Origin: an uncultured Candidatus Entotheonella sp.
GTDB lineage: Bacteria > Tectomicrobia > Entotheonellia > Entotheonellales > Entotheonellaceae
Reading direction: 5' to 3'
DNA length: 64,000 nt
Assembly (NCBI GenBank): GCA_951828535.1
Contig: OX639990.1
Span: 1,475,300 to 1,539,299, forward strand
The position numbers and the translations under genes are program-made. A model generated the notes under the pieces. That model saw only the letters and a program-made list of their open reading frames with translations, was not told the origin of the DNA and searched no databases. Below are positions 1-64,000 of this stretch, piece after piece (positions within the stretch are counted from its first letter, which is position 1; each line of letters starts with the position of its first letter).

Positions 1-1043
1 TTCGTTGGGCTCACGCTTGGCGCATCCCCCGCCGAGCGCGCTGCATTGCCCGTCGAGCGCATGCCCAGCTTGCGGCCCGTGTAGGTATCGAGCAAATAGG
101 TGCGCAGGACGCCCTGCTCCACCACGGTGGTGCGGCGGGTCGGCAGCCCCTCGCCATCGAACGGCTTTGAGCCCGGCGCGCCGGGCAGTGTGCCGTCGTC
201 GTACACGGTGACCGTTTCGGGAGCAATTTTCTGTCCGATGCCATCCGTGAGGAACGACGCCGCGCGATATACAGCGGAGCCGGAAACTGCCGAGAACAGG
301 TGATTCAGCAAGCCGGCAGCAACGGTGGCATCGAAAACCACCGGCACTTTTTGCGTCGGCACACGGCGGGCGCCCAGTTGCCGCAGGGTGCGTCGTGCGG
401 CCTCCCGACCCAGCGCTTCCGGCGCTTGCAGGCTCTCCATCCGGCGCCCGGCGGTGAACCACGAACTGCTCTGCATGCCGCCCGCGTCGGATGCAATCGA
501 GGCGACCGACAGACTGGCCAGACTGGCGCGGTAGTGCCCGATAAAGCCGTGGCTGTTGACGTACGTTACGTCGCCTTGCGAACTGTCGTACGAGCCGCCT
601 TCCGAATTCGTGATGCGGCTGTCGTAGTCCAGGGCGGCCCGTTCCGCGTCTCGCGCCATGGCAATGCGCTCAGCCGGGGGCAATTGCTGCAGGCTGTCGT
701 CGCACAACCCCAGGTCCGGCACCGTGGTCGCAACCTCGTCGGGCTCCGGCAGACCGGCGTGCTCGTCGTCGGCCATCGCCTGCGCCAGCGCACAGGTATC
801 GTCGAGCAATTGCCGCAACGACGCTGACGAGAAATCCGAGGTCGACGTGGTGGCTGAGCGCTGTCCGAAGAACAGCCGCAGGCCCAGGCGTTTCTGGTGC
901 GAATTCTGTACCGTCTCGACGTCCCCCAACCGCACCTGCGCCTCGAAAGACGTGCTGTCCACCAGCAGCGCATCGCCGCCGGTGGCGCCCCGCGTGCGCG
1001 CCGTTTGCAGCAGGTCCTGCACCACCTGAGGCTCAATCGTCAT
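1..1043 (-). CDS. pmbA: PmbA/TldE metalloprotease-family protein, N-terminal part (runs off window)
   Basis: Reading the minus strand from the ATG at 1043 gives about 347 open codons that run past position 1, so the C-terminus is missing. The protein carries TldE/PmbA features: a variable N-terminal domain, then a C-terminal domain with PVVFDATVAAGLLNHL, a VTVYDDGTLPGAPGSKPFDG segment and a GLPTRRTTVVEQGVLRTYLL stretch. TldE is the non-catalytic partner of TldD; together they form a protease that acts on short or unfolded peptides and in some bacteria matures peptide natural products. It lies 37 nt downstream of tldD on the same strand, so the two are very likely one operon and one heterodimer. 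The family is usually about 450 residues, so roughly 100 are missing. The family call is firm; the physiological substrate is unknown. Confidence 0.85.
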   Translation of the reverse strand, partial: MTIEPQVVQDLLQTARTRGATGGDALLVDSTSFEAQVRLGDVETVQNSHQKRLGLRLFFGQRSATTSTSDFSSASLRQLLDDTCALAQAMADDEHAGLPEPDEVATTVPDLGLCDDSLQQLPPAERIAMARDAERAALDYDSRITNSEGGSYDSSQGDVTYVNSHGFIGHYRASLASLSVASIASDAGGMQSSSWFTAGRRMESLQAPEALGREAARRTLRQLGARRVPTQKVPVVFDATVAAGLLNHLFSAVSGSAVYRAASFLTDGIGQKIAPETVTVYDDGTLPGAPGSKPFDGEGLPTRRTTVVEQGVLRTYLLDTYTGRKLGMRSTGNAARSAGDAPSVSPT

Positions 1044-1080
1044 CCCTGTTTCTCCCGTCGTGAATCGCCAACGCCCTGTC

Positions 1081-2526
1081 CTATTGCGTGCCGCCGACCG
1101 TAACCGCGTTCATGCGAATCGTCGGCATGCCTACGCCCACCGGCACCGCTTGGCCGTTCTTGCCGCAGGTGCCGACGCCGGTATCCAGCGCGAAGTCGTT
1201 GCCGACCATGTTGATGCGCGTCAAGACGTCCGGTCCGTTACCGATCAGGCTGGCGCCCTTCACTGGCCGCGTCACCTTGCCGTCCTCGATCAGATAGGCT
1301 TCGTTGGCCGAGAAAACGAACTTGCCGTTGGTAATGTCCACCTGCCCACCGCCGAACGACACTGCGTAGAGCCCCGACGCCACTGAGCCGATGATTTCCT
1401 CGGGCGTCGATTCGCCGTTGAGCATGAAGGTGTTGGTCATGCGCGGCATGGGCATGTGGGCGTAACTCTGGCGGCGGCCGTTGCCGGTGGGCGCCATGCC
1501 CATCAAGCGGGCGTTCAGGCGGTCCTGCAGGTAGGCGCAAAGGATGCCGTTTTCCACCAACACGGTGCGCGACGTCGGGGTGCCCTCGTCGTCCACGTTG
1601 AGCGACCCGCGCCGCCATGGGATGGTGCCGTCATCGACCACCGTGCACGCCTCCGACGCGATGCGCTCACCGATACGGCCGCTGAACGCCGACGTACCCT
1701 TGCGGTTGAAGTCGCCCTCCAGTCCGTGACCGATCGCTTCGTGCAGCAGAATACCCGGCCAGCCGGATCCGAGCACCACGTCCATGGTACCGGCCGGGGC
1801 GTCAACCGCGTCCAGATTGAGCACCGCGCGGCGCGCCGCCTCGCGCGCCAGATCGAGGTACTGCTCCGCCTTGATAAACGTCTCGAACGAGACCCGGCCG
1901 CCGCCGCCGGCGCTGCCGTTCTGGCGATTGCCGTTGGCTTCGGCGATGCACGTCACGTTGAGGCGCAGCAGGGGTTGCACGTCGCCAACGACCTTGCCCT
2001 CGGAGGTGGCGACCAGGACGAGTTTGTGAACGCTGCTGAAGGAGGTCTGAACCTTGGTGATGCGGGGATCGTAGGCGCGGCAGAAGGCGTCAATTTGCTG
2101 CAACAGATCGAGCTTGCGCTGCACTGGAATGTCGGTGCCAGCAACCTGCACGGCGTACAGGTCATGCGCCGGTGCCTGCGCACCCTGGACGGCCACGCTG
2201 GCCGACTGCGAAGCGCTCTGGGCGATTTCCCGCGCCGTGCGAGCCGCCGCTTCCAGGCTGGGCACGGTGATCTCGTCCGAAAACGCATAACCCGTCTTTT
2301 CGCCCGCCAGCGCCCGGATGCCGACGCCCTGGTTGATCTGTTTCGAACCCTGCTTCACCTCGCCTTCTTCCAGGGATACGGCGTCGCTCACTTCATATTG
2401 AAAATAAAGGTCGGCATAGTCGATCTGCGGGCTGAGCGTGCGGTCCAGGACGCGCTGCAGGCTGGTCGTGTTCATGCCGTATTGCTGGTCAAAGAAATCC
2501 GCCGGTCGGGCAAGCGTCTGCGTCAT
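1081..2526 (-). CDS. tldD: TldD metalloprotease
   Basis: This 481-residue protein has the TldD zinc motif HEAIGHGLEGD (His262, Glu263, His267) and the family C-terminal glycine-rich segment GTCGKNGQAVPVGVGMP. TldD is the catalytic half of the TldD/TldE protease, a cytoplasmic zinc enzyme that degrades unfolded peptides and, in some hosts, processes modified peptides or CcdA-type antitoxins. The ATG at 2526 was chosen because AAGGAGG lies just upstream; an in-frame start 36 codons earlier would add a sequence with no family resemblance. The partner pmbA follows after 37 nt. Length and motif spacing are normal for the family. Confidence 0.93.
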   Translation of the reverse strand: MTQTLARPADFFDQQYGMNTTSLQRVLDRTLSPQIDYADLYFQYEVSDAVSLEEGEVKQGSKQINQGVGIRALAGEKTGYAFSDEITVPSLEAAARTAREIAQSASQSASVAVQGAQAPAHDLYAVQVAGTDIPVQRKLDLLQQIDAFCRAYDPRITKVQTSFSSVHKLVLVATSEGKVVGDVQPLLRLNVTCIAEANGNRQNGSAGGGGRVSFETFIKAEQYLDLAREAARRAVLNLDAVDAPAGTMDVVLGSGWPGILLHEAIGHGLEGDFNRKGTSAFSGRIGERIASEACTVVDDGTIPWRRGSLNVDDEGTPTSRTVLVENGILCAYLQDRLNARLMGMAPTGNGRRQSYAHMPMPRMTNTFMLNGESTPEEIIGSVASGLYAVSFGGGQVDITNGKFVFSANEAYLIEDGKVTRPVKGASLIGNGPDVLTRINMVGNDFALDTGVGTCGKNGQAVPVGVGMPTIRMNAVTVGGTQ

Positions 2527-2612
2527 AACCCCTCCTTCATTACATTCGCGGCCGCTGGGAACAGGCGGCAACGGTAGCACACGGGGAGTGGCGTCGCAAC
2601 GCGCCGGTTCTG

Positions 2613-2642
2613 TTGACTTTTTCGCTTGCGGCAACGTATGTT
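2613..2642 (+). promoter_or_regulatory. Predicted sigma70-type promoter of the dihydrolipoamide dehydrogenase gene
   Basis: TTGACT at 2613-2618 and TATGTT at 2637-2642 are separated by 18 nt. A start near 2650 leaves about 60 nt of leader before the GTG at 2713, and argues against the longer in-frame start at 2626, which would overlap the promoter. Confidence 0.5.
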
Positions 2643-2712
2643 CACGGCCTTGGATGGATGCATTTCAGACCTGTCGAACCGTGGCCGGACAACGGCCCGC
2701 AAAGGGGAACAC

Positions 2713-4104
2713 GTGGCGGAAGATCTCATCATCATCGGGGGTGGACCGGGGGGGTACGTGGCAGCGATTCGAGCCGCGCAGCTTGGCATGCAGGTAGCGT
2801 TGGTGGAGCGGGCGGCCCTGGGCGGCATCTGCCTGAACTGGGGCTGCATTCCGACCAAGGCCTTGCTGCGCAATGCCGAAATTTATCACCTGGTGCGCAA
2901 GGGCGCTGAGTTTGGCGTGCACTGCGACAACCTGCGGTTCGATTTTCCGCAGGTCATCGCCCGCAGCCGTCAGGTAGCCGACCGGCTGGCGCAAGGGGTA
3001 GCGTTTCTGATGCGCAAGAACAAGGTGCAGGTGGTACAGGGCACGGGCCGCCTGGCCGGAGCGGGTGCGGTTTCGGTGCACGACGAACAGGGCAACGTCA
3101 CCGCCACGCTGAACGCCCCGAACATCCTCCTCGCTGCCGGCGCGCGACCGCGCGGGCTGCCGGGCCTGCCGTTCGATGGCACACAGGTTCTCAGCAGCAC
3201 CGAGGCCATGCTGCTCCAGGAAGTGCCGGGGTCTTTGGCGATCATTGGTGCCGGCGCGGTCGGCGTCGAATTCGCCTACCTCTACAACACTTTCGGCAGC
3301 CACGTGACACTCATCGAGATGCTGCCCCAGGTGCTACCGGTGGAGGACCACGAAATCAGCGCCGCGCTGCACAAATCACTTACCCAGCAGGGGATCGATA
3401 TCCTCGTGCAAAGCCGCGTGGACGGCGTGGAGACGGCTGGCGACGGGCTGCAATTGCGGGTCACCACACCGCAAGGCGAACAGACCGTCCAGGCCGACAA
3501 GGTGCTGGTCGCCATCGGCGTGCAGGGCAACGTCGAAAGCCTCGGGCTCGACGACGCCGGCGTGAACAGCGAGCGCGGATTTGTGCCGGTGGACGCGCAT
3601 TGCGGCACCAACGTGCCGGGCATCTACGCCATCGGCGACCTCAACGGCCAGCCGTGCCTGGCCCACGTGGCATCGGCGGAAGGCATTGCTGTAGTCGAAA
3701 CGATCGCCGGCCTGGATCACCCCGGCGTCAACTACGACAACATCCCTGGCTGCACCTACTGCCACCCGCAGGTCGCCAGCGTCGGCCTCACCGAGCACGC
3801 CGCCCGCGAAGCCGGCCGCAACATCCGCGTCGGCCGCTTTCCCTTTTCAGCCAGCGGCAAGGCCCTGGCGGTCGGCGACAGCGAGGGCATGGTGAAGGTC
3901 ATCTTCGACGCCGACACGGATGAGCTCCTGGGCACGCACATCATCGGCTCGGAGGCCACCGACCTGATCGCCGAGGCCGGTATCGCCCGCACGCTCGAAA
4001 CGACCCACTACGAAGTTCTCAAAACCGTGCACGCCCACCCCACCCTGTCCGAAGCCATCATGGAGGCGGTCGGCGACGCTTACGATGAAGCCATTCACAT
4101 CTGA
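2713..4104 (+). CDS. lpdA: Dihydrolipoyl dehydrogenase (E3)
   Basis: The 463-residue flavoprotein oxidises dihydrolipoamide of 2-oxoacid dehydrogenase or glycine-cleavage complexes to lipoamide, reducing NAD+. Visible features in order are the FAD dinucleotide fold GGGPGG near residues 9-14, the redox-active disulfide in GGICLNWGCIPTK (Cys40 and Cys45), the second NAD-binding fold IIGAGAVGVEFAYL, the FAD-contact motif YAIGDLNG, and the C-terminal catalytic His-Glu pair in HAHPTLSE (His442/Glu447). The start is a GTG preceded by AAAGGGGAAC. No E1 or E2 gene lies nearby, so the complex it serves cannot be told from this window. The next gene encodes a ThDP enzyme but has its own promoter-like sequence. 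Confidence 0.93.
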   Translation: MAEDLIIIGGGPGGYVAAIRAAQLGMQVALVERAALGGICLNWGCIPTKALLRNAEIYHLVRKGAEFGVHCDNLRFDFPQVIARSRQVADRLAQGVAFLMRKNKVQVVQGTGRLAGAGAVSVHDEQGNVTATLNAPNILLAAGARPRGLPGLPFDGTQVLSSTEAMLLQEVPGSLAIIGAGAVGVEFAYLYNTFGSHVTLIEMLPQVLPVEDHEISAALHKSLTQQGIDILVQSRVDGVETAGDGLQLRVTTPQGEQTVQADKVLVAIGVQGNVESLGLDDAGVNSERGFVPVDAHCGTNVPGIYAIGDLNGQPCLAHVASAEGIAVVETIAGLDHPGVNYDNIPGCTYCHPQVASVGLTEHAAREAGRNIRVGRFPFSASGKALAVGDSEGMVKVIFDADTDELLGTHIIGSEATDLIAEAGIARTLETTHYEVLKTVHAHPTLSEAIMEAVGDAYDEAIHI

Positions 4105-4144
4105 AGCCAAGGTCGGGACAGACCACCGAAGGACGGTTCCCCGC

Positions 4145-4174
4145 TTGCCTTTGGCCGCTGGCTGGCCCTATGAT
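4145..4174 (+). promoter_or_regulatory. Predicted sigma70-type promoter upstream of the ThDP enzyme
   Basis: TTGCCT at 4145-4150 and TATGAT at 4169-4174 have an 18-nt spacer. They sit about 120 nt upstream of the ThDP enzyme start at 4296 in an otherwise empty gap. Confidence 0.4.
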
Positions 4175-4295
4175 AGACCCCGCTTGAGCACTTCCCCAGC
4201 ACCGTTCCGGCGCTGGGTTCTCATCGGTTTCCGCCACGTACCATCACACGTCACACGGCAAACCAGCCCAATCACTACGCATCAAGGAGCGTTAC

Positions 4296-5930
4296 ATGGG
4301 AGAGGTATACGGATACGAACTCGTCGCTCGTGCCCTGCAGAACGAAGGCGCCGACACGATGTTTTTCATCATGGGTGGCCCGATGCTGGGCGCCCAGGAC
4401 AGCTGCCGCCAGCTTGGCATGAAGGTGATCGACGTGCGCCACGAACAGGCCGCGGCGATGATGGCCAACGCCTATGCGCGCGTTACCGGCAAAGCCGGGG
4501 TGTGCTCCACCGCTTCTGGCCCTGCCGCCACCAACCTGCTGACCGGCCTGGCTCACGCCCTCACCGACGCCGCACCGGTGGTCGCGCTCGGCGGCGCCAG
4601 CCCCATTCACCACTTTCACAGCGAATCGTTTCAGGAAGTCGACCAACTCAGCATGATGCGTCCGGCGAGCAAGTGGGCTGGGCAGGCTATCAGCCCGAAG
4701 CGCATGCCTGAATACATCAACATCGCCTATCGCCACGCCATGAACGGCCGCATGGGGCCGTCGTACCTCGATCTCCCCGGCGACGTTCTATACAGCCGGG
4801 TCGATGAGGACGACGTGGTGTGGCCAGAACCCGCCAAGACGCATCACCGCAGCATGGGCGACGCCGGCCAGGTGGCTGAGGCCGTCAACATGCTGTCGCG
4901 GGCGGAGCGGCCGCTGATCGTCAGCGGCACGGGCGTCATCTGGGCCGACGCTGCCGCCGAGATGCAGCAGTTCGTCGACGAGACCGGTATTCCGTTCTTC
5001 ACCACCCCGCAGGGCCGCGGCGTGGTGCCCGAAGACCACCCGCGCTGTTTCCTCAGCGCCCGCTCGCTGGCCTTCCGCGAGGCCGACGTCATTCTCTTCC
5101 TGGCCACCCGCTTCAATTACGTGATCTCGCACGGGCAGGCGCCGCGTTTTAACACCGATGCCAAGACCATTCAGGTAAATATCGATCCGACCGAAATTGG
5201 CCGCAATCGACCCGTTGACGTGGGCATCGCCGGCGACGCCAAGGCCGTTTTGCGGCAGATGCTGGACCTGGTTCAGGGCAAGTTCGAGCCAAAGAAGGAG
5301 ACCGCCTGGATCGCCGCGTTGCGCGAGCAGGACCTCAAGGGCCAAGCGCGCCTGGAGCCGCTGATGCACTCCGACGAGGTGCCGGTCCACCCGCTGCGCC
5401 TCTGCAAGGAAGTGAAGGATTTTCTGGATCGCGATGCCATTTTGGTGGTCGATGGCCAGGAGATTCTCAACTACGGCCGCCAGTCCATCCCGACGTACCG
5501 ACCGGGGCACCGGCTCAATTCCGGCTCCTTCGGCACCATGGGGGTCGGCGTGCCGTTCGGCGTTGGCGCCAAGGTGGGACAACCGGATAAACAGGTCATG
5601 GTCCTGCACGGCGACGGCTCGTTCGGCATGAACGCGATGGAGATGGACACGGCCGTACGGCACAACATCCCCATCGTCACGGTAATCAGCCTGAACGGCG
5701 GCTGGACGGCCGACCCGGAGGGCGACAAGGTGGGCCGAACGCTGGGCTACCAGCGCTACGAGAAGATGATGGACGCCTTTGGCGGGCACGGCGAGTACGT
5801 GGAAAAGCCCGGCGACATTCGCCCGGCTTTGGAACGCGCCTACGCCTCCGGCAAACCCGCCATCGTGAATGTCAAGACGGACTTCCGGGCGCGCGCCACG
5901 ACACTGCGTTTTACGGATTATACGACTTAG
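4296..5930 (+). CDS. Thiamine diphosphate-dependent enzyme (acetolactate synthase / oxalyl-CoA decarboxylase-like)
   Basis: The 544-residue protein has the three-domain layout of the acetolactate synthase superfamily: an N-terminal pyrimidine-binding domain with catalytic Glu50 in RHEQAAAMMANAYARVTG, a central Rossmann-like domain, and a C-terminal pyrophosphate-binding domain with GDGSFGMNAMEMD (439-451) and the closing Asn at about 467 in SLNGGW. Such enzymes cleave or form C-C bonds next to a carbonyl, for example oxalyl-CoA decarboxylase, 2-hydroxyacyl-CoA lyase, benzoylformate decarboxylase or acetolactate synthase. No regulatory subunit or branched-chain biosynthesis gene is adjacent, so a catabolic lyase or decarboxylase seems more likely than ilvB. 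The start has AAGGAGCGTTAC immediately upstream. Confidence 0.8.
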   Translation: MGEVYGYELVARALQNEGADTMFFIMGGPMLGAQDSCRQLGMKVIDVRHEQAAAMMANAYARVTGKAGVCSTASGPAATNLLTGLAHALTDAAPVVALGGASPIHHFHSESFQEVDQLSMMRPASKWAGQAISPKRMPEYINIAYRHAMNGRMGPSYLDLPGDVLYSRVDEDDVVWPEPAKTHHRSMGDAGQVAEAVNMLSRAERPLIVSGTGVIWADAAAEMQQFVDETGIPFFTTPQGRGVVPEDHPRCFLSARSLAFREADVILFLATRFNYVISHGQAPRFNTDAKTIQVNIDPTEIGRNRPVDVGIAGDAKAVLRQMLDLVQGKFEPKKETAWIAALREQDLKGQARLEPLMHSDEVPVHPLRLCKEVKDFLDRDAILVVDGQEILNYGRQSIPTYRPGHRLNSGSFGTMGVGVPFGVGAKVGQPDKQVMVLHGDGSFGMNAMEMDTAVRHNIPIVTVISLNGGWTADPEGDKVGRTLGYQRYEKMMDAFGGHGEYVEKPGDIRPALERAYASGKPAIVNVKTDFRARATTLRFTDYTT

Positions 5931-5956
5931 TGGAACGCCGGACTATGTCTGGCGGA

Positions 5957-5996
5957 TGGCACGGTCGAGTGAAGATGAACAAACGCGACCGTGCCA
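5957..5996. terminator. Inverted repeat between convergent genes, possible bidirectional terminator
   Basis: An 11-bp perfect stem (5957-5967 with 5986-5996, TGGCACGGTCG and its complement) with an 18-nt loop lies between the stop of the ThDP gene and the stop of the convergent lipoprotein gene. No T-run follows on either strand, so intrinsic termination is uncertain. Confidence 0.4.
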
Positions 5997-6014
5997 CAAT
6001 CGGAGACAGGTAGG

Positions 6015-6947
6015 CTACATGGGAGGACGCACGGTGACTTCCACACGCCGATTGAGCGCGCGGAACTCGGCGGTCGTGTTGGGGAAAGCCGGTTCCGACT
6101 CGCCGCGCCATTTGGTGTTGATCCTGGACGCCGCAACGCCGCTGGTGGTCAGGTAGTTACTCACGGCCTGCGCCCGACGCTGCGAAAGCGCCAGGTTGTA
6201 TGACTCAGTTCCCTGGGCGTCGGCGTGCCCCACAACGTCGGCCTCCAAGGTCGGCTGCTGCTTCATGGCCTGCGCGACTTCGCCAAGCTGCGCCATCGCG
6301 TTGGCCTGCAAGTCTGCCGAATCAAACTCGAACAAGACAATCGCCGGCCGCGGGATCACGATTGGCTGTGCGATCGTTATCACCTGGCTTGCGGTGTCCG
6401 ATTCCCCCTGATGGTCGCTAACAGTCAAACGCACGATATGCGTACGGGCAACGGCAAACCGGTGTTCCGCCTGCGGCCATAGCACTCGCTGGGTCGTTCC
6501 ATCACCGAAATCCCACATATAGATAAGCGGATCGCCCTCGGGATCCACGGACGTAGAGGCGTCGAACAGAAGAGACTGGAGCGCTCTGCCCGATGCCGGA
6601 CCGCTGAATCTGGCCACCGGAGCCTGATTCGGCTGAGGTGCCATCAACGCGGTCGCATCGGCAATGATGCTCATCGCCATCTCGCTGGACGCTTGCCTCC
6701 TGGACGAGTAATACTCGAACCGCGCTTCCTTGTAGCGTGCCTGCAAAGCGGCCACCTCGTCGGGAAAAAGTTCCCCATAGCCGCGATCATTGACCGTCTG
6801 GAGCACGTCGGCAACCTCGGCCAACTGGTTGAGAGGTGACGGCGGCGCTTCAAATGTTTCATTGTACGCGCAACCCACCGCCGCTACGCAGCAGATAGTC
6901 AAGACGCCGAGCCAACGCCAGCTTACTGGCGTACGCAAAGTTTTCAT
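6015..6947 (-). CDS. OmpA-family lipoprotein with PKD domain
   Basis: The 310-residue protein starts with a lipoprotein signal peptide ending at VGC (lipobox Cys26), followed by a helical linker, a PKD/immunoglobulin-like domain with the signature MWDFGDGTTQ around residue 145, and a C-terminal OmpA peptidoglycan-binding domain. In that domain LFEFDSADLQ, the GHADAQG turn and SQRRAQAVSNYL with the final NRRVEV match the Pal/OmpA core. The protein should be anchored in the outer membrane and bind diaminopimelate in peptidoglycan. PKD domains mediate extracellular protein or polysaccharide contact, so a structural envelope role is likely. It is a single gene, convergent with its left neighbour and divergent from the next. 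Confidence 0.88.
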   Translation of the reverse strand: MKTLRTPVSWRWLGVLTICCVAAVGCAYNETFEAPPSPLNQLAEVADVLQTVNDRGYGELFPDEVAALQARYKEARFEYYSSRRQASSEMAMSIIADATALMAPQPNQAPVARFSGPASGRALQSLLFDASTSVDPEGDPLIYMWDFGDGTTQRVLWPQAEHRFAVARTHIVRLTVSDHQGESDTASQVITIAQPIVIPRPAIVLFEFDSADLQANAMAQLGEVAQAMKQQPTLEADVVGHADAQGTESYNLALSQRRAQAVSNYLTTSGVAASRINTKWRGESEPAFPNTTAEFRALNRRVEVTVRPPM

Positions 6948-7141
6948 GTAAGCCCCTCCCTCTCACCTTCAACAATTTTCGGGTGCCAAGTTCGAATGTT
7001 CGTGAACACACCACAAGGTTATAACCCAGCTACGGCGAGCGATGCAACCCATCGCGGACGCTGCGCCATGCCGTCCCCGCCTGCCATAGGCTACAATAAC
7101 TTAGCGGATAGCGATGTGGCTACAGACGGGGATGATGCCTG

Positions 7142-7750
7142 ATGAAACATGGACATGAGTTGCAAGTCGAGGCCATTGCCGGGCGCTTGGCGCGCCTGGA
7201 GCGGTCCAACCGGCGATGGAAACTGCTGGCGACGATGGCGCTGGCGTTACTGGGCGTTGGGGTGCTCATAGGCGCCAAGGGAACGGCACGGCCGCCAGTC
7301 GTTGACGAATTGCGAGCCAGGGCCTTCCTGCTCGTTGACGAACAAGGCACGACGCTCGCCAGGCTTGGCCGGTTGCCGCACGGCGTCTTGGGACTGGGCT
7401 TCTACGACGACGGCCGGCGCAGCCGCATTCTGCTGAGCGTGGATGATGATGGCTCGTCTTCGCTCAACCTATTCAGCCAAGCAGGCCGCAGTGGCGCCCT
7501 GCTGAGTGCCAGTGGCACCGGCGGCGCCTCACTGCGTTTCCTGGACGCCAACTGGAAGAACCGCGCCGTCCTGGCCACCTGGCCCAACGGTGCCCCCTTT
7601 CTGCGGTTCGCCGACCAGAACGGCAAGGATCGCATCTTGATGGGCTCAACAGAGCTGAAGGTCAAGCCTAGCGGTGAGCTCGTCGAACGCTCCGCCCCTA
7701 AAGTGCTGTTTTTCGATGAGGACGAATCCATCCTTTGGCAGGCTCCGTAA
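7142..7750 (+). CDS. Membrane-anchored protein of unknown function
   Basis: This 202-residue protein is not recognised as a characterised family. It has a basic N-terminal coiled segment (residues 1-28), one hydrophobic segment near residues 29-44 (LLATMALALLGVGVLIG) and then a beta-rich region. That region contains repeated units of the type 'sequence-R-ALLL-D-G...L-L-D': FLLVDEQGTTLARLG, ILLSVDDDGSSSLNLF, LLSASGTGGASLRF, VLATWPNGAPFLRFAD. These look like a short beta-prism or solenoid facing the periplasm. An N-in, C-out anchored protein is the natural reading. It lies directly upstream of glmS on the same strand with a 130-nt gap, which does not establish a shared function. Confidence 0.65.
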   Translation: MKHGHELQVEAIAGRLARLERSNRRWKLLATMALALLGVGVLIGAKGTARPPVVDELRARAFLLVDEQGTTLARLGRLPHGVLGLGFYDDGRRSRILLSVDDDGSSSLNLFSQAGRSGALLSASGTGGASLRFLDANWKNRAVLATWPNGAPFLRFADQNGKDRILMGSTELKVKPSGELVERSAPKVLFFDEDESILWQAP

Positions 7751-7882
7751 GGGCGACCCAGACTGCCCGTTGCCTGACGAAAATGGCGTCGTCGATACCG
7801 CATTTTTTTTGTTGTATCCTAGTGCTCCCCAGACTCGAGTCAGCCATCGACAAGACCCCCGCATTCTCTATGGAGACACGTT

Positions 7883-9712
7883 ATGTGCGGCATCATCGGC
7901 TACATTGGCAACAAGCCTGCCACGCCAATTCTCATCGAGGGATTGCGGCGGCTCGAATACCGCGGTTACGACTCGGCCGGCATCGCCGTGATCGAGAACG
8001 ATGCGGTGTGCCGCGTTCGCATGCCGGGCAAAGTGGAGAAGCTGGCAGCCAAAATCGCACAGCATCAGTTCGAGGGAACCATCGGCATCGGCCACACCCG
8101 CTGGGCCACGCACGGCAAGCCGTCGGAAGCCAACGCCCATCCGCACGCCAACGGCGACGAATCGATCATGCTCATCCACAACGGCATCATCGAGAACCAC
8201 CAGAGCCTGTGCTCGCAACTCACCGGCCGCGGCTACCACTTTACCTCCGAGACCGATACGGAAGTCATGGCGCACCTTATCGACGACGCTTACAGGGGCG
8301 ATCTCGTTCAGGCCGTCAAACAGGCCCTGGGACAGGTGACCGGCACTTACGGCCTGGTGGTGATGCACACCCGCCATCCGGATCAATTGGTGGCGGCACG
8401 GCGCGGCTCGCCCATGGTGCTTGGGGTCGGGGACGGCGAAATGTTGCTGGCTAGCGACGTGTCGGCCTTTCTGCGGCTTACGAACAAGGTCGTTTACCTT
8501 GAAGACGATGACATCGTCAGCGTCACCACCAAGGACTTCACCATCGACACCCTGGCCGGAGAACAGGTGCAGCGCGACGCCGAACCGATCGAGTGGCAGG
8601 ACAACGCCGCCGATCTGGAGGGCTTTCCGCACTACATGCTCAAGGAGATATTTGAGCAGCCCGAAACCATTACCAACGCCATCCGCGGACGCCTGGTTGA
8701 AAGCGAGGGCATGGCGCACTTCGGCGGCCTGGACGACGTGCTCGAAGAAGGAATGAAAGCGGCGCAGCACCTGGTGATTATTTCCTGCGGCACCAGCTAC
8801 TACGCCGGCCTGTACGCCCGCTACGTCTTCGAAAAGCTCACCGACCTCATCGTGGAGGTGGAAATCGCCAGCGAAATGCGCTACCGCAAGACCAACATCC
8901 GCCCCGGCACCGTGGTGCTGGCCATCAGCCAGTCCGGCGAAACGGCCGACACCGTGGCGGCGATGCGAGAGGCCGAACGCAAGGGGGCCTTGCTGCTGGG
9001 GCTCGTCAACGTGGTGGGATCGACCATCAGCCGGATGACCAAGGCGGGCGTGTACAACCACGGCGGCCCGGAAATCGGGGTGGCCTCGACCAAAATTTTT
9101 ATCAGCCAGTGCTGCATCCTGGCCATGATGGCGCTGCTGCACGGGCGCTTCAATCACTTGTCAGTGACGGATGGCATGGAAGTCGTCAACGGTCTCATGC
9201 GCCTGCCCGACCACATCCACAGGGTTCTCAAGGAGGCCAACCACATCCACGCCATCGCGGCAAAATACGCACAGGCCAACAATTTTCTGTTTATCGGCCG
9301 CAAGTACAACTACCCCATGGCCTTGGAGGGTGCCCTGAAGCTCAAGGAAATTTCGTACATTCACGCCGAGGGCTGCGCCGCCGGCGAGATGAAACACGGT
9401 TTTATCGCCATGATCGACGAGAATTTCCCCACCGTCTGCCTGGCTACCCGCGACACCACCTATGAGAAAACCGTTTCCAACATGCAAGAAATCAAAAGCC
9501 GCAACGGCAGGATTATCGCCATTGCCACCGAGGGCGATGATGAAATCGGCGACATCGCCGACGACGTGATTTACACCCCCGCCACCTTGGATTTTCTGCA
9601 GCCCATCCCGGCTGTCGTCGCTCTGCAACTCTTTGCCTACTATTGCGCGATGGAACGCGGGTGTGACATCGACCAGCCGCGCAATTTGGCAAAATCCGTC
9701 ACGGTTGAGTGA
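7883..9712 (+). CDS. glmS: Glutamine--fructose-6-phosphate aminotransferase (isomerizing)
   Basis: The 609-residue enzyme converts fructose-6-phosphate and glutamine to glucosamine-6-phosphate, the first step toward UDP-GlcNAc for peptidoglycan and lipopolysaccharide. The N-terminal class II glutaminase domain begins MCGIIGYIG with nucleophile Cys1 (after Met removal) and contains GIGHTRWATHG. Two SIS domains follow, with ISCGTSYYAG, ISQSGETADT, ASTKIFISQ and EGALKLKEISYIHAEG, and the C-terminus ends LAKSVTVE as usual. The length is typical. No partner gene such as glmU is adjacent, and no glmS ribozyme-like leader was recognised in the 130 nt upstream. Confidence 0.96.
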   Translation: MCGIIGYIGNKPATPILIEGLRRLEYRGYDSAGIAVIENDAVCRVRMPGKVEKLAAKIAQHQFEGTIGIGHTRWATHGKPSEANAHPHANGDESIMLIHNGIIENHQSLCSQLTGRGYHFTSETDTEVMAHLIDDAYRGDLVQAVKQALGQVTGTYGLVVMHTRHPDQLVAARRGSPMVLGVGDGEMLLASDVSAFLRLTNKVVYLEDDDIVSVTTKDFTIDTLAGEQVQRDAEPIEWQDNAADLEGFPHYMLKEIFEQPETITNAIRGRLVESEGMAHFGGLDDVLEEGMKAAQHLVIISCGTSYYAGLYARYVFEKLTDLIVEVEIASEMRYRKTNIRPGTVVLAISQSGETADTVAAMREAERKGALLLGLVNVVGSTISRMTKAGVYNHGGPEIGVASTKIFISQCCILAMMALLHGRFNHLSVTDGMEVVNGLMRLPDHIHRVLKEANHIHAIAAKYAQANNFLFIGRKYNYPMALEGALKLKEISYIHAEGCAAGEMKHGFIAMIDENFPTVCLATRDTTYEKTVSNMQEIKSRNGRIIAIATEGDDEIGDIADDVIYTPATLDFLQPIPAVVALQLFAYYCAMERGCDIDQPRNLAKSVTVE

Positions 9713-10242
9713 TACGGATCACGCCTCGACCTGCCCCTGCCCCACTGCGTGTAATCTCACCATAAACACGGTGCCCAGAGCCTACATCACCGCAAATCTC
9801 GGTGCCGCGGCACTCCCCGTTGTGCAATGATCCCAACATACTGGACAGACCCATCGGCACAATTACGGACGGATAAGACGATAAGACCAGGGAAGACGAC
9901 GCTGGCTGCGCCGCATCAGCCGTCTGGCCTGCCAGGCATAGAGCAACCTACCAACCCACTACCCCGGGAAGGGTGCGTCCAGGACGGCGATAAGCAATCA
10001 GATTGGCCAGATTATCGAAAAAGAGACCGAAGAAACTATCAACGTCGCCACGAACGAACCAGTTGGAATGCATCCCCACTCCTTATTTTTTACCAGGACG
10101 TGTCAACGCCGAAGATGTTATACCCTACCAGTGGGGGTAACACCCACGACCCGCGAGCGAAATCGAGCACCTGTCCGCTTCGGCGTCGACTCATGTCCAA
10201 CTGAAGGAGACAGAAGCGCAAAAGACGCTTCCCAACGCATCC
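9713..10242. other. Intergenic region, no gene recognised
   Basis: This is 530 nt between glmS and the MFS gene. Short frames are present but none has a protein-like composition or a convincing start. A small hairpin (GTGGG/CCCAC) occurs near 10130-10146. The region presumably carries the MFS promoter, but no clear -35/-10 pair was found. Confidence 0.5.
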
Positions 10243-11826
10243 ATGGCTGTATCTTCTTCCTACCCATATTCCGATCAGCCTTCCCTTCTGCGCCCGGCTT
10301 TGGGGGCAGGTAGCCCCCATTACCATTGGTGGATCACCGCCGGGCTGATGGTGGGCTTTACGACCGTCGGCCTGAGCGTGACGGTCGTGAATATCGCCTT
10401 TCCGAAAATCATGACCAGCCTGCGGGTCGATCTCGACGTGATGCAGTGGGTGCAGACCGGCTACATGATCATGCAGGCGGTGATCATGCCGAGCGTCGGT
10501 TGGATCGGGGCGCGGCTGGGCAACCGCAGAGTGTATCTGCTGGCCCTCGGCATTTTCGTGGGCGGCTCGGCGCTCAGCGGCCTGGCGTGGGACATATCGT
10601 CGCTGATTGCGTTTCGGCTCGTGCAGGCGGTGGGCGGCGGGTTGCTGTTCCCCACCTCGCAGGTCATCTTGTTCGAGACCTTTCCCGAGGAGAAGCGCGG
10701 CCTGGCGATGGGCGTCAGTTCATTGGGCTTCTCGCTGGGCCCGATGATGGGCCCGGTGCTCGGCGGCTACCTGATCGAACACGCCAGTTGGCGGGCGGTG
10801 TTCTACATCAACGTGCCAGTGGGCATCGTCGGACTGATCCTGGCGTATCTCATCTTGCCGGCGGCACCGCGGCAGAGCGACAGACCCCTGGACGTCGCGG
10901 GCATGCTGACGCTGGCGGCGTTTCTGGTGTCGCTGCTGCTGGCCGTCAGCCAGGGGAACGATGAGGGCTGGGATTCGCAGTACATCCTGACGCTGTTCGG
11001 CGTGGCGTTGGTCGCCGGGGCCAGTTTCATCATCGCCGAGTTGCGCCACGAGCAGCCGTTCGTTGAGTTGCGGCTTTACAGAAGTTTGGCTTTCTCCTTG
11101 GCGTCAATCGTGGTTTTCATCAACACGATCAGCTTTATGGCCGCCAACTTTATTGTTATCTTGTTCCTGCAAATCCACCTGGATTACACGCCCCTGCAAG
11201 CGGCCTGGATGATGATGCCGTCCGCCGTGGTCATCGGCGTCCTGAGTGTCGGCGCCGGGCGTCTTGCCGATCTCTTGCCAGGGAAATTCCTGATCATTTT
11301 CGGCCTCGGCGCGGTAACTTTCTGCCTGGTCCAGTACGCCTCCATCACGACCTGGACCAGCGTCGGCACCATCACCCTGTGGCTGACGGCGCGGGGCTTT
11401 GCGCGAGCTTTTACCATCGCGCCGTTGTCCGCGGTGTCGTTATCGGCCCTGAACGAATCCGAGGTGCGAATGGGCTCCGGCTTGCTGAGCCTGAATCGCG
11501 GCATCGCCAGCACCGGCAGCGTGGCAATGGCCGCCACGGTATTTCAAAACCGCGTGGCGGAGCGCACGACCCTGCTGGCGCAGGATCACATGCTGTCGCC
11601 GCTCGGCACCGACAATCTGCTGGGCTCCCTGACGACCACCTTCGAGCACCTCGGCGACCTGAACCAGGCGGCGCAAATGAAGTCCCTGGCCGTGCTGCAC
11701 GATCTGGTCGGCGCGGAGGCGGCATTGCACAGCTATCACGACACCTTTCTGCTCATCGGCACCATCACCGCCCTGGGCATCGTGCCTGCTCTGTGGATGG
11801 GTAAAGCGAGCTCTCCCGCGAGTTGA
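10243..11826 (+). CDS. DHA2-family MFS drug exporter (EmrB/QacA-like)
   Basis: The 527-residue integral membrane protein has about 14 hydrophobic segments, as in the DHA2 (EmrB/QacA) subfamily of proton-driven multidrug exporters. Landmarks are the first-helix motif VTVVNIAFPKI, the loop 2-3 motif GWIGARLGNRRVY, the VQAVGGGLLFPTSQ helix 4 segment, and antiporter motif C in LGFSLGPMMGPVLGGYL with WRAVFYINVPVGI. It probably extrudes hydrophobic compounds across the inner membrane. No EmrA-type adaptor is adjacent, so it may act alone. The downstream peptidase gene follows after 38 nt and may be cotranscribed. Confidence 0.88.
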   Translation: MAVSSSYPYSDQPSLLRPALGAGSPHYHWWITAGLMVGFTTVGLSVTVVNIAFPKIMTSLRVDLDVMQWVQTGYMIMQAVIMPSVGWIGARLGNRRVYLLALGIFVGGSALSGLAWDISSLIAFRLVQAVGGGLLFPTSQVILFETFPEEKRGLAMGVSSLGFSLGPMMGPVLGGYLIEHASWRAVFYINVPVGIVGLILAYLILPAAPRQSDRPLDVAGMLTLAAFLVSLLLAVSQGNDEGWDSQYILTLFGVALVAGASFIIAELRHEQPFVELRLYRSLAFSLASIVVFINTISFMAANFIVILFLQIHLDYTPLQAAWMMMPSAVVIGVLSVGAGRLADLLPGKFLIIFGLGAVTFCLVQYASITTWTSVGTITLWLTARGFARAFTIAPLSAVSLSALNESEVRMGSGLLSLNRGIASTGSVAMAATVFQNRVAERTTLLAQDHMLSPLGTDNLLGSLTTTFEHLGDLNQAAQMKSLAVLHDLVGAEAALHSYHDTFLLIGTITALGIVPALWMGKASSPAS

Positions 11827-11864
11827 CAAACCCTCGGACGCACCCGAATAAGGAATTGCATACC

Positions 11865-13964
11865 ATGAATGAAACCCAATCCACGGCCACAAATCCGCTC
11901 CTGGAAAGCAGCGTTTTCCCCGCCTTCGACCGCATTCGCGCCGAGCACGTGGCGCCGGCCATGCGGCAGATCCTGAATGAACTCGACGTCGAATTGCAGC
12001 TCCTGGAGGCGCACGCGCAACCCACGTGGACGGGGCTGGTTGAGCCGCTCGAACGCCTCGGGGACCGTTTGCGCGTGACGTGGGGCATCGTGGGGCACCT
12101 GATGGGCGTCAAGAACAGTGAGGAATTACGCCGCGCCTACGAGGAAATGCAACCCGAAATCGTGCAGTTCTTCATGCGGCTGGGACAGAGCCAAACCGTT
12201 TATCAAGCGTTGCAGAAGCTACGAAACAGCGCCGCCTGGGAGAATTGCGACGCGACCCAGCAGCGCATCGTCGAGGTGCTCCTGCGCGACGCCGAATTGT
12301 CCGGCGTCGGGCTGCAAGGCGAAAAAAAGGAGCGTTTCAACGCCATCCAGCAGGAATTGGCCGAGCTCAGCACGCAGTTCAGCAACCACGTTCTGGACGC
12401 CACCAAAGCGTTCGCGCTGACGTTGGAGGACCCGCAAGACGTTGAGGGGCTTCCGACCAGTCTCTTGCACGTCGCGGCCCAGGCAGCCCGCGAGGCGGGA
12501 ACGCCGGACGCGACGGTGGAGAGCGGCCCCTGGCGCATCACGCTGGATTACCCGTCCTTCATGCCCTTCATGGCGCACAGCCGGCGTCGCGGCTTGCGAG
12601 AGCGGCTTTACCGTGCCTCGATCACCCGCGCCAGCAGCAGCGATCTGGACAACGCCCCGCTCATCGCCCGCATCCTGCAGTTGCGGCAGGAAATGGCCGC
12701 CTTGCTGGGCTACGGCAGCTTCGCCGAGCTCAGCCTGGCCAGCAAAATGGCCCCGGACGTGCCGACCGTCGAGAGCTTTCTGGAGGAACTGCGGCAGGCA
12801 TCCCTGGCTGCGGCGCAGCAGGACCTGGAAGATCAGCGGCAATGCGCCGCGGCAGCCGGAGCCCCTGAAGCGGCGGGCCTGCGCCATTGGGATCTGCCGT
12901 TCTGGGCCGAGCGCCAGCGTGAACAGCAGTACGATTTCAGCGAAGAGGCCCTGCGACCGTATTTTCCCCTGCCGCGCGTGCTGGACGGTCTGTTCGCCCT
13001 CGCGCGGCACCTGTTCGGGGTGCGCATCGAAGCGGCAGACGGCGACGTACCGATATGGCAGGAAGACGTGCGGTTTTTCCGCATCTACGACGAGCGCGAC
13101 CAGGAAATTGCGGCGTTCTATCTCGATCCCTACAGCCGCCCGGCCGAAAAGCGGGGCGGTGCCTGGATGGACGAGTGTGTAGGCCGCAGCCGCCTCTTGG
13201 CGCCGTCCGGGCAGTCGGTTCGCCGGCCGGTGGCCTACCTCATCTGCAACCAGACACCACCCGTGGGCGACCAACCTTCTCTGATGTCGTTCACCGAGCT
13301 GCGGACCCTGTTTCACGAGTTCGGACACGGCCTGCACCACATGCTCACTGCCGTTGAATACGGCATGGCGGCGGGCATCAACAACGTGGATTGGGACGCC
13401 GTGGAACTGCCAAGCCAGTTCATGGAGAACTGGTGCTATCACCGCGAAACGCTGCTCGGCATGAGCGCCCACGTGGAGACGGGCGAGCCGCTGCCGGACG
13501 ATCTGTACGGCAAGCTGTGCGCCGCCCGGCACTACCGCGCCGGCAGCCTCATGCTACGGCAGCTTTCCTTCGGCCTCATTGATCTGGCCTTGCACCATCA
13601 CCACGACCCGCACGGCACGGAGAGCGCCTTTGATCTGCAGCGCCGGCTGGCGCCGCTGACCAGTGTGCTGCCACCCCTTCCAGAGGACCGCTTCCTGTGC
13701 GGCTTCGGACACATCTTCGCCGGCGGCTACGCGGCCGGTTACTACAGCTACAAATGGGCCGAGGTCCTGAGCGCCGACGCCTTCGCGGCGTTTGAAGAAG
13801 CCGGCGTGGACGACCCACGTGCGGTGGCGGCCGTTGGCCGTCGGTATCGCGAAACGATTCTGGCGCTGGGCGGCAGCCGCCCACCCATGGAGATATTCCA
13901 GGCATTTCGAGGTCGGGAGCCGGCGACCACCGCCCTTCTTCGGCATGCGGGCCTGGCAGCGTAG
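11865..13964 (+). CDS. prlC: M3-family oligopeptidase (oligopeptidase A-like)
   Basis: The 699-residue zinc peptidase carries the M3 signature in TLFHEFGHGLHHML (His484, Glu485, His488) with the downstream ligand region WDAVELPSQFMENW. The N-terminal helical domain has the family opening FPAFDRIRAEHVAPAM. Oligopeptidase A hydrolyses cytoplasmic oligopeptides, including cleaved signal peptides. The ATG at 11865 is preferred, preceded by ATAAGGAATTGC; an in-frame TTG overlapping the MFS stop would add 14 unlikely residues. The length matches the family (about 680-700). Confidence 0.93.
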   Translation: MNETQSTATNPLLESSVFPAFDRIRAEHVAPAMRQILNELDVELQLLEAHAQPTWTGLVEPLERLGDRLRVTWGIVGHLMGVKNSEELRRAYEEMQPEIVQFFMRLGQSQTVYQALQKLRNSAAWENCDATQQRIVEVLLRDAELSGVGLQGEKKERFNAIQQELAELSTQFSNHVLDATKAFALTLEDPQDVEGLPTSLLHVAAQAAREAGTPDATVESGPWRITLDYPSFMPFMAHSRRRGLRERLYRASITRASSSDLDNAPLIARILQLRQEMAALLGYGSFAELSLASKMAPDVPTVESFLEELRQASLAAAQQDLEDQRQCAAAAGAPEAAGLRHWDLPFWAERQREQQYDFSEEALRPYFPLPRVLDGLFALARHLFGVRIEAADGDVPIWQEDVRFFRIYDERDQEIAAFYLDPYSRPAEKRGGAWMDECVGRSRLLAPSGQSVRRPVAYLICNQTPPVGDQPSLMSFTELRTLFHEFGHGLHHMLTAVEYGMAAGINNVDWDAVELPSQFMENWCYHRETLLGMSAHVETGEPLPDDLYGKLCAARHYRAGSLMLRQLSFGLIDLALHHHHDPHGTESAFDLQRRLAPLTSVLPPLPEDRFLCGFGHIFAGGYAAGYYSYKWAEVLSADAFAAFEEAGVDDPRAVAAVGRRYRETILALGGSRPPMEIFQAFRGREPATTALLRHAGLAA

Positions 13965-13973
13965 GCGGGTTCA

Positions 13974-14003
13974 GTAGGTCGGATTAGAAAAGCGCAATCC
14001 GAC
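13974..14003. repeat. GTAGGTCGGATTA-type intergenic palindrome, copy 1
   Basis: GTAGGTCGGATTAG is followed within a few bases by CAATCCGAC, giving an 8-bp stem (13978-13985 with 13996-14003). A related palindrome occurs at 41041-41070. It lies between the convergent ends of the peptidase and the DHPS-like gene. The motif resembles a widespread bacterial intergenic repeat. Confidence 0.6.
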
Positions 14004-14030
14004 GTTGTAGCCGGGCACACAAAGCGAGAC

Positions 14031-14930
14031 TCAGGCAGGTTGGTACAACGCCATCACCTGACGAACGCGATGCACCGTGCGGATTTCGTGCGAGCGGATC
14101 ACGTGGGTGCCGCCCAGGAGGGCAAGCACGCTGAAAAACGGCTCGGCGGCGCGGCGCTCGTCCTCCAGGAAAATTTCGGGGGCGTGCGGCAGGATGTTGA
14201 ACGTCGGGTAGCCCAAGGTGTGCAGGCGGAAGCAGTTCAGGAAGGTGTTGAGCTGGTAGTTGATGCGCAAGCGGCTGTCCTGCAAGTTGCGATAGTAAAA
14301 GCCCAGCCCCGGATCGATGAAACACTTGCTGACGCCAAGACCAGCGGCATGGGCGGTGAGGGTACGGAAATAGTCGCAGACTTCGGCTGTCATGTCGTCG
14401 TGAAACCGAAAGTCCGACACGTCGCGTACGGTGTCGCCCTGGACGTAGCACAGAACGACCGCCGAATCGTAGTCGGCAGCCAGCCGGAAGATGTCGTCGC
14501 CATAACGGGTGCCGGTCATGTTGAAAATGTCGGCCCCGGCGCGGGCGCAGGCTTCCAGCACCTCCGGGTAATAGCTTTCCACCGAAACCAGTAACCGGCG
14601 CGCTTTCAGCGCCTCCACCACCGGCATCAGACGGTCGAGTTGTTGCGCGACGTCTGCCTGCCGCGCCTCCGGCAAGGTCGATTCGGCTCCCAGGTCGATG
14701 ATGTCTGCGCCGTCCTGGTTCAACCGCTCGGCGCGGGCGATGGCTTCCTCTGTGGTTCCGCAGACGCTCTCCCGGTACCACGAATCGGTCGACAGGTTGA
14801 TCACGCCGACCAGATAGCGGTAGCGGTTGAAGTCAAACGAACGACCGCCGATGTCAAAGGTCCGCACCGGCTGGCAGACGGCCTCACGATGCGCGTCCAA
14901 CAAGCTCTGCAACACCCGATGATCCAGCAA
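14031..14930 (-). CDS. Dihydropteroate synthase-like (pterin-binding) TIM-barrel protein
   Basis: The protein resembles FolP-type pterin-binding barrels: GVINLSTDSWY corresponds to the DHPS signature GIxNxTPDSF, DGADIIDLGAEST corresponds to GAdiIDvGgEST, and FIDPGLGFYY to the later lysine/pterin loop region. The match is loose and several canonical positions differ, so activity as a folate enzyme is doubtful. Other pterin-binding domains (methyltransferase or cobalamin-related) are alternatives. The start is uncertain. A TTG at 14930 has AAGGGAG just upstream and lies 28 nt after the preceding stop. An ATG at 15008 would overlap that gene by 50 nt without a ribosome binding site. It is probably cotranscribed with the maleylpyruvate-isomerase-like gene. 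Confidence 0.68.
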   Translation of the reverse strand: MLDHRVLQSLLDAHREAVCQPVRTFDIGGRSFDFNRYRYLVGVINLSTDSWYRESVCGTTEEAIARAERLNQDGADIIDLGAESTLPEARQADVAQQLDRLMPVVEALKARRLLVSVESYYPEVLEACARAGADIFNMTGTRYGDDIFRLAADYDSAVVLCYVQGDTVRDVSDFRFHDDMTAEVCDYFRTLTAHAAGLGVSKCFIDPGLGFYYRNLQDSRLRINYQLNTFLNCFRLHTLGYPTFNILPHAPEIFLEDERRAAEPFFSVLALLGGTHVIRSHEIRTVHRVRQVMALYQPA

Positions 14931-14958
14931 AATCGCTCCCTTGGCGTCAGCAGTCGTT

Positions 14959-15786
14959 TCAGAACGCCCGGAACAGGGTGGCGCAAAGCTTCTGGCCCTT
15001 GTCGGCATCGCCTGTCGCGGTCAGGGCACCGCTTGCTCGTTTCGCCTCCAGGTCGGCGCGGCCCATGGTGAGCAGGATCATGCTTTCGGCATCCGCATGC
15101 AGGCAGGCATCGCGGTCGGACGGCGCCTCGGGCAGATAGGACGCCGCACCCCCATGCAAGCGAATTCCCCACGACGCGTCGCCGGCCTCGAAAACAAATG
15201 CCCCGGCAAGGTCGTCGCCGGCGCGTTGGGTGAGAAACTGCGTCTGCATGTCCGGCAGAACCGCCAGCAGCGCCGGCACAACGGTGGGAGACAGTCCGGC
15301 GTTCGGCTCGTGCGGCTGGCGAATGTCCCAGTCGTGGATGCCCAGTTCGATGAGCCGCATGCCGATCCAGCCTTCTATCGGCACCAGTCCGCGCGGATGC
15401 CAGGCCAACTCCGACAGCTCCCTGTCTTGCAGCGACTCCAGCACGGCCTGCAGCGCCGCGGCGCTGTCCGAAAATGCTTGCAACACGGCAGCCGGACCGG
15501 CCGCCGTCAGCTTCTTGCCGGCATCCCCCCGCGCAATCCGGAATTCCTCGACGTTCGTAACGCCCCACGGTTTGCCGGGCTTGCCGGTACGGCCGGACTC
15601 GATGACCTGCGTGTAGAAGTCGGCCCCGGTCACCAGATGCGCAACCGCGTCCGCCGTCGTCCAACCCGCGCAAAAGGTGCCGCGCTGCCAATCCGCCGCG
15701 GACCATTTGCCGTACGCCTGCGCCATCAGGGCCGTCTGGCCCGCCACCACCGCGATGCGGTCCCGTACTTGAACATCCAGGGGCAT
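14959..15786 (-). CDS. Maleylpyruvate isomerase / mycothiol-dependent-enzyme-like protein (DinB-type N-terminus, SCP2-like C-terminus)
   Basis: The 275-residue protein has an N-terminal four-helix DinB/MDMPI-like domain, visible in CAGWTTADAVAHLVTGADFY (the WT.ADV..H motif, with a potential metal-binding His) and GMRLIELGIHDWDIRQ, which supplies the second conserved His. Its C-terminal part (about residues 185-275) resembles an SCP2/sterol-carrier fold. Members use thiols such as mycothiol or glutathione in isomerase, transferase or detoxification reactions. AAGGAGACAG precedes the ATG at 15786. The DHPS-like gene follows on the same strand and the NHL gene precedes it by about 20 nt, suggesting one transcript. 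The specific reaction is unknown. Confidence 0.75.
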   Translation of the reverse strand: MPLDVQVRDRIAVVAGQTALMAQAYGKWSAADWQRGTFCAGWTTADAVAHLVTGADFYTQVIESGRTGKPGKPWGVTNVEEFRIARGDAGKKLTAAGPAAVLQAFSDSAAALQAVLESLQDRELSELAWHPRGLVPIEGWIGMRLIELGIHDWDIRQPHEPNAGLSPTVVPALLAVLPDMQTQFLTQRAGDDLAGAFVFEAGDASWGIRLHGGAASYLPEAPSDRDACLHADAESMILLTMGRADLEAKRASGALTATGDADKGQKLCATLFRAF

Positions 15787-15809
15787 TTCCACTGTCTCCT
15801 TATCCGGTG

Positions 15810-16769
15810 CTAGGAACGTTTTATCAGCTTGCGCAGCGTTTGCATCTCGCGCGGCGGGTTGTGGTGCTGGCCGATACTGGTCCAGGACACCTCGGCGACG
15901 TAGATGTCGCCGTGCGAATCCACCGTTACGCCGTGCGGCGCCAGAAACTGGGCCGGCCCTTCGCCGGCGCCCTTGCTGTCGTCGCCCAGCCGAGCGAGGA
16001 CCTCGCCGTTGCGGTTGTGAATGCCAATGCGCGGGCCGAGATTCGGGTGTGTGGCGTTCACCGCCATGCCAGAGCCCAGTTCGCCGATGTAGCACAATTC
16101 GGCGTCGCCGCTGTCCATGAACAGGCCACAGGGGCGGTGCACGTTGCTCCACGACGTCTCGTGCTTGCCGTTGCGGTCGAACACCTGAACGCGATGATTC
16201 TCGCGGTCGGCGACGTACACGTAGCCCTCTTTGTCCGTGCAGATGTTATGCACGATGTTGAACTGGCCGGGATCGGTGCCCGCATCGCCCCACGAGAACA
16301 GCAGCTTGCCGTTCGGGTCGTACTTGTGCACGCACGAGTTGCCGTAGCCGTCGGCCACGTAGATGGCGCCGGTGTCCGGGCACAGGGCGATGTGGGTGCA
16401 GCGGTTGAACGGCTTGCCGCTGTGCATTTCGGCCGCCTTGCCCGGCACGCCCAGTTCCAGCAGCACCTTGCCGTCGTAGGTGCACTTGCGAACCGTGTGG
16501 TCGCCGTCGTCGGTGCAGTAAATCGACTCGTCGGGCCCCATGGTGACACCGTGGGCGCGCACGAACAGATCCTCGCCCCAGGACCGCAGGAAATTGCCGT
16601 GACGGTCGAAGACGATCATGGGATGGTCGCCCCGGCTGAACACGTAGACATTGTCGTTGGCGTCCACGCCGACCGCCGCCGCTTCCTTGTAGCTCCACCC
16701 GTCGGGCAGTTTGCCCCAGGCTACGTCAACCTCGTACTGAAAATCGCCACTTCCCAACAGCGTCGCCAT
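15810..16769 (-). CDS. NHL-repeat beta-propeller protein (peptidyl-alpha-hydroxyglycine lyase-like)
   Basis: The 319-residue protein consists of about six NHL repeats forming a beta-propeller; typical units are AVGVDANDNVYVFSRG, GVTMGPDESIYCTDDG, CTDKEGYVYVADRENHRVQV and GVTVDSHGDIYVAEV. Proteins of this architecture include peptidylglycine amidating lyases, but many bacterial homologues have no assigned activity, and no signal peptide is seen here, so it is probably cytoplasmic. AAAGGAGAGGAC precedes the ATG at 16769. A close paralogue lies at 51567-52508 and shares the opening LGSGDxxxEV..xWxKLPxGWS and the ending PPREx..LRKxxKR. Both sit next to unrelated catabolic genes. Confidence 0.85.
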   Translation of the reverse strand: MATLLGSGDFQYEVDVAWGKLPDGWSYKEAAAVGVDANDNVYVFSRGDHPMIVFDRHGNFLRSWGEDLFVRAHGVTMGPDESIYCTDDGDHTVRKCTYDGKVLLELGVPGKAAEMHSGKPFNRCTHIALCPDTGAIYVADGYGNSCVHKYDPNGKLLFSWGDAGTDPGQFNIVHNICTDKEGYVYVADRENHRVQVFDRNGKHETSWSNVHRPCGLFMDSGDAELCYIGELGSGMAVNATHPNLGPRIGIHNRNGEVLARLGDDSKGAGEGPAQFLAPHGVTVDSHGDIYVAEVSWTSIGQHHNPPREMQTLRKLIKRS

Positions 16770-16961
16770 GTCCCTCTCCTTTATAGTTCGTGTGGCCAAC
16801 GATTCCGCCTTGCTGCGCGGCCCATTATGGCAAAGGCGGCCCGGCGCAACAAGCCGAGCCGTCGCTTGCAAACCCGGCGGGAAGCGCGTATGGTGCGCCC
16901 TCCTGACGCCACCTGCCTGAACTGCCACGCCATTGCCACCCAAGCCACGGAAGGAATACCC

Positions 16962-18008
16962 ATGCCCAAGATGAAAGCCGCTTTCTTCGACGGCGACAAC
17001 GCCATGATGCTGGCCGACATAGCCGCCCCCGAACCCGGCCCCGAAGACGTTATCATTCGCGTCCGCTCCACCGGTATCTGCGGCTCCGACCTGCTCATGA
17101 ACGCCGACAAAACCGAGCCCGACGCCATCCCCTTTGGTCATGAGGTCGCGGGCGAAATCGTCGAAGCCGGCAGCCGGGTGGCAAGCGGCCTGCTCGGACA
17201 GCGGGTGGCAATCGAAACCATCGGACACGGGCTGGCCTGCGCGCAGTGCTGGTATTGTCGGCAGGGGCAGTTCCGCCAATGCCTCAACAAGGCGGAGAAC
17301 GAAGGCGGCGGATTTGCCGAGTACATGAAGCGCCGCGCCATCGGCTGCTACCCGCTGCCCGACGACATGTCGTGGGAAGCAGGCGCCCTGGTCGAACCGC
17401 TTGCCGTGTCGGTGCACGGCGTCCGCCGCGGCCAGATGCAAGGCGGCGAAACCGTGGTGGTGCTGGGGGCCGGCAACATCGGCCTGACCACCGTCGCGGC
17501 CGCCCGGGCATTGGGCGCCGGCAAGATTTTCGTCACCGCCCGCCACGCCCAGCAAGGCGAGTTGGCAAAACGCCTCGGGGCCGACGACGTCCTGCCACCG
17601 GAGGGCGCGGCCCTCAAGGAAGCGGTCGAGGACATGACCGACGGGCGCGGCGCCGACCTGACTATCGAAACCGTCGGCGGCAGGACCGGCGACACCTTGG
17701 AGCAAGCCATTGACGTAACCCGCATGCAGGGCCGCATCGTCATCCTGGGCGGCTTCCGGCGACCCATCACGCTGGATTGGCTGCCGCCCCTTCTCAAGGA
17801 GCAAGCCATCCTTTTCTCGTCGTGCTACGGCATCCTGAACGGCCAGCACGACTACGAACTGGCCATCGACATGCTGGACGCCGGCAGGACAGCCTTGCAA
17901 CCCATGGTCACGCACGTTTTTTCGCTGGACGACATCCAGCAGGGTTTCGACACCGCCTACGACAAAACCACCGGCTCGATCAAGGTACAGATTCACCAGG
18001 AGGCGTAG
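16962..18008 (+). CDS. Zinc-dependent medium-chain alcohol/polyol dehydrogenase
   Basis: The 348-residue enzyme is a medium-chain dehydrogenase of the threonine/sorbitol dehydrogenase type. Catalytic zinc ligands are visible in GICGSDL (Cys40) and FGHEVAGEIVEAG (His60, Glu61), and structural zinc cysteines in CAQCWYCRQGQFRQC (Cys93, 96, 99, 107). The NAD(P)-binding fold shows VVVLGAGNIGLTTVAAARALG. It oxidises a secondary alcohol or polyol with NAD(P)+; the substrate cannot be told. GGAAGGAATACCC precedes the ATG. It begins a plus-strand run leading through the ComA-like gene to the UGSC selenoprotein, though gaps of 80-150 nt leave co-transcription open. Confidence 0.88.
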   Translation: MPKMKAAFFDGDNAMMLADIAAPEPGPEDVIIRVRSTGICGSDLLMNADKTEPDAIPFGHEVAGEIVEAGSRVASGLLGQRVAIETIGHGLACAQCWYCRQGQFRQCLNKAENEGGGFAEYMKRRAIGCYPLPDDMSWEAGALVEPLAVSVHGVRRGQMQGGETVVVLGAGNIGLTTVAAARALGAGKIFVTARHAQQGELAKRLGADDVLPPEGAALKEAVEDMTDGRGADLTIETVGGRTGDTLEQAIDVTRMQGRIVILGGFRRPITLDWLPPLLKEQAILFSSCYGILNGQHDYELAIDMLDAGRTALQPMVTHVFSLDDIQQGFDTAYDKTTGSIKVQIHQEA

Positions 18009-18160
18009 GGGAAACTCGACACGGGTACCGGAATGTGGTCTACTGCCTGGACTGAGCAATACCGGAATCCTGCCAAGGACGGTCTGAACGAATCGCTGCT
18101 ATGCGGGCAGACATGAACGGCCGACCATCTCCGGCACGCCGGTAAATCAAGGAGAATTGA

Positions 18161-18934
18161 ATGCACCCCTATGACTTTATCTCCCTCCCCGTCCGAACGA
18201 AGAAACCGCGTGAACAAGGGTTGACCTCCGTTCTCGACAAAGGCTTGGGGGTGATGCAGTTGCAGGATTTCATGGCGGACGCCGCACCCTATGTCGACAT
18301 CGTGAAGTTTGGCTGGGGCACGTCGCGGCTGTTCACCGCCGAGCGGCTGCGAGCCAAATTACAAATCTTGCACGACAACCAAATCAACGTTTGCCCCGGC
18401 GGCACCCTGTTCGAAGTGGCCGTCGCTCAGAATTGTGCAACGGAATTCTTCAAGGAAATCAAGCAACTCGGCTTTAGCTGCGTGGAAATCTCAGACGGCA
18501 CCGTGGCCATGTCGCACGAGGCCAAGCTCGGGCTGATCCGCCAAGCCAGGAAGCACCAGCTATGCGTCTTGTCCGAAATCGGCAAGAAATCCCCGCGTGA
18601 GGACAGCGAACTCGGCGTTGACGAGCGCATCGCCCAAGCCAGGGCGGAGTTCGACGCCGGCGCGTGGAAGGTCATCATCGAGGGCAGGGAAACCGGTACC
18701 GTTGGCGTGTTCGACGCCGAGGGGGACGTGCAGTCGCAGGAAGTCGATCAGATTGTTCGCGCCATCGGCCTTCAGAACCTCATCTTTGAAGCCCCGCAGA
18801 AAAAACAGCAGACGTGGTTTTTCAAGCACTACGGCAATCACGTCAACGTCGGCAACATCCCCCCCTCCGAAGTCATTCCCGTCGAGACGCTCCGCAGCGG
18901 CCTGCGCGCCGATACCCTGAAAGAGCACCACTGA
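18161..18934 (+). CDS. Phosphosulfolactate synthase-like protein (ComA family)
   Basis: The 257-residue TIM-barrel protein matches the ComA family closely: KPREQGLTSVLDKGL at the start, DIVKFGWGTSRLF, CVEISDGTVAM, KVIIEGRETGTVGVFD, EAPQKKQQTWFFKHYG and GNIPPSEVIPVETLRSGLR. Phosphosulfolactate synthase adds sulfite to phosphoenolpyruvate, the first step of archaeal coenzyme M synthesis and of sulfolactate production in some bacteria. Neither the phosphatase (ComB) nor the dehydrogenase (ComC) is adjacent, so the pathway here is unknown; a zinc alcohol dehydrogenase lies upstream. AAGGAGAATTGA precedes the ATG. The family assignment is strong, the role is inference. Confidence 0.88.
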   Translation: MHPYDFISLPVRTKKPREQGLTSVLDKGLGVMQLQDFMADAAPYVDIVKFGWGTSRLFTAERLRAKLQILHDNQINVCPGGTLFEVAVAQNCATEFFKEIKQLGFSCVEISDGTVAMSHEAKLGLIRQARKHQLCVLSEIGKKSPREDSELGVDERIAQARAEFDAGAWKVIIEGRETGTVGVFDAEGDVQSQEVDQIVRAIGLQNLIFEAPQKKQQTWFFKHYGNHVNVGNIPPSEVIPVETLRSGLRADTLKEHH

Positions 18935-19016
18935 TAACCGCTCGCCCATTTCGTATCTGGTTTGACTCCCCGCTTGAATACCCCAATCCCCGGTACGGTG
19001 CCTTGAGGATTCAGCC

Positions 19017-20066
19017 ATGACCTACCCCGCCCAACTGCACGCGGCCACCTACGACATGGCCGACGAATTTGAAGCCAACGAGTTCTATCAAGACCAAGGC
19101 TGGACCGACGGCCTGCCCATCGTGCCGCCGACCGCGGAACGCGTCGCGGCGTGCCTGCAGGCAGCTGGTTTGAATGCGGACGCCGTGGTGGGCGTGGAGC
19201 GTGTGCGGCAACGCCCGTTGACCGCCGAAAAGGTGGCGATCAACGCCGTGATGGCGGGATGCCGGCCAGACTACATGCCGGTGGTGGTAGCGGTGCTGCG
19301 GGCCATGTGCCAGGAACCGTTCAACATGCACGGCAGCACGGCGAGCACGGGCGGCAGCGCGCCGTTCATCGTGGTCAACGGCCCGGTGCGCAACGCCATC
19401 GACATGAACGCCACCCACAACGTGTTGGCCAACGGCAACCGCGCCAACGCCACCATTGGCCGCACGGTGCGGCTGGTATTGATCAATCTGCTTGGCTGCG
19501 TACCCGGCCAACTCGACCGCTCAACCCTCGGCCATCCGGGCAAGTTCGCCTTTTGCATCGCCGAAGATGAGGAGGATAGCCCATGGTTGCCGCTGTCTCA
19601 GGAGCGCGGCGTGCCGGCCGGCGCGTCCGCGGTCACCGTCATGTCGGTGGCACCGCCGCGCCAAATCATGAACGAGTGGACGCACGACCCGCAGGAAATC
19701 CTCGACACCTTCGCGGCTGAGATGCGGCACAACATGCTGACGTATTCGGTGTGGTCCGGCAGCTATTTCCTGGTCATTCCGAAGCAGTTGCGGGAGTTGC
19801 TCGTTGCCGCCGGCTGGCAGAAACGCGACGTGCGGGAGTACGTCTTCCGCGCCGCGCGGGTGTTGCGGCGGCAGTGGGCGACGGTCGGCAAAGCCAATAT
19901 CGTCAACCGCAGCGGCGGGCCCGACCAGGAATTCACCGCCCTGCGCACGGCGGACGACCTGCTCGTCGTGGCGGCCGGCGGCCCTGCCGGCGGGTTCGGA
20001 AGCGTCATTCCGCCGTGGCTCGGCTCCAAAGCGCAAGCCATCACCCAAACGATTGATTCACCCTGA
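19017..20066 (+). CDS. Conserved protein of unknown function, partner of the UGSC selenoprotein
   Basis: This 349-residue protein is not recognised as a characterised enzyme. It lacks a signal peptide and membrane segments and has an alpha/beta composition. Distinctive stretches are GWTDGLPIVPPTAERV, MHGSTASTGGSAPFIVVNGP, NRANATIGRTVRLVLIN, GHPGKFAFCIAEDEE and the glycine-rich end VAAGGPAGGFGSVIPPW. Cysteines near residues 82, 98 and 162 could be functional. The stop is only 18 nt before the start of the UGSC selenoprotein, which strongly suggests cotranslation and a functional complex. TTGAGGATTCAGCC precedes the ATG. The role is unassigned. Confidence 0.75.
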   Translation: MTYPAQLHAATYDMADEFEANEFYQDQGWTDGLPIVPPTAERVAACLQAAGLNADAVVGVERVRQRPLTAEKVAINAVMAGCRPDYMPVVVAVLRAMCQEPFNMHGSTASTGGSAPFIVVNGPVRNAIDMNATHNVLANGNRANATIGRTVRLVLINLLGCVPGQLDRSTLGHPGKFAFCIAEDEEDSPWLPLSQERGVPAGASAVTVMSVAPPRQIMNEWTHDPQEILDTFAAEMRHNMLTYSVWSGSYFLVIPKQLRELLVAAGWQKRDVREYVFRAARVLRRQWATVGKANIVNRSGGPDQEFTALRTADDLLVVAAGGPAGGFGSVIPPWLGSKAQAITQTIDSP

Positions 20067-20084
20067 ACCGGGGAGCTACCGCTC

Positions 20085-20609
20085 ATGTCTCTGCAAGTTC
20101 TTGATCCCACAGCCGAGGACGTGATCGCTGAAACCACCCATTCGGGCTACCTGACTACCTTGCAAGGCCGGACCGTCGGGTTGCTGGACAACGGCAAAAT
20201 CCGCGTCCGTGAACTGCTCGACCACATGGAAGACCTCCTGCGCACCGAGCACGGCGTCGCCCACGTCATCCGCCTCAAGAAGCCCGACGCCAGCCGCCCG
20301 GCGCCAGCCAACGTTATCGCCGACATGCGAGCCGCCGACGCCGTCATCTCCGCCGTCGGCGATTGAGGCAGCTGCTCCTCATGCAGTCTGCATGACGCCA
20401 TCTCCGCCAGGAAAGCCGGCATCGCCGCCACCGCCATCATGACCGACCGCTTCACCGCCACCGCTGAAGCCATGGCCCGCGCCACCGGCATGCCCGCCTT
20501 CCCCTTCGCCGTCATCCCCCACCCCATCAGCAACAACGACGATGCCGTTCTACGCGCCAAAGCTAGAGAGGCGGTCGCCCAGTGTGTAGAGATTTTGACG
20601 AAGTGTTAG
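20085..20609 (+). CDS. UGSC-family selenoprotein (in-frame TGA = selenocysteine 94)
   Basis: Conventional reading stops at TGA 20364-20366 after 93 codons, but the same frame continues for 80 more codons to TAG at 20607-20609. The continuation begins with Sec-Gly-Ser-Cys, the signature of the UGSC (seleno)protein family, then SSCSLHDAIS, KAGIAATAIMTDRFTATAEA, TGMPAFPFAVIPHPISNN and a final helical segment AVAQCVEILTKC. The N-terminal half (VLDPTAEDVIAE, GRTVGLLDNGK, DAVISAVGD) is also family-like. A hairpin with an AGTCT apical loop starts 12 nt after the TGA (20379-20395), suitable as a bacterial SECIS. The full product is 174 residues, probably a cytoplasmic redox protein of unknown substrate. 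GGGGAG precedes the ATG. It follows the unknown 349-residue protein by 18 nt. Selenocysteine insertion is inferred; selA/B/C/D are not in the window. Confidence 0.87.
20379..20395 (+). promoter_or_regulatory. Predicted bacterial SECIS hairpin of the UGSC gene
   Basis: TCATGC (20379-20384) pairs with GCATGA (20390-20395) around the five-base loop AGTCT. The loop starts 18 nt after the TGA and has G as its second base, as expected for bacterial SECIS elements, which lie inside the coding region just after UGA. Confidence 0.65.
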
Positions 20610-20673
20610 AGCTCATAGCGGACGGCAGATGACAATTGCGCCTCCATCGCAGCGACGAATTTAGAAAGCATTT

Positions 20674-20704
20674 GCATCATATCGCTGGTGATATGATATG
20701 ATGC
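20674..20704. promoter_or_regulatory. Inverted-repeat operator of the PIN/RHH toxin-antitoxin operon
   Basis: GCATCATATC (20674-20683) and GATATGATGC (20695-20704) form a 10-bp perfect inverted repeat with an 11-nt spacer ending 7 nt before the toxin ATG. Such a site is typical for autorepression by the RHH antitoxin or the complex. The AT-rich ATATGATATGATG stretch contains overlapping half-sites and may also be the -10 region. Confidence 0.6.
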
Positions 20705-20711
20705 GCGCGAC

Positions 20712-21137
20712 ATGAAAGCAGCCTTGGATACGGATGTTATTGTCGCGGCACGCCACAGCCGGTCCGGTGCTTCCCATGCTCTGCTTCGCGCCTTGCGCGA
20801 AGGGCGTCTCACCGCCGTGGCCAGTGTCCCCATGATGCTGGAGTATGAAGCAGTCCTGATGCGCCCTGAACAGCGCCAGGCCACAGGGATGAGCGCGCAG
20901 GACGTTCAGGATTTCCTGGATGGATTGGCGGCTTTGCTCGTCCTCGTGACCCCCCATTTTCTCTGGCGTCCGCGTTTGCGAGATCCCGATGATGAAATGG
21001 TGCTTGATGCCGCCATCAATGGCGGAGCGGAAGCTATTGTCACCTTCAATATCCAGGATTTCTTGCCGGGGGCTGATGTATTCAACCTGCGGATTCTGAC
21101 ACCGGCGGAGACATTGTTACAGATCAGGAGGGCTTGA
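20712..21137 (+). CDS. PIN-domain toxin of a toxin-antitoxin pair
   Basis: The 141-residue protein belongs to the 'putative toxin, PIN family' group. The acidic residues expected in the metal-dependent RNase site are visible: Asp6 in MKAALDTDVIVAAR, Glu in MLEYEAVLMRP, and Asp residues in RDPDDEMVLDAAING and TFNIQDF. PIN toxins cleave RNA, often tRNA or mRNA. The antitoxin gene follows with its ATG overlapping the toxin stop (TGATG), so the toxin comes first, the reverse of classical VapBC order. An inverted repeat directly upstream suggests autoregulation. It opens an accessory region that also holds a STAND NTPase and an IS element. Confidence 0.87.
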   Translation: MKAALDTDVIVAARHSRSGASHALLRALREGRLTAVASVPMMLEYEAVLMRPEQRQATGMSAQDVQDFLDGLAALLVLVTPHFLWRPRLRDPDDEMVLDAAINGGAEAIVTFNIQDFLPGADVFNLRILTPAETLLQIRRA

Positions 21138-21409
21138 TGGCTACGACCAGCAATTACGCGCTGCGCCTGCTGGCCTCGCTGAAAGCCGAGGCGGAAAAGG
21201 TAGCAGCCGCCGAGGGAACAACGCTGAACCAGTTCATCAACGTGGCAGTGGCGGAGAAGTTGGCGGCGCTACGCACAGCCCGATACTTTGAGGAACGGGT
21301 ATCGCGGGCGAACCTGGATGTCTTTGATCGCCTTATGGAACAAGCGGATGACGAGCCCCCGCGCCCCGGTGATGAGCCTCTGCCGGGTTCATATCAGGCG
21401 TTGAGGTAA
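21137..21409 (+). CDS. Ribbon-helix-helix antitoxin (HicB/CopG-like) paired with the PIN toxin
   Basis: This 90-residue protein starts at the ATG overlapping the toxin stop codon, with AGGAGGG just upstream. The segment YALRLLASLKAEAEKVAAAE followed by GTTLNQFINVAVAEKLAAL is the strand-helix-helix pattern of RHH/HicB-type antitoxins that dimerise to bind operator DNA. The acidic, proline-rich C-terminal tail (DDEPPRPGDEPLPGS) probably wraps the PIN toxin active site. It likely represses the operon through the palindrome at 20674-20704. Confidence 0.82.
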   Translation: MATTSNYALRLLASLKAEAEKVAAAEGTTLNQFINVAVAEKLAALRTARYFEERVSRANLDVFDRLMEQADDEPPRPGDEPLPGSYQALR

Positions 21410-21669
21410 CTCCCCAAACTGTCATCGCCTTCATCGTTGGAGAAACAGCCACTCCTTGCTCGGAGATTCGTAGAAGTTATGCACTTACGCTGCTGGAATT
21501 TCTTCAGATGATCACTCCCACAGAATTGATGCTCCTCCCGGTAATAAGTCTGCACGTCACCGGTATATGCCGTGGGTTGGTGTGACAACTTTCTAGTGAG
21601 CCATAACAGGACGCCTGCCAGTAACTTTTGTTCAGCCTTCAATCCCGTCAACCCTTATGCTCCGACGGG

Positions 21670-24249
21670 TTAACCTCTCAACCTAGTGATAAGGCGCCGA
21701 CAGTGCACATTATCCGGTTCAGCTTGTAGACCTTCCTCCGCCGTACGGAGAGCGTTTTCATCTTCGCCAGAGTGGAGGTAGAGCCAAGCAAGTCGGGATA
21801 GATCTGTCGCGGACGCGCTTTGTCGATGTGATTCCATGAGCTGTGCCAACGGCTTGAACAGTGCGCTACGTTGGACAGCATCCATTCTTTCGATGATTTC
21901 ACGCTTACCGTTAGCATAATTTGCCATATTGCTAACATCATCTAGGTCTGGTTCTTTAATCTTGGCAGCGTTCAAAAAGGCATTACAGCTTCCAATGATA
22001 TTGCCTATATTGAGATAGAGTCGGACCAAACGAAGCCATGCTTTCTGAGCTTCATCGCCCACTGGATTCTGCTCAAGAAAACGCTCAACACAGTTAATTT
22101 CACGTTCAAGGCCGTCACCAGTCTCCCGCTCAAGGTCGGCGCACATCAGCCAAGCCGGGGGATAGTTCTGTGCCATGAATTCCAGCATTGGCCGCATTTC
22201 CTCGATAGAATAACTCCCTCTGCTGATTTGAAGGGCCACCCTCTTAAAGAATGACTCAATGCGTGGGTAGTTACCCCTTCTTAGGTCGGTGCTCATTGTG
22301 GGTCCCATACCCCCAAGAAACTCGATATCGTCCCGGATCAACTCGTAATCATGGCTGACTTCAAGTTTTTTGCGACCAAATAATGCCGTTATAGTGGGGA
22401 TCCCGAGGAAATCGGGACCCTCCTCTACTTCCGTTCGTTCTATGAGCGACATGCGGACAAGTTCATCGACGGCTGTTTCTGGATCCACCCTCTCAGAGCT
22501 TCGCCAACGGAGCACTGCTTCAAGCGCGATTTGGGGTACAAGAGATCGCCATCCGCTAAGCGTAAGGAAAATACGTTTGGCCAACGGCGATAAATTGTCA
22601 TATGTGCGCTCAAACAAAGCGTTGAGAATATCGTCCTTACGAGCCAACATCTGGCTGGGCTTAGCGAAAGTACCCTTATCCGCTATCTCCCCCAGAATGA
22701 TCTTGATTACATACGGATGCCCATCTGATTCCTCAATGATCTGCTCTGTCTCTTCGGGACTGATTTTGTCCAGAATTTCAAGATTTCCAGCGCTTTTCCG
22801 AATGAGCTCTTTGGCTTCCGCATGTTCCATACCAGACACCTCAATAGGAAAGTCGGCCTTGAAGTCACGGAAGCGAGTAGTGATGACCGCCTTGTTCGGC
22901 AATCGGATATTTGTGTCGATCCAGTGATAAAGGTCAATCGGGCTGCGTACGGTCTCAAAGTTGTCAAAGACGAATAACTTTGGGCTGTCTTTTGAACCAC
23001 GCATTGCCTGTACTATTGTATCGATGCTGGAATCGGCCATAAGGCCAGTGATCAACTCCCTATATTCCTCGTGAATTTCCTTTTCGGTCAGCGTCTTGGG
23101 TTGAACAACCTTGGGCCCAGTTGGAGTCAAATCTATATCTCTTGCGCTGAACCACAGGATCATCCCGTACCTGTCTGTGTGGGCGATTTCGTGCAGGACA
23201 GTGAGCGCGAGTGAGGTTTTGCCAATACCACCCCGGCCTACGAGTGTGACGACCGGATGTCGATCATTGGTCAATTTTTCCCTTATTTCCTGTTCGAGGG
23301 AAGGACGTTTGACATAACCGGCCGGAGTGTCGGGTAAGTTAGCAAAGACCTCTCCAATGATGTCGAATCCGCTCAGTCCCTCTGTCTCGCTGGGAGGTCG
23401 GTCCGATGGAGGCGTCAAATATGGTTGTGCCTCTCCTCTCCGGCGATTATCCGTGATGGGTGAATGTAACTCATAGTTCTGGCCATTAAATTTGCCATTG
23501 GGTACGAAGAAATCGGTGGCATCAATATCGCTGTGCAATAGAGGAACCAGCCTTGGCTTCTCCAACCACAAATAAACGCCGTCTGGGTAGTTCTCCCCAT
23601 GCGTAGCGGCCGCTGTCTTTAGTTCCGAAAAACAAGATGTGTCACCACCAAGTTCGACAACCTTATATTTCCCTGACAGATTTCGATGCAGGTAGGCCCA
23701 TGGCAGTTGAAACATGGGGCTATTCTCAATCAGCAATTGAATGGAAGTTCGGAGATTCAGCACGAGTTTGGCACAAGTAGCGGGCGTTACCGCACCGTGG
23801 CCACGGGTCTTGTTCCGCAGTTCAACAAATTTTGTAAACCAAGCGCGCAGCGAAACCTTTTTGCTCATGTTCTGAGCATCGGAATAGATGCCACTTAGAA
23901 CTTCTTGCAAATCGTATATCGACTTGTACTGCCAGCTATCCTCTCCAACCCGCTGGGTAAACACACGAAAGGATTCCACAAGCGGGGGTAAAATATGTTG
24001 CGATGCTGGGCCGGTACAAATGTCTTCAAATGCAGTCGTCCAATCTCCGATTCCATCAGCCCTCACGAGTTTATGCAGAAATCGGTATCTGTAATTCTCC
24101 CGGTTGTCTTCAATTGAGGCCACTGAGGCCAGGACGCTCAATTTTATTGCAAATTCGCCTGCGTAGAGAAGCTCATAAAACAGTAGGGCGTCGGAATCGC
24201 CATTCGTTTCGACTCGCTCCATCATTTTTCCAATTGGCGTGAACGGCAT
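21670..24249 (-). CDS. STAND (NB-ARC-like) P-loop NTPase with N-terminal HEPN-like motif and TPR-like C-terminus
   Basis: With the ATG at 24249 the product has about 859 residues (an alternative start at 24291 adds 14). The N-terminal third is helical and contains RNKTRGH (Arg145-His151), the R-polar-x4-H pattern of HEPN RNases, in an ELRNKTRGHGAVTP context. A linker region with FQLPWAYLHRNLSGKYK and KPRLVPLLHSD follows. The STAND NTPase domain has Walker A GRGGIGKTS (about 338-346), Walker B LFVFDNFE (about 425-432) and a sensor AVITTRFRD. The last 200 residues look like helical TPR repeats, the usual sensor part (DENALRTAEEGLQAEPDN). Such proteins oligomerise after sensing a phage or stress ligand and activate their effector. 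The gene is visibly AT-richer than its surroundings and is flanked by PIN modules and an IS, consistent with a defence island. A defence role is inference. Confidence 0.8.
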   Translation of the reverse strand: MPFTPIGKMMERVETNGDSDALLFYELLYAGEFAIKLSVLASVASIEDNRENYRYRFLHKLVRADGIGDWTTAFEDICTGPASQHILPPLVESFRVFTQRVGEDSWQYKSIYDLQEVLSGIYSDAQNMSKKVSLRAWFTKFVELRNKTRGHGAVTPATCAKLVLNLRTSIQLLIENSPMFQLPWAYLHRNLSGKYKVVELGGDTSCFSELKTAAATHGENYPDGVYLWLEKPRLVPLLHSDIDATDFFVPNGKFNGQNYELHSPITDNRRRGEAQPYLTPPSDRPPSETEGLSGFDIIGEVFANLPDTPAGYVKRPSLEQEIREKLTNDRHPVVTLVGRGGIGKTSLALTVLHEIAHTDRYGMILWFSARDIDLTPTGPKVVQPKTLTEKEIHEEYRELITGLMADSSIDTIVQAMRGSKDSPKLFVFDNFETVRSPIDLYHWIDTNIRLPNKAVITTRFRDFKADFPIEVSGMEHAEAKELIRKSAGNLEILDKISPEETEQIIEESDGHPYVIKIILGEIADKGTFAKPSQMLARKDDILNALFERTYDNLSPLAKRIFLTLSGWRSLVPQIALEAVLRWRSSERVDPETAVDELVRMSLIERTEVEEGPDFLGIPTITALFGRKKLEVSHDYELIRDDIEFLGGMGPTMSTDLRRGNYPRIESFFKRVALQISRGSYSIEEMRPMLEFMAQNYPPAWLMCADLERETGDGLEREINCVERFLEQNPVGDEAQKAWLRLVRLYLNIGNIIGSCNAFLNAAKIKEPDLDDVSNMANYANGKREIIERMDAVQRSALFKPLAQLMESHRQSASATDLSRLAWLYLHSGEDENALRTAEEGLQAEPDNVHCRRLITRLRG

Positions 24250-24318
24250 TGACTTTGTCCTCTGTCTAGGAAACGGCCCGGAACCTGTCAACGACTTTGA
24301 GACACTGACGACTGCGAT

Positions 24319-25320
24319 TTACTGAGTAGTTTCTCCTGTTGTGGATGTCACGGGTGGATTGATCCAGACCGATTCGGGTAGGGGGTCTGGCTTTGGGATG
24401 CCTCGAACGAAGCGCTCGGGATGACGGGCCCAGGCGGTTTGAAGGGTCCGCCCGCGCCTGCGCAGCACGCTCTCGGTTCGATGGTGATGGACATCGTCCG
24501 GGGTGAGCATGGCAATGCCGCCATGTCGATGCTCGGTGTTGTACCAAGGGAAGAACGTTCGACAGAAGGCGATGGCGGCGGTGATGTTGTGGAACCGCCC
24601 GGGGAAGCCTGGGTGGTACTTCAGGGTCTTGAACTGCGCCTCGGAAAACGGGTTGTCATCGGAGACCTGGGGGCGGCTCAGCGAGCGCGTGACCCCGAGG
24701 TCGGCGAGCAGTTGCGCGGTGCACTTGCTCGTCATCGGCGCCCCGCGGTCGGAGTGCAAGGTGAGGACCTGGGGCCGGACACCTTGTTTGTGGCAGGTCT
24801 CTTCGATGAGACTGGCAGCCAGCGCCGAGTTCTCCCGGTCGGCGACCATCCAGCCGACCGCGTAGCGGCTGAAGATGTCGAGCATCACGTAGAGGTAGAA
24901 GTACGTCCACTTGGTCGGCCCCAGCAGTCTGGTTATATCCCAGGACCAGGTCTGGTTCGGGGCCGTGGCCACCAGTTCGGGTTTGGCGTACTGGGGGTGC
25001 ACACGCTGATCGCGTCTCTCGCGGACCGGCTGGTTGGTGGCCAGGATCCGATACATGGTGCGCTCCGAGCACAGGTAGTAGCCTTCGTCGAGCAGTGTTG
25101 CCACCACCTCCGCCGGCGCACGATCAACGAAGCGTGGACAGGCGAGCATATCGAGGACCTGCTCGCGCTCGGCGTCACACAGTGCCCGGGCGGGCGTTGA
25201 ACGGGGCTGCTGGTGCCCGGGAGTTGACCTCTGACGACGGTAGAAAGTCGCCCGCGACACGCCCAGCGCCCGGCACGCCGGCACGATGCCGACCTGCTCT
25301 GCCAGCGATTGGGCCGCCAT
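24319..25320 (-). CDS. IS3-family transposase OrfB (DDE integrase)
   Basis: From the ATG at 25320 the product has 333 residues. An HTH-like segment (ACRALGVSRATFYRRQR) is followed by the rve integrase core with the DDE triad: Asp in TWSWDITRLLG, Asp in LTLHSDRGAPM, and Glu in SDDNPFSEAQFKTLKY. The C-terminal FFPWYNTEHRHGGIAMLTPD is typical of IS3 OrfB. The ATG overlaps the orfA stop by one base (TGATG). The open frame also continues upstream in parallel with orfA to 25542, so production of an OrfAB fusion by frameshifting is possible. The gene appears intact. Confidence 0.92.
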   Translation of the reverse strand: MAAQSLAEQVGIVPACRALGVSRATFYRRQRSTPGHQQPRSTPARALCDAEREQVLDMLACPRFVDRAPAEVVATLLDEGYYLCSERTMYRILATNQPVRERRDQRVHPQYAKPELVATAPNQTWSWDITRLLGPTKWTYFYLYVMLDIFSRYAVGWMVADRENSALAASLIEETCHKQGVRPQVLTLHSDRGAPMTSKCTAQLLADLGVTRSLSRPQVSDDNPFSEAQFKTLKYHPGFPGRFHNITAAIAFCRTFFPWYNTEHRHGGIAMLTPDDVHHHRTESVLRRRGRTLQTAWARHPERFVRGIPKPDPLPESVWINPPVTSTTGETTQ

Positions 25321-25802
25321 CAGGAGCGCGTTTCGTGTTCGAGGTTCAATCCCAGCAGCCCGGCAACTTTTCCCTGCACGTCCAGGATCGTGTGCGCGGT
25401 GTGCAACTCGTGTTCCAGGCGTGCCACTTTCGCTTCGAGCATTTGCACTTTCGCATCCAGCGGGTTGCGTTCGGCCGGTTTCGCGCCGCGCTTCTTCGAG
25501 GCCAACTCCCGCAAGGAGCCCTTTCGTCGCGCCTTTCGCCAAGTCGCCAGATGAGAGCTGTAGAGCCCCTCGCGGCGAAGCAGGCGACCCACTTCGCCGG
25601 GCTGTGTGCAGCGATCGGCCTCCTCAAGGGTCCGCAGCCGATACTCCGCGGTGAACTGGCGCCGTTTCGGCTTGGCCACGACCTCCGGGTCAGGCGTCGC
25701 TCCGGCGCGGCCGTCCCTGGGGGCCTCGTCGCTACGCTCCTCGACCCCCAGGGACGAATAGGGAATCTCATTCAATGTTATCGGGACTCTCTCTGAGTTC
25801 AT
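25320..25802 (-). CDS. IS3-family transposase OrfA
   Basis: This 160-residue protein carries an HTH of the IS3/IS911 type (RRQFTAEYRLRTLEEADRC, then GEVGRLLRREGLYSSHLATW) and a C-terminal leucine-zipper-like coiled coil (LDAKVQMLEAKVARLEHELH) used for multimerisation. It binds the ends of the element. The first 45 residues are poorly conserved in type and the real start may lie a little downstream. It overlaps orfB by one base. Confidence 0.88.
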   Translation of the reverse strand: MNSERVPITLNEIPYSSLGVEERSDEAPRDGRAGATPDPEVVAKPKRRQFTAEYRLRTLEEADRCTQPGEVGRLLRREGLYSSHLATWRKARRKGSLRELASKKRGAKPAERNPLDAKVQMLEAKVARLEHELHTAHTILDVQGKVAGLLGLNLEHETRS

Positions 25803-25906
25803 CGGGTTACACCTCCACCGCCCTACAGTAATTCAAAGGGGTCCCGATGTCTCAGTCATGTTGGCAGAGAGGGGCCCCTTCGAGGCGACGGGCGTGATTA
25901 CTAAGA

Positions 25907-26308
25907 TTAGCCCTCCTTCAACAGCACTGTACCTTCAAGCTGGGCTACCTGCCGGTCGAAAGTATAGAGGGGACAGGCGCCGGTGCGCTTTGCAGCCGCG
26001 GCGATCATCAGGTCGGAAAATCCCGCGCCGCCTTGCCGGTACATGAAGGCGGCACGGGCCACGTCGTTGCCCGCTTCGAAGGCAAGCTCTCTGGTGGCAA
26101 CAAGTTCATCCAGAACGCCCGCAATTCGCCCACGGGAAAATCCGTAGGCTCTCTGAAGCACCCAAACCAGTTCTACCACCACCTCGCGGCATACGAAGCC
26201 GGGCCGTTCAACGGTGAGTTCCGACAACAGCGCTCGGGCCGCTGCTGCCTGCCGTGCATCGTCGTTAACCAGATATCGCACCAGAACGTTGGTATCCAAT
26301 GCGATCAT
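25907..26308 (-). CDS. vapC: PIN-domain toxin (VapC-like)
   Basis: The 133-residue protein starts MIALDTNVLVRYLVNDD, the VapC opening with catalytic Asp5, followed by a Glu in CREVVVELVWVLQR, then GFSDLMIAAAAKRTG and LYTFDRQVAQLEG with the later acidic residues. VapC toxins are Mg-dependent RNases that cut tRNA or rRNA. The ATG overlaps the antitoxin stop by four bases (ATGA), the classical VapBC order with the antitoxin first. It lies between the IS element and the LLM oxidoreductase operon. Confidence 0.9.
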   Translation of the reverse strand: MIALDTNVLVRYLVNDDARQAAAARALLSELTVERPGFVCREVVVELVWVLQRAYGFSRGRIAGVLDELVATRELAFEAGNDVARAAFMYRQGGAGFSDLMIAAAAKRTGACPLYTFDRQVAQLEGTVLLKEG

Positions 26309-26538
26309 AAATCGCATGCCCCCTCGGCTATGGCACGTTCCATATCCTGCAGCGTCACCGGGGAACAATCATGCTTGAGCGCCCCGAAAAGCCGTGCGAG
26401 GGGCCGCGTGGGCGTGATGCGAACCTCATCATCAAGAATGACGTAGCGCACCCGGTCGCCAGGGCCAACCCCCAGTGCTTCTCGCACGGCCTTGGGCAGC
26501 GTCGTTTGCCCTTTTGACGTAATCGCGGATTCCATCAT
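26305..26538 (-). CDS. vapB: AbrB/VapB-type antitoxin (SpoVT-AbrB fold)
   Basis: The 77-residue protein begins with a swapped-hairpin AbrB domain: ESAITSKGQTTLPKAVREAL, then GVGPGDRVRYVILDDEVRI and the PTRPLARLFG linker. The C-terminal tail (VTLQDMERAIAEGACD) is the usual toxin-binding helix. It should dimerise, bind its own promoter and neutralise the PIN toxin encoded next. Two adjacent ATG codons (26538, 26535) follow GAGAGGAAT. The 5' side is AT-rich (about 26540-26600), probably the promoter. Confidence 0.88.
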   Translation of the reverse strand: MMESAITSKGQTTLPKAVREALGVGPGDRVRYVILDDEVRITPTRPLARLFGALKHDCSPVTLQDMERAIAEGACDL

Positions 26539-26677
26539 TGATTTATTCCTCTCATCCTTACATTTAGTATATTGCCTTTCATTATACAAATTAGCAATGG
26601 GCCGTTTCAATGCAACGGTACGCTGCGTCGGTATGGGAGATCCCAAATGATCCTTGTGGAACGATCACATCCCCACC

Positions 26678-27865
26678 TTAATCCGCCGACGCCATCGCCG
26701 ATTCCCGGTCCTTGAAGGCGGGCATGACGTCACGCGCGAACCACTCCAATTGCTCCACGATGACCTGCTGCGGGGTGCCGACGGGGTGGCTGACGCTGAC
26801 CCGTTCGACGCCGGGATAGCGGGCTTCGACGGCCTGAAGCTGCTCGATGATGAGCTCGGGCGGGCCGCAGAAGAAGCCGCCGGCATCGACGGCTTGCTGG
26901 AGGCTTGGAAGGCCGGCGGCGGGCGCCTTGGCGGGATCCCCCATGTCGGCGATTTGCTGGTCGCTGAGGGCGCGGACGAGGCGCAGGGGGCCGAACATCT
27001 TGAGGTTTTCTTCAAACCAGGGGGCGGCTTCCCGGATGGCCTGCTCGCGCGTGGGGGCGAGGTGGAAGTGGAAGCCGAAGCTCAGGTCGGTGCCGAGCTG
27101 CGCGTCGCGGCCGGTGCGGATGACGGCGTCGCGGTAACCCTCGACGACCTTGTGCATGGCACCGCCTTCGGCCACACCGCCGCCGATGATCCCCTTGATG
27201 CCGTGCTTGGCCATGAAGTCCAGGGCACGCGGGCTGGCGCTCTGAATCGGCTGCCAGCACTCGACCGGCTGCCGCAGCGGACGCGGCACCAGCGTGAGTT
27301 CCTTCAGCTCGTAGCCGCGGTACGGGACGTTGGGCGGCAGCGTGTAGTACTGACCGTGGTGCGAGAAGGATTCCTCTCTGAAGGATTTGAAGATGATCTC
27401 GACCTGCTCCTCGAACAGGTCGCGGTTGGCCGCCTGATCGAGCAGCGGCGAGCCGAACGTTTCGATCTCGCGGGTGTGATAGCCGCGCCCGACGCCGAAA
27501 ATAACCCGCCCGCCGGTGAGGACGTCTACGGTGGCGAAATCCTCCGCCAAGCGCAGCGGGTGCCACATGGGCGCGATGTTGAAGCCACAGCCGATCCGCA
27601 GGCGCTGCGTCAGATGCGTCAGATGCAGGGCCAGCAGCAGGACGTTCGGGATGCACTCGTAGCCCTCGGGCTGGAAATGGTGCTCGGCCAGCCAAAACGT
27701 GTCGTACCCCTGCTCGTCCATCATCTGCGCGATGGCCTGCGCCTTGTCGTACGTGGTGACCAGATACTCGTTGGAAAACCGCCGGTCGTTCACCGCGGTG
27801 CCGCCGTAGCCGACGTTGTCCATGTCCACGTGTCCGGCGTACAAGCTGTCGAATTTGCTGATCAT
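26678..27865 (-). CDS. LLM-class (luciferase-like) flavin-dependent oxidoreductase
   Basis: The 395-residue protein is a bacterial luciferase-like monooxygenase: DEQGYDTFWLAEHHFQPEGY is the family N-terminal signature, followed by RIGCGFNIAPMWHPLRLAED, GRVIFGVGRGYHTREIETFG and the C-terminal FFCGPPELIIEQLQAVEARY. These enzymes use FMNH2 or F420H2 to oxidise or desulfonate small substrates. It is the last gene of the Liv-type transporter operon (44 nt after livM), so it probably acts on the imported compound. GGGAAGGGTT precedes the ATG at 27865. Reduced-flavin dependence is family knowledge; the substrate is unknown. Confidence 0.88.
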   Translation of the reverse strand: MISKFDSLYAGHVDMDNVGYGGTAVNDRRFSNEYLVTTYDKAQAIAQMMDEQGYDTFWLAEHHFQPEGYECIPNVLLLALHLTHLTQRLRIGCGFNIAPMWHPLRLAEDFATVDVLTGGRVIFGVGRGYHTREIETFGSPLLDQAANRDLFEEQVEIIFKSFREESFSHHGQYYTLPPNVPYRGYELKELTLVPRPLRQPVECWQPIQSASPRALDFMAKHGIKGIIGGGVAEGGAMHKVVEGYRDAVIRTGRDAQLGTDLSFGFHFHLAPTREQAIREAAPWFEENLKMFGPLRLVRALSDQQIADMGDPAKAPAAGLPSLQQAVDAGGFFCGPPELIIEQLQAVEARYPGVERVSVSHPVGTPQQVIVEQLEWFARDVMPAFKDRESAMASAD

Positions 27866-27909
27866 AACCCTTCCCTTCTCCGCGCCGGCATCGTCCCCCG
27901 ACCCCAGCG

Positions 27910-28902
27910 CTACGTGTTGAGCTTGTGCCGCAGAAAGCCGAGCAGCCCTTGCGGCATGTAGATCACCATGGCCGTGAACAGCAGGCCAACGGGTATCAGG
28001 TAGTACTCGGGACTCCAATACGTGCTGAACAGTTCCTTGAGCAGCACAAACACCCCGGCGCCCAGGACGGGGCCGATCAGCGTGCCGATGCCGCCCAGCA
28101 CGTTGTAGATCACCGTTTCGCCCGATTGCAGGAAGAAAAAGTAATCCGGCGCCGCGTAGGCGTTGAAGATGCCGTACAGCGCCCCGGACAACCCGGCGAC
28201 CAGTGCCGAGAGCATGACCATGCCCATCTTGTGGCGCTCCACGTTGTAGCCGATGGCCCGCGTGCGGGGCTCGTTTTCGCGGATGGCTTGCAGGACCTTG
28301 CCGAATGGCGATTGGGTGACGCGGCGGCAGAACACGTAGCACATCGCCACCACCGCCAGCACGAACCAGTGCATCGACATCGTCGTGAACTCGGCCGCAA
28401 ACAGGCCCAGGAACGACAGCCGCGGCGGGCTGAACACGAGGCCGTTTTCGCCGCCGGTGACGTCGGTCCAGGTGAAGACGATGACCCAGAAAATCTGTGC
28501 AAACACCAGCGTGGTGATCGAGAAGTAGATGTCGCGCAGGCGGGTGGAATAGAAGGCGACGAAGATGCCCATGACGGCCGCCCCCACCAGGCCCAGAAGC
28601 AGCGCCAGCCACAGGGCGAGGGGGGATTCCGTCCACATCAGGGCGTAGGCGGCACCGTAGCAGCCGGTGCCGAAGAACAGGGCGTGGCCGAAGGACACCA
28701 TGCCGACATAACCGATCAGCAGGTCGGACGACATGGCCAGGAGGCCGAGGATCAGCACCTCGGTGAGCAGCCGCTGCCAAAAGCTGTTCGGGAACCACAG
28801 GGGCGCCACGGCCAGAACCGCGACAACCACGAGGAAAGCGATCCAGAAACCGGGCTTTTCGGCACTCCGTGCGCCCGTCATGCGAGCCTCTGCTGCTACC
28901 AT
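27910..28902 (-). CDS. livM: Branched-chain amino acid/amide ABC transporter permease (LivM)
   Basis: The 330-residue integral membrane protein has about 9-10 hydrophobic segments and the LivM landmarks SSDLLIGYVGMVSFGHALFF, the STRLRDIYFSITTLVFAQI segment and the cytoplasmic coupling loop with AIRENEPRTRAIGYNVERHK. It pairs with LivH to form the inner-membrane channel for a substrate delivered by the periplasmic binding protein. The ATG at 28902 lies 11 nt after the livH stop; an ATG at 28881 is an alternative. Confidence 0.92.
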   Translation of the reverse strand: MVAAEARMTGARSAEKPGFWIAFLVVVAVLAVAPLWFPNSFWQRLLTEVLILGLLAMSSDLLIGYVGMVSFGHALFFGTGCYGAAYALMWTESPLALWLALLLGLVGAAVMGIFVAFYSTRLRDIYFSITTLVFAQIFWVIVFTWTDVTGGENGLVFSPPRLSFLGLFAAEFTTMSMHWFVLAVVAMCYVFCRRVTQSPFGKVLQAIRENEPRTRAIGYNVERHKMGMVMLSALVAGLSGALYGIFNAYAAPDYFFFLQSGETVIYNVLGGIGTLIGPVLGAGVFVLLKELFSTYWSPEYYLIPVGLLFTAMVIYMPQGLLGFLRHKLNT

Positions 28903-28913
28903 TTCTCCCCCAT

Positions 28914-29786
28914 TTAACGCGGCACCGCCACAAACAGACCCGTGGGGCGGACGAGCAGGGTTACGATCAGCGCGGCAAATGAAAAGATGACCGCCAAAGC
29001 CGGGCTGACCCAGATGACGGCCAATGCCTCCAGTACGCCGATGAACACGGCGGCGAGCACCGATCCCCACAGATTGCCCATGCCGCCCACGACGACGATG
29101 ATGAAGGCGCGCAGGATATTGTTGACGCCCATGGTCGGATCGACGCCCAGGATCGGCGCGTACAGGTAGCCGCTGATGGCCGCCATGGCAGCGCCGATGC
29201 CGAACACCACGGTGTGCACCAGCGGCACGGGAATGCCCATGGCCAAGGCCATCTGACGGTCCTGGGTGGTGGCGCGAATCCACAGCCCGAAGCGGCCGCG
29301 GTGCATGAACAACCACAAACCGGCAATGATGGCGAGGGACAGCACGGCAACCATGAAACGGTAGACGGGAAACTGCAGGTGGAAGACAACGATATGACCC
29401 GTGAGAGCAGCCCCGACCCGGCGTACGGTCGGCCCCCAGATCCAGATGGCGGCCGTCTGCAAGACCAGGCTGATCCCGAACGTCGCCAGGATGGTGGTGA
29501 GCGGATCGCTGCCGATGAGCGAACGCAGCGCGCTACGCTGCATGATCAGACCGAAGACGAAGACGCACAACCCCGCGGCAGCCAAGCCCAACCAAAAGCT
29601 GCCGGTCATGGTGAAAAATACCCAGCCCATGTAAGCGCCCAGCATGAACAACTCGCCGTGCGCGAAGTTCACCACGTCCATGATGCCGAAAATGAGGGTC
29701 AGGCCGGACGCCACCAAGGCCAGGATCAAGCCGGTGGAAATGCCGATGAGCATCTGCACCACCAAGTCCTGAAACAATTCGCTCAT
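28914..29786 (-). CDS. livH: Branched-chain amino acid/amide ABC transporter permease (LivH)
   Basis: The 290-residue permease has eight or so hydrophobic segments and the LivH signature LTLIFGIMDVVNFAHGELFM near residues 28-47. Near the C-terminus FIIVVVGGMGNLWGSVLAAV is the conserved glycine-rich segment, and RATTQDRQMALAMGI is the coupling loop. It forms the transport channel with LivM. livF lies 2 nt upstream and livM 11 nt downstream, so the five transporter genes are one operon. Confidence 0.93.
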   Translation of the reverse strand: MSELFQDLVVQMLIGISTGLILALVASGLTLIFGIMDVVNFAHGELFMLGAYMGWVFFTMTGSFWLGLAAAGLCVFVFGLIMQRSALRSLIGSDPLTTILATFGISLVLQTAAIWIWGPTVRRVGAALTGHIVVFHLQFPVYRFMVAVLSLAIIAGLWLFMHRGRFGLWIRATTQDRQMALAMGIPVPLVHTVVFGIGAAMAAISGYLYAPILGVDPTMGVNNILRAFIIVVVGGMGNLWGSVLAAVFIGVLEALAVIWVSPALAVIFSFAALIVTLLVRPTGLFVAVPR

Positions 29787-29788
29787 CC

Positions 29789-30496
29789 CTACACCCCCAA
29801 GTACTTGTGGATTACGTCGTCGTCCACGGAAAGCTCGCTCGCCGCTGACTCATGGCGGATGGCACCGCGCTCCATGAGGTACACGCGGTCGCTGACGGCG
29901 AGGGTCATGGGCACGTTCTGCTCCACCAGCAGAATCGACACGTTGGCCTGACGCAAGACATCGATAATTTCTCGAATCTGTCCCACCAAGCGCGGCATGA
30001 GGCCCTCGGTGGGCTCGTCCAGCAGGATGATCTGCGGGTCGAGCATCATGGCCCGGGCGATGGCCAGCATCTGCTGCTCGCCGCCGGACAGGGTGCCGGC
30101 CAGTTGCCGCTGGCGCTCCTTGAGGCGCGGAAAGCTGGCATACGCCTGCTCAAGCAACTGCTCCGTGCGCGCGGCGGAGGCGCCCTGGCGATCAAACCCG
30201 GTCCGCAGGTTGTCCAGCACGGTCAGCCGGGGAAAGATGCGCCGGTCCTCGGGCACGTAGCCGAGGCCGAGGCGGGGAATCCGGTAGGCTTTCTGCCGGT
30301 GCAGGTCCTTGCCGGCAAAGGTGATCGAGCCGCTCTGGACGGCCACCAGACCCATGATGGCTTTCAGGGTCGTGCTTTTCCCCACCCCGTTGCGCCCGAG
30401 CAATCCCACAACCTGGCCGCCGTCCACTTCCAGGCTGACGCCGTGCAGCACGTGGCTCTTGCCGTAGAACGCCTGGACGTCCTGCAACTTCAGCAT
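29789..30496 (-). CDS. livF: ABC transporter ATP-binding protein (LivF)
   Basis: The 235-residue ATPase has Walker A GLLGRNGVGKSTTLKAIMG, the Q-loop region LGYVPEDRRIFPRLTVLDNL, the ABC signature LSGGEQQMLAIARAMM and Walker B IILLDEPTEGL. The sequence is of the LivF type. It supplies energy for import together with LivG at the cytoplasmic face. The gene sits between livG (7 nt) and livH (2 nt). Confidence 0.94.
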   Translation of the reverse strand: MLKLQDVQAFYGKSHVLHGVSLEVDGGQVVGLLGRNGVGKSTTLKAIMGLVAVQSGSITFAGKDLHRQKAYRIPRLGLGYVPEDRRIFPRLTVLDNLRTGFDRQGASAARTEQLLEQAYASFPRLKERQRQLAGTLSGGEQQMLAIARAMMLDPQIILLDEPTEGLMPRLVGQIREIIDVLRQANVSILLVEQNVPMTLAVSDRVYLMERGAIRHESAASELSVDDDVIHKYLGV

Positions 30497-30503
30497 GGCT
30501 TCC

Positions 30504-31250
30504 TCACATCTTCAGGTAGGCTTCCTGCACCTGCGGGTTAGCCTGGATTTCGGCGGGCGTGCCCTGCGCCAGAACCTGGCCGTAATCCAGAACCGTGATG
30601 CGCTGCGCGAGGCTCATGACGACGTGCATGTCGTGTTCGACAACGAGAATCGTCAGGCTGGCACCGATGCGGCGAATCAACTCCACGATGTCACGGGTTT
30701 CCGAGGCGCTCATGCCGGCGGTCGGCTCGTCCAGGCAGAGCAGCGTGGGTTCGGTCGCCAGGGCGATGCCGATCTCCAGATTGCGCTGTTGGCCATGGGA
30801 GAGACTGGAGGCCATCAGGTCCTCCTTGCCGCCCAGGCCGATGGTCTCGATGATTCCCGCTGCGCCCTCCAAGGTGGCCGCGTCGGCGCGGTGATGCCGC
30901 AGGAACGACGAGGTGGGCTGGCGGGACTGCACGGCAACGCGAATGTTTTCCAGGCAGGTGGAGCCGGGAAAGATGTTGGTGATCTGGTAAGAACGGGCCA
31001 CGCCAAGCTGGGAAATGCGCTCCGGCGGCAGGCCGGTGATGTCCCGGCCCTCCAGCAGAATGCGCCCACCGGTAGGACGCAGCAGGCCCGTCAGGCAGTT
31101 GAAGAAAGTGCTCTTGCCGGCGCCGTTGGGGCCGATGATGGCGTGCGTCGTGTCCCGCTCGACGACCAGATCGATGTCTTCCAGAGCCGCCAGGCCGCCG
31201 AAGTGCATGGTCAGTTTTTCGGTAATCAAGGGGTGGGTACTGTCGCTCAT
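30504..31250 (-). CDS. livG: ABC transporter ATP-binding protein (LivG)
   Basis: The 248-residue ATPase carries Walker A IIGPNGAGKSTFFNCLTG, the Q-loop stretch GVARSYQITNIFPGSTCLEN, a somewhat degenerate signature SLSHGQQRNLEIGIALA (SHGQQ is normal for LivG), Walker B LLCLDEPTAGM and the C-terminal LivG tail EIQANPQVQEAYL. It pairs with LivF. The binding-protein gene lies 24 nt upstream on the same strand. Confidence 0.94.
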   Translation of the reverse strand: MSDSTHPLITEKLTMHFGGLAALEDIDLVVERDTTHAIIGPNGAGKSTFFNCLTGLLRPTGGRILLEGRDITGLPPERISQLGVARSYQITNIFPGSTCLENIRVAVQSRQPTSSFLRHHRADAATLEGAAGIIETIGLGGKEDLMASSLSHGQQRNLEIGIALATEPTLLCLDEPTAGMSASETRDIVELIRRIGASLTILVVEHDMHVVMSLAQRITVLDYGQVLAQGTPAEIQANPQVQEAYLKM

Positions 31251-31274
31251 GCCGCCTCGCTAGCGCGTCCGGGT

Positions 31275-32606
31275 TCAGGCAAACTGACACGCCGGCGGCA
31301 CGATGGTGTCTTGCCACGGCACGACTTGCAGCACCTTGGGCTGGTAGGTATCGCCGTCGCCCTTCACCACCTCGAAGATGTACTCGTTGGTGAAAGCTTG
31401 GTGGTCGGCTTTGCGCAGCAGCCTGTCGCCGGTGGGAAAATCGTCCCCGGCGTACACTTGCAGGTCCTCCAGGGCCTCGACGAGCTTTTCGGTATCCTCA
31501 CGGCCGCGGAATTCGCATGCTTCCATGCCGACTTTCAGGACGTTCAGGGCTTCAAAGTTCGATTGACTGTAGCGGTCGGGCAGGATGCCGTTGGGGTCGT
31601 ATTGCTTCGATTGCTCGAACACGGCGTCGAAAAACTTCCTGTGGTGTTCGGTATCAAGCGGTCCCTGGAAGATCGGCAGATAACGATCAATGCCGACGAA
31701 TCCCAGCGCCTTCTCCCGCTGTGCCGGGAGATTGGTGCCGGCCACCACCGCGGCGCCGTCGCCGGCGAAACGGTACTTGTTGTGCAGACCCAGGTTGTAC
31801 GCCTGGGTGACTACGTTGACGCCGTCCTTGCCGAAAAAGATCATGAATAGGCCGTCGAAATCGCCCCTGATCCTGCTGAGGAAGGGCACCATGTCCGCGG
31901 TGCCGAGCGGGATGCCGGTGGTACCGACCACTTCGCCGCCTAGGTTTTCAATACCCTCCCGGTAGGCATCCCGGGTCGTTTGACCCCAAGCGTAATCGGC
32001 GAAGAGGATGTGCCATTTCTTGCCGATGTTGTTCACCAGGTACGGCGCAAAGGCCACCGCCTGCGCCGGGGCGTAATCGAAGGGGCGGAAGGTGTAGCGG
32101 TCGCAGCGCGAGGTGGTAATGGTGGTATCGAGGCAGACGCCGATCATGTTGACGATGCGGGCGCGCCGGTATTCCGGCATGCAGGCGATGCACACGTTGC
32201 TCATGAAACCGCCCTGCCCCACGTCGATAAGATCGCGGGTGAGCAGCTTGCGGGTTTTGCGGATGCCGGCGGCCGGCTTGCCTTCGGAGTCTTCGACGAT
32301 CAGTTCGATAGGGCGCCCGTTGACGCCGCCTGCGGCATTAATGCGCTCGGCAGCGACTTCCTGCCCGACCTTCGCCATCAACCCGCCACCGGCCGCGGGT
32401 CCGGTCAGCGGCTGAATGCCGCCGATCTTGATCGGCTTCTCCGCCCCGAATAGTTGACGCCACGGCGACGGCACCAGCATGGCAGCGCCAAGCGCTCCGG
32501 CGGCTGCCACGGACGCCGCCCCAACTCCGACAAAGCGCCGGCGGGTGATCGTCCCCGGCCGCCACATGGTCTCGTCTACCCGCCGATCATGCCCGTCTTC
32601 CCGCAT
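31275..32606 (-). CDS. ABC transporter substrate-binding protein, Tat-exported (LivK/urea-amide type)
   Basis: The 443-residue protein has an N-terminal twin-arginine signal (TRRRFVGVGAASVAAAGAL) followed by a type I periplasmic binding fold: IKIGGIQPLTGPAAGGG, ELIVEDSEGKPAAG, MIGVCLDTTIT and VPFLSRIRGDFDGLFM. It resembles binding proteins for branched-chain amino acids, urea, short amides or aromatic acids. It is the first gene of a livG-livF-livH-livM-LLM oxidoreductase operon and defines its substrate. The ATG at 32606 follows AAGGGGAGACGGCG; an ATG six codons earlier lacks a ribosome binding site. Tat rather than Sec export suggests folding before export. The substrate is not known. Confidence 0.88.
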   Translation of the reverse strand: MREDGHDRRVDETMWRPGTITRRRFVGVGAASVAAAGALGAAMLVPSPWRQLFGAEKPIKIGGIQPLTGPAAGGGLMAKVGQEVAAERINAAGGVNGRPIELIVEDSEGKPAAGIRKTRKLLTRDLIDVGQGGFMSNVCIACMPEYRRARIVNMIGVCLDTTITTSRCDRYTFRPFDYAPAQAVAFAPYLVNNIGKKWHILFADYAWGQTTRDAYREGIENLGGEVVGTTGIPLGTADMVPFLSRIRGDFDGLFMIFFGKDGVNVVTQAYNLGLHNKYRFAGDGAAVVAGTNLPAQREKALGFVGIDRYLPIFQGPLDTEHHRKFFDAVFEQSKQYDPNGILPDRYSQSNFEALNVLKVGMEACEFRGREDTEKLVEALEDLQVYAGDDFPTGDRLLRKADHQAFTNEYIFEVVKGDGDTYQPKVLQVVPWQDTIVPPACQFA

Positions 32607-32824
32607 CGCCGTCTCCCCTTCCATCTGCGAACGTGAAACCCTCGTAGGCTCTTAAACTAGTGGTGAAGCGACGTTAATACCATAGACGCTGCGCGCCTGA
32701 CAAGCCTCGTTTCCACCGGCAAGATATTCCTTTTCAGCCCCACGACGGTTGGTTAGAATTCCCGGATTGCACGGTTCAACTTCAGTTACCTCAAGCGGCA
32801 TCGTGTTTCCATAAGGACAAGCAC

Positions 32825-33379
32825 ATGACAGACAAAATCTCGCGTCGCCGCGTCGCTGGCCTTGCCGGCGGCCTCCTCATGCTCGGGCTCGCCTGCGCGG
32901 CGACCGTCTCGGCAGACCCACGTGACTACCCGCAGTTTGCACAGCAGAAGGTTGCTCAGGACATTGCCATCAAATTCACCGGCGTTGACGAATTGAAAGC
33001 CCGCATCGATACCGATGCGCCCCTGAGGATCATCGACGTACGCGGCTACGGCGACTACGCGCGTGGCCACCTGCCCGGCGCCGTTTCCATCCCCTTGGGC
33101 ATCCTGCCCTACAGCCTGCCGGACATTCCCACAGACATCCCCGTGGTGCTGTATTGAACCTGCCCGCATCACCTGGCCAGTTTGGCCTATCAGTTCCTGT
33201 ATCGGCAGGGTTATCGCAACATGACGGTGCTCGAGGGCGGCATGCCGGCGTGGCAGGAACGCCGCTATCCGCTGCAACAATTTTCGCGCGAATCGACGCG
33301 CTTGGAGCCGCAAGAATCCTTGCCCAAACGCTTCTTGACACCCCTCCAGGCCGCTGTTATAGTGCCGCCGTCAATGTAG
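32825..33379 (+). CDS. Exported rhodanese-domain selenoprotein (in-frame TGA = selenocysteine 111 at the catalytic position)
   Basis: Standard reading ends at TGA 33155-33157, but the frame continues to TAG at 33377-33379, giving 184 residues. The N-terminus is a signal peptide with paired arginines (SRRRVAGLAGGLLMLGLA, cleavage near VSA). The rhodanese domain follows: LRIIDVRGYGDYARGHLPGA, IPVVLY, the TGA codon, then TCPHHLASLAYQFLYRQGY, NMTVLEGGMPAWQERRYP. In Cys rhodaneses this position is the catalytic Cys of the VVLYCTCPxxA loop, so selenocysteine replaces the persulfide-forming residue. A hairpin GGCC-AGTTT-GGCC (33175-33187) lies at SECIS distance. AAGGA precedes the ATG. The protein should be a periplasmic thiol/selenol sulfurtransferase. 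A csp promoter lies inside its last codons. Confidence 0.87.
33175..33187 (+). promoter_or_regulatory. Predicted bacterial SECIS hairpin of the rhodanese selenoprotein gene
   Basis: GGCC (33175-33178) pairs with GGCC (33184-33187) around AGTTT, beginning 17 nt after the TGA. The apical loop begins 21 nt after it and again has G as its second base, with an unpaired T flanking the stem at 33174. The loop resembles that of the UGSC gene (AGTCT). Confidence 0.55.
33335..33363 (+). promoter_or_regulatory. Strong sigma70 promoter of the cold-shock gene
   Basis: TTGACA (33335-33340), a 17-nt spacer and TATAGT (33358-33363) form a near-consensus promoter. It lies inside the last codons of the rhodanese selenoprotein gene. 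Transcription from about 33370 would give a leader of about 166 nt before the csp ATG at 33537. Confidence 0.75.
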
Positions 33380-33536
33380 AGAGGGTTAGCGGTATTACAG
33401 AACTCATTGCTCTCGGGCACGCCCGGTTGCACTGTGGTCTTCCCCTTAACCCTTCTGCACTGCTGGCGGGAATCGCAGGGTTGTTCCTCGATTCTCAAAG
33501 TAGTTCTGCTTTGTGCAAAGGTACGGAGAACGTCGC
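33370..33536 (+). promoter_or_regulatory. Long 5' leader of the cold-shock mRNA
   Basis: About 166 nt without a gene lie between the predicted promoter and the csp start. The leader holds a GC hairpin (CGGGC..GCCCG near 33415-33426) and pyrimidine-rich stretches. Enteric cspA leaders are of similar length and act as thermosensitive RNA. Function here is inferred from position and length only. Confidence 0.45.
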
Positions 33537-33737
33537 ATGGCGAAAGGTTCGGTAAAATGGTTTGACGATCGCAAGGGCTACGGCTTTATTGCCCGCGAGG
33601 GTGAGAAAGACATTTTTGTGCACTTCTCAGCGATCCAAGGCGACGGCTTTAAGACCCTCTCGGAAGGGGAAGAGGTAGAATTCGAGGTTGTGAACGGCCC
33701 CAAGGGCGAGCAGGCCACGAACGTTAACAAGCCGTAA
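33537..33737 (+). CDS. Cold-shock protein (CspA family)
   Basis: The 66-residue single cold-shock domain has RNP1 [10 protein letters not shown] and RNP2 DIFVHFSAI, preceded by the family start [11 protein letters not shown]. It binds single-stranded RNA/DNA and acts as an RNA chaperone or antiterminator. The ATG at 33537 follows ACGGAGAACG. A near-consensus promoter and a 166-nt leader lie upstream, and a strong intrinsic terminator lies about 27 nt after the stop, so it is a monocistronic unit. Confidence 0.95.
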
Positions 33738-33763
33738 TTTACGTTAGCGGCACTGCTCAACGG

Positions 33764-33804
33764 TCCGTCTGCCAGGCCCAGCGTCCTGACAGACGGATTT
33801 TTTT
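33764..33804 (+). terminator. Rho-independent terminator after csp
   Basis: TCCGTCTG (33764-33771) pairs with CAGACGGA (33790-33797) and is followed directly by seven T (33798-33804). The T-run overlaps the stop codon of the convergent ThDP gene. Confidence 0.85.
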
Positions 33805-35434
33805 ATGCCCGCTCGGCGAGCTTGTGGGGGCGCAGAATGATCTCGTCGTACTCTGACGGGTCGACCGACGCCTCAACGATTACGGGCCCGGAAGCGGCAA
33901 GCCCTTGGGCAATCGCCTCGTGTACCTCGGCGACCGTGGTTGCCGGCAGCACGGGAACGCCGAAATAGTGCGACGGTGTCGGATAAGCGGCGGGAAACAG
34001 CGGCGTGCCGTAGCAGGGGTAGCCTTGGCGCTCCTGCTTGACGGTGATGAGCTGCAAGTGCCGGTCCACCAGCACGACAACCACCACCGCCAACCCCAGA
34101 CGCATGGCGGTGGCCATCTCACCCACCATCATCAGGAACCCCCCATCCCCGGTAATGCACACCACCTTTTGCTGCGGCTGGCAGAGCTTGGCGGCCAGAG
34201 CCGCCGGGATGCCGAAACCCATGGACGACCAGCCATTCGTCATGATCAACTGGCCCGGTCTTGAGGCGTGCCACAACTGGCCGATCAAATGGGTATGCGC
34301 CCCGACGTCACAGGCCAGCCAGCCGTCCTCGGGCAACAGTTCTTGCACCGCGGACACAACCTGCGACGGTGCCAAGGAAGAACGCGGTGCCGTCAGCGTA
34401 TCGAACAGGCGGCGGCGCCGGTCCTCCAACGCCGACAGGTCCCAGGCATGCGGCAAAGGCGGCAGTTGCGCCAGGAAATGGAGCGCCGCCCCGATGTCAC
34501 CGACGACCTCGGCCGCCAAGTGACACGATGCGTCTACGTCGGCAGGAACCGTGTCGACGTGGACGAGCGGCACGGCGGTCAGCCAATCCTCGTAATTGAA
34601 CTCGATAGGGTCGTACCCCAACGCCAGCACCAGGTCGGCGTCCTGAATGGTTTCGGCAACGATATTGCTCAGGGCGTGAAACAGGACGCCGGCGTAGGCA
34701 GGATGCTGCTCGCTGATAAATCCCTTGGCCATAGGGGAGAAAACGACCGGCAAGCGCTGCCGCTCGACGAACCGCACCAGGGCGTCGTGACCCGTCGCCC
34801 GCAGGCAGGACAGTCCGACTACCAGCAGCGGGCGTTTCGCCTGCCGCAACAAATCCGCCATATGCTCCAGTTGCGCCGCATCAGGAGCCGCCATCGCCGC
34901 ACCCTGCTGAACGGGTGCGCTACCCATCTCCGGCGCCGCCGCCTGTTTGCCGATATCCGCCGGCAGGCCGATGTGCACAGGACCGGGCACCTCGGACGTC
35001 GCCACTTGCACGGCGCGCCGCAGCGTCTGGCGTACGGTCGTGGGCGACAGGCGCGTCGTCCATTTGGTCAAGGGTGCGAACAGGGCTTGGTGATCGATGT
35101 GCATCTGCAGCGTCCGGTGCCGCATGCTTTCTGGCGCTTCGGTGGTGAACGCCAGCACCGGCGAGCGGTCCAGATAAGCAGCACCGACGCCGGTGCACAG
35201 GTTCGTGGCGCCCGGCCCGAAGGTGCCGTAACAGGCGCCGGGCTGACCGGTGATGCGGCTGCACACGTCGGCCATGAACCCGGCGGCGGCCTCCGTGCTG
35301 GTCAGCACATACTCCACCGGCCCGGTCCGCATGGCGTCCATAAACGGCGCCCAAGGGCCGCTCGGCACCCCAAAGACGTGCCGCACACCGGCCTCGGCCA
35401 ACACATCGATCATCGCGTCTGCAACATTGCTCAA
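33803..35434 (-). CDS. Thiamine diphosphate-dependent enzyme (acetolactate synthase large-subunit-like)
   Basis: The protein (about 543 residues) has the ThDP superfamily layout: catalytic Glu about residue 48 in TSTEAAAGFMADVCSRITG, GPGATNLCTGVGAAYLDRSP, the central domain LLVVGLSCL, and the pyrophosphate site GDGGFLMMVGEMATA (about 429). The normally closing Asn-Asn of the ThDP motif is replaced by Asp-Arg-His (VLVDRHLQLI). Both plausible starts are TTG; the one at 35434 follows AAAAAGGACAACCCC and is preferred over 35464. It lies about 40 nt downstream of an NAD-kinase-like gene in the same direction. Decarboxylase, lyase or synthase activity cannot be separated from sequence. It is only distantly similar to the ThDP enzyme at 4296. 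Confidence 0.8.
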   Translation of the reverse strand: MSNVADAMIDVLAEAGVRHVFGVPSGPWAPFMDAMRTGPVEYVLTSTEAAAGFMADVCSRITGQPGACYGTFGPGATNLCTGVGAAYLDRSPVLAFTTEAPESMRHRTLQMHIDHQALFAPLTKWTTRLSPTTVRQTLRRAVQVATSEVPGPVHIGLPADIGKQAAAPEMGSAPVQQGAAMAAPDAAQLEHMADLLRQAKRPLLVVGLSCLRATGHDALVRFVERQRLPVVFSPMAKGFISEQHPAYAGVLFHALSNIVAETIQDADLVLALGYDPIEFNYEDWLTAVPLVHVDTVPADVDASCHLAAEVVGDIGAALHFLAQLPPLPHAWDLSALEDRRRRLFDTLTAPRSSLAPSQVVSAVQELLPEDGWLACDVGAHTHLIGQLWHASRPGQLIMTNGWSSMGFGIPAALAAKLCQPQQKVVCITGDGGFLMMVGEMATAMRLGLAVVVVVLVDRHLQLITVKQERQGYPCYGTPLFPAAYPTPSHYFGVPVLPATTVAEVHEAIAQGLAASGPVIVEASVDPSEYDEIILRPHKLAERA

Positions 35435-35474
35435 GGGGTTGTCCTTTTTGAACGAGTGAGGCAAGCCAATTGCA

Positions 35475-36350
35475 TCAGAATCGCTGACGCCGCTGGTCGT
35501 CGATGCCGAGCACGCGGAGGGGCGGGGCGTCGGTGCTCACCTGCAACACGTCGCCCAGTCCGCAAGGCACGTGGCGGTGCGAGCCGTCGATGTAAAGCCG
35601 TCCCTGGCGCGTCTTCGAGATCAGTTCCAACTGCGCGTCCGGCGCTACCATGCCCTTAATGAGGCGATAGGGCGATCCGTCGGCAACGTACGGCTCGCGC
35701 ACCAGATACTGCAAGCGGCGCGAACGCAGCGGCATGCGGCGCCCGCCCGCCGACCGGATGGCCGCGGTGGACCCTGCGGCGCTGGCAAACCACACGCCGG
35801 AACTCTTTTGCGTTTCACAAACGGCGCCTAGTTGCAAGGTATAGGCCGTTATGGCGGCAGGGTTGGCGTGACAGAACAACAGATCGTTCAGCGCGCAGAA
35901 GTCGAGTGGGATGCCGTTGAGGGTCACCTGCATGCGCGCCAGCCGTACCTCCCGCAAAGCCCCTGCCAAGACGGCTTCCAGACGCTGCCGGACCGTATCC
36001 TGATCGGCGGCGCAGAATAAAGCAATGCTGCGCTGCGGGTCGGAATTAATCCCCAGCACCGGCGTCGTCACACTGTGGCGCGCCACCTCCAGGAATGTCC
36101 CGTCCCCCCCGACGCTGCACAGCAGATCGTAGCCTTCCGCGCTGCGCAACTCCCCACGATAAATGCAGTCGTAAGGGACCCCCACGGCCTCGAAAGCCCG
36201 GTGCACGGCGGCGAGCGTGCGCTGGTTCGCGTCATGACTCAACATCATGGCCCGAACGAACGGACGCGCCTGCTCTCGCAGGGTCTGGATACCCGTCCGC
36301 GATTCGTAGAGCTCGTAGTGACTTCTTTTGTAAACGACTAACGCGCGCAC
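35475..36350 (-). CDS. NAD kinase-like protein (ATP-NAD/diacylglycerol kinase fold)
   Basis: The 291-residue protein has the kinase signature LLCSVGGDGTFLEVAR (GGDGT), followed by LGINSDPQRSI and a second-domain segment GVWFASAAGSTAAIRSAGG, corresponding to the conserved TGSTAY region of NAD kinases. It phosphorylates NAD(H) to NADP(H) if canonical; the divergence (for example AGSTAAIRS) leaves room for a related substrate. The start is GTG at 36350. It lies between a nicotinate phosphoribosyltransferase (125 nt upstream on the same strand) and a ThDP enzyme, consistent with a nicotinamide cofactor cluster. Confidence 0.78.
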   Translation of the reverse strand: MRALVVYKRSHYELYESRTGIQTLREQARPFVRAMMLSHDANQRTLAAVHRAFEAVGVPYDCIYRGELRSAEGYDLLCSVGGDGTFLEVARHSVTTPVLGINSDPQRSIALFCAADQDTVRQRLEAVLAGALREVRLARMQVTLNGIPLDFCALNDLLFCHANPAAITAYTLQLGAVCETQKSSGVWFASAAGSTAAIRSAGGRRMPLRSRRLQYLVREPYVADGSPYRLIKGMVAPDAQLELISKTRQGRLYIDGSHRHVPCGLGDVLQVSTDAPPLRVLGIDDQRRQRF

Positions 36351-36384
36351 ACGCTACTCCCAAGCCCCCATCGTCATTCCTTTT

Positions 36385-36457
36385 GCGGGCTGGAAGCCCG
36401 CGCTCCCAGGCCCCCCTGACAAGGGGGGTTGGGGGGTTAGGATGGGCAAGATGCCCA
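36385..36457. repeat. Three consecutive hairpins between NAPRT and the NAD kinase-like gene
   Basis: GCGGGCT/AGCCCGC (36385-36401), CCCCCCT/AGGGGGG (36411-36428) and TGGGCA/TGCCCA (36443-36457) follow one another in a 75-nt stretch. The boilerplate-like wording (AAGCCCGCGCTCCCA and ATGCCCATGCTCCCA) suggests a dispersed REP/MITE-like repeat. It could also attenuate or stabilise the transcript. Confidence 0.6.
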
Positions 36458-36476
36458 TGCTCCCAAGAGGACCTTC

Positions 36477-37802
36477 TCAATACACGACGCGCTGCAACTG
36501 AGGACTCTGGCGCGCCTCTCGGCCCGTTTTCGCCATATCATGCCAACTGCCGTCGATCTTCGCCCGCACGACGTCGGCCGTGAAGTCGTTGTTCTCGCCC
36601 TCAAAGAAAAACGAGCCCACCCCGTAAATGTCCACCGGCACCCGCAGCGTCTCGAACTGCTGAATGCGCTGCGGGGTAAAGCCGCCCGTGGCCACGATCT
36701 TGATGTTGCGGAAATAGCGCCGGGCGCGCTCCAGCCAGCGGTAAGGCAGGTCGATGTGGTCCGCCAAGGTATCCAGAGCCTCGCGGATGTTGCGCACCAA
36801 GCGGGGATTCACGCCGCAGTCCAGCGTGGGGTCTCCCAGCGGGGCCACACTAACGTCAATCATGTCGCCCGAGGTGTCGGGCCGAACGCCGAACAGGACG
36901 TAGCGTTCGGCGTCCTCGGGCCGCCCGGCCTCTACGTGCTCCCGGTAGCGCCGGAACATCGCGACCGCAGTTTGGACGCTGTCGCCCACGCAGTCGTTGT
37001 TGACGTCAACCAGGGCCACGCGCTTGATCTCCGCGGGAATCAGGGACGCGAACTGCAACGTAGCCTCCACGGTGTCGCGGAGAAAGCAGAGTAGGTAGGC
37101 ATGAGCCATGGTGCCGCTGCCTTTGCCGCCCCACCAATCGCCCTGCGCCTCCGTAGAGATGTACGCATCGAGGCTGTCGTGCCGCTCGAGGTTCCAGACA
37201 TCGAGGGCGATCCGGTAGGCGTAGCCGTCCCCGGCCTGGGCTTCGTAGATGTCGAAGCGGGCGGGGAAGAACAGCAGCGGCTTGCCGCCGGACGCCTGCA
37301 AGGCCTGGTACACGTTGGTGGCAATGCGGGTACGCCGAGACAGGGCGCCGAGGGTGGGCGTTTCCAGAATGGCGAAGTCGCGGTAACGGCCCCGCACCCG
37401 CATGACGGGCTCCCAGGGCGCCACCTTGGCGCCGTCGTGCACGGCGTCGATTTCCAGGTTGTCGGCGGTGTTGACGAAGCGGCCCTGGTCGTCATGGAAG
37501 CCGGTGCAAAGCTTGAACATGGCCAGCGCCTCGTCCACGCCGGCGACCAAGGAAAACGGCGCCCGGCGAGTGAAGTACTGCATGTCCACTTCGATGTTGC
37601 CGACGTCGACCTGTGACACGTCGACGCCCTGCGCGGCAAGCGCGGCGCAGGCACCCCGAAAGCGGTAGCCCTGTTCGGCCAGCGCACCGAGGATGAAGGT
37701 GCTGTTGTTGAAGTAGTGATCGCTGTACCAGCCTTTCTGGATGCGCGCGGCGTCGAGCTTGAAAATGTCCACCGGCAACCGCTTCTGATCGACAACCGAC
37801 AC
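36477..37802 (-). CDS. Nicotinate phosphoribosyltransferase family protein
   Basis: The 441-residue protein begins VDIFKLDAARIQKGWYSDHYFNN, the N-terminal NAPRT pattern, and continues with EPVMRVRGRYRDFAILETPTLG, the conserved substrate-site region. Near the C-terminus are NIKIVATGGFTPQRIQQFE and PVDIYGVGSFF, the phosphate-binding turns. It should convert nicotinate and PRPP to nicotinate mononucleotide in NAD salvage. The start is uncertain: GTG at 37802 lies just after GCAGGAGGC, and an ATG at 37850 is an alternative. The NAD kinase-like gene lies downstream on the same strand, which supports a role in NAD(P) supply. Confidence 0.86.
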   Translation of the reverse strand: MSVVDQKRLPVDIFKLDAARIQKGWYSDHYFNNSTFILGALAEQGYRFRGACAALAAQGVDVSQVDVGNIEVDMQYFTRRAPFSLVAGVDEALAMFKLCTGFHDDQGRFVNTADNLEIDAVHDGAKVAPWEPVMRVRGRYRDFAILETPTLGALSRRTRIATNVYQALQASGGKPLLFFPARFDIYEAQAGDGYAYRIALDVWNLERHDSLDAYISTEAQGDWWGGKGSGTMAHAYLLCFLRDTVEATLQFASLIPAEIKRVALVDVNNDCVGDSVQTAVAMFRRYREHVEAGRPEDAERYVLFGVRPDTSGDMIDVSVAPLGDPTLDCGVNPRLVRNIREALDTLADHIDLPYRWLERARRYFRNIKIVATGGFTPQRIQQFETLRVPVDIYGVGSFFFEGENNDFTADVVRAKIDGSWHDMAKTGREARQSPQLQRVVY

Positions 37803-38674
37803 GCCTCCTGCCCCCCTCGGATATCCCCTGCCAAACGAGGCCTTGAGCATGCCACGCTTGCCGGGCCTTGTAAAGCCGCGGCGCGGTGGCAACAAGGCTC
37901 TCACCAATTGGACAATACGACGTGACGGTGGATAATGGCGGCGCAGAATCGCGGAGCGACAGCGTCGATATGGAGAGTCCCGCAAGGCAGCAACCGCGCA
38001 GCCAATACCGGCGGCAGGGGAACAGCCTGAGCGAACCCACGCCCGTTTTTTCCCGACTTCATAGGCTACGGCTCGCGCCCCGAATCGCCACCTTGTGCGT
38101 CACTTGCTAAGCTCCGCATTCGCCCCACAACACGGTCTGAAATCATCCATTTTGGCCTTGTCGGCCCCACCAAATTTGCCCAGAATTGCCAAAACTGGCC
38201 CCTTGGCGGGAAATCGCTGATCGGCGCTGGACGAGGGGCGCTTTGGCCAGCAACGGCGTGGGTTTTACCGCTGGCTAAAGTTGACATATCGAGACTTTAT
38301 CAGAACATATAAGGCGAATCGTTAAACCCGCTTGATAATGTTGCCCTCCGCTCAGGAAAACGCTACCTGTTCTTTCTTACTGTTCGGCGCAGTCGCACGG
38401 CGAATCGCCGCGCAGTACTTGTTCTCCAGCTCCGGCATGACCCTCGGCGGATAGCTGGTTGGCCTGATTTGCGATCTCGCCGGCCGTGGGGCATTCGAAT
38501 CAAATCGGAGCGGGCGGCCGACACTCACTTCCGCCGGCGAATTCGAAAGCAAGAATCAGAGTGCGCGGTCGCGGCGGGCATGCCAAATTCTCTATCGTGG
38601 CGCAAAGACCAAGATATCCATCGCGGCGAGCGGGGCCGCTCACCGCCGGCGATGCAACGACCCGAGGAGAAGAT
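37803..38674. other. Intergenic region with no recognised gene
   Basis: About 870 nt between the divergent NAPRT and ada genes. Several short frames occur on both strands without protein-like composition. An isolated TTGACA at 38281 and TATAAG at 38308 are too far apart (21 nt) to be a convincing promoter. The 3' part is expected to contain the ada promoter. Confidence 0.5.
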
Positions 38675-39763
38675 ATGATGGCCGAACCGAAGGCGATCCG
38701 AAGCCCCATGCCGACCCGATTCAGCAGCGACGAGGAACGTTGGGTGGCGGTCGTGAATCGCGACCATGCCGCTGGTGACGAGTTTGTCTACTCCGTCGCG
38801 ACGACCGGCGTCTATTGTCGTCCGGGCTGCGCGGCCCGACGACCGCAGCGCGAGCACGTGCGCTTCCACGCTTCCTGCGAGGTCGCCGAGAATGCCGGCT
38901 TCCGGCCGTGCCGACGCTGTCGCCCAAACGATCTTCCGCTTGCCGAAAGGCATGCGGAGGCGGTGGCAACCGCGTGCCGCCTCATCGAGACCGCGGAGGA
39001 GGTCCCGGACCTCGACGCGCTCGCGGGAGCGGCCGGCATGAGCCGGTTTCATTTCCACCGTGTCTTTAAGGCCGTCGCCGGCTGCACGCCGCGGGCGTAC
39101 GCCGCCGCTCACCGTGCGGATCGGATGCGCGAGGCGCTGCGGACGTCCCGAACAGTCACCGACGCTATCTACAACTCCGGGTTCAACTCGAGCGGCCGGT
39201 TCTACGCGGCCTCGTCGGCGACGCTGGGGATGGCTCCCTCGACCTTCCGGCGCGGTGGCATGGGCGAGAAGATCCGGTTCGCCGTCGGCGAGTGTTCGCT
39301 CGGCTCCATCCTCGTCGCGGCGACGGCCGGAGGGGTCTGTACGATTCTCCTCGGCGACGATCCGACCGCCCTGGTAAACGAGCTGGAGGACCGTTTTGCG
39401 GGGGCGAAACTGGTTGGGGGAGATTCGGAGTTCGAATCCATGGTAGCCCGAGTCATCGGCTTCGTCGAAGCGCCCGCGCTCGGCCTCGACCTGCCGCTGG
39501 ACATCCGCGGGACGGCGTTCCAGCGGCGGATATGGCAGGCGCTCAGGGAAGTTCCCGCCGGTACGACCGCCAGCTACGGCACGATCGCCGATCGCGTCGG
39601 CTCGCCGAAAGCGGCGCGGGCGGTCGCGCGCGCCTGTGCCTCCAACCCGCTCGCCGTCGCGATCCCCTGCCACCGGGTGGTCCGGAACGACGGCGCCCTC
39701 GGCGGCTACCGCTGGGGAGTGGAACGGAAGCGGATCCTGCTCGCCCGCGAGGACTTTTCCTGA
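38675..39763 (+). CDS. ada: Bifunctional Ada: DNA methylphosphotriester/O6-methylguanine methyltransferase and activator
   Basis: The 362-residue protein has the full Ada order. The N-terminal zinc domain has ligands Cys48, Cys52, Cys79, Cys82 (TTGVYCRPGCAARRP and FRPCRRCRP), where Cys48 accepts methyl from phosphotriesters. An AraC-type HTH follows (DLDALAGAAGMSRFHFHRVF and DAIYNSGFNSSGRFY). The C-terminal O6-methylguanine methyltransferase has its acceptor Cys332 in AIPCHRVVRNDGALGGYRWG. It repairs alkylated DNA and, when methylated, activates its own regulon. GAGGAGAAGAT precedes the first of two adjacent ATGs. No alkB or alkA gene follows. Confidence 0.95.
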   Translation: MMAEPKAIRSPMPTRFSSDEERWVAVVNRDHAAGDEFVYSVATTGVYCRPGCAARRPQREHVRFHASCEVAENAGFRPCRRCRPNDLPLAERHAEAVATACRLIETAEEVPDLDALAGAAGMSRFHFHRVFKAVAGCTPRAYAAAHRADRMREALRTSRTVTDAIYNSGFNSSGRFYAASSATLGMAPSTFRRGGMGEKIRFAVGECSLGSILVAATAGGVCTILLGDDPTALVNELEDRFAGAKLVGGDSEFESMVARVIGFVEAPALGLDLPLDIRGTAFQRRIWQALREVPAGTTASYGTIADRVGSPKAARAVARACASNPLAVAIPCHRVVRNDGALGGYRWGVERKRILLAREDFS

Positions 39764-39871
39764 GCCTGCCGGGGCAAGTAATCCGGACCGGAGAGCCACT
39801 GTTCTCGCAAGACAACGGGGCGATAGCAAACGGCCATGCAAGCTGGCCTTTCCTCGAAAAGTGGGAGATAG

Positions 39872-40099
39872 AAAAAGGGGCAAGCCAGCTTGGGTGTCAT
39901 GTACTTGCTCGGCAGGGGCGAGCCGCAAAACGACGTGCAAGGCTACGCCTGGCTCAACATTGCCGTCGGTCAGGGTTACGCATGCGCTGAGAAATTCAAA
40001 GAACTTGTCGCCAAACGTATGACCCGCGAAGGAATTGCCCGCGCACAGGAACTTGTGCGTGAATACTGGGAAGACTACGTGTTGCCATTCCGAGACTGA
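39872..40099 (+). pseudogene. Sel1-repeat (TPR-like) protein remnant
   Basis: The frame encodes about 70-75 residues that match the last part of a Sel1-like repeat protein: ASLGVMYLLGRGEPQNDVQGYAWLNIAVGQGY and then a helical tail MTREGIARAQELVREYW. An in-frame stop lies only six codons upstream of the first Sel1 residues and there is no good start (only a TTG), so the N-terminal repeats are missing. A short inverted repeat AAGCTGGC / GCCAGCTT flanks the upstream boundary (39840 and 39884). Most likely it is a fragment left by a deletion or rearrangement. Confidence 0.6.
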
Positions 40100-40331
40100 T
40101 TCGCGCCACCGCCTAGAGGTTCACATAAGCCGGGGTTATCTGTCAGAAGTTGGGCTCTTGGGACGGAGACGGTTTTTCAGCAGGGGTTACAGGGGAACTA
40201 CCGGGGCTCGAAACGTTCATCGACCGCTCGATGGATGGACGCAGGTCACCTACCGAGACACGCATCGACGCCTGCAATCGTGAACTCCCAGACCTATCGG
40301 TTCAGCAAATGCTGCCCGAGTGTGCGCATCG

Positions 40332-40694
40332 CTATAGGCACACCACCTGATCGAGATGCCCGCATGTTAGAGAGGCGACGGGTTCACTTTGCCAGGGAGA
40401 AATCGTCGTTGCTCCCGACCTGAGCCCTGCGTGCCCGGGTTTACACCACGGGACTTGAACGGGTGTGCCATCCAATCTTGTATGGTACCCATACGTGACG
40501 TGTATGGTCTCGTTGCAGATGTTCTGCAGCCTGGCCTGAAAAATGGTTCCAACGGGAGGAAGCCTGGTAAGTTGGATGCACCACGGTGGGGGATTTGGCT
40601 GGAATGTCGATTGAGGTATTGTCGGATAGACATCTGGGCTCACCGGCTTGGGGTTCTCGGCCATGGCCCTCATGACCTCGGAGAACGTTCCCAA
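40332..40694 (-). pseudogene. Possible decayed secreted Cys-containing protein
   Basis: The frame has a TTG start and about 120 codons. Part of it (FQARLQNICNETIHVTYGYH, then VQVPWCKPGHAGLRSGATT) looks like a real small secreted domain with paired cysteines. The hydrophobic N-terminal signal that would be expected (ARVFGLYVLAIGNVL) is found just upstream in another frame, which suggests a frameshifted pseudogene. The family is not recognised, and the call is weak. Confidence 0.25.
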
Positions 40695-40983
40695 TTGCTA
40701 AGACGTACAACCCGAAAACGCGAGCAACCACAGAGGCGCAATGCCGAACCAGCGGCGCCCTGCACCCTGGGACGCCTCGCGGTTCTTTAGCAGGCTATGC
40801 GGTATTGAAATCTGCACTTGGTTAGCCCTGCCCTCGGGTTTGAAATATCTTCTCTCGCCTCGCAGGCCGACATGGCTTCATACTAAAGCGCATTCACTTT
40901 GACACCAGGAATTTCTTCGGAATCCGGGTCTGGAGCATTTCCGTGCCGGATTGAATCATGTGTGGACTGGCGGCTTCAAGTAC

Positions 40984-41011
40984 GTCGGGTTAGCCGTAGG
41001 TCTAACCTGAC
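40984..41011. repeat. GTCGGGTTAG palindrome, degenerate copy
   Basis: GTCGGGTTAG (40984-40993) pairs with CTAACCTGAC (41002-41011) with one mismatch; related to the palindromes at 41041 and 13974. Confidence 0.45.
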
Positions 41012-41040
41012 AGAAGAAGCTTACGGGTCGACAATGGAAT

Positions 41041-41070
41041 GTCGGATTACGCTTCGCTAATCCGACCTAC
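41041..41070. repeat. GTCGGATTA intergenic palindrome, copy 2
   Basis: GTCGGATT (41041-41048) pairs with AATCCGAC (41059-41066), followed by CTAC, the reverse-orientation equivalent of the copy at 13974-14003. It ends 20 nt before the HAD gene. Confidence 0.6.
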
Positions 41071-41090
41071 AGCTTGATGAGGAATCCTAC

Positions 41091-41711
41091 ATGCGGGGCG
41101 GTGGCATCGAGGCCGTTATCTTCGACTACGGCGGCGTTTTGGCCCGGACCGTTGACCCGGAACCGCGGGCGGCCTGGGAACGCGACCTCGGCCTGACGCC
41201 GGGCACCTTGACGGCGACGGTACACGACAAGCGGTTATGGGTGGCGGCGCAAAACGGTGACATTGATTCCGATGCGCACTGGCAGGCGGTGGGGGCGGCA
41301 CTGGGGCTGAGCGAATCGCAATTGCGGGGACTGCGGGCGTCGTTTTACGCCGGGGACGTTCTCACTCAACGACTGTTGGCCCGCATTGACCGACTGCGGC
41401 AACAGGGCATGGCGTTGGGACTGTTGAGCAACTTCAGCACCGACCTGCGCGGCATGCTTGAGGCACAGGACCTGGCGCGGCGTTTCGACCACATCGCCAT
41501 TTCCGCCGAGCTTGGCGTGATGAAGCCGGACGCCGCGGCGTATGAAGCCATCCTCGGCATGCTCGCCCTGCCGGCGTCCGCCTGCGTGTTTATCGACGAC
41601 CTGCCGGCGAACGTCGCAGCCGCGCGGGCGCTAGGCATGCACGGCATCACATTTGAGGACACGGCGTCGTGCCTGGCCGCCCTGGAAGGGTTGTTGCGTG
41701 GATGGCCGTAG
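41091..41711 (+). CDS. HAD-superfamily (subfamily IA) hydrolase
   Basis: The 206-residue protein has HAD motif I in AVIFDYGGVLART (Asp11; the second Asp position is Gly-Gly, as in part of the IA family), motif II LGLLSNFS, motif III Lys in LGVMKPDAAAYEAIL and motif IV VFIDDLPANV. The missing second Asp of DxD is typical for dehalogenase-like or inactive-phosphatase members; the substrate is unknown. GATGAGGAATCCTAC precedes the ATG. It is convergent with the VOC gene, with 4 nt between stops. Confidence 0.85.
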   Translation: MRGGGIEAVIFDYGGVLARTVDPEPRAAWERDLGLTPGTLTATVHDKRLWVAAQNGDIDSDAHWQAVGAALGLSESQLRGLRASFYAGDVLTQRLLARIDRLRQQGMALGLLSNFSTDLRGMLEAQDLARRFDHIAISAELGVMKPDAAAYEAILGMLALPASACVFIDDLPANVAAARALGMHGITFEDTASCLAALEGLLRGWP

Positions 41712-41715
41712 GGGA

Positions 41716-42147
41716 TCAATCCTTCAACGGCGACGTGCCCACCCAGCCGGTCTCCGACACGTCGACAATGACGCCGTCCGGTCCGCTGTATTTGACCTCG
41801 ACGTTGGCATGATGCGGGCGCCCCATGCCCACGCCGAGCGCCTGATTGATGTCCGCGCGCGGCGCCGCGTCGGCTGCGGTCAGCTTGGCCGCGATGTCGT
41901 CCAGGCTTTCCACCTGAAACCCGATGTGGTGCAGGCCGCTCCATTCCTTGCCGCGTTCCGTTCCGGCAACGGCATCGTTCTTGAACTTGAGAATCGCGAT
42001 GTTGATATCGCCGTCGCTGAGGTAGTAACCGGAAGCCCCCGGCCCGTCGAGCTTGGCGATTTCTTCCAAGCCGAATACCTCGGTGTAAAACTTGGCCGTT
42101 TCGTCCGGGTTCTGCGTCGAAAGGGCAATGTGCTTGATCTTCGCCAT
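41716..42147 (-). CDS. VOC-family (glyoxalase/extradiol dioxygenase fold) protein
   Basis: The 143-residue protein has paired beta-alpha-beta-beta-beta modules: IKHIALSTQNPDETAKFYTE at the N-terminus, DINIAILKFKNDAV, GLHHIGFQVESLDDIAAKL in the second module, and the ending KYSGPDGVIVDVSETGW. The metal-binding positions His (IKHIAL), His (HHIGF) and Glu (DVSE) appear to be present. Members are lactoylglutathione lyases, epimerases or fosfomycin-type enzymes. AAGGAGAACCAGCC precedes the ATG. The specific activity is unknown. Confidence 0.85.
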   Translation of the reverse strand: MAKIKHIALSTQNPDETAKFYTEVFGLEEIAKLDGPGASGYYLSDGDINIAILKFKNDAVAGTERGKEWSGLHHIGFQVESLDDIAAKLTAADAAPRADINQALGVGMGRPHHANVEVKYSGPDGVIVDVSETGWVGTSPLKD

Positions 42148-42351
42148 GGCTGGTTCTCCTTGTGAACGCCTGTCCTGACACGATGTCCCTGCGGCGGGTC
42201 TCACCTTATGCCAACTCCCCCCGCAACGCAACCGGGGTATTGACCCCTGGGATAGCAACGGCTATTCTGCCGCCCGCTCAGAAGCCGCCTGTTATGGACA
42301 GTTAGAGAATAGGCGAGATCAATCGGAGGGAAGCGAGGAGGAAAGCTGGAA

Positions 42352-42867
42352 ATGAATCAGACGTACCTGCAACGGACAATGCGCCGACTAGTCGGCGTAG
42401 CGGCCGTCACCCTGATGTTGGGTGCCGGCACGGCATATGCGAAGAACCTCAATGTTTACACATGGATCCAGGTAAATGCTCCCGTCGAAACCGTGTGGGG
42501 TGAGATCGGCGGCTTTTGCGACGTGACAAAGGTCCTTCCCATTGTCGTCGATTGCGTGATGACCAGTGGCAAGGGGGTTGGTTCGATCCGCTACCTCACG
42601 TTCGAAGACGGCATGAAGCTGGACGAGCCTATGGCCGATCAAGGCCCGAGCCACTACACCTACATCATGAGCAAGGGCTTCCTCACCGACGCCCGCTATC
42701 GTTCCACGGTCAGGGTGTACCCCGCCACGGACCCCGGAACTTCCGTCGTCGAGTGGTTAGGCCAGATTGACGCCGATGCCTTTGAAGACGGCGGCGCCGA
42801 GATGGCCGAGACGTTGCGTGGTATTTATCAGATGGGCTTGGATAACATCAAGAAGATGTTCGAATAG
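42352..42867 (+). CDS. Exported SRPBCC/START-like protein
   Basis: The 171-residue protein starts with a signal peptide (MRRLVGVAAVTLMLGAGTAYA, cleavage after Ala30). The mature part has the polyketide cyclase/Bet v 1 helix-grip features: NVYTWIQVNAPVETVWGEIG at the first strand, GSIRYLTFEDGMKLDE, STVRVYPATDPGTSVVEWLG and a long C-terminal helix AETLRGIYQMGLDNIKKMFE. It probably binds a hydrophobic ligand in the periplasm. AAAGCTGGAA precedes the ATG. It stands alone between the VOC gene and the flavoprotein. Confidence 0.8.
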   Translation: MNQTYLQRTMRRLVGVAAVTLMLGAGTAYAKNLNVYTWIQVNAPVETVWGEIGGFCDVTKVLPIVVDCVMTSGKGVGSIRYLTFEDGMKLDEPMADQGPSHYTYIMSKGFLTDARYRSTVRVYPATDPGTSVVEWLGQIDADAFEDGGAEMAETLRGIYQMGLDNIKKMFE

Positions 42868-43029
42868 ATCAACTGAGCCTGCGAATCTGATTGCCAAGGG
42901 TCTCTACTCTGCCCTTGGCAATCTCCCCCCCCGCTGCAAATTGTCATTCCGGCGCGCGCCGGGATCCAGCGACTTTATTCCCTGGAAAACCACTGGATTT
43001 CTGCTTTCGCCGGAGCGGTGCCACGCCAA

Positions 43030-44199
43030 TCACCAACCCAGGTCCATCGGACGCAACCCCAACAGCGCCTTCCCGGCCGATTCGACGTGCGACGCCAGCC
43101 CGGCGGCGTGCTGCACGGCAACGTGGATGTCCCGGAAATAACGCTCCAGCGGGTGCTTGCGATACACGGCATTGGTGCCGGCAGTGTGGAACACCACGTC
43201 CACCGCCCGCACCGCTTCGTGCATGGCGTGCGTGATGGCAAGCCGCGCTCGGGCGATTTCGGGGCCTGGATCGGACACCTGCGCGCACACCGCCTCCCAC
43301 GCCGCCCCGACCGACTCGAGCACATAGGCCCGCGCCGCGCCCAGGATGGCCTCCGCTTCGGCGATACGCGATTGCACCAAAGGCCGGTCGCGCAACAGGG
43401 TGGCCGAGTTCGTCGAGCCGGAATGGCTCGCCAACTCGACAAAGGTGTCCATGGCGCCGCGGGCGATGCCCAAGGCGTTGGCCGCGGTGTTCGTCCAGGC
43501 GGCGACCATAACCAGGCGCGGGTTATACAGAGGCGCCACAACCTTGGGCGGTTCATAGAGCGAAAAGGCGTGCGCCTCCGGCACAAAGACGTTGTCGATC
43601 ACGAAATCGTGGCTTCCGGTGCCGCACATGCCGACCACCGACCAAGTGTCCTCGATCGTGGCATTTCCCGCCGGGATATACATCGAACGAATCACGGGCG
43701 TCCCGCTGGCAGACCGGCGCGGCGAGTCGCCGTCCATGACGGTGCAGGTGCAGAACAGCCAGTTGGCGTGATGCACTCCGCTGGCGAAATTCCACTGCCC
43801 GGTTACGCGGTAGCCCCCGTCCACGGGCCACGCCTTGCCTTCAGGCCGCACCGAGCCGGCCATACGCGCCACGGGCGGCTGCCCGAACATGTCGCGGGCG
43901 ACGTCCGGTGCCAGCCAGCCGGTGAAAAGCGACACGCTGTTGGCGATCATGACGCACCAGCCCACCGACCCTTCGGCTTTGGAGAACTCTTCAATCACCC
44001 GGAACGTCTTCAGTGGCGGGGTTTCCGCACCGCCGATGGCGTTGGGGAGGTAAAGCTGAAACAGCCCGGCATCGCCAATCGCCCGCGCCAGAGCGCTCGG
44101 TATGTGACGGAGTTCCTCCAGCTCGTTGCGCACCGCGCGCACCTGGGGCAGCAGGTCAATCGCCGCCGCCAGGGGATCAGATAACGTGGATTGAGACAT
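43030..44199 (-). CDS. Acyl-CoA dehydrogenase-like flavin-dependent oxidoreductase/monooxygenase
   Basis: The 389-residue protein has the acyl-CoA dehydrogenase fold in the branch of two-component flavin hydroxylases (HsaA/PheA-like): ALARAIGDAGLFQLYLPNAIGG, EGSVGWCVMIANSVS, GYRVTGQWNFASGVHHANWL (the VxGxW.f.SG motif) and TWSVVGMCGTGSHDFVIDNVFVP. The usual catalytic Glu of true acyl-CoA dehydrogenases is not evident. Such enzymes hydroxylate aromatic or other substrates using FMNH2/FADH2 from a separate reductase, which is not present nearby. The D-aminoacylase-like gene lies just upstream on the same strand (12 nt), which indicates one transcript. Confidence 0.82.
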   Translation of the reverse strand: MSQSTLSDPLAAAIDLLPQVRAVRNELEELRHIPSALARAIGDAGLFQLYLPNAIGGAETPPLKTFRVIEEFSKAEGSVGWCVMIANSVSLFTGWLAPDVARDMFGQPPVARMAGSVRPEGKAWPVDGGYRVTGQWNFASGVHHANWLFCTCTVMDGDSPRRSASGTPVIRSMYIPAGNATIEDTWSVVGMCGTGSHDFVIDNVFVPEAHAFSLYEPPKVVAPLYNPRLVMVAAWTNTAANALGIARGAMDTFVELASHSGSTNSATLLRDRPLVQSRIAEAEAILGAARAYVLESVGAAWEAVCAQVSDPGPEIARARLAITHAMHEAVRAVDVVFHTAGTNAVYRKHPLERYFRDIHVAVQHAAGLASHVESAGKALLGLRPMDLGW

Positions 44200-44211
44200 C
44201 CCTTTTCCCCA

Positions 44212-45801
44212 CTACTTGCGCAACACCTGACCGGGCAAAGCCGGATGTTGCACGCCATGTTCAACAACAATCTGACCGTTGACGATCACGTAATCAATGC
44301 CGGTGGAATGCTGGTGCGGCGCGTCGAAAGTGGCTTGGTCGGCAACGGTCGCCGCGTCGAAGATGGTGATGTCCGCCGCCTTGCCCTCGGCGAGTACGCC
44401 GCGGTCGCTGAGGCCGAACGTGTCCGCCGCCATGGAGGTCATCTTGCGGACGCCTTCTTCGAGGCTGAGGAGGCGTTCGTCGCGCACGTACTTACCCAGC
44501 ACGCGCGGGAACGTACCGTACGTTCGCGGATGCGGCTTGCCGCCCTGCCCCGTCGCCAGCGCCAGGGAGTCGGAGCCGATCATCAGCAACGGGTGCGCGA
44601 TACCGAGAGCGACGTTTTCCTCGCACATCATGAACAGCACGACCGCCACCCTGCCTTGTTCGGCCAGCAGAAAATCCATCATGGCTTCGGGCGGCTCCTT
44701 CCCCATGGTGTCGGCAATCTGCGCCACCGTGCAGCCCTCGAATTGCTTTTGATGCTGGCAAGACGCCACCAGAATATCGTCCCAGCCCAGCGAACCCGTG
44801 GCGCGCGACCAGCCGGCGCCGTCGCCCTGCACCTCGTCGATGATGCGCTGCCGTGTGTCCCGATCGCCGATGCGCGCCAGGAAGCGGTCCATGCCGCCCT
44901 CCAGCGTCCAGGCCGGGAACAGGCTGGTCATCGTCGTGCTGCCCGCGATGTAGGGGTAGATGTCCGCAGTCACCGCGATGCCGCGTTCCCGTGCCGTCTC
45001 GATCGTCTGCAGCGCCCGTTCCATCTTGCCCCAATTCTCGCGCCCGGACGCCTTCAGGTGGGATATCTGCACGGGAATACCGGCCTCTTCACCGATGCTC
45101 AGCGCCTCGGAGATCGCCTCCTCAAGCGTGCCGCCCTCGCCCCGCATGTGCGTGGCGTAAAGGCCGCCGGCCTGCCGCACGACCTGTGCCAGGGCAACGA
45201 GTTCGGCCGTGTCGCCATAGCATCCGGGGGTGTAGATCAGACCCGAGGACAGACCGGAGGCGCCGTCCTCCATGGCCTCGCCCACAAGACGCTGCATGCG
45301 CGCCAATTCGTCGACACTAGGCGCTCGGTCGGCAAATCCCATGACCGCGATGCGAACGGCGCCGTGGCCGACGAGCGGCACCAGGTTCATGGCGCAGCCC
45401 TGATCGCTGACGCGCTGGTAATACTCACCCAGCCGCTGCCAGTTCCAGGGCAGGTCGGCGTTCAAAAAACCGACGTATTCCTTCAGCAGATCGAGCGTCT
45501 GCGGCGCCACCGGCGCCGGCGAGAAGCCGCAGTTGCCAACGACCTCGGTGGTGATGCCCTGGCGCACCTTGCTGTCCGCGCCGGGCGTACTCAACAGGGT
45601 GAAGTCCGAATGGGTGTGCGCGTCGATGAACCCCGGCGCCACGATACGGCCGCTGGCATCGATGTCGCGAGCCGCGTCGCCCTCCAACGCAGGAGCCACC
45701 GCGGTGACCCGCCCGCCGCTGACGCCGACGTCGGCAGCCACACCCGGGCGCCCGGTGCCGTCGATTACCGTACCGTGTCTGATTAACAAATCAAACGTCA
45801 T
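44212..45801 (-). CDS. N-acyl-D-amino-acid deacylase / D-aminoacylase-family amidohydrolase
   Basis: The 529-residue protein starts TFDLLIRHGTVIDGTGRPG and has the metal site FIDAHTHSDF near residue 63 and QGITTEVVGNCGFSPAP, the D-aminoacylase signature that carries the metal-ligand Cys. Further landmarks are ATHMRGEGG, QISHLKASGREN and TFPRVLGKYVRD. It is a zinc amidohydrolase that deacylates N-acyl-D-amino acids or a related amide. AAGGTAGCCGATT precedes the ATG. It overlaps no neighbour and leads into the flavoprotein gene 12 nt downstream. Confidence 0.88.
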   Translation of the reverse strand: MTFDLLIRHGTVIDGTGRPGVAADVGVSGGRVTAVAPALEGDAARDIDASGRIVAPGFIDAHTHSDFTLLSTPGADSKVRQGITTEVVGNCGFSPAPVAPQTLDLLKEYVGFLNADLPWNWQRLGEYYQRVSDQGCAMNLVPLVGHGAVRIAVMGFADRAPSVDELARMQRLVGEAMEDGASGLSSGLIYTPGCYGDTAELVALAQVVRQAGGLYATHMRGEGGTLEEAISEALSIGEEAGIPVQISHLKASGRENWGKMERALQTIETARERGIAVTADIYPYIAGSTTMTSLFPAWTLEGGMDRFLARIGDRDTRQRIIDEVQGDGAGWSRATGSLGWDDILVASCQHQKQFEGCTVAQIADTMGKEPPEAMMDFLLAEQGRVAVVLFMMCEENVALGIAHPLLMIGSDSLALATGQGGKPHPRTYGTFPRVLGKYVRDERLLSLEEGVRKMTSMAADTFGLSDRGVLAEGKAADITIFDAATVADQATFDAPHQHSTGIDYVIVNGQIVVEHGVQHPALPGQVLRK

Positions 45802-46031
45802 AATCGGCTACCTTATGACGGGGCGCCGCCCCGCGTGGGTGATGTGAGGCTTACAGGACGCGCCATCATAGGGCAAACGCCGCCAAGTGCCTATAGAAAA
45901 CTTTCGCCTCAACCCGCCCGTCAAAGCCCGCACGGGCGCTCGCCGTCGGGTCTGGTGGAGCGTGATATACTAGCGCCTCGTTCGCCCTTGCACTCCGCCC
46001 TACTCCACTCAAACACGAAAGAGCGTGCGCC

Positions 46032-47357
46032 ATGATCGATCGCATCGACGTCAATATCGCCGGCGGTCTGGATATCCCCCTGCCCCGCATGGTGCCGGTA
46101 CGGCAGAAGGCCCAGACCACGCGCGTGGACAACATTCCCGAGACCATTGCCGAGCAATTCAAGAAGCCCGAGATCACGGCCAAGATCAAACCGGGCGAGC
46201 GCATCGCCATCGGCTGCAGCAGCCGCGGCATCGCCAACATCCAGGCCATCGTCAAGGCGGTGGTGGACGGCATCAAATCGCTCGGCGGCGACCCCTTCCT
46301 GTTTCCGGCCATGGGCAGCCACGGCGCCAGCAACGCCGAGGGCCAGCGGCAAGTGCTGGAAGACTACGGCCTGACCGAAGCGGCGGTGGGCGCCCCCATC
46401 CGCGCCACCATGGACACCAAGGTCCTGGGCCAGCTCGACGGCGGCCTGTCGGTGTACGCCGATGCCTACGCAGCGGAGGCCGACGGCATCGTGCTGGTCA
46501 ATCGCATCAAACCCCACACCAGCTTCCGCGGCGACATCGAGAGCGGCGTCGTCAAGATGATGACCATTGGCATGGGCAAGATTCGCGGCGCCACCACGCT
46601 GCACAGTCAGGGCATGGACCATTTTCCCGAGGTGCTGCCTGCCGCCGCCCGCGTCATTATGCGCGAGGCGCCCTTCCGGTTCGGCATCGGCATCGTGGAG
46701 AACGCCCACGACGACACCATGCTCGTCGAGGCCATCGCCGCCGAACACCTGCTGGAACGCGAGGCCACCTTGCAAGCGCTGGCGAAGCAGTCCATGGGGC
46801 GTCTCGCCATTGACGACATCGACGTGCTGGTCATCGAAGAAATGGGCAAGAACGTCAGCGGCGCGGGCTTCGATCCCAACGTCACGGGCCGCAACAATCG
46901 GGGCATCGAGGGATTCAACACGCCGCGCGTCAAGCGCATCGTCGTCCTGGACCTCACGGACGCCTCGCACGGCAACGCGGCGGGCATCTCGCTGGCCGAC
47001 GTGATCACCATGAAGCTCTTCCGCAAGATCGACTTCAGCGCCTTTTACGCCAACATCATCGCCTCCGCCTACCTGGACGGCGGCGCCATTCCCCTCATCA
47101 TGAACACCTCGCAGGAAGCCGTCGCCCTGGCCATCAAATCGGTGCCGCGGGTGGAGCCGCTGGACTGCCGCGTCGTGCGCGTACGCAACACCCTGGCGGT
47201 CACGCACTTCGAGGTGTCGGAGGTGCTGGCCAACGACTTGCGCCACGATTCCCGCTTCGACATTCTTGGCGAACCGGAGCCGTGGCCGTTTGATGAACAG
47301 GGCGAATTGGCCGATTCGCTTCCGACGGCGTTACACGCGGCCGGCGGCGGTTCGTAA
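46032..47357 (+). CDS. LarA-like lactate racemase-domain protein
   Basis: The 441-residue protein belongs to the lactate racemase/DUF2088 group: RIAIGCSSRGIANIQAIVKA in the first domain, FPAMGSHGASNAEGQRQVLEDYG (the conserved GxHGxxxxE(R/Q) segment with His), GIVLVNRIKPHTSFRGDIESG and VVKMMTIGMGKIRGA. LarA uses a nickel-pincer nucleotide to racemise or epimerise 2-hydroxyacids. Here the LarBCE maturation genes are absent, so the family tie is at domain level only. It is followed after 30 nt by a sugar phosphate isomerase-like gene, suggesting joint sugar-acid or hydroxyacid metabolism. Several in-frame starts exist; the ATG at 46032 is used. Confidence 0.82.
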   Translation: MIDRIDVNIAGGLDIPLPRMVPVRQKAQTTRVDNIPETIAEQFKKPEITAKIKPGERIAIGCSSRGIANIQAIVKAVVDGIKSLGGDPFLFPAMGSHGASNAEGQRQVLEDYGLTEAAVGAPIRATMDTKVLGQLDGGLSVYADAYAAEADGIVLVNRIKPHTSFRGDIESGVVKMMTIGMGKIRGATTLHSQGMDHFPEVLPAAARVIMREAPFRFGIGIVENAHDDTMLVEAIAAEHLLEREATLQALAKQSMGRLAIDDIDVLVIEEMGKNVSGAGFDPNVTGRNNRGIEGFNTPRVKRIVVLDLTDASHGNAAGISLADVITMKLFRKIDFSAFYANIIASAYLDGGAIPLIMNTSQEAVALAIKSVPRVEPLDCRVVRVRNTLAVTHFEVSEVLANDLRHDSRFDILGEPEPWPFDEQGELADSLPTALHAAGGGS

Positions 47358-47387
47358 CGCGCCACGTTGCGTGATGAAAGACACCCC

Positions 47388-48242
47388 ATGGAGATCGTGC
47401 TGAACTCCAAATTCTTCCACGCCTTGAGCGTCCCGGACCTCGGCGACAAGGTGCGCGCGCTGGGCTTCGACGGTGTTGACGTCAACGTGCGTCCCGGCCA
47501 CCCGGTCAATCCCGAAAACGCCGAAACGACGCTGCCACAGGCCATCCGCGTCTGGCGGGGTCAGGGGCTCACCTGTCCGCTGGCAACCACCCCCATCTCC
47601 TGGATCGATCCCGACGCGCCGGACGTCGAACCGCTGTACGCCGGTTGCGCGGCTGCCGGGGTGCCACGCGTGAAACTCGGCTTTTTCGCCTTCAAGCCCG
47701 GCGACGACTACTGGGCCTTGGTGGACGCCGGGCGGCGTGCCCTGGAACGGTTCGCGGCGATCGGCCGGAAGCACGGCGTGCAGACCGTTTACCAACTCCA
47801 CAGCGGCCCGGTGCTGGGCTCGAATTGCGCCGGCATGATGCACCTGCTGCGGGGTCTGGACGCACAATGGATCAGCGCCTACCCGGACCTGGGGCACATG
47901 ATTCTGGACGGTGAGGATTACGACATGGGGCTGGCGATGGTGCGGGATTACCTGTCGATCATCGGCGTCAAGGACGCCTTTCACGCCCCGCAGCCGGAGG
48001 GCAGCGAGCCGCCGTATCTGCCGCGCTTCGTCAAGCTCGGCAGCGGCGCCGTCAACTGGCGCCGGGCGCTGGGGGCGTTGAAGGCATTGGGTTACGATGG
48101 GCCTTTTTCGGTGCACACCGAATACGAATTCGACGAGTCCATCATCCGGCAGGTCGGCTATGCCGATGAGACACCGCCGAACCTGGAGGCGTGGGCGCGG
48201 GAAGACGCCGCGTATTTGCGGCGCCTGTGGGCAGAGGTATGA
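47388..48242 (+). CDS. Sugar phosphate isomerase/epimerase-like TIM-barrel protein
   Basis: The 284-residue xylose-isomerase-like barrel has GFDGVDVNVRPGHPV near the N-terminus, TVYQLHSGPVLG and PYLPRFVKLGSGAVNWRRA, where metal-binding Glu, Asp and His residues would cluster (HSG, YPDLGHMILD, SVHTEYEFDE). Members isomerise or epimerise keto-sugars or dehydrate inosose-type compounds. The ATG at 47388 follows GATGAAAGACACCCC; a TTG at 47367 would overlap less well. It is convergent with the following SDR gene (6 nt between stops). Confidence 0.85.
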   Translation: MEIVLNSKFFHALSVPDLGDKVRALGFDGVDVNVRPGHPVNPENAETTLPQAIRVWRGQGLTCPLATTPISWIDPDAPDVEPLYAGCAAAGVPRVKLGFFAFKPGDDYWALVDAGRRALERFAAIGRKHGVQTVYQLHSGPVLGSNCAGMMHLLRGLDAQWISAYPDLGHMILDGEDYDMGLAMVRDYLSIIGVKDAFHAPQPEGSEPPYLPRFVKLGSGAVNWRRALGALKALGYDGPFSVHTEYEFDESIIRQVGYADETPPNLEAWAREDAAYLRRLWAEV

Positions 48243-48248
48243 GGTGGT

Positions 48249-49160
48249 CTACGCAGGCGGGCCAACCTTGCCGCCCGGCGCACCGGAATCGCGCAGGATT
48301 TGCTGGATGTCCTTGGCGAACTTGACCTCCGAATCATCCTGCGGCTCGTAGCCCAGCACGCGGTGGGCGCTGGTCAGCGACCAGAAGGCGCGAGTGTTGT
48401 TGCTGATGCCGTAGACGACCTGCCAGGGTATGCCGTGCTCGTTGTCGATGTTGGGCGCTTCCACGGCTTTGGCGATCAGTTGTGTCAGATCGCGAGGGCT
48501 GATGTAGGCGCCGAGGTCGCGCTTGTAATTGGCTGGATCACCCTGGTACAGGCTCGGGTCCAGTTCGCGCGGCGCGCCGATGCGCACCATGACGACGCCC
48601 ATCTTACGCTGCGTGGTGACGGGCCGGGTGTGCTGCTGGCGGCCGCTGGCGTCGACGAAGTCGCCGAAACCGCAGGCGAACAGGAATCCCATGTGTTCGT
48701 AGGTCGCCTTGGCCCAGCCGTAGAAATTGTCCGACAAGGGCAGTCGGTACGGGTCGAGGACGTCCATCTTGCCGGCGTGAATGAGATTGTGCTCGTACCA
48801 GTCGGCGGCGTGGTTGGAGCTGGCGATCACCACGCGTGAGGTGCCGGCTTCGTAAGCGCAGCGCAGCACGTTGTAGGCCATGGCGACGTTGCGGTTCTCG
48901 TCGTGGAAATGGTCCAGCGGGTCGCCCGTCCGGCGCGTGTAGCCCAGGTGCACCACCGCATCCACACCCTGGAACAGATGCGCGTACTTGCTGCGATCCG
49001 TATCAATCAGGTCGGCCAGCACGACGCCCTCGACGCGTTCCCCCGCCCGGTTTTCTTCCTTCACGTCCACCAACACCATCTTGTACGTCTCGGCGAAGGT
49101 GGGCAAAAGCTGGTTGGCAATGTACCCTGTTGCGCCGGTCATAAGCACCGTTGTTGCCAT
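48249..49160 (-). CDS. NAD-dependent epimerase/dehydratase (extended SDR, uronate dehydrogenase-like)
   Basis: The 303-residue protein has the Rossmann glycine motif TGATGYIANQL near residue 8, the VVHLGYTRRTGDP strand, IASSNHAADWYE (catalytic Ser region) and SDNFYGWAKATYEHMG with the catalytic Tyr and Lys four apart. This pattern resembles uronate dehydrogenases and other sugar-nucleotide-independent epimerases. The ATG at 49160 follows AAAGGTAGTGG. It is divergent from the RraA-like gene (80 nt). Confidence 0.85.
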   Translation of the reverse strand: MATTVLMTGATGYIANQLLPTFAETYKMVLVDVKEENRAGERVEGVVLADLIDTDRSKYAHLFQGVDAVVHLGYTRRTGDPLDHFHDENRNVAMAYNVLRCAYEAGTSRVVIASSNHAADWYEHNLIHAGKMDVLDPYRLPLSDNFYGWAKATYEHMGFLFACGFGDFVDASGRQQHTRPVTTQRKMGVVMVRIGAPRELDPSLYQGDPANYKRDLGAYISPRDLTQLIAKAVEAPNIDNEHGIPWQVVYGISNNTRAFWSLTSAHRVLGYEPQDDSEVKFAKDIQQILRDSGAPGGKVGPPA

Positions 49161-49240
49161 ACTGTCCACTACCTTTCCGTATAGGATTCATTAAGTCGAT
49201 TGAGACTATCTGACCGTACCCGACACAAGGAGAAATTGAC

Positions 49241-49915
49241 GTGCCCAACACGCTTACCGATAGCGAATTGAACGCTTTACGGCAGATCGACACGCCTACT
49301 ATAGCCAACGCCATTGAGCCCTTCAAGGTACGCAGCGACACGGACGGCTTCATGGGCTGGGACATCCGCTGCATGTTCCCCGAGCTCGGCGTCATGGTCG
49401 GATACGCGGTAACCGCAACGCTGGACACCACCACGCACGGGCGGGTGCACGACAAGGAAGCGCGCCTGAAATGCTTCGAGGCGATCCACAACTCGCCGAA
49501 GCCCGTGGTGCTGGTGCTGAAGGACGTGGGCCCCAAGCCGCAGCACGGCTGTCATTTTGGCGACGGCCTGACAACGGTGGCGCAGCGGCTGGGCGCCATC
49601 GGCCTGGTCACGGACGGCGGCGTGCGCGACGTGGACACCGTGCGGGAGATGGGCTTCCACTACTTCGCGCCGGGCATGGTGCCGGCACATGGTAACTTCG
49701 GATTTCTCGAAGCCCAAGTACCCGTTGAGGTGAGCCGCGTTCGGGTTCAGCCCGGTGACCTGATTCACGCCGACGCCAACGGCGTGGTCACCATCCCGCT
49801 GGAAATCGCCCGCGACGTCATCGCCGAGTCGCGCAAGGTGCTGGACGCCGAAGCCGCCTACCGCGACTGGATCAACAGCGACGATTTCTCCATGGAAAAG
49901 CTGCGCGAACGGTAG
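49241..49915 (+). CDS. RraA-family protein (HMG/CHA aldolase-like)
   Basis: The 224-residue protein contains the RraA/HMG aldolase core: TPTIANAIEPF near the N-terminus, CHFGDGLTTVAQRLGAIGLV, the conserved TDGGVRDVDTVREMGF (metal- and substrate-site GGxRD) and ADANGVVTIP near the C-terminus. Members are 4-hydroxy-4-methyl-2-oxoglutarate or related pyruvate aldolases or oxaloacetate decarboxylases; regulation of RNase E is restricted to enteric RraA. The start is GTG at 49241 with AAGGAGAAATTGAC upstream. A hydroxyacid dehydrogenase follows after 33 nt, probably in one operon. Confidence 0.88.
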   Translation: MPNTLTDSELNALRQIDTPTIANAIEPFKVRSDTDGFMGWDIRCMFPELGVMVGYAVTATLDTTTHGRVHDKEARLKCFEAIHNSPKPVVLVLKDVGPKPQHGCHFGDGLTTVAQRLGAIGLVTDGGVRDVDTVREMGFHYFAPGMVPAHGNFGFLEAQVPVEVSRVRVQPGDLIHADANGVVTIPLEIARDVIAESRKVLDAEAAYRDWINSDDFSMEKLRER

Positions 49916-49948
49916 ACAAAACTGCCAACTTGGCAGAAGGAGCACGGC

Positions 49949-50890
49949 ATGGAACTCGGATTCATCGGCCTGGGAACCATGGGGTCGAGTATGGCTCTTA
50001 ACGTTATCAAGGCCGGTCACCATCTCACCGTAAATGACATTAACCGGGATGCCGCCGGGCCGCACCTGGAAGCCGGGGCCGTGTGGGCCGACAGCGCGCA
50101 GGAAGTGGCCGAGGCCAGCGACATCCTGTTCACCTCCCTGCCGGGACCGCCGGAGGTGGAAGCCGTCGCCCTCGGCGAGCATGGCATTCTGTCAGGCATC
50201 AGCCCCGGCAAGGTCTACTTCGACCTGAGCACCAATTCGCCGACACTGGTCCGCCGGGTGCACGAGGCCTTCGCGGCGCGCGGCGCACACCTGCTGGACG
50301 CCCCGGTCAGCGGCGGGCCGCAGGGCGCCCGCAGCGGCAGGCTGGCCATCTGGGTCGGCGGCGACAAGACCGTCTTCGAGCGCTGCAAACCCGTTCTTGA
50401 CGCCATCGGCGACCAGGTGTTCTACGTCGGCGCCATCGGCACAGGATCGGTCGCCAAACTGGTGCACAACTGCACCGGCTACATCCTGCAGACGGCGCTC
50501 GCCGAGACCTTCAGCATGGGCGTCAAAGCGGGCGTCGAGCCGTTGGCGCTTTGGCAGGCAGTCCGCCAGGGAGCGCTGGGACGCCGGCAGACCTTCGATG
50601 GCCTGGCGCAGAACTACTTGCCGGGACGGTTCGACCCGCCCGATTTTGCACTCCGGCTGGCCCGCAAGGACGTGTCACTGGCGGTGGAGGTCGGCAGGGA
50701 ATTCGACGTGCCGATGCGTCTTGCCAATCTGACGGTGGCGGAGCTCACGGAAGCGCTGAACAAGGGTTGGGGGCAACGGGACTCGCGTGCGGCCATGCTG
50801 TTGCAGGAAGAACGCGCAGGGGTTGAGGTGCGTGTACCGCAAGATGTGCTTCAAGAGGTCTTGCAAAAGGAGCGCGGGGGGCAGGGCTAA
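49949..50890 (+). CDS. 3-hydroxyisobutyrate dehydrogenase-family NAD(P) oxidoreductase
   Basis: The 313-residue beta-hydroxyacid dehydrogenase begins FIGLGTMGSSMALNVIKAGH (GxGxMG), has DAPVSGGPQGARSG (substrate motif) and VGAIGTGSVAKLVHNC with the catalytic Lys of GxGxxxKxxxN. Such enzymes oxidise 3-hydroxyisobutyrate, tartronate semialdehyde, 2-hydroxy-3-oxopropionate or gluconate-type acids. AGAAGGAGCACGGC precedes the ATG. Pairing with an RraA-type aldolase fits a pyruvate/semialdehyde route for sugar acids or aromatic breakdown products. The exact substrate is unknown. Confidence 0.9.
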   Translation: MELGFIGLGTMGSSMALNVIKAGHHLTVNDINRDAAGPHLEAGAVWADSAQEVAEASDILFTSLPGPPEVEAVALGEHGILSGISPGKVYFDLSTNSPTLVRRVHEAFAARGAHLLDAPVSGGPQGARSGRLAIWVGGDKTVFERCKPVLDAIGDQVFYVGAIGTGSVAKLVHNCTGYILQTALAETFSMGVKAGVEPLALWQAVRQGALGRRQTFDGLAQNYLPGRFDPPDFALRLARKDVSLAVEVGREFDVPMRLANLTVAELTEALNKGWGQRDSRAAMLLQEERAGVEVRVPQDVLQEVLQKERGGQG

Positions 50891-50900
50891 GACGGCGGGA

Positions 50901-51449
50901 TTACTTCGCGCTCTTGAGCATGTCCGACATGTCCTTGCGAAACTTCTTCATCTTGGGGTCGATGATCACGAAGCAATACGGCTGGTGCGGGTTGCGCTGG
51001 TAGAATTCCTGGTGGTAGCCCTCGGCGGTATAGAACGTGTCGAGAGGCGTGATTTCGGTAACGATCGGGTCTTTCCACAATCCGGAGGCGTCCGTCTCCT
51101 GCTTGGATTTTTCGGCGCTCACCCGCTGCTCGTCGTCGTGGTAAAAGATCACCGAACGGTACTGCGTGCCGACGTCAGCCCCTTGTCGGTTCAGCGTGGT
51201 GGGGTCGTGGGTGCGCCAAAACACCTCGAGCAGGTCCTCGAAGGCAATGACCGCGGGATCGAAGGTGATCTGGATGACCTCCGCATGGCCGGTCGTGCCC
51301 GTGCAGATCTGCTGATAGGTCGGATTTTTCGTGTAGCCGCCGGCATAGCCGGAAACGACACGATGGACGCCCTTAACCTCCAAGAACACCGCCTCGGTGC
51401 ACCAGAAACACCCGGTTCCAAACGTTGCCGTCGACAACGTACCTGACAT
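50901..51449 (-). CDS. msrA: Peptide methionine sulfoxide reductase MsrA
   Basis: The 182-residue enzyme has the MsrA motif GTGCFWCTEAVF (catalytic Cys14, with Cys17) and SGYAGGYTKNPTYQQICTG, then GHAEVIQITFDP, RTHDPTTLNRQGADVGTQYR and the ending EGYHQEFYQRNPHQPYCF. It reduces methionine-S-sulfoxide in proteins with thioredoxin. The active-site residue is encoded by a normal Cys codon, not TGA. GGGAGAAAGTC precedes the ATG. It is convergent with the preceding dehydrogenase. Confidence 0.95.
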   Translation of the reverse strand: MSGTLSTATFGTGCFWCTEAVFLEVKGVHRVVSGYAGGYTKNPTYQQICTGTTGHAEVIQITFDPAVIAFEDLLEVFWRTHDPTTLNRQGADVGTQYRSVIFYHDDEQRVSAEKSKQETDASGLWKDPIVTEITPLDTFYTAEGYHQEFYQRNPHQPYCFVIIDPKMKKFRKDMSDMLKSAK

Positions 51450-51566
51450 GACTTTCTCCCAATCAGGGCGTGTAAGACCAAAGTCGCTAGTGCCGCTCGG
51501 CGGTTGCACGACCATAGCGACTTGTTTAGAGCATTTTCAGGCGCCGCCAGATGAACACCGACCAGC

Positions 51567-52508
51567 CTACCGTTTCCGGCTGAACTTTCGCAGACATTTC
51601 AGTTCCCGCGGCGGCTCGAGGTGTCGTCCTCGGATGGTGTAGGCCACGTCACCGACGTAAACGTCGCCGCGTGAATCGACGCCCACCCCGTGCGGTGCGA
51701 TGAACTGGCCCGGCCCCTCCCCCTCCTCGGGGTCGCCAAAGCGCGTCTGCAACTCGCCCTTCAGGTTGTAGATGCTCACCCGGTGCCCCAAGCCGGGCGC
51801 ATCATCGACGCCGGCCATGCCGTTCAGCTCGCCGATGTACAGATAACCGGCGTTGTCGAGGCAGATGCCGTCGGGGCGGTGGATATTGTTCCACATGCTG
51901 AGGAAGTTGCCCTTGGCGTCGAATACCTGAATACGGTGGTTTTCCCGGTCGGCCACATACACCTGATCATCCTGATCGATGGCCACGTTGTGCGGGCGGA
52001 TAAACTGACCGGGGTCGATGCCGGGCTCGCCCCAGGAATCCACGGGCCGCCCGTCGGGCGTGAAGATATGAACACGGGAGTTGCCGTAACCGTCGGAGAC
52101 GTACAGATTGCCGGTAATCGGCGAGACCGCCACGTGCGTCGGGCGGTTGAAGGGCTTGCCGGCCCATTTGGGGGCCGGCTGGCTTTCCGTTCCGAGGGTG
52201 AGGAGCAGCTTGCCTTCGGTTGTGAATTTACGAACCGTGTGCAGGCCGTCATCTACGCAATAAACGCTGTCGTCGGGTCCGATATAAATGCCGTGCGTGC
52301 GGTCGCTGAAAGCACCCTCGCCCCAGGAGCGCAGGAAATTCCCGTCGCGGTCGAAGACGATGACGGGGTGCTCGCTGCGGTTCAGCACGTACACGTTATC
52401 GTGGGAATCGACCGCCACGCCGGCGACGTCGACAAACGACCAACCTTCCGGCAGCTTTTCCCAATCGACCACCGGTTCGAAGCGTAAGTCACCACTGCCG
52501 AGTATCAT
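51567..52508 (-). CDS. NHL-repeat beta-propeller protein, paralogue of 15810-16769
   Basis: The 313-residue protein has about six NHL repeats (GVAVDSHDNVYVLNRS, GIYIGPDDSVYCVDDG, VAVSPITGNLYVSDGYGNS, AIDQDDQVYVADRENHRIQV, GVGVDSRGDVYVGDV). It aligns along its whole length with the NHL protein at 15810-16769, sharing start and end motifs, so the two are paralogues. There is no signal peptide. GGGGAGTCGGAT precedes the ATG at 52508; an ATG six codons earlier is an alternative. It lies downstream of msrA and is separated by 75 nt from the RND operon end. Its function is unknown. Confidence 0.85.
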   Translation of the reverse strand: MILGSGDLRFEPVVDWEKLPEGWSFVDVAGVAVDSHDNVYVLNRSEHPVIVFDRDGNFLRSWGEGAFSDRTHGIYIGPDDSVYCVDDGLHTVRKFTTEGKLLLTLGTESQPAPKWAGKPFNRPTHVAVSPITGNLYVSDGYGNSRVHIFTPDGRPVDSWGEPGIDPGQFIRPHNVAIDQDDQVYVADRENHRIQVFDAKGNFLSMWNNIHRPDGICLDNAGYLYIGELNGMAGVDDAPGLGHRVSIYNLKGELQTRFGDPEEGEGPGQFIAPHGVGVDSRGDVYVGDVAYTIRGRHLEPPRELKCLRKFSRKR

Positions 52509-52583
52509 ATCCGACTCCCCTTTCATTTCGTTGTGACCGAAAACGCAGACCGGACGGCGATAGGGCGCCCGCTAGACCTCCTT

Positions 52584-55500
52584 CTAGTCGCTACCGGCTT
52601 CGCTGGCGAGTGGCGCCGGTGTCGCGGCAGCAGCCGCGAGGCCGCTCTGTCGCCTTAGCAGTCCAACAAAGTCGAACATAAGCGACATGACCGACGGGAT
52701 GAAGACAATGGTCGTGACGGTGCCCAGGATGAGGCCGCCGAACATGACCATGCCGAGGCCGCGGTACAGCTCGCTGCCAGCTCCGGGGTTCATTACCAGG
52801 GGCATCAAGCCGAAAATGGTGGTACCCGTCGTCATCAGGATCGGTCGTATGCGGGTGAGCGTCGATTCCACAATCGCCTGGTGGGGCTCCAGCCCTTGCC
52901 GCATAAAATTGATCGCCTGCTGCACGATCAGAATGGGGTTGTTGATGACGCTGCCCAACAGAATCACGAAGCCGAGCATGGTCAGAACGTCGAGGGACTG
53001 AATAGTTCCCGGGCTGACGATGTCCAAATAGCGGTTAAGCACCCAGAGGCCCAGCACGCCGCCCGTCAAACCGATGGGAACCGACAGCATAACGGTCAGA
53101 GGATAACCCCAGTGGCGGAACACCAGAACCATCGTGAGATACGTCAGCATCAGCGCCAGCAGGAAGTCGGTGCCGAGCTTGGCGCGAATGGCCGACAGCT
53201 TATCGCTGGTGCCGCTGATGCGCATGGTGTATCCCGGCGGTACCATGCCATCCGCTTGCACGGCGCCAATAATGTTGTTTTGCACGATCTCAATCGCTTC
53301 TTCCAGCGAGATGTTGCCGGGCGGGGTAATCCGCAGGGTCACCGCGCGCTGGTTATCCACCCGGCGAATGCGTTCCAGACCGTAGGTGAAATCAATGCTG
53401 GCAACATCGGACAGCGGCACCGTATCTCCCAACCGCGTCGCGATGCGGATGTTCTCGAAATTCCCCAGGGTGTCGTAAGCCCCCATGGTGGAATAGAGGT
53501 ACAGGTCCATCTTGTCGCCGTGATGATAATAATCGTCCACATAGGCCCCATCGCCCAGCACCCAGGTGCTGTAACCGATGTCCTGCACGTCGATCCCAAG
53601 CTGCGCGGCGCGTTCCCAGTCGGGCCGCACGATCACCTGCGGCTGGCCGATCTCAATACCCGGCTTCGGCTCGGGTCTCGCCCCGGGCAGCGCTTGCAAG
53701 ACTTTGAAAAAGGTTCCCTGCGCAATGTTGGTCAGGACCTTTACGTCAGGACCGATGATATCGACATTAATAGCGCGCGAACCCATGATGTCGCGGCTGA
53801 AAATGGACATCTTGATAGCAAAGGCTATGGTGCCTGGGACATCACTCATAAGGCGCTGCAGAGCGGGCGGCACCGCAGACAGGTGGGTGCGGCTCTTCGG
53901 CCGGGTGAAGAGGAACATGCGATTGCGAAATGCCGCGAAGAAGAAATATTTCAGCGGCGGCGCCTCAACTCGACCTTCCTCGAAATCGGCCACGGAGGCA
54001 TCCAGCATCGGCTTCACCCGCTTCTCCAATTCCTGCCCGATAGCCGTTATCTCAGGCATGCCGTAACCCTGCGGCGGGATGAGGACGCCAATAATCGTTT
54101 GCCGATTGCCTTCCGGCAGGTATTCCGTCTTGGGCATGAAAACCGCGATGCATGCCACCGCAAAGGCCAAGACCGACGCCGTGACGATGATGCGCCGGAT
54201 GACGCCGCCCATCAGCCAAGTGAGCGCGGACCGCAGAAAGCCGTCATGGATTCTGGCTGCCAAGGAGGCGACCCCGAACAGGCGCTGCAGTTGCCCCGCG
54301 AATCCCTGCTTGTCCATCGTCGGCACGCTCGTGAGCAGCCGGGCGGCGAGAGGGGGGATGATGAGGATGGAAACAATCAGGGCCAGAATATTAGCCGCCA
54401 CGATAGCGATGGCGAGGTCGCGGAAGATCTGCCCGGCTTCGTCCGCCAACGTGATAATGGGCGTGAAGACCACGACGTTCGTCAGGACCGAGGACAGGAT
54501 AGCCGTCCACACTTCGCTAGTGCCGTCGTAGGCTGCATCAAAGGACGATTTGCCCATGGAGCGGTGTCGGTAGATGTTCTCCAGCACGACGATGGAGGCA
54601 TCGAGAACGGCGCCGATTGAGAAGGCGAGGCCCGCCAGCGAGATCACGTTGATGGAACGTCCGGACACGCTGATCACGAAAAAGGAGCCGATGACGCACA
54701 GCGGAATAGCCAAGCCGACGATCAGGGTGGAACGGGCGTGCCGCAAGAAGATTAACAGGATGCCAAGGGCCAGCAGGCCGCCAAAAAGCAGGTTGAACCG
54801 CACCATGTCGACCGCGTCGCGGACGTAGCTGGTGCTATCCGTCACCTGTGTCAGATAGATACCCTTCTCGCGCAAGGGCCCGTCATTCATGTCCCGAATG
54901 GCCTCTTGGACCTGTTCCATGACGACCAGCAGGTTCGTCCCCCGCTTGCGTTGCGGACCAAACGCCAGAGCGGGTTCGGTATTCTGGCGGATCAGGGTGC
55001 GCTTCTCGGCGTGTCCCAGGCGGGCGTAACCGACATCGCGCAGGTAGACGGGTGTGCCGTCCTGGATGTCGATGATCGTATCTTCGATATCGGTAGAGGA
55101 TTCATAGCGGCCGACCGTGCGCACGTTGAAACGCCGCTTGCCCTCGTCCAGGTCGCCGCCGGATACGTCGCGGTTACGGGCCCGAATCGCCGACCGCACT
55201 TTGGAAATGGGAATGCCCCGATCAGCCAACTTGGTGGGATCGATCATCACCTGCATCTGTCGCTCAGTACCGCCGTATACGCCGCGAACGCTGGAAATGC
55301 CCGTCAGCCGCTCGAAATACGGTTTAACGTGGTCCTCCACGTAGTCGAACATTTCCTGCACATCGAGCGCCTCCGGGTGGTCGGAGCGAGTACGCACACT
55401 GATCCAGGCCACTGGCTGCTCGGAGGCACGGGAGCTTTGAATCGTCGGCTCATCCACGTTCTCCGGGTAGCCGGGCACCTGTGCGAGGGCGTTGTTAATA

Positions 55501-55814
55501 CGTACGATGTTCTCCTGCTGGTTCGTCTCCAACCCGAATTCCAGCTCGACCTCCGCCTGCCCCATCGAGGCCGTGCTGACCATCTTCTCCAGCCCGGGAA
55601 GGCTCTTCAGGTACTGTTCCTGATCGATCAGGATGTCCTGCTCGATATCCTCCGGGGTCGCACCAGGATAGTAGGTCACAACGCTGATGACCGGCGCCGA
55701 AACGTCGGGGGTAAGCTGGATAGGCAGGCTGAACAGGGCCAGCACGCCGAACAGCAACAACGCCATGCTTAGGACGGAGACGGCAATACCATTCCGAATG
55801 AAATATCGAATCAT
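52584..55814 (-). CDS. RND-family efflux transporter, inner-membrane permease
   Basis: The 1076-residue pump has the RND layout: an N-terminal helix (RYFIRNGIAVSVLSMALLLF) and periplasmic PN/PC domains starting PDVSAPVISVVTYYPGATPEDIE. The TM4 proton-relay segment GAVLDASIVVLENIYRH retains one acidic residue, and the TM10 region reads GSVINNPILIVQQAINFM with Asn where AcrB has Lys. Such proton-driven trimers export drugs, metals, lipids or hopanoids. The adaptor gene lies 41 nt upstream on the same strand, and no TolC-like gene is nearby. The substrate cannot be inferred. Confidence 0.93.
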   Translation of the reverse strand: MIRYFIRNGIAVSVLSMALLLFGVLALFSLPIQLTPDVSAPVISVVTYYPGATPEDIEQDILIDQEQYLKSLPGLEKMVSTASMGQAEVELEFGLETNQQENIVRINNALAQVPGYPENVDEPTIQSSRASEQPVAWISVRTRSDHPEALDVQEMFDYVEDHVKPYFERLTGISSVRGVYGGTERQMQVMIDPTKLADRGIPISKVRSAIRARNRDVSGGDLDEGKRRFNVRTVGRYESSTDIEDTIIDIQDGTPVYLRDVGYARLGHAEKRTLIRQNTEPALAFGPQRKRGTNLLVVMEQVQEAIRDMNDGPLREKGIYLTQVTDSTSYVRDAVDMVRFNLLFGGLLALGILLIFLRHARSTLIVGLAIPLCVIGSFFVISVSGRSINVISLAGLAFSIGAVLDASIVVLENIYRHRSMGKSSFDAAYDGTSEVWTAILSSVLTNVVVFTPIITLADEAGQIFRDLAIAIVAANILALIVSILIIPPLAARLLTSVPTMDKQGFAGQLQRLFGVASLAARIHDGFLRSALTWLMGGVIRRIIVTASVLAFAVACIAVFMPKTEYLPEGNRQTIIGVLIPPQGYGMPEITAIGQELEKRVKPMLDASVADFEEGRVEAPPLKYFFFAAFRNRMFLFTRPKSRTHLSAVPPALQRLMSDVPGTIAFAIKMSIFSRDIMGSRAINVDIIGPDVKVLTNIAQGTFFKVLQALPGARPEPKPGIEIGQPQVIVRPDWERAAQLGIDVQDIGYSTWVLGDGAYVDDYYHHGDKMDLYLYSTMGAYDTLGNFENIRIATRLGDTVPLSDVASIDFTYGLERIRRVDNQRAVTLRITPPGNISLEEAIEIVQNNIIGAVQADGMVPPGYTMRISGTSDKLSAIRAKLGTDFLLALMLTYLTMVLVFRHWGYPLTVMLSVPIGLTGGVLGLWVLNRYLDIVSPGTIQSLDVLTMLGFVILLGSVINNPILIVQQAINFMRQGLEPHQAIVESTLTRIRPILMTTGTTIFGLMPLVMNPGAGSELYRGLGMVMFGGLILGTVTTIVFIPSVMSLMFDFVGLLRRQSGLAAAAATPAPLASEAGSD

Positions 55815-55855
55815 CGCTTAACGACCCCCCGGCGTTCAGCCGCCGTATGCACCCT

Positions 55856-57229
55856 CTAATTGGTCAGAAATCGATCCAGCACGAGAGGCTGACCCGGACG
55901 CAGCCGCTCATTGCCGCGCACCACGACACGGTCGCCAGCCCGCAGATCGCCAAATACTTCTACCGCCTCGCCGAAATAGCGCCCCGGCTTTACCGGCAAG
56001 ATCTCCGCAATCGGCTGCCCGTCCTTGTCCTGCACGCGCACCAGGATGTGATTCGGCCCGCGCGGCACCAAGGCGTCGCGCGGCACGATGACGCTGTTCT
56101 CACCCGAGTTCGGAGTCTCCAGCATCACACGGGCCAGCATGCCGGAGGCCAAGTGCCCCTCGCTGTTATCCAGATTCACCAAAATGGGGAAGGCCCGGCT
56201 CCTGCCGCTGGCGCGCGGAATTTTCTTCGTCACCTTGCCGACAAAGGTCTGATTGGGAACGCTGTCGAAGGTGATCGACATGTCACTGCCGATGACAATC
56301 CGACCGTAGTACGTCTCCGGGATGTCCACCCGCACACGCACCTTGCTGGTGGTATCGAGATCGAAGACGCCTTCGCCGATCGAAAGCCACGACCCGACTT
56401 CCGTATGTTTTGCGGTGATCACGCCATCGAACGGGGCGCGAATCGTGGCGCGCTCGAGCAGGTCCTTGGCCACGGCAGCCTGTGCCTCACTCGCAGCGGC
56501 GCGGGCCTCAGCAGCCCCTATCTCCTCTTCGCGCGCCCCGGCCAAGGCGCGGTCATAGGTCGCCTTCTCGACCTGCAATATCGCTTGGGCTTCCTCCCAG
56601 CGTTCATGCGCCTCGTCTAATTCCTCGTCGCTGATGATCTTCTTCTCCAGCAACGACTGGCTGCGGGCATAGTGCTTGTTCGCCTTTTCCGCCACCACCT
56701 CGGCTTTGGCGAGATTCGCCTTGACCATTGCGATGTCTTCCTCGCGGGTTCCCTGGCGCAACTCCCGCAGGCGCTCCTGATCCGCCCGCGCCAGTGCTTG
56801 GGCTTGCTCCAGAGCATAGCGGTACGGCAAGGCACGAATCTGGGCCAACACCTGCCCCGCGGTCACGGTATCGCCCTCGTCAACCAGCAGTTCGGCAAGA
56901 TAACCATCGACTTCACTCGAAAGCACCGTGCTGGCCAGCGCCTCGACGGTGCCCGTCACGTGCACGGGCTTGCTGAACGCCCCGCCCTCGGCCATTGCCG
57001 TCGTCACCGGCGCCGGCGGCGGGCCTTGCGGCGCGTCCTGTGCGCCCGCGGTACCCCCGGTGAAGGCAAATAAGGCAAGCATGCAAACCCACAGGATAGC
57101 CCCGCCACCCGGCGGTCGTCCGGTACGGAGAAGCCTGCGGGCCAAAGCGCCGTAGTGACGGCGCCAGCCACATTTGTTTGTGATGGGAAAGGTCATCATG
57201 GAAGGAGTGCAACTGATCTTGTTCTTCAT
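55856..57229 (-). CDS. RND efflux periplasmic adaptor subunit (HlyD/MFP family)
   Basis: The protein has up to 457 residues. After a long basic N-region and a hydrophobic signal (AILWVCMLALFAFTGGTAGA) the membrane-fusion order follows: a lipoyl half-motif VTGTVEALASTVLSSEVDGYL, a coiled-coil hairpin rich in Ala/Glu/Lys (about residues 150-250), the second lipoyl half ATIRAPFDGVITAKHTEVGSWL and the beta-barrel domain. It links the RND pump to an outer-membrane channel. The start is uncertain (57229 or the twin ATG near 57199). It precedes the RND permease by 41 nt. Confidence 0.9.
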   Translation of the reverse strand: MKNKISCTPSMMTFPITNKCGWRRHYGALARRLLRTGRPPGGGAILWVCMLALFAFTGGTAGAQDAPQGPPPAPVTTAMAEGGAFSKPVHVTGTVEALASTVLSSEVDGYLAELLVDEGDTVTAGQVLAQIRALPYRYALEQAQALARADQERLRELRQGTREEDIAMVKANLAKAEVVAEKANKHYARSQSLLEKKIISDEELDEAHERWEEAQAILQVEKATYDRALAGAREEEIGAAEARAAASEAQAAVAKDLLERATIRAPFDGVITAKHTEVGSWLSIGEGVFDLDTTSKVRVRVDIPETYYGRIVIGSDMSITFDSVPNQTFVGKVTKKIPRASGRSRAFPILVNLDNSEGHLASGMLARVMLETPNSGENSVIVPRDALVPRGPNHILVRVQDKDGQPIAEILPVKPGRYFGEAVEVFGDLRAGDRVVVRGNERLRPGQPLVLDRFLTN

Positions 57230-57637
57230 GAGCTTTATCTTAGCCTTATCTCCATTGCAGCCTTAAGCGCACCATTTGCTGTCGAAGCCACTGGCGACCC
57301 TCACACCCATTCGTCTCAAAGGATGGCATACTATACTGATAGCCGTTCGACGGTGTCAAACCCCATGTCATCCCCGGAGGCTCGCCTTGGATTGCTCCCG
57401 AACATCAGTCGAAATCCTTATTTTGCGAAACGCAAATACGTCCAAAATGCAAATACCCTATTGACATGGGTAAAGTGACTGCGCTAGAGTGCGCGCCATC
57501 GTGGTGATTATTGAGACAACCAGCAACGGCAACGGGATGCCGCGGTGTCCTTTGGCTGTTGCCGGGTTGTGTTCTATGGAATCTATGGAAACGGAAGAAG
57601 TTCTGTCCTTTGTGTACCTTTAAGAGGAGGCATTCCC
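57230..57637. other. Divergent intergenic region upstream of the amidohydrolase cluster
   Basis: About 400 nt separate the RND adaptor from the first amidohydrolase. A predicted promoter at 57461-57490 points right and leaves a leader of about 140 nt. A short AT-rich run CAAATACGTCCAAAATGCAA lies just upstream of its -35. No coding sequence is recognised. Confidence 0.5.
57461..57490 (+). promoter_or_regulatory. Predicted sigma70 promoter of the amidohydrolase cluster
   Basis: TTGACA (57461-57466), 18-nt spacer, TAGAGT (57485-57490). The start would be near 57497, leaving a 140-nt leader before the first amidohydrolase. Confidence 0.6.
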
Positions 57638-59143
57638 ATGGGTACTTATTTCAGTGACAGAGAATTCTCACTCGTGGAAGGCGCGGAAAACGCCTTTCAC
57701 TCACCGATTCCAACCCAGGTCGTTTCGAATGGGGAGTTCAATCCGCCACCGCAGAGCGCGCAGCAGAAGCAGGTCGAAGCGCGCATCAAGGAACTGGCCG
57801 ATACGTACGGCGCCAAGCAGGGCCTGGACCGCCGCGAGTTCCTCAAAACCAGTTCCGGCATGGCCGCCGCCTTCCTGGCCATGAACAGCGTGTACGGCAA
57901 CATGTTCGATGTCTCAGAGGCCGAGGCTGCCGACGCCGCCATGGCCACCGAACGCGCTGAATCCCTCAAGAACCAGTTCGTCTTCGACGTTCAGACCCAC
58001 TTCGTACGCGACGACTACACTCAGGACGGCTTCCTCGGCTTCCTGAAAGAAGGCGCCGACGTGTGGAAAAACGGCCTGGACCCGAACAACATCAGCATGT
58101 ACCTGATGAAGTTCGAGAACTATGTGCGCCAGATCTACCTCAACAGCGATACCAAGGTATCCGTGTTGAGCGGCGCGCCCTTCGATGACGACACCTGGGA
58201 ATTCCTCAACAACGCGCAGATTGCCGAAGCCGCCAGGATGGTCAACCAGACGGCGGGGCATACCCGCATGCTGGCCCACGCGGTGATAACGCCAGGACAG
58301 CCCGGCTGGATGGATGAAGTGGACCAGGCCCTGGCCGAGCGGCCACCCGCCAGTTGGAAGCTGTACACCATCGGCGACCCGCTGACGCCCAAGACGAAAT
58401 ACCCCTTCTGGCTCGATGACGAGAAGCTGATGTACCCCTTCTACGAGAAGGCCGTGAAGTCGGGCATCAACAATCTCTGCATCCACAAAGGGCTCATGCC
58501 GAGGGATTACGCCGACAGCTGGGCCGGCGTGTGGGAATACCAAACCCCGCGCGACCTCGTCAAGGCGGCGAAGGACTGGCCAGAGCTCAACTTCATCATC
58601 TACCACGGCTGCTTCCGGGCCTTCTTCGACAAGCCCGGCGATGCCATGGCCGACTTCGAGAACACCGGCAGGATCGAGTGGTGCAGCGACCTTGCCGAGG
58701 TACCGGCGCAAAACGGCGCCTCGAACATCTATGCGGAGATGGGTACTACCTTCGCTTCGACAGCAATCGTCAGCCCGCGCCTCACGGCGGCCATCCTGGG
58801 CACTTGGATCAACGGCCTGGGCGCCTCCAACGTGGTGTGGGGAACGGACTCCGTATTTCACGGCTCGCCGCAGTGGCAGATCGACGCCCTGCGCCGCCTC
58901 GAAATACCGGAGGATATGCAGGAGAAGTACGGCTTTGCGCCGCTTGGCCCCGCCGATGGCGCGGTCAAGAACCAGATCCTGGGTCTCAACTCTGCGCGCT
59001 GCTACGGCCTCGACCTGCGAGCCGACTACAGCCGGTTCAGCGAGGACAAGTTCGCGCAGATCAAGCGGGACTACGATCAGGCCGGCAAGCTCACCGCCCT
59101 GCGTGACAACAAGGCGTACGGCTATATTGCCAAACGTGCCTAA
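57638..59143 (+). CDS. Amidohydrolase-2 family protein with internal Tat-like signal, copy 1
   Basis: The 501-residue protein belongs to the metal-dependent TIM-barrel amidohydrolase 2 (ACMSD-like) family. Residues 1-62 are a polar leader (FSDREFSLVEGAENAFHSPI). DRREFLKTSSGMAAAFLAMN (about 64-83) is a twin-arginine signal placed unusually far in. The catalytic domain starts with FDVQTHFVRDD, then IYHGCFRAFFD and NVVWGTDSVFHGSPQWQ provide the His and Asp typical of metal binding. The substrate is unknown; ACMSD-like members decarboxylate or hydrolyse ring-derived acids. AGAGGAGGCATTCCC precedes the ATG. It is the first of three tandem paralogues and somewhat divergent from the other two. Confidence 0.85.
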   Translation: MGTYFSDREFSLVEGAENAFHSPIPTQVVSNGEFNPPPQSAQQKQVEARIKELADTYGAKQGLDRREFLKTSSGMAAAFLAMNSVYGNMFDVSEAEAADAAMATERAESLKNQFVFDVQTHFVRDDYTQDGFLGFLKEGADVWKNGLDPNNISMYLMKFENYVRQIYLNSDTKVSVLSGAPFDDDTWEFLNNAQIAEAARMVNQTAGHTRMLAHAVITPGQPGWMDEVDQALAERPPASWKLYTIGDPLTPKTKYPFWLDDEKLMYPFYEKAVKSGINNLCIHKGLMPRDYADSWAGVWEYQTPRDLVKAAKDWPELNFIIYHGCFRAFFDKPGDAMADFENTGRIEWCSDLAEVPAQNGASNIYAEMGTTFASTAIVSPRLTAAILGTWINGLGASNVVWGTDSVFHGSPQWQIDALRRLEIPEDMQEKYGFAPLGPADGAVKNQILGLNSARCYGLDLRADYSRFSEDKFAQIKRDYDQAGKLTALRDNKAYGYIAKRA

Positions 59144-59148
59144 TCGGA

Positions 59149-59227
59149 TCTGAGTTTCCGCTCTTGCCCCAACGGTGCATGCGGGGCGGGCTTGCCGTCC
59201 CGCATGCACCCATCAAGCGGATACGCG
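59149..59227 (+). repeat. 79-nt intergenic repeat with hairpin, copy A
   Basis: This segment recurs almost unchanged at 60765-60843. It contains a 12-bp stem GGTGCATGCGGG / CCCGCATGCACC (59174-59185 with 59199-59210). It was evidently duplicated together with the gene and may act as an mRNA-stability hairpin or terminator. Confidence 0.75.
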
Positions 59228-59253
59228 CTAACACCCGCTTTGGGAGGGAAACA

Positions 59254-60759
59254 ATGGGTACCTATTTCAGTGACCGAGAGTTCTCACTGGTCGAAGGGGC
59301 GGAAAACGCGTTCCACTCGCCGATTCCCACGCAGGTCATCTCCAACGGCGAATTCAACCCGCCGCCGCAGAATGCCCAGCAGAAGCAAGTCGAAGCACGC
59401 ATCAAGGAACTGGCCGACACTTACGGCGCCAAGCAAGGCCTGGACCGTCGCGAGTTCCTCAAAACCAGTTCCGGCTTGGCCGCCGCCTTCCTCGCCATGA
59501 ACAGCGTGTACGGCAACGTGTTCAACGTGTCTGAGGCTGAGGCCGCCGACGGCGCCATGGCCAACGAGCGTGCCGAAGCTCTCCGGCAGCAGTTCATCTT
59601 CGACGTGCAGACCCACTTCGTGCGTGACGACTACACGCAGGAAGGCTTCCTCGGCTTCGTCCAGGCGACGGCGGAGAACTGGAAGACGGGGATGGACCCC
59701 AACACGGTTGACATCTATCTCCTGAAGTTCGAGAACTACGTGCGGCAGATTTACCTCAACAGCGATACCGACGTGTCGGTGTTGAGCGGTGCGCCGTTTG
59801 ATGATGACACTTGGGAGTTCCTCAGCAACGCGCAGATCGCCGAAGCCGCCAAGATGGTCAACACCACGGCGGGGCACACCCGCATGCTGGCCCACAACGT
59901 GGTGACCCCGGGACAGCCCGGCTGGATGGAAGAAGTGGACCGCGCCCTGGCCGAGCGTCCGCCCGCAAGCTGGAAGCTCTACACCATCGGCGATCCGCTG
60001 TCCGCCAAGACGAAGTACCCCTTCTGGCTCGATGACGAGAAGTTGATGTACCCCTTCTACGAGAAGGCCGTGAAGTCGGGCATCGTCAACATGTGTATCC
60101 ACAAGGGTCTGATGCCGAGAGATTACGAGGAGAGCTGGGCGGGTGTGTGGGAATACCAGACGCCGCGCGACCTCGTCAAGGCCGCGACAGACTGGCCGCA
60201 GCTCAACTTCATCATCTACCACGGCTGCTTCCGGGCTTTCTTCGACAAGCCCGAAGATTCCCTGGGCGATTTCGAGAAGACCGGCAGGATCGAGTGGTGT
60301 TCGGATCTGGCCGAAATCCCGGCTCAGAACGGCGCCTCGAACATCTACGCCGAAATGGGTACGACCTTCGCATCCACGTCCATCATCAACCCGCGCCTCA
60401 CGGCGGCCATCCTGGGCACCTGGATCAAGGGCTTGGGCGCCTCCAATGTCGTGTGGGGAACCGACTCCGTTATCTACGGTTCGCCGCAGTGGCAGATCGA
60501 GGCGATGCGCCGCATGGAAATCCCCGAGGACATGCAGGAGAAGCACGGCTTCGCGCCTCTGGGTGGTGCCGACAGCGCAGTCAAGCAACAGATCTTCGGC
60601 CTCAACTCAGCACGCTTGTACAACCTCGACCTGCAGGCTAACTATGGCCGCCTGAGCGAGGACAAGTTTGCGCAGATCAAGAGGGACTACGATCAGGCCG
60701 GCAAGCTCACCGCCCTGCGTGACAACACCGCTTATGGGTATATCGCCAAACGGGCCTGA
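59254..60759 (+). CDS. Amidohydrolase-2 family protein, copy 2
   Basis: The 501-residue paralogue has the same layout as copy 1: leader, internal DRREFLKTSSGLAAAFLAMN, FDVQTHFVRDDY, IYHGCFRAFFDKP and VVWGTDSVIYGSPQWQ. Its first 371 nt are identical to those of copy 3 (offset 1640), after which a patch (about 59625-59745) differs strongly before near-identity resumes. GGGAGGGAAACA precedes the ATG. It lies 110 nt after copy 1, with the shared hairpin repeat between. It likely acts on a related substrate. Confidence 0.85.
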   Translation: MGTYFSDREFSLVEGAENAFHSPIPTQVISNGEFNPPPQNAQQKQVEARIKELADTYGAKQGLDRREFLKTSSGLAAAFLAMNSVYGNVFNVSEAEAADGAMANERAEALRQQFIFDVQTHFVRDDYTQEGFLGFVQATAENWKTGMDPNTVDIYLLKFENYVRQIYLNSDTDVSVLSGAPFDDDTWEFLSNAQIAEAAKMVNTTAGHTRMLAHNVVTPGQPGWMEEVDRALAERPPASWKLYTIGDPLSAKTKYPFWLDDEKLMYPFYEKAVKSGIVNMCIHKGLMPRDYEESWAGVWEYQTPRDLVKAATDWPQLNFIIYHGCFRAFFDKPEDSLGDFEKTGRIEWCSDLAEIPAQNGASNIYAEMGTTFASTSIINPRLTAAILGTWIKGLGASNVVWGTDSVIYGSPQWQIEAMRRMEIPEDMQEKHGFAPLGGADSAVKQQIFGLNSARLYNLDLQANYGRLSEDKFAQIKRDYDQAGKLTALRDNTAYGYIAKRA

Positions 60760-60764
60760 TCGAA

Positions 60765-60843
60765 TCTGAGTTTCCGCTCTTGCCCCAACGGTGCATGCGG
60801 GCCGGGCTTCCCGTCCCGCATGCACCCATCAAGCGGACACGCG
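60765..60843 (+). repeat. 79-nt intergenic repeat with hairpin, copy B
   Basis: Near-identical to 59149-59227, with the stem at 60790-60801 and 60815-60826. Only a few base changes are seen, which marks a recent tandem duplication unit of gene plus spacer (about 1.6 kb). Confidence 0.75.
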
Positions 60844-60893
60844 TCATCGTCCGCACCTGTGTAGTACAACATTGTTAACATGTGAGGGTAATA

Positions 60894-62399
60894 ATGGGTA
60901 CCTATTTCAGTGACCGAGAGTTCTCACTGGTCGAAGGGGCGGAAAACGCGTTCCACTCGCCGATTCCCACGCAGGTCATCTCCAACGGCGAATTCAACCC
61001 GCCGCCGCAGAATGCCCAGCAGAAGCAAGTCGAAGCACGCATCAAGGAACTGGCCGACACTTACGGCGCCAAGCAAGGCCTGGACCGTCGCGAGTTCCTC
61101 AAAACCAGTTCCGGCTTGGCCGCCGCCTTCCTCGCCATGAACAGCGTGTACGGCAACGTGTTCAACGTGTCTGAGGCTGAGGCCGCCGACGGCGCCATGG
61201 CCAACGAGCGTGCCGAAGCTCTCCGGCAGCAGTTCATCTTCGACGTGCAGACCCACTTCGTGCGCGACGACTACTCGCAGGAAGGCTTCCTCGGCTTCTT
61301 GCAGCAGACGGCCACGGATTTCAAGACGGGGATGGACCCCAACAACATCGACATCTATCTGATCAAGTTTGAGAACTACGTGCGGCAGATTTACCTCAAC
61401 AGCGATACCGACGTGTCGGTGTTGAGCGGTGCGCCGTTTGATGATGACACTTGGGAGTTCCTCAGCAACGCGCAGATCGCCGAAGCCGCCAAGATGGTCA
61501 ACACCACGGCGGGGCACACCCGCATGCTGGCCCACAACGTGGTGACCCCGGGACAGCCCGGCTGGATGGAAGAAGTGGACCGCGCCCTGGCCGAGCGTCC
61601 GCCCGCAAGCTGGAAGCTCTACACCATCGGCGATCCGCTGTCCGCCAAGACGAAGTACCCCTTCTGGCTCGATGACGAGAAGTTGATGTACCCCTTCTAC
61701 GAGAAGGCCGCGAAGGCGGGCATCGTCAACATGTGTATCCACAAGGGTCTGATGCCGAGAGATTACGAGGAGAGCTGGGCTGGCGTGTGGGAATACCAGA
61801 CGCCGCGCGACCTCGTCAAGGCCGCGGCAGACTGGCCGCAGCTCAACTTCATCATCTATCACGGCTGCTTCCGGGCCTGGTTCGACAAGCCCGAAGATGG
61901 CTTGGGCGATTTCGAGAAGACCGGCAGGATCGAGTGGTGTTCGGATCTGGCCGAAATCCCGGCTCAGAACGGCGCCTCGAACATCTACGCCGAAATGGGT
62001 ACGACCTTCGCGTCCACTGCCATCGTCAACCCGCGCCTCACGGCGGCCATCCTGGGCACCTGGATCAAGGGCTTGGGCGCCTCCAACATCGTGTGGGGAA
62101 CCGACTCCGTACTCTACGGTTCGCCGCAGTGGCAGATCGAGGCGATGCGCCGCATGGAAATCCCCGAGGACATGCAGGAGAAGCACGGTTTCGCGCCTCT
62201 GGGTGGTGCCGACAGCGCAGTCAAGCAACAGATCTTCGGCCTCAACTCAGCACGCTTGTACAACCTCGACCTGCAGGCTAACTATGGCCGCCTGAGCGAG
62301 GACAAGTTTGCGCAGATCAAGCGGGATTACGATGCGGCTGGTAAGCTCACGGCCCTGCGTGACAACACCGCTTACGGGTATATCGCCAAACGGGCGTAA
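60894..62399 (+). CDS. Amidohydrolase-2 family protein, copy 3
   Basis: The 501-residue third copy is nearly identical to copy 2 apart from the region encoding about residues 124-163 (FLQQTATDFKTGMDPNNIDI versus FVQATAENWKTGMDPNTVDI) and scattered single changes (AAKAG for AVKSG; RAWFDKP for RAFFDKP). All family features are kept, including the internal Tat-like motif. A spacer of 134 nt includes the duplicated hairpin. GTGAGGGTAATA precedes the ATG; an 8-bp TGTTAACA palindrome is just upstream. A strong terminator follows the stop. Confidence 0.85.
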   Translation: MGTYFSDREFSLVEGAENAFHSPIPTQVISNGEFNPPPQNAQQKQVEARIKELADTYGAKQGLDRREFLKTSSGLAAAFLAMNSVYGNVFNVSEAEAADGAMANERAEALRQQFIFDVQTHFVRDDYSQEGFLGFLQQTATDFKTGMDPNNIDIYLIKFENYVRQIYLNSDTDVSVLSGAPFDDDTWEFLSNAQIAEAAKMVNTTAGHTRMLAHNVVTPGQPGWMEEVDRALAERPPASWKLYTIGDPLSAKTKYPFWLDDEKLMYPFYEKAAKAGIVNMCIHKGLMPRDYEESWAGVWEYQTPRDLVKAAADWPQLNFIIYHGCFRAWFDKPEDGLGDFEKTGRIEWCSDLAEIPAQNGASNIYAEMGTTFASTAIVNPRLTAAILGTWIKGLGASNIVWGTDSVLYGSPQWQIEAMRRMEIPEDMQEKHGFAPLGGADSAVKQQIFGLNSARLYNLDLQANYGRLSEDKFAQIKRDYDAAGKLTALRDNTAYGYIAKRA

Positions 62400-62421
62400 G
62401 TTGACCCGCTAGGCAAAAAAG

Positions 62422-62460
62422 AGGCCGGGGAGCGCGCAAGCGTTTCCCGGCCTTTCTGTT
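62422..62460 (+). terminator. Rho-independent terminator after the amidohydrolase cluster
   Basis: AGGCCGGG (62422-62429) pairs with CCCGGCCT (62446-62453) and is followed by a T-rich run (TTCTGTTT). Confidence 0.8.
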
Positions 62461-62471
62461 TGTCGGAATAA

Positions 62472-62505
62472 AAAAGGGGACGACCCGAAGCGGTCGTCCC
62501 CTTTT
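62472..62505. terminator. Bidirectional terminator between convergent amidohydrolase and cyclase genes
   Basis: AAAAGGGGACGACC (62472-62485) and its perfect complement (62492-62505) form a 14-bp stem with loop CGAAGC, with A-runs and T-runs on each side, so it can terminate on both strands. Confidence 0.88.
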
Positions 62506-62530
62506 CTGCTACGCGGCTATGTGTGGATGA

Positions 62531-63511
62531 TTACCGAATAGCCAACGGACGGGCCGGCGAGCCGGTGCCGCCCTTAAACCGGATGGGCGTGAAGATATAG
62601 AGGAACTCATACACGCCGTCGGCAATCACGCTCTCGAAGACCATATTTTCCAGATTGAAAATACCGTTCTTCGTGATCAGCTCCTGGTGCACCGGCACGA
62701 CCAGGCCCGTCGGGCTCGGCCACACCTCGGTTGGCCAGGAATCGGAGCCGACCATCGAGGCATTCTGCGCCACGATCCATTCGGCCACTTCCATGCCGAT
62801 ACCCGGAGGGTTGGTGTTATAGGTGTCGGGGTCGCCCCACAGCTTCGACCAGCCATAATTGAAGAACAAGGCGTCACCGTCGCTGATGCTGGCCTCGGAA
62901 ATGCCCTGCCTGCCGAGCGCGCCGCGCACGTCGTCCATGGTGACTTCGTAGCTGTGGTCGAGGGTATCCACGCCCTTGTACCCAGCAACGTCAACCAGAA
63001 CTCCGCGGGTGATGTACGCCTTGACGTTCTCGATGCCCAATGCCTCGACGCCGTAAAAGCCTTTCATGTCGTCCTGCTCGGTAAAGCCGTTGTAGTAGAC
63101 GTCTCTGCTGGTGCCGTCGGCCATGGCCACGCGCTCACCGATGTGAGCCGGGCCGTCAAACTGCGTGCCCACCTGGCCGATCTCGGCGCACAGAAAGTCG
63201 TCGTGGCCCATCAGCATGTTATCGCCAAACGGGCCGGCCTGGTTGGCGAACATCGCGAAGGTACGCTGCCCGAACAGCGGCATGCCGCGCTCGTACACCT
63301 GGCCGATCTCGTAGACTTTGCCCGTCGTCACCATCCTCAGCGAATCCATAACCTTGTCCGGCGTGATCCAGTTCGAGCCGCCGGCCTGATCACCAGCACC
63401 CCAGATCGGGTGCGGCCACCACGGTCCCTCGTCCTTGGTCTGAGCTATCGCCGACGAGGCGAAAAATACAAGCGCCAGCAGAACAATCATCAATGCCTTG
63501 TACCTTTGCAT
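62531..63511 (-). CDS. Exported cyclase-family (kynurenine formamidase-like) hydrolase
   Basis: The 326-residue protein begins with a signal peptide (KALMIVLLALVFFASSAIAQ, cleavage near residue 23). It belongs to the cyclase/arylformamidase family: WGAGDQAGGSNWITPDKV, GTQFDGPAHIGERV (the metal motif HxGTHxDxPxH in modified form, with Asp and His), YKGVDTLDHSYEVTM and GDALFFNYGWSKLWGD. Such enzymes hydrolyse N-formyl or cyclic amide bonds with Mn or Zn. Export to the periplasm is unusual for kynurenine formamidases, though seen in environmental homologues. AGAGAGGGT precedes the ATG. It is convergent with the amidohydrolase cluster and divergent from the HpcH/HpaI aldolase gene. Confidence 0.82.
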   Translation of the reverse strand: MQRYKALMIVLLALVFFASSAIAQTKDEGPWWPHPIWGAGDQAGGSNWITPDKVMDSLRMVTTGKVYEIGQVYERGMPLFGQRTFAMFANQAGPFGDNMLMGHDDFLCAEIGQVGTQFDGPAHIGERVAMADGTSRDVYYNGFTEQDDMKGFYGVEALGIENVKAYITRGVLVDVAGYKGVDTLDHSYEVTMDDVRGALGRQGISEASISDGDALFFNYGWSKLWGDPDTYNTNPPGIGMEVAEWIVAQNASMVGSDSWPTEVWPSPTGLVVPVHQELITKNGIFNLENMVFESVIADGVYEFLYIFTPIRFKGGTGSPARPLAIR

Positions 63512-63694
63512 ACCCTCTCTCCTAATCAAGGAATGTGGCCAAACTCGTTTACCGCCTTGCCTGAGGCGGCGAAGGCGTCTAAAGTGCCATGCCCTATTTT
63601 GGCTGTCAAGAACTTCCCAGACATCCCGCAGGTGAACGAAGACGCGCTCTTCACCCCAGGCTTCTCCCTCACTGCAAAACAGAAAGGACCCCCT

Positions 63695-64000
63695 ATGCAA
63701 CGTATCAACCGTGCCGTTGCCCTGCTGGCAAGCGGCCAGCCGATCTACTACGACGGCGACCACACGGGGCACACCCTGACCTATGACAAGGGCCGTGAGG
63801 ACGCTAACACGTGGGCCGATTACATCAACGTCGGTATGGAGCATGGGGCATTCGACATGACCGGGCTGGGAATGTATATGCAAGGGCTGGTCGACGGCGG
63901 CCCGACGACCAGCGGCCACCGCACCCCGACGATTATCGTCGAAGGTCCGGTCGACGGCTCGAGCGAATCCGTCGTTCGCCACAACGCCTGGCAGTTCAGG
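63695..64000 (+). CDS. HpcH/HpaI-type aldolase, N-terminal part (runs off window)
   Basis: From the ATG at 63695 (AGAAAGGACCCCCT upstream) 102 codons are open to the window end. INRAVALLASGQPIYYDGD, NTWADYINVGMEHGAFDM and LGMYMQGLVDGGPTTSGHRT match the start of HpcH/HpaI aldolases, class II pyruvate aldolases that cleave 4-hydroxy-2-oxoacids such as 2,4-dihydroxyhept-2-enedioate. The C-terminal metal- and substrate-binding residues lie outside the window. It is divergent from the cyclase (183 nt). Confidence 0.72.
   Translation, partial: MQRINRAVALLASGQPIYYDGDHTGHTLTYDKGREDANTWADYINVGMEHGAFDMTGLGMYMQGLVDGGPTTSGHRTPTIIVEGPVDGSSESVVRHNAWQFR

Follow-up and report, generated by a model that had tools for sequence, protein, structure and literature searches.

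The rhodanese gene and its layout

The window, which is the whole stretch of 64,000 nucleotides analysed from a Candidatus Entotheonella genome, contains on its forward strand one frame that starts with ATG at 32825, passes an in-frame TGA at 33155-33157 (residue 111) and ends with a TAG stop at 33377-33379. The following features have been assigned.

32825..33379, + strand: gene predicted to encode a Sec-rhodanese, 184 residues with Sec111, TAG stop included; TGA conserved in 41 loci
32825..32917, + strand: putative N-terminal signal peptide (MTDKISRRRVAGLAGGLLMLGLACAATVSA, followed by DP), read by eye, possibly Tat-type in the source genome
32972..33277, + strand: rhodanese domain, residues ~50-151 (pLDDT 91-98; VIA-align match to rhodaneses)
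33155..33157, + strand: TGA very probably read as selenocysteine (Sec111), at the catalytic site of the loop; TGA in 41/41 relatives, whereas CxCPH homologues have Cys in this column
33161..33163, + strand: Cys113, the second chalcogen residue in UxC; this codon is Cys in 41/41 UxCPH loci and Sec in CxU and UxU relatives
33175..33187, + strand: SECIS-like hairpin GGCCA-GUU-UGGCC, apical loop beginning with G (folding, frozen synonymous codons, stem conservation)
33275..33376, + strand: weakly constrained C-terminal tail (dN/dS about 1.4; low pLDDT; relatives shorter)
33537..33737, + strand: cold-shock protein gene, a neighbour outside the system (PF00313, E=8.2e-30)

The Pfam model Rhodanese (PF00581) matches residues 54-145 with E=1.1e-18 and 68 bits against a gathering score of 22.2, and the domain thus extends over both sides of the TGA. 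The structure model is confident on both sides as well, with a strand at residues 107-110 and a helix at 116-127, and the top rows of VIA-align are rhodaneses (Z 17.7 to 3tp9_A, rmsd 1.2, 103 residues), which assigns the protein to the rhodanese fold. Residue 111, directly after the strand VVLY, stands at the catalytic position of rhodaneses. A sequence-only reading of this DNA had described a TGA at 33155 in an otherwise intact rhodanese frame, and both its coordinates and the Pfam match across the TGA bear this out. Its further statement that both halves of the domain are intact holds too. A small correction concerns the last ~34 codons (33275-33376), which appear unconstrained when the window is compared with the same-genus genome G001. 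Most relatives stop about 44-52 codons past the TGA and lack this tail, which is probably a lineage-specific extension.

When the TGA is translated as a residue, the 184-residue product begins with a hydrophobic leader that has an RR pair, and hydrophobic leaders are also present in the related locus L010 and in the forms found in Rokubacteria; judged by eye from its N-terminus, the Sec-rhodanese is probably exported. A sequence similar to the cold-shock gene is also found downstream of the L010 gene, with no evident functional link.

Conservation of the TGA and of the codons after it

A scan of public genomes, whose first pattern was blind to TGA forms so that locus counts are lower bounds, gave at least seven Rokubacteria loci with TGA at the catalytic codon. 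Ninety-five genomes of one phylum, that of one scan match, were then searched, and TGA at the same codon has been found in 41 distinct loci, which come from 3 Entotheonella-family genomes and from Rokubacteria (38 loci). Protein identity to the window protein is 89% in G001 and 46-48% in the same-family genome G003. The aligned site is Y-U-x-C-P-H with TGA in 41/41 loci, where the x-Cys-Pro-His part is partly by construction because the loci were collected with the motif in mind. TAA or TAG at the catalytic codon was found in none of the 41, and the best-scoring Rokubacteria matches showed neither these stops nor Cys at the site, an absence that is not by construction. The UxCPH form occurs in genomes of the Entotheonella family and is widespread among Rokubacteria, nearly all of the 38 loci being from the 95 genomes of one phylum. 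Standard gene callers would be expected to end such a gene at the TGA.

Homologues with Cys at this site (CxCPH, in the forms YCGCPH, YCSCPH and YCTCPH) occur, among the matches listed, in Dadabacteria, Myxococcota, Flavobacteriaceae (Bacteroidota), Acidobacteriota and the haloarchaeon Halovenus. The in-frame TGA therefore pairs with a Cys column, a hallmark by which bacterial selenoproteins are recognized, and it stands exactly where the sequence-only reading had put it, in place of the active-site Cys codon; the homologues which that reading had proposed to look for, YCTCPH proteins and forms with TGA at the same codon, have both been found. A tblastn search of plasmids returned nothing beyond rhodaneses of less than 60% identity. 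The tree, built on few columns and rooted at its midpoint, favours neither a Sec-first nor a Cys-first origin.

Between the window and G001, dN/dS is 0.07 across the 39 codons after the TGA, while the other two frames give 1.7-2.1 over the whole stretch past it. Among 309 pairs of Rokubacteria sequences, median dN/dS falls from 0.49 in the part before the TGA to 0.30-0.32 in the part after it. Judged by these codon comparisons, the codons downstream of the TGA are under purifying selection. Other stop codons or decayed downstream sequence in close relatives had been named beforehand as findings that would speak against selenocysteine, and neither was seen among the 41 loci. These data bear on two other explanations. 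Since TGA is formally a stop, the gene might be a Cys rhodanese that a nonsense mutation has turned into a pseudogene; however, the same TGA is kept in 41 loci of two phyla, the downstream codons are constrained and the Sec machinery is present, and the chance mutation that had already been called unlikely now has virtually no probability. We regard the pseudogene reading as refuted by the conserved TGA and downstream codons. The stretch from ATG to TGA is also a frame of 110 amino acids, which might serve as a functional truncated protein ending at the TGA or as one of two separate short products, but the part of the fold past the TGA is kept in frame with low dN/dS and completes the rhodanese domain, making this explanation very improbable.

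The downstream hairpin and the selenocysteine machinery

Bacterial SECIS elements are hairpins just downstream of the UGA with a G in a small apical loop (PMC1088965), and these features are found, at the level of sequence and folding, in the candidate SECIS of the window. Its hairpin begins 17 nt past the TGA, as had been noted from the sequence (GGCCA-GTT-TGGCC in the DNA), and in Rokubacteria the stem is longer and G+C-rich. All 41 loci keep stem pairs 26-34 and 27-33. Pair 24-36 is present in 40/41 and pair 28-32 in 38/41, where C-G changes to A-U, and in every one of the 41 loci the loop begins with G. In the 38 Rokubacteria loci, synonymous variation at codons 6-11 after the TGA is 1.26 bits below expectation versus 0.20 elsewhere, which is the highest constraint of 77 six-codon windows and lies exactly over the hairpin. 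The frozen codons are GGG (36/36), CTG (38/38), AGC (32/32) and GCC (36/38), and most of the gene's other glycine positions use GGC more often than GGG. Such near-absence of synonymous variation, the mark of an overlapping RNA signal, is the strongest evidence for a SECIS here.

In the SECIS folding that had been proposed for checking, the hairpin folds, and single-sequence folding energies do not stand out against dinucleotide shuffles. Covariation is confined to one pair, the consensus that RNAalifold derived from 10 sequences is weak, and Rfam at the gathering threshold gave no match within the 64-kb window. Because the folding z-scores are unremarkable, the evidence for an RNA signal comes from synonymous constraint and stem conservation and not from energy.

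The source genome and its sister each have tRNA-Sec, SelB and SelA above cut-off, and SelD above cut-off too; the full set of SelA, SelB, SelD and tRNA-Sec expected of a bacterial selenoprotein producer is therefore encoded. Among Rokubacteria with the Sec form, SelA was found in 7/7 tested, and SelB was above cut-off in nearly all of 39 genomes tested; a full SelB was missing in four UxCPH genomes of these 39 (G155, with a partial one, G167, G181 and G191), gaps which may reflect incomplete assemblies. SelA and SelB were not above cut-off in three Cys-form genomes (Dadabacteria, Flavobacteriaceae and Halovenus), and both were present in two Cys-form Myxococcota genomes. SelD itself has one in-frame TGA (ACAGuASK) followed by a hairpin in G002, G003 and Rokubacteria (L149-L157), and the SelD matches of the source genome (G000) and G001 have no in-frame TGA.

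UGA readthrough occurs generally, and the codon might be read through or be reassigned to another residue such as Trp. This explanation has a very small probability, because the homologue column is Cys and never Trp, TGA is the terminal stop in most Rokubacteria forms of the gene and in L010, and SelA, SelB and tRNA-Sec are present together with a constrained hairpin after the TGA. The preferred reading, Sec at the catalytic position, is drawn from the TGA in 41/41 loci without TAA or TAG, the purifying selection, the frozen hairpin, the Cys homologues and the Sec machinery. On this sequence evidence we have high confidence that the window rhodanese is a selenoprotein with Sec as its catalytic residue, and recoding of UGA111 is strongly supported. 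In the proposed mechanism, SelB bound to the hairpin 17 nt downstream of UGA111 would deliver Sec-tRNA, and the ribosome would continue to the TAG at 33377.

Possible role and comparison with known rhodanese selenoproteins

The motif Y-[C/U]-x-[C/U] has been found in 58 distinct loci (38, 13, 5 and 2 for UxC, CxC, UxU and CxU, respectively), and the UxC count becomes 41 with three loci added later. Since all four combinations occur in related genes, the catalytic residue 111 and the residue at +2 (position 113) are probably functional partners. Y110, C/U111, C/U113, G139, W143, D71 and R73 do not vary across the 41 rows of an alignment that combines Sec with Cys forms. The double-Sec UxU rhodaneses, with two TGAs two codons apart (FYuTuPEE), were seen in a phylum search at L213, L215, L216, L217 and L218. 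The CxU forms L013 and L024 are longer proteins, L013 lying within a long open frame and L024 having a DedA-like membrane domain in front.

Other rhodaneses with a TGA have also been noticed. The source genome has a second one (L007:1501-1794; G000:C1:2974810-2975103) with the loop PIVTHuGGENRA and a hairpin after the TGA, and its counterpart in the same-genus genome is a rhodanese match with one TGA (G001:C1:1613444-1613737). The unrelated genome G096 has a rhodanese with a loop-position TGA (L026:1501-1782; LTYuTAGVRS), again with a hairpin after it.

No operon partner pointing to a substrate was found in the Entotheonella neighbourhood. In Rokubacteria, the Sec-rhodanese is flanked on both sides by metallopeptidase-like genes of the PmbA/TldD type (by Pfam, at one locus), and a signature search found the PmbA/TldD type on at least one side in 31/38 loci, the meaning of which is unclear. 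At L065:760-6823 and other Rokubacteria loci, moeA lies upstream and transketolase downstream.

The sequence-only reading had suggested that the enzyme could act in sulfide, selenide or cyanide chemistry, possibly through a very reactive perselenide intermediate. Many Cys homologues, in Myxococcota, Flavobacteriaceae and Acidobacteriota, have cytochrome c domains before the rhodanese, and these fusions favour redox work over plain sulfur transfer or simple cyanide detoxification. The selenolate of Sec111, placed where the rhodanese loop begins, would take up sulfane sulfur or selenium to give Se-S(e), which Cys113 would probably resolve as a Se-S bond unless it relays the sulfur. Outside the cytoplasm, the enzyme may in this way oxidize or reduce persulfides or thiols, exchanging electrons with a c-type cytochrome, a role which we suggest tentatively by analogy with the fused homologues. 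A real selenoprotein could instead act mainly as a sulfur or selenium carrier or in cyanide/thiosulfate detoxification (thiosulfate:cyanide sulfurtransferase, EC 2.8.1.1), for which the rhodanese fold and the catalytic position speak. Typical thiosulfate loops are CRxGxR, with Arg/Lys. The UxCPH loop lacks these residues, and the cytochrome c fusions together with the Sec/Cys exchange at both motif positions suggest a redox pairing, so we consider a carrier or detoxification function somewhat less likely than the redox role. A broader reading, likewise tentative, is that there might be a family of extracytoplasmic rhodaneses whose Y-[C/U]-x-[C/U]-P pair forms a redox couple and has Sec at one position or at both (UxC, CxU, UxU). 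Its members would handle persulfides or selenium and pass electrons to c-type cytochromes, as a selenium-dependent sulfur-redox enzyme and not a sulfur carrier. Because one motif occurs in all four Sec/Cys combinations, nature offers a mutant series in which the contribution of selenium to persulfide handling can be compared.

Rhodanese selenoproteins have been reported from 2005 on (PMC1088965, PMC2398784), and the five forms given in a review of 2026 are UxxS, UxxG, CxU, UxxG and UxxxxU, with UxCPH not among them (PMC13188914). A literature search found no paper treating Entotheonella together with a selenoprotein. The best seleno-family match of the window protein is form 3, CxU (rhodanese_LYCAU, NF041203), with which it shares the rhodanese domain, a two-chalcogen loop after Tyr and the Sec/Cys interchange, yet it scores 48.5 bits against a cut-off of 115, and Sec is at +2 in that family whereas it would be at the catalytic first position (UxC) here. 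On the same model two Rokubacteria forms score 45-51 bits and two UxU loci (uTuPE) 78-84 bits. Forms 1, 2 and 4 (UxxS, UxxG; PMC13188914, PMC9312934) are also rhodanese domains with Sec, first in the loop as implied by the notation, and their motif descriptions differ from U-T-C-P of the window protein. TsoB (NF045694) is likewise a rhodanese selenoprotein, but its UxxxxU model describes a rhodanese/DsbD fusion of 572 positions, on which the window protein scores 20.2 bits against a cut-off of 805. The single-domain Cys rhodaneses GlpE and PspE share size and fold (E. coli GlpE 1gmx, Z 13.9, rmsd 2.6, 106 residues), whereas they have a catalytic Cys in another loop, and the window protein falls below their NCBIfam cut-offs. 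The UxCPH rhodanese would therefore be a known kind of selenoprotein in a motif form that is new relative to the inventories compared, where forms 1, 2 and 4 were compared by motif description.
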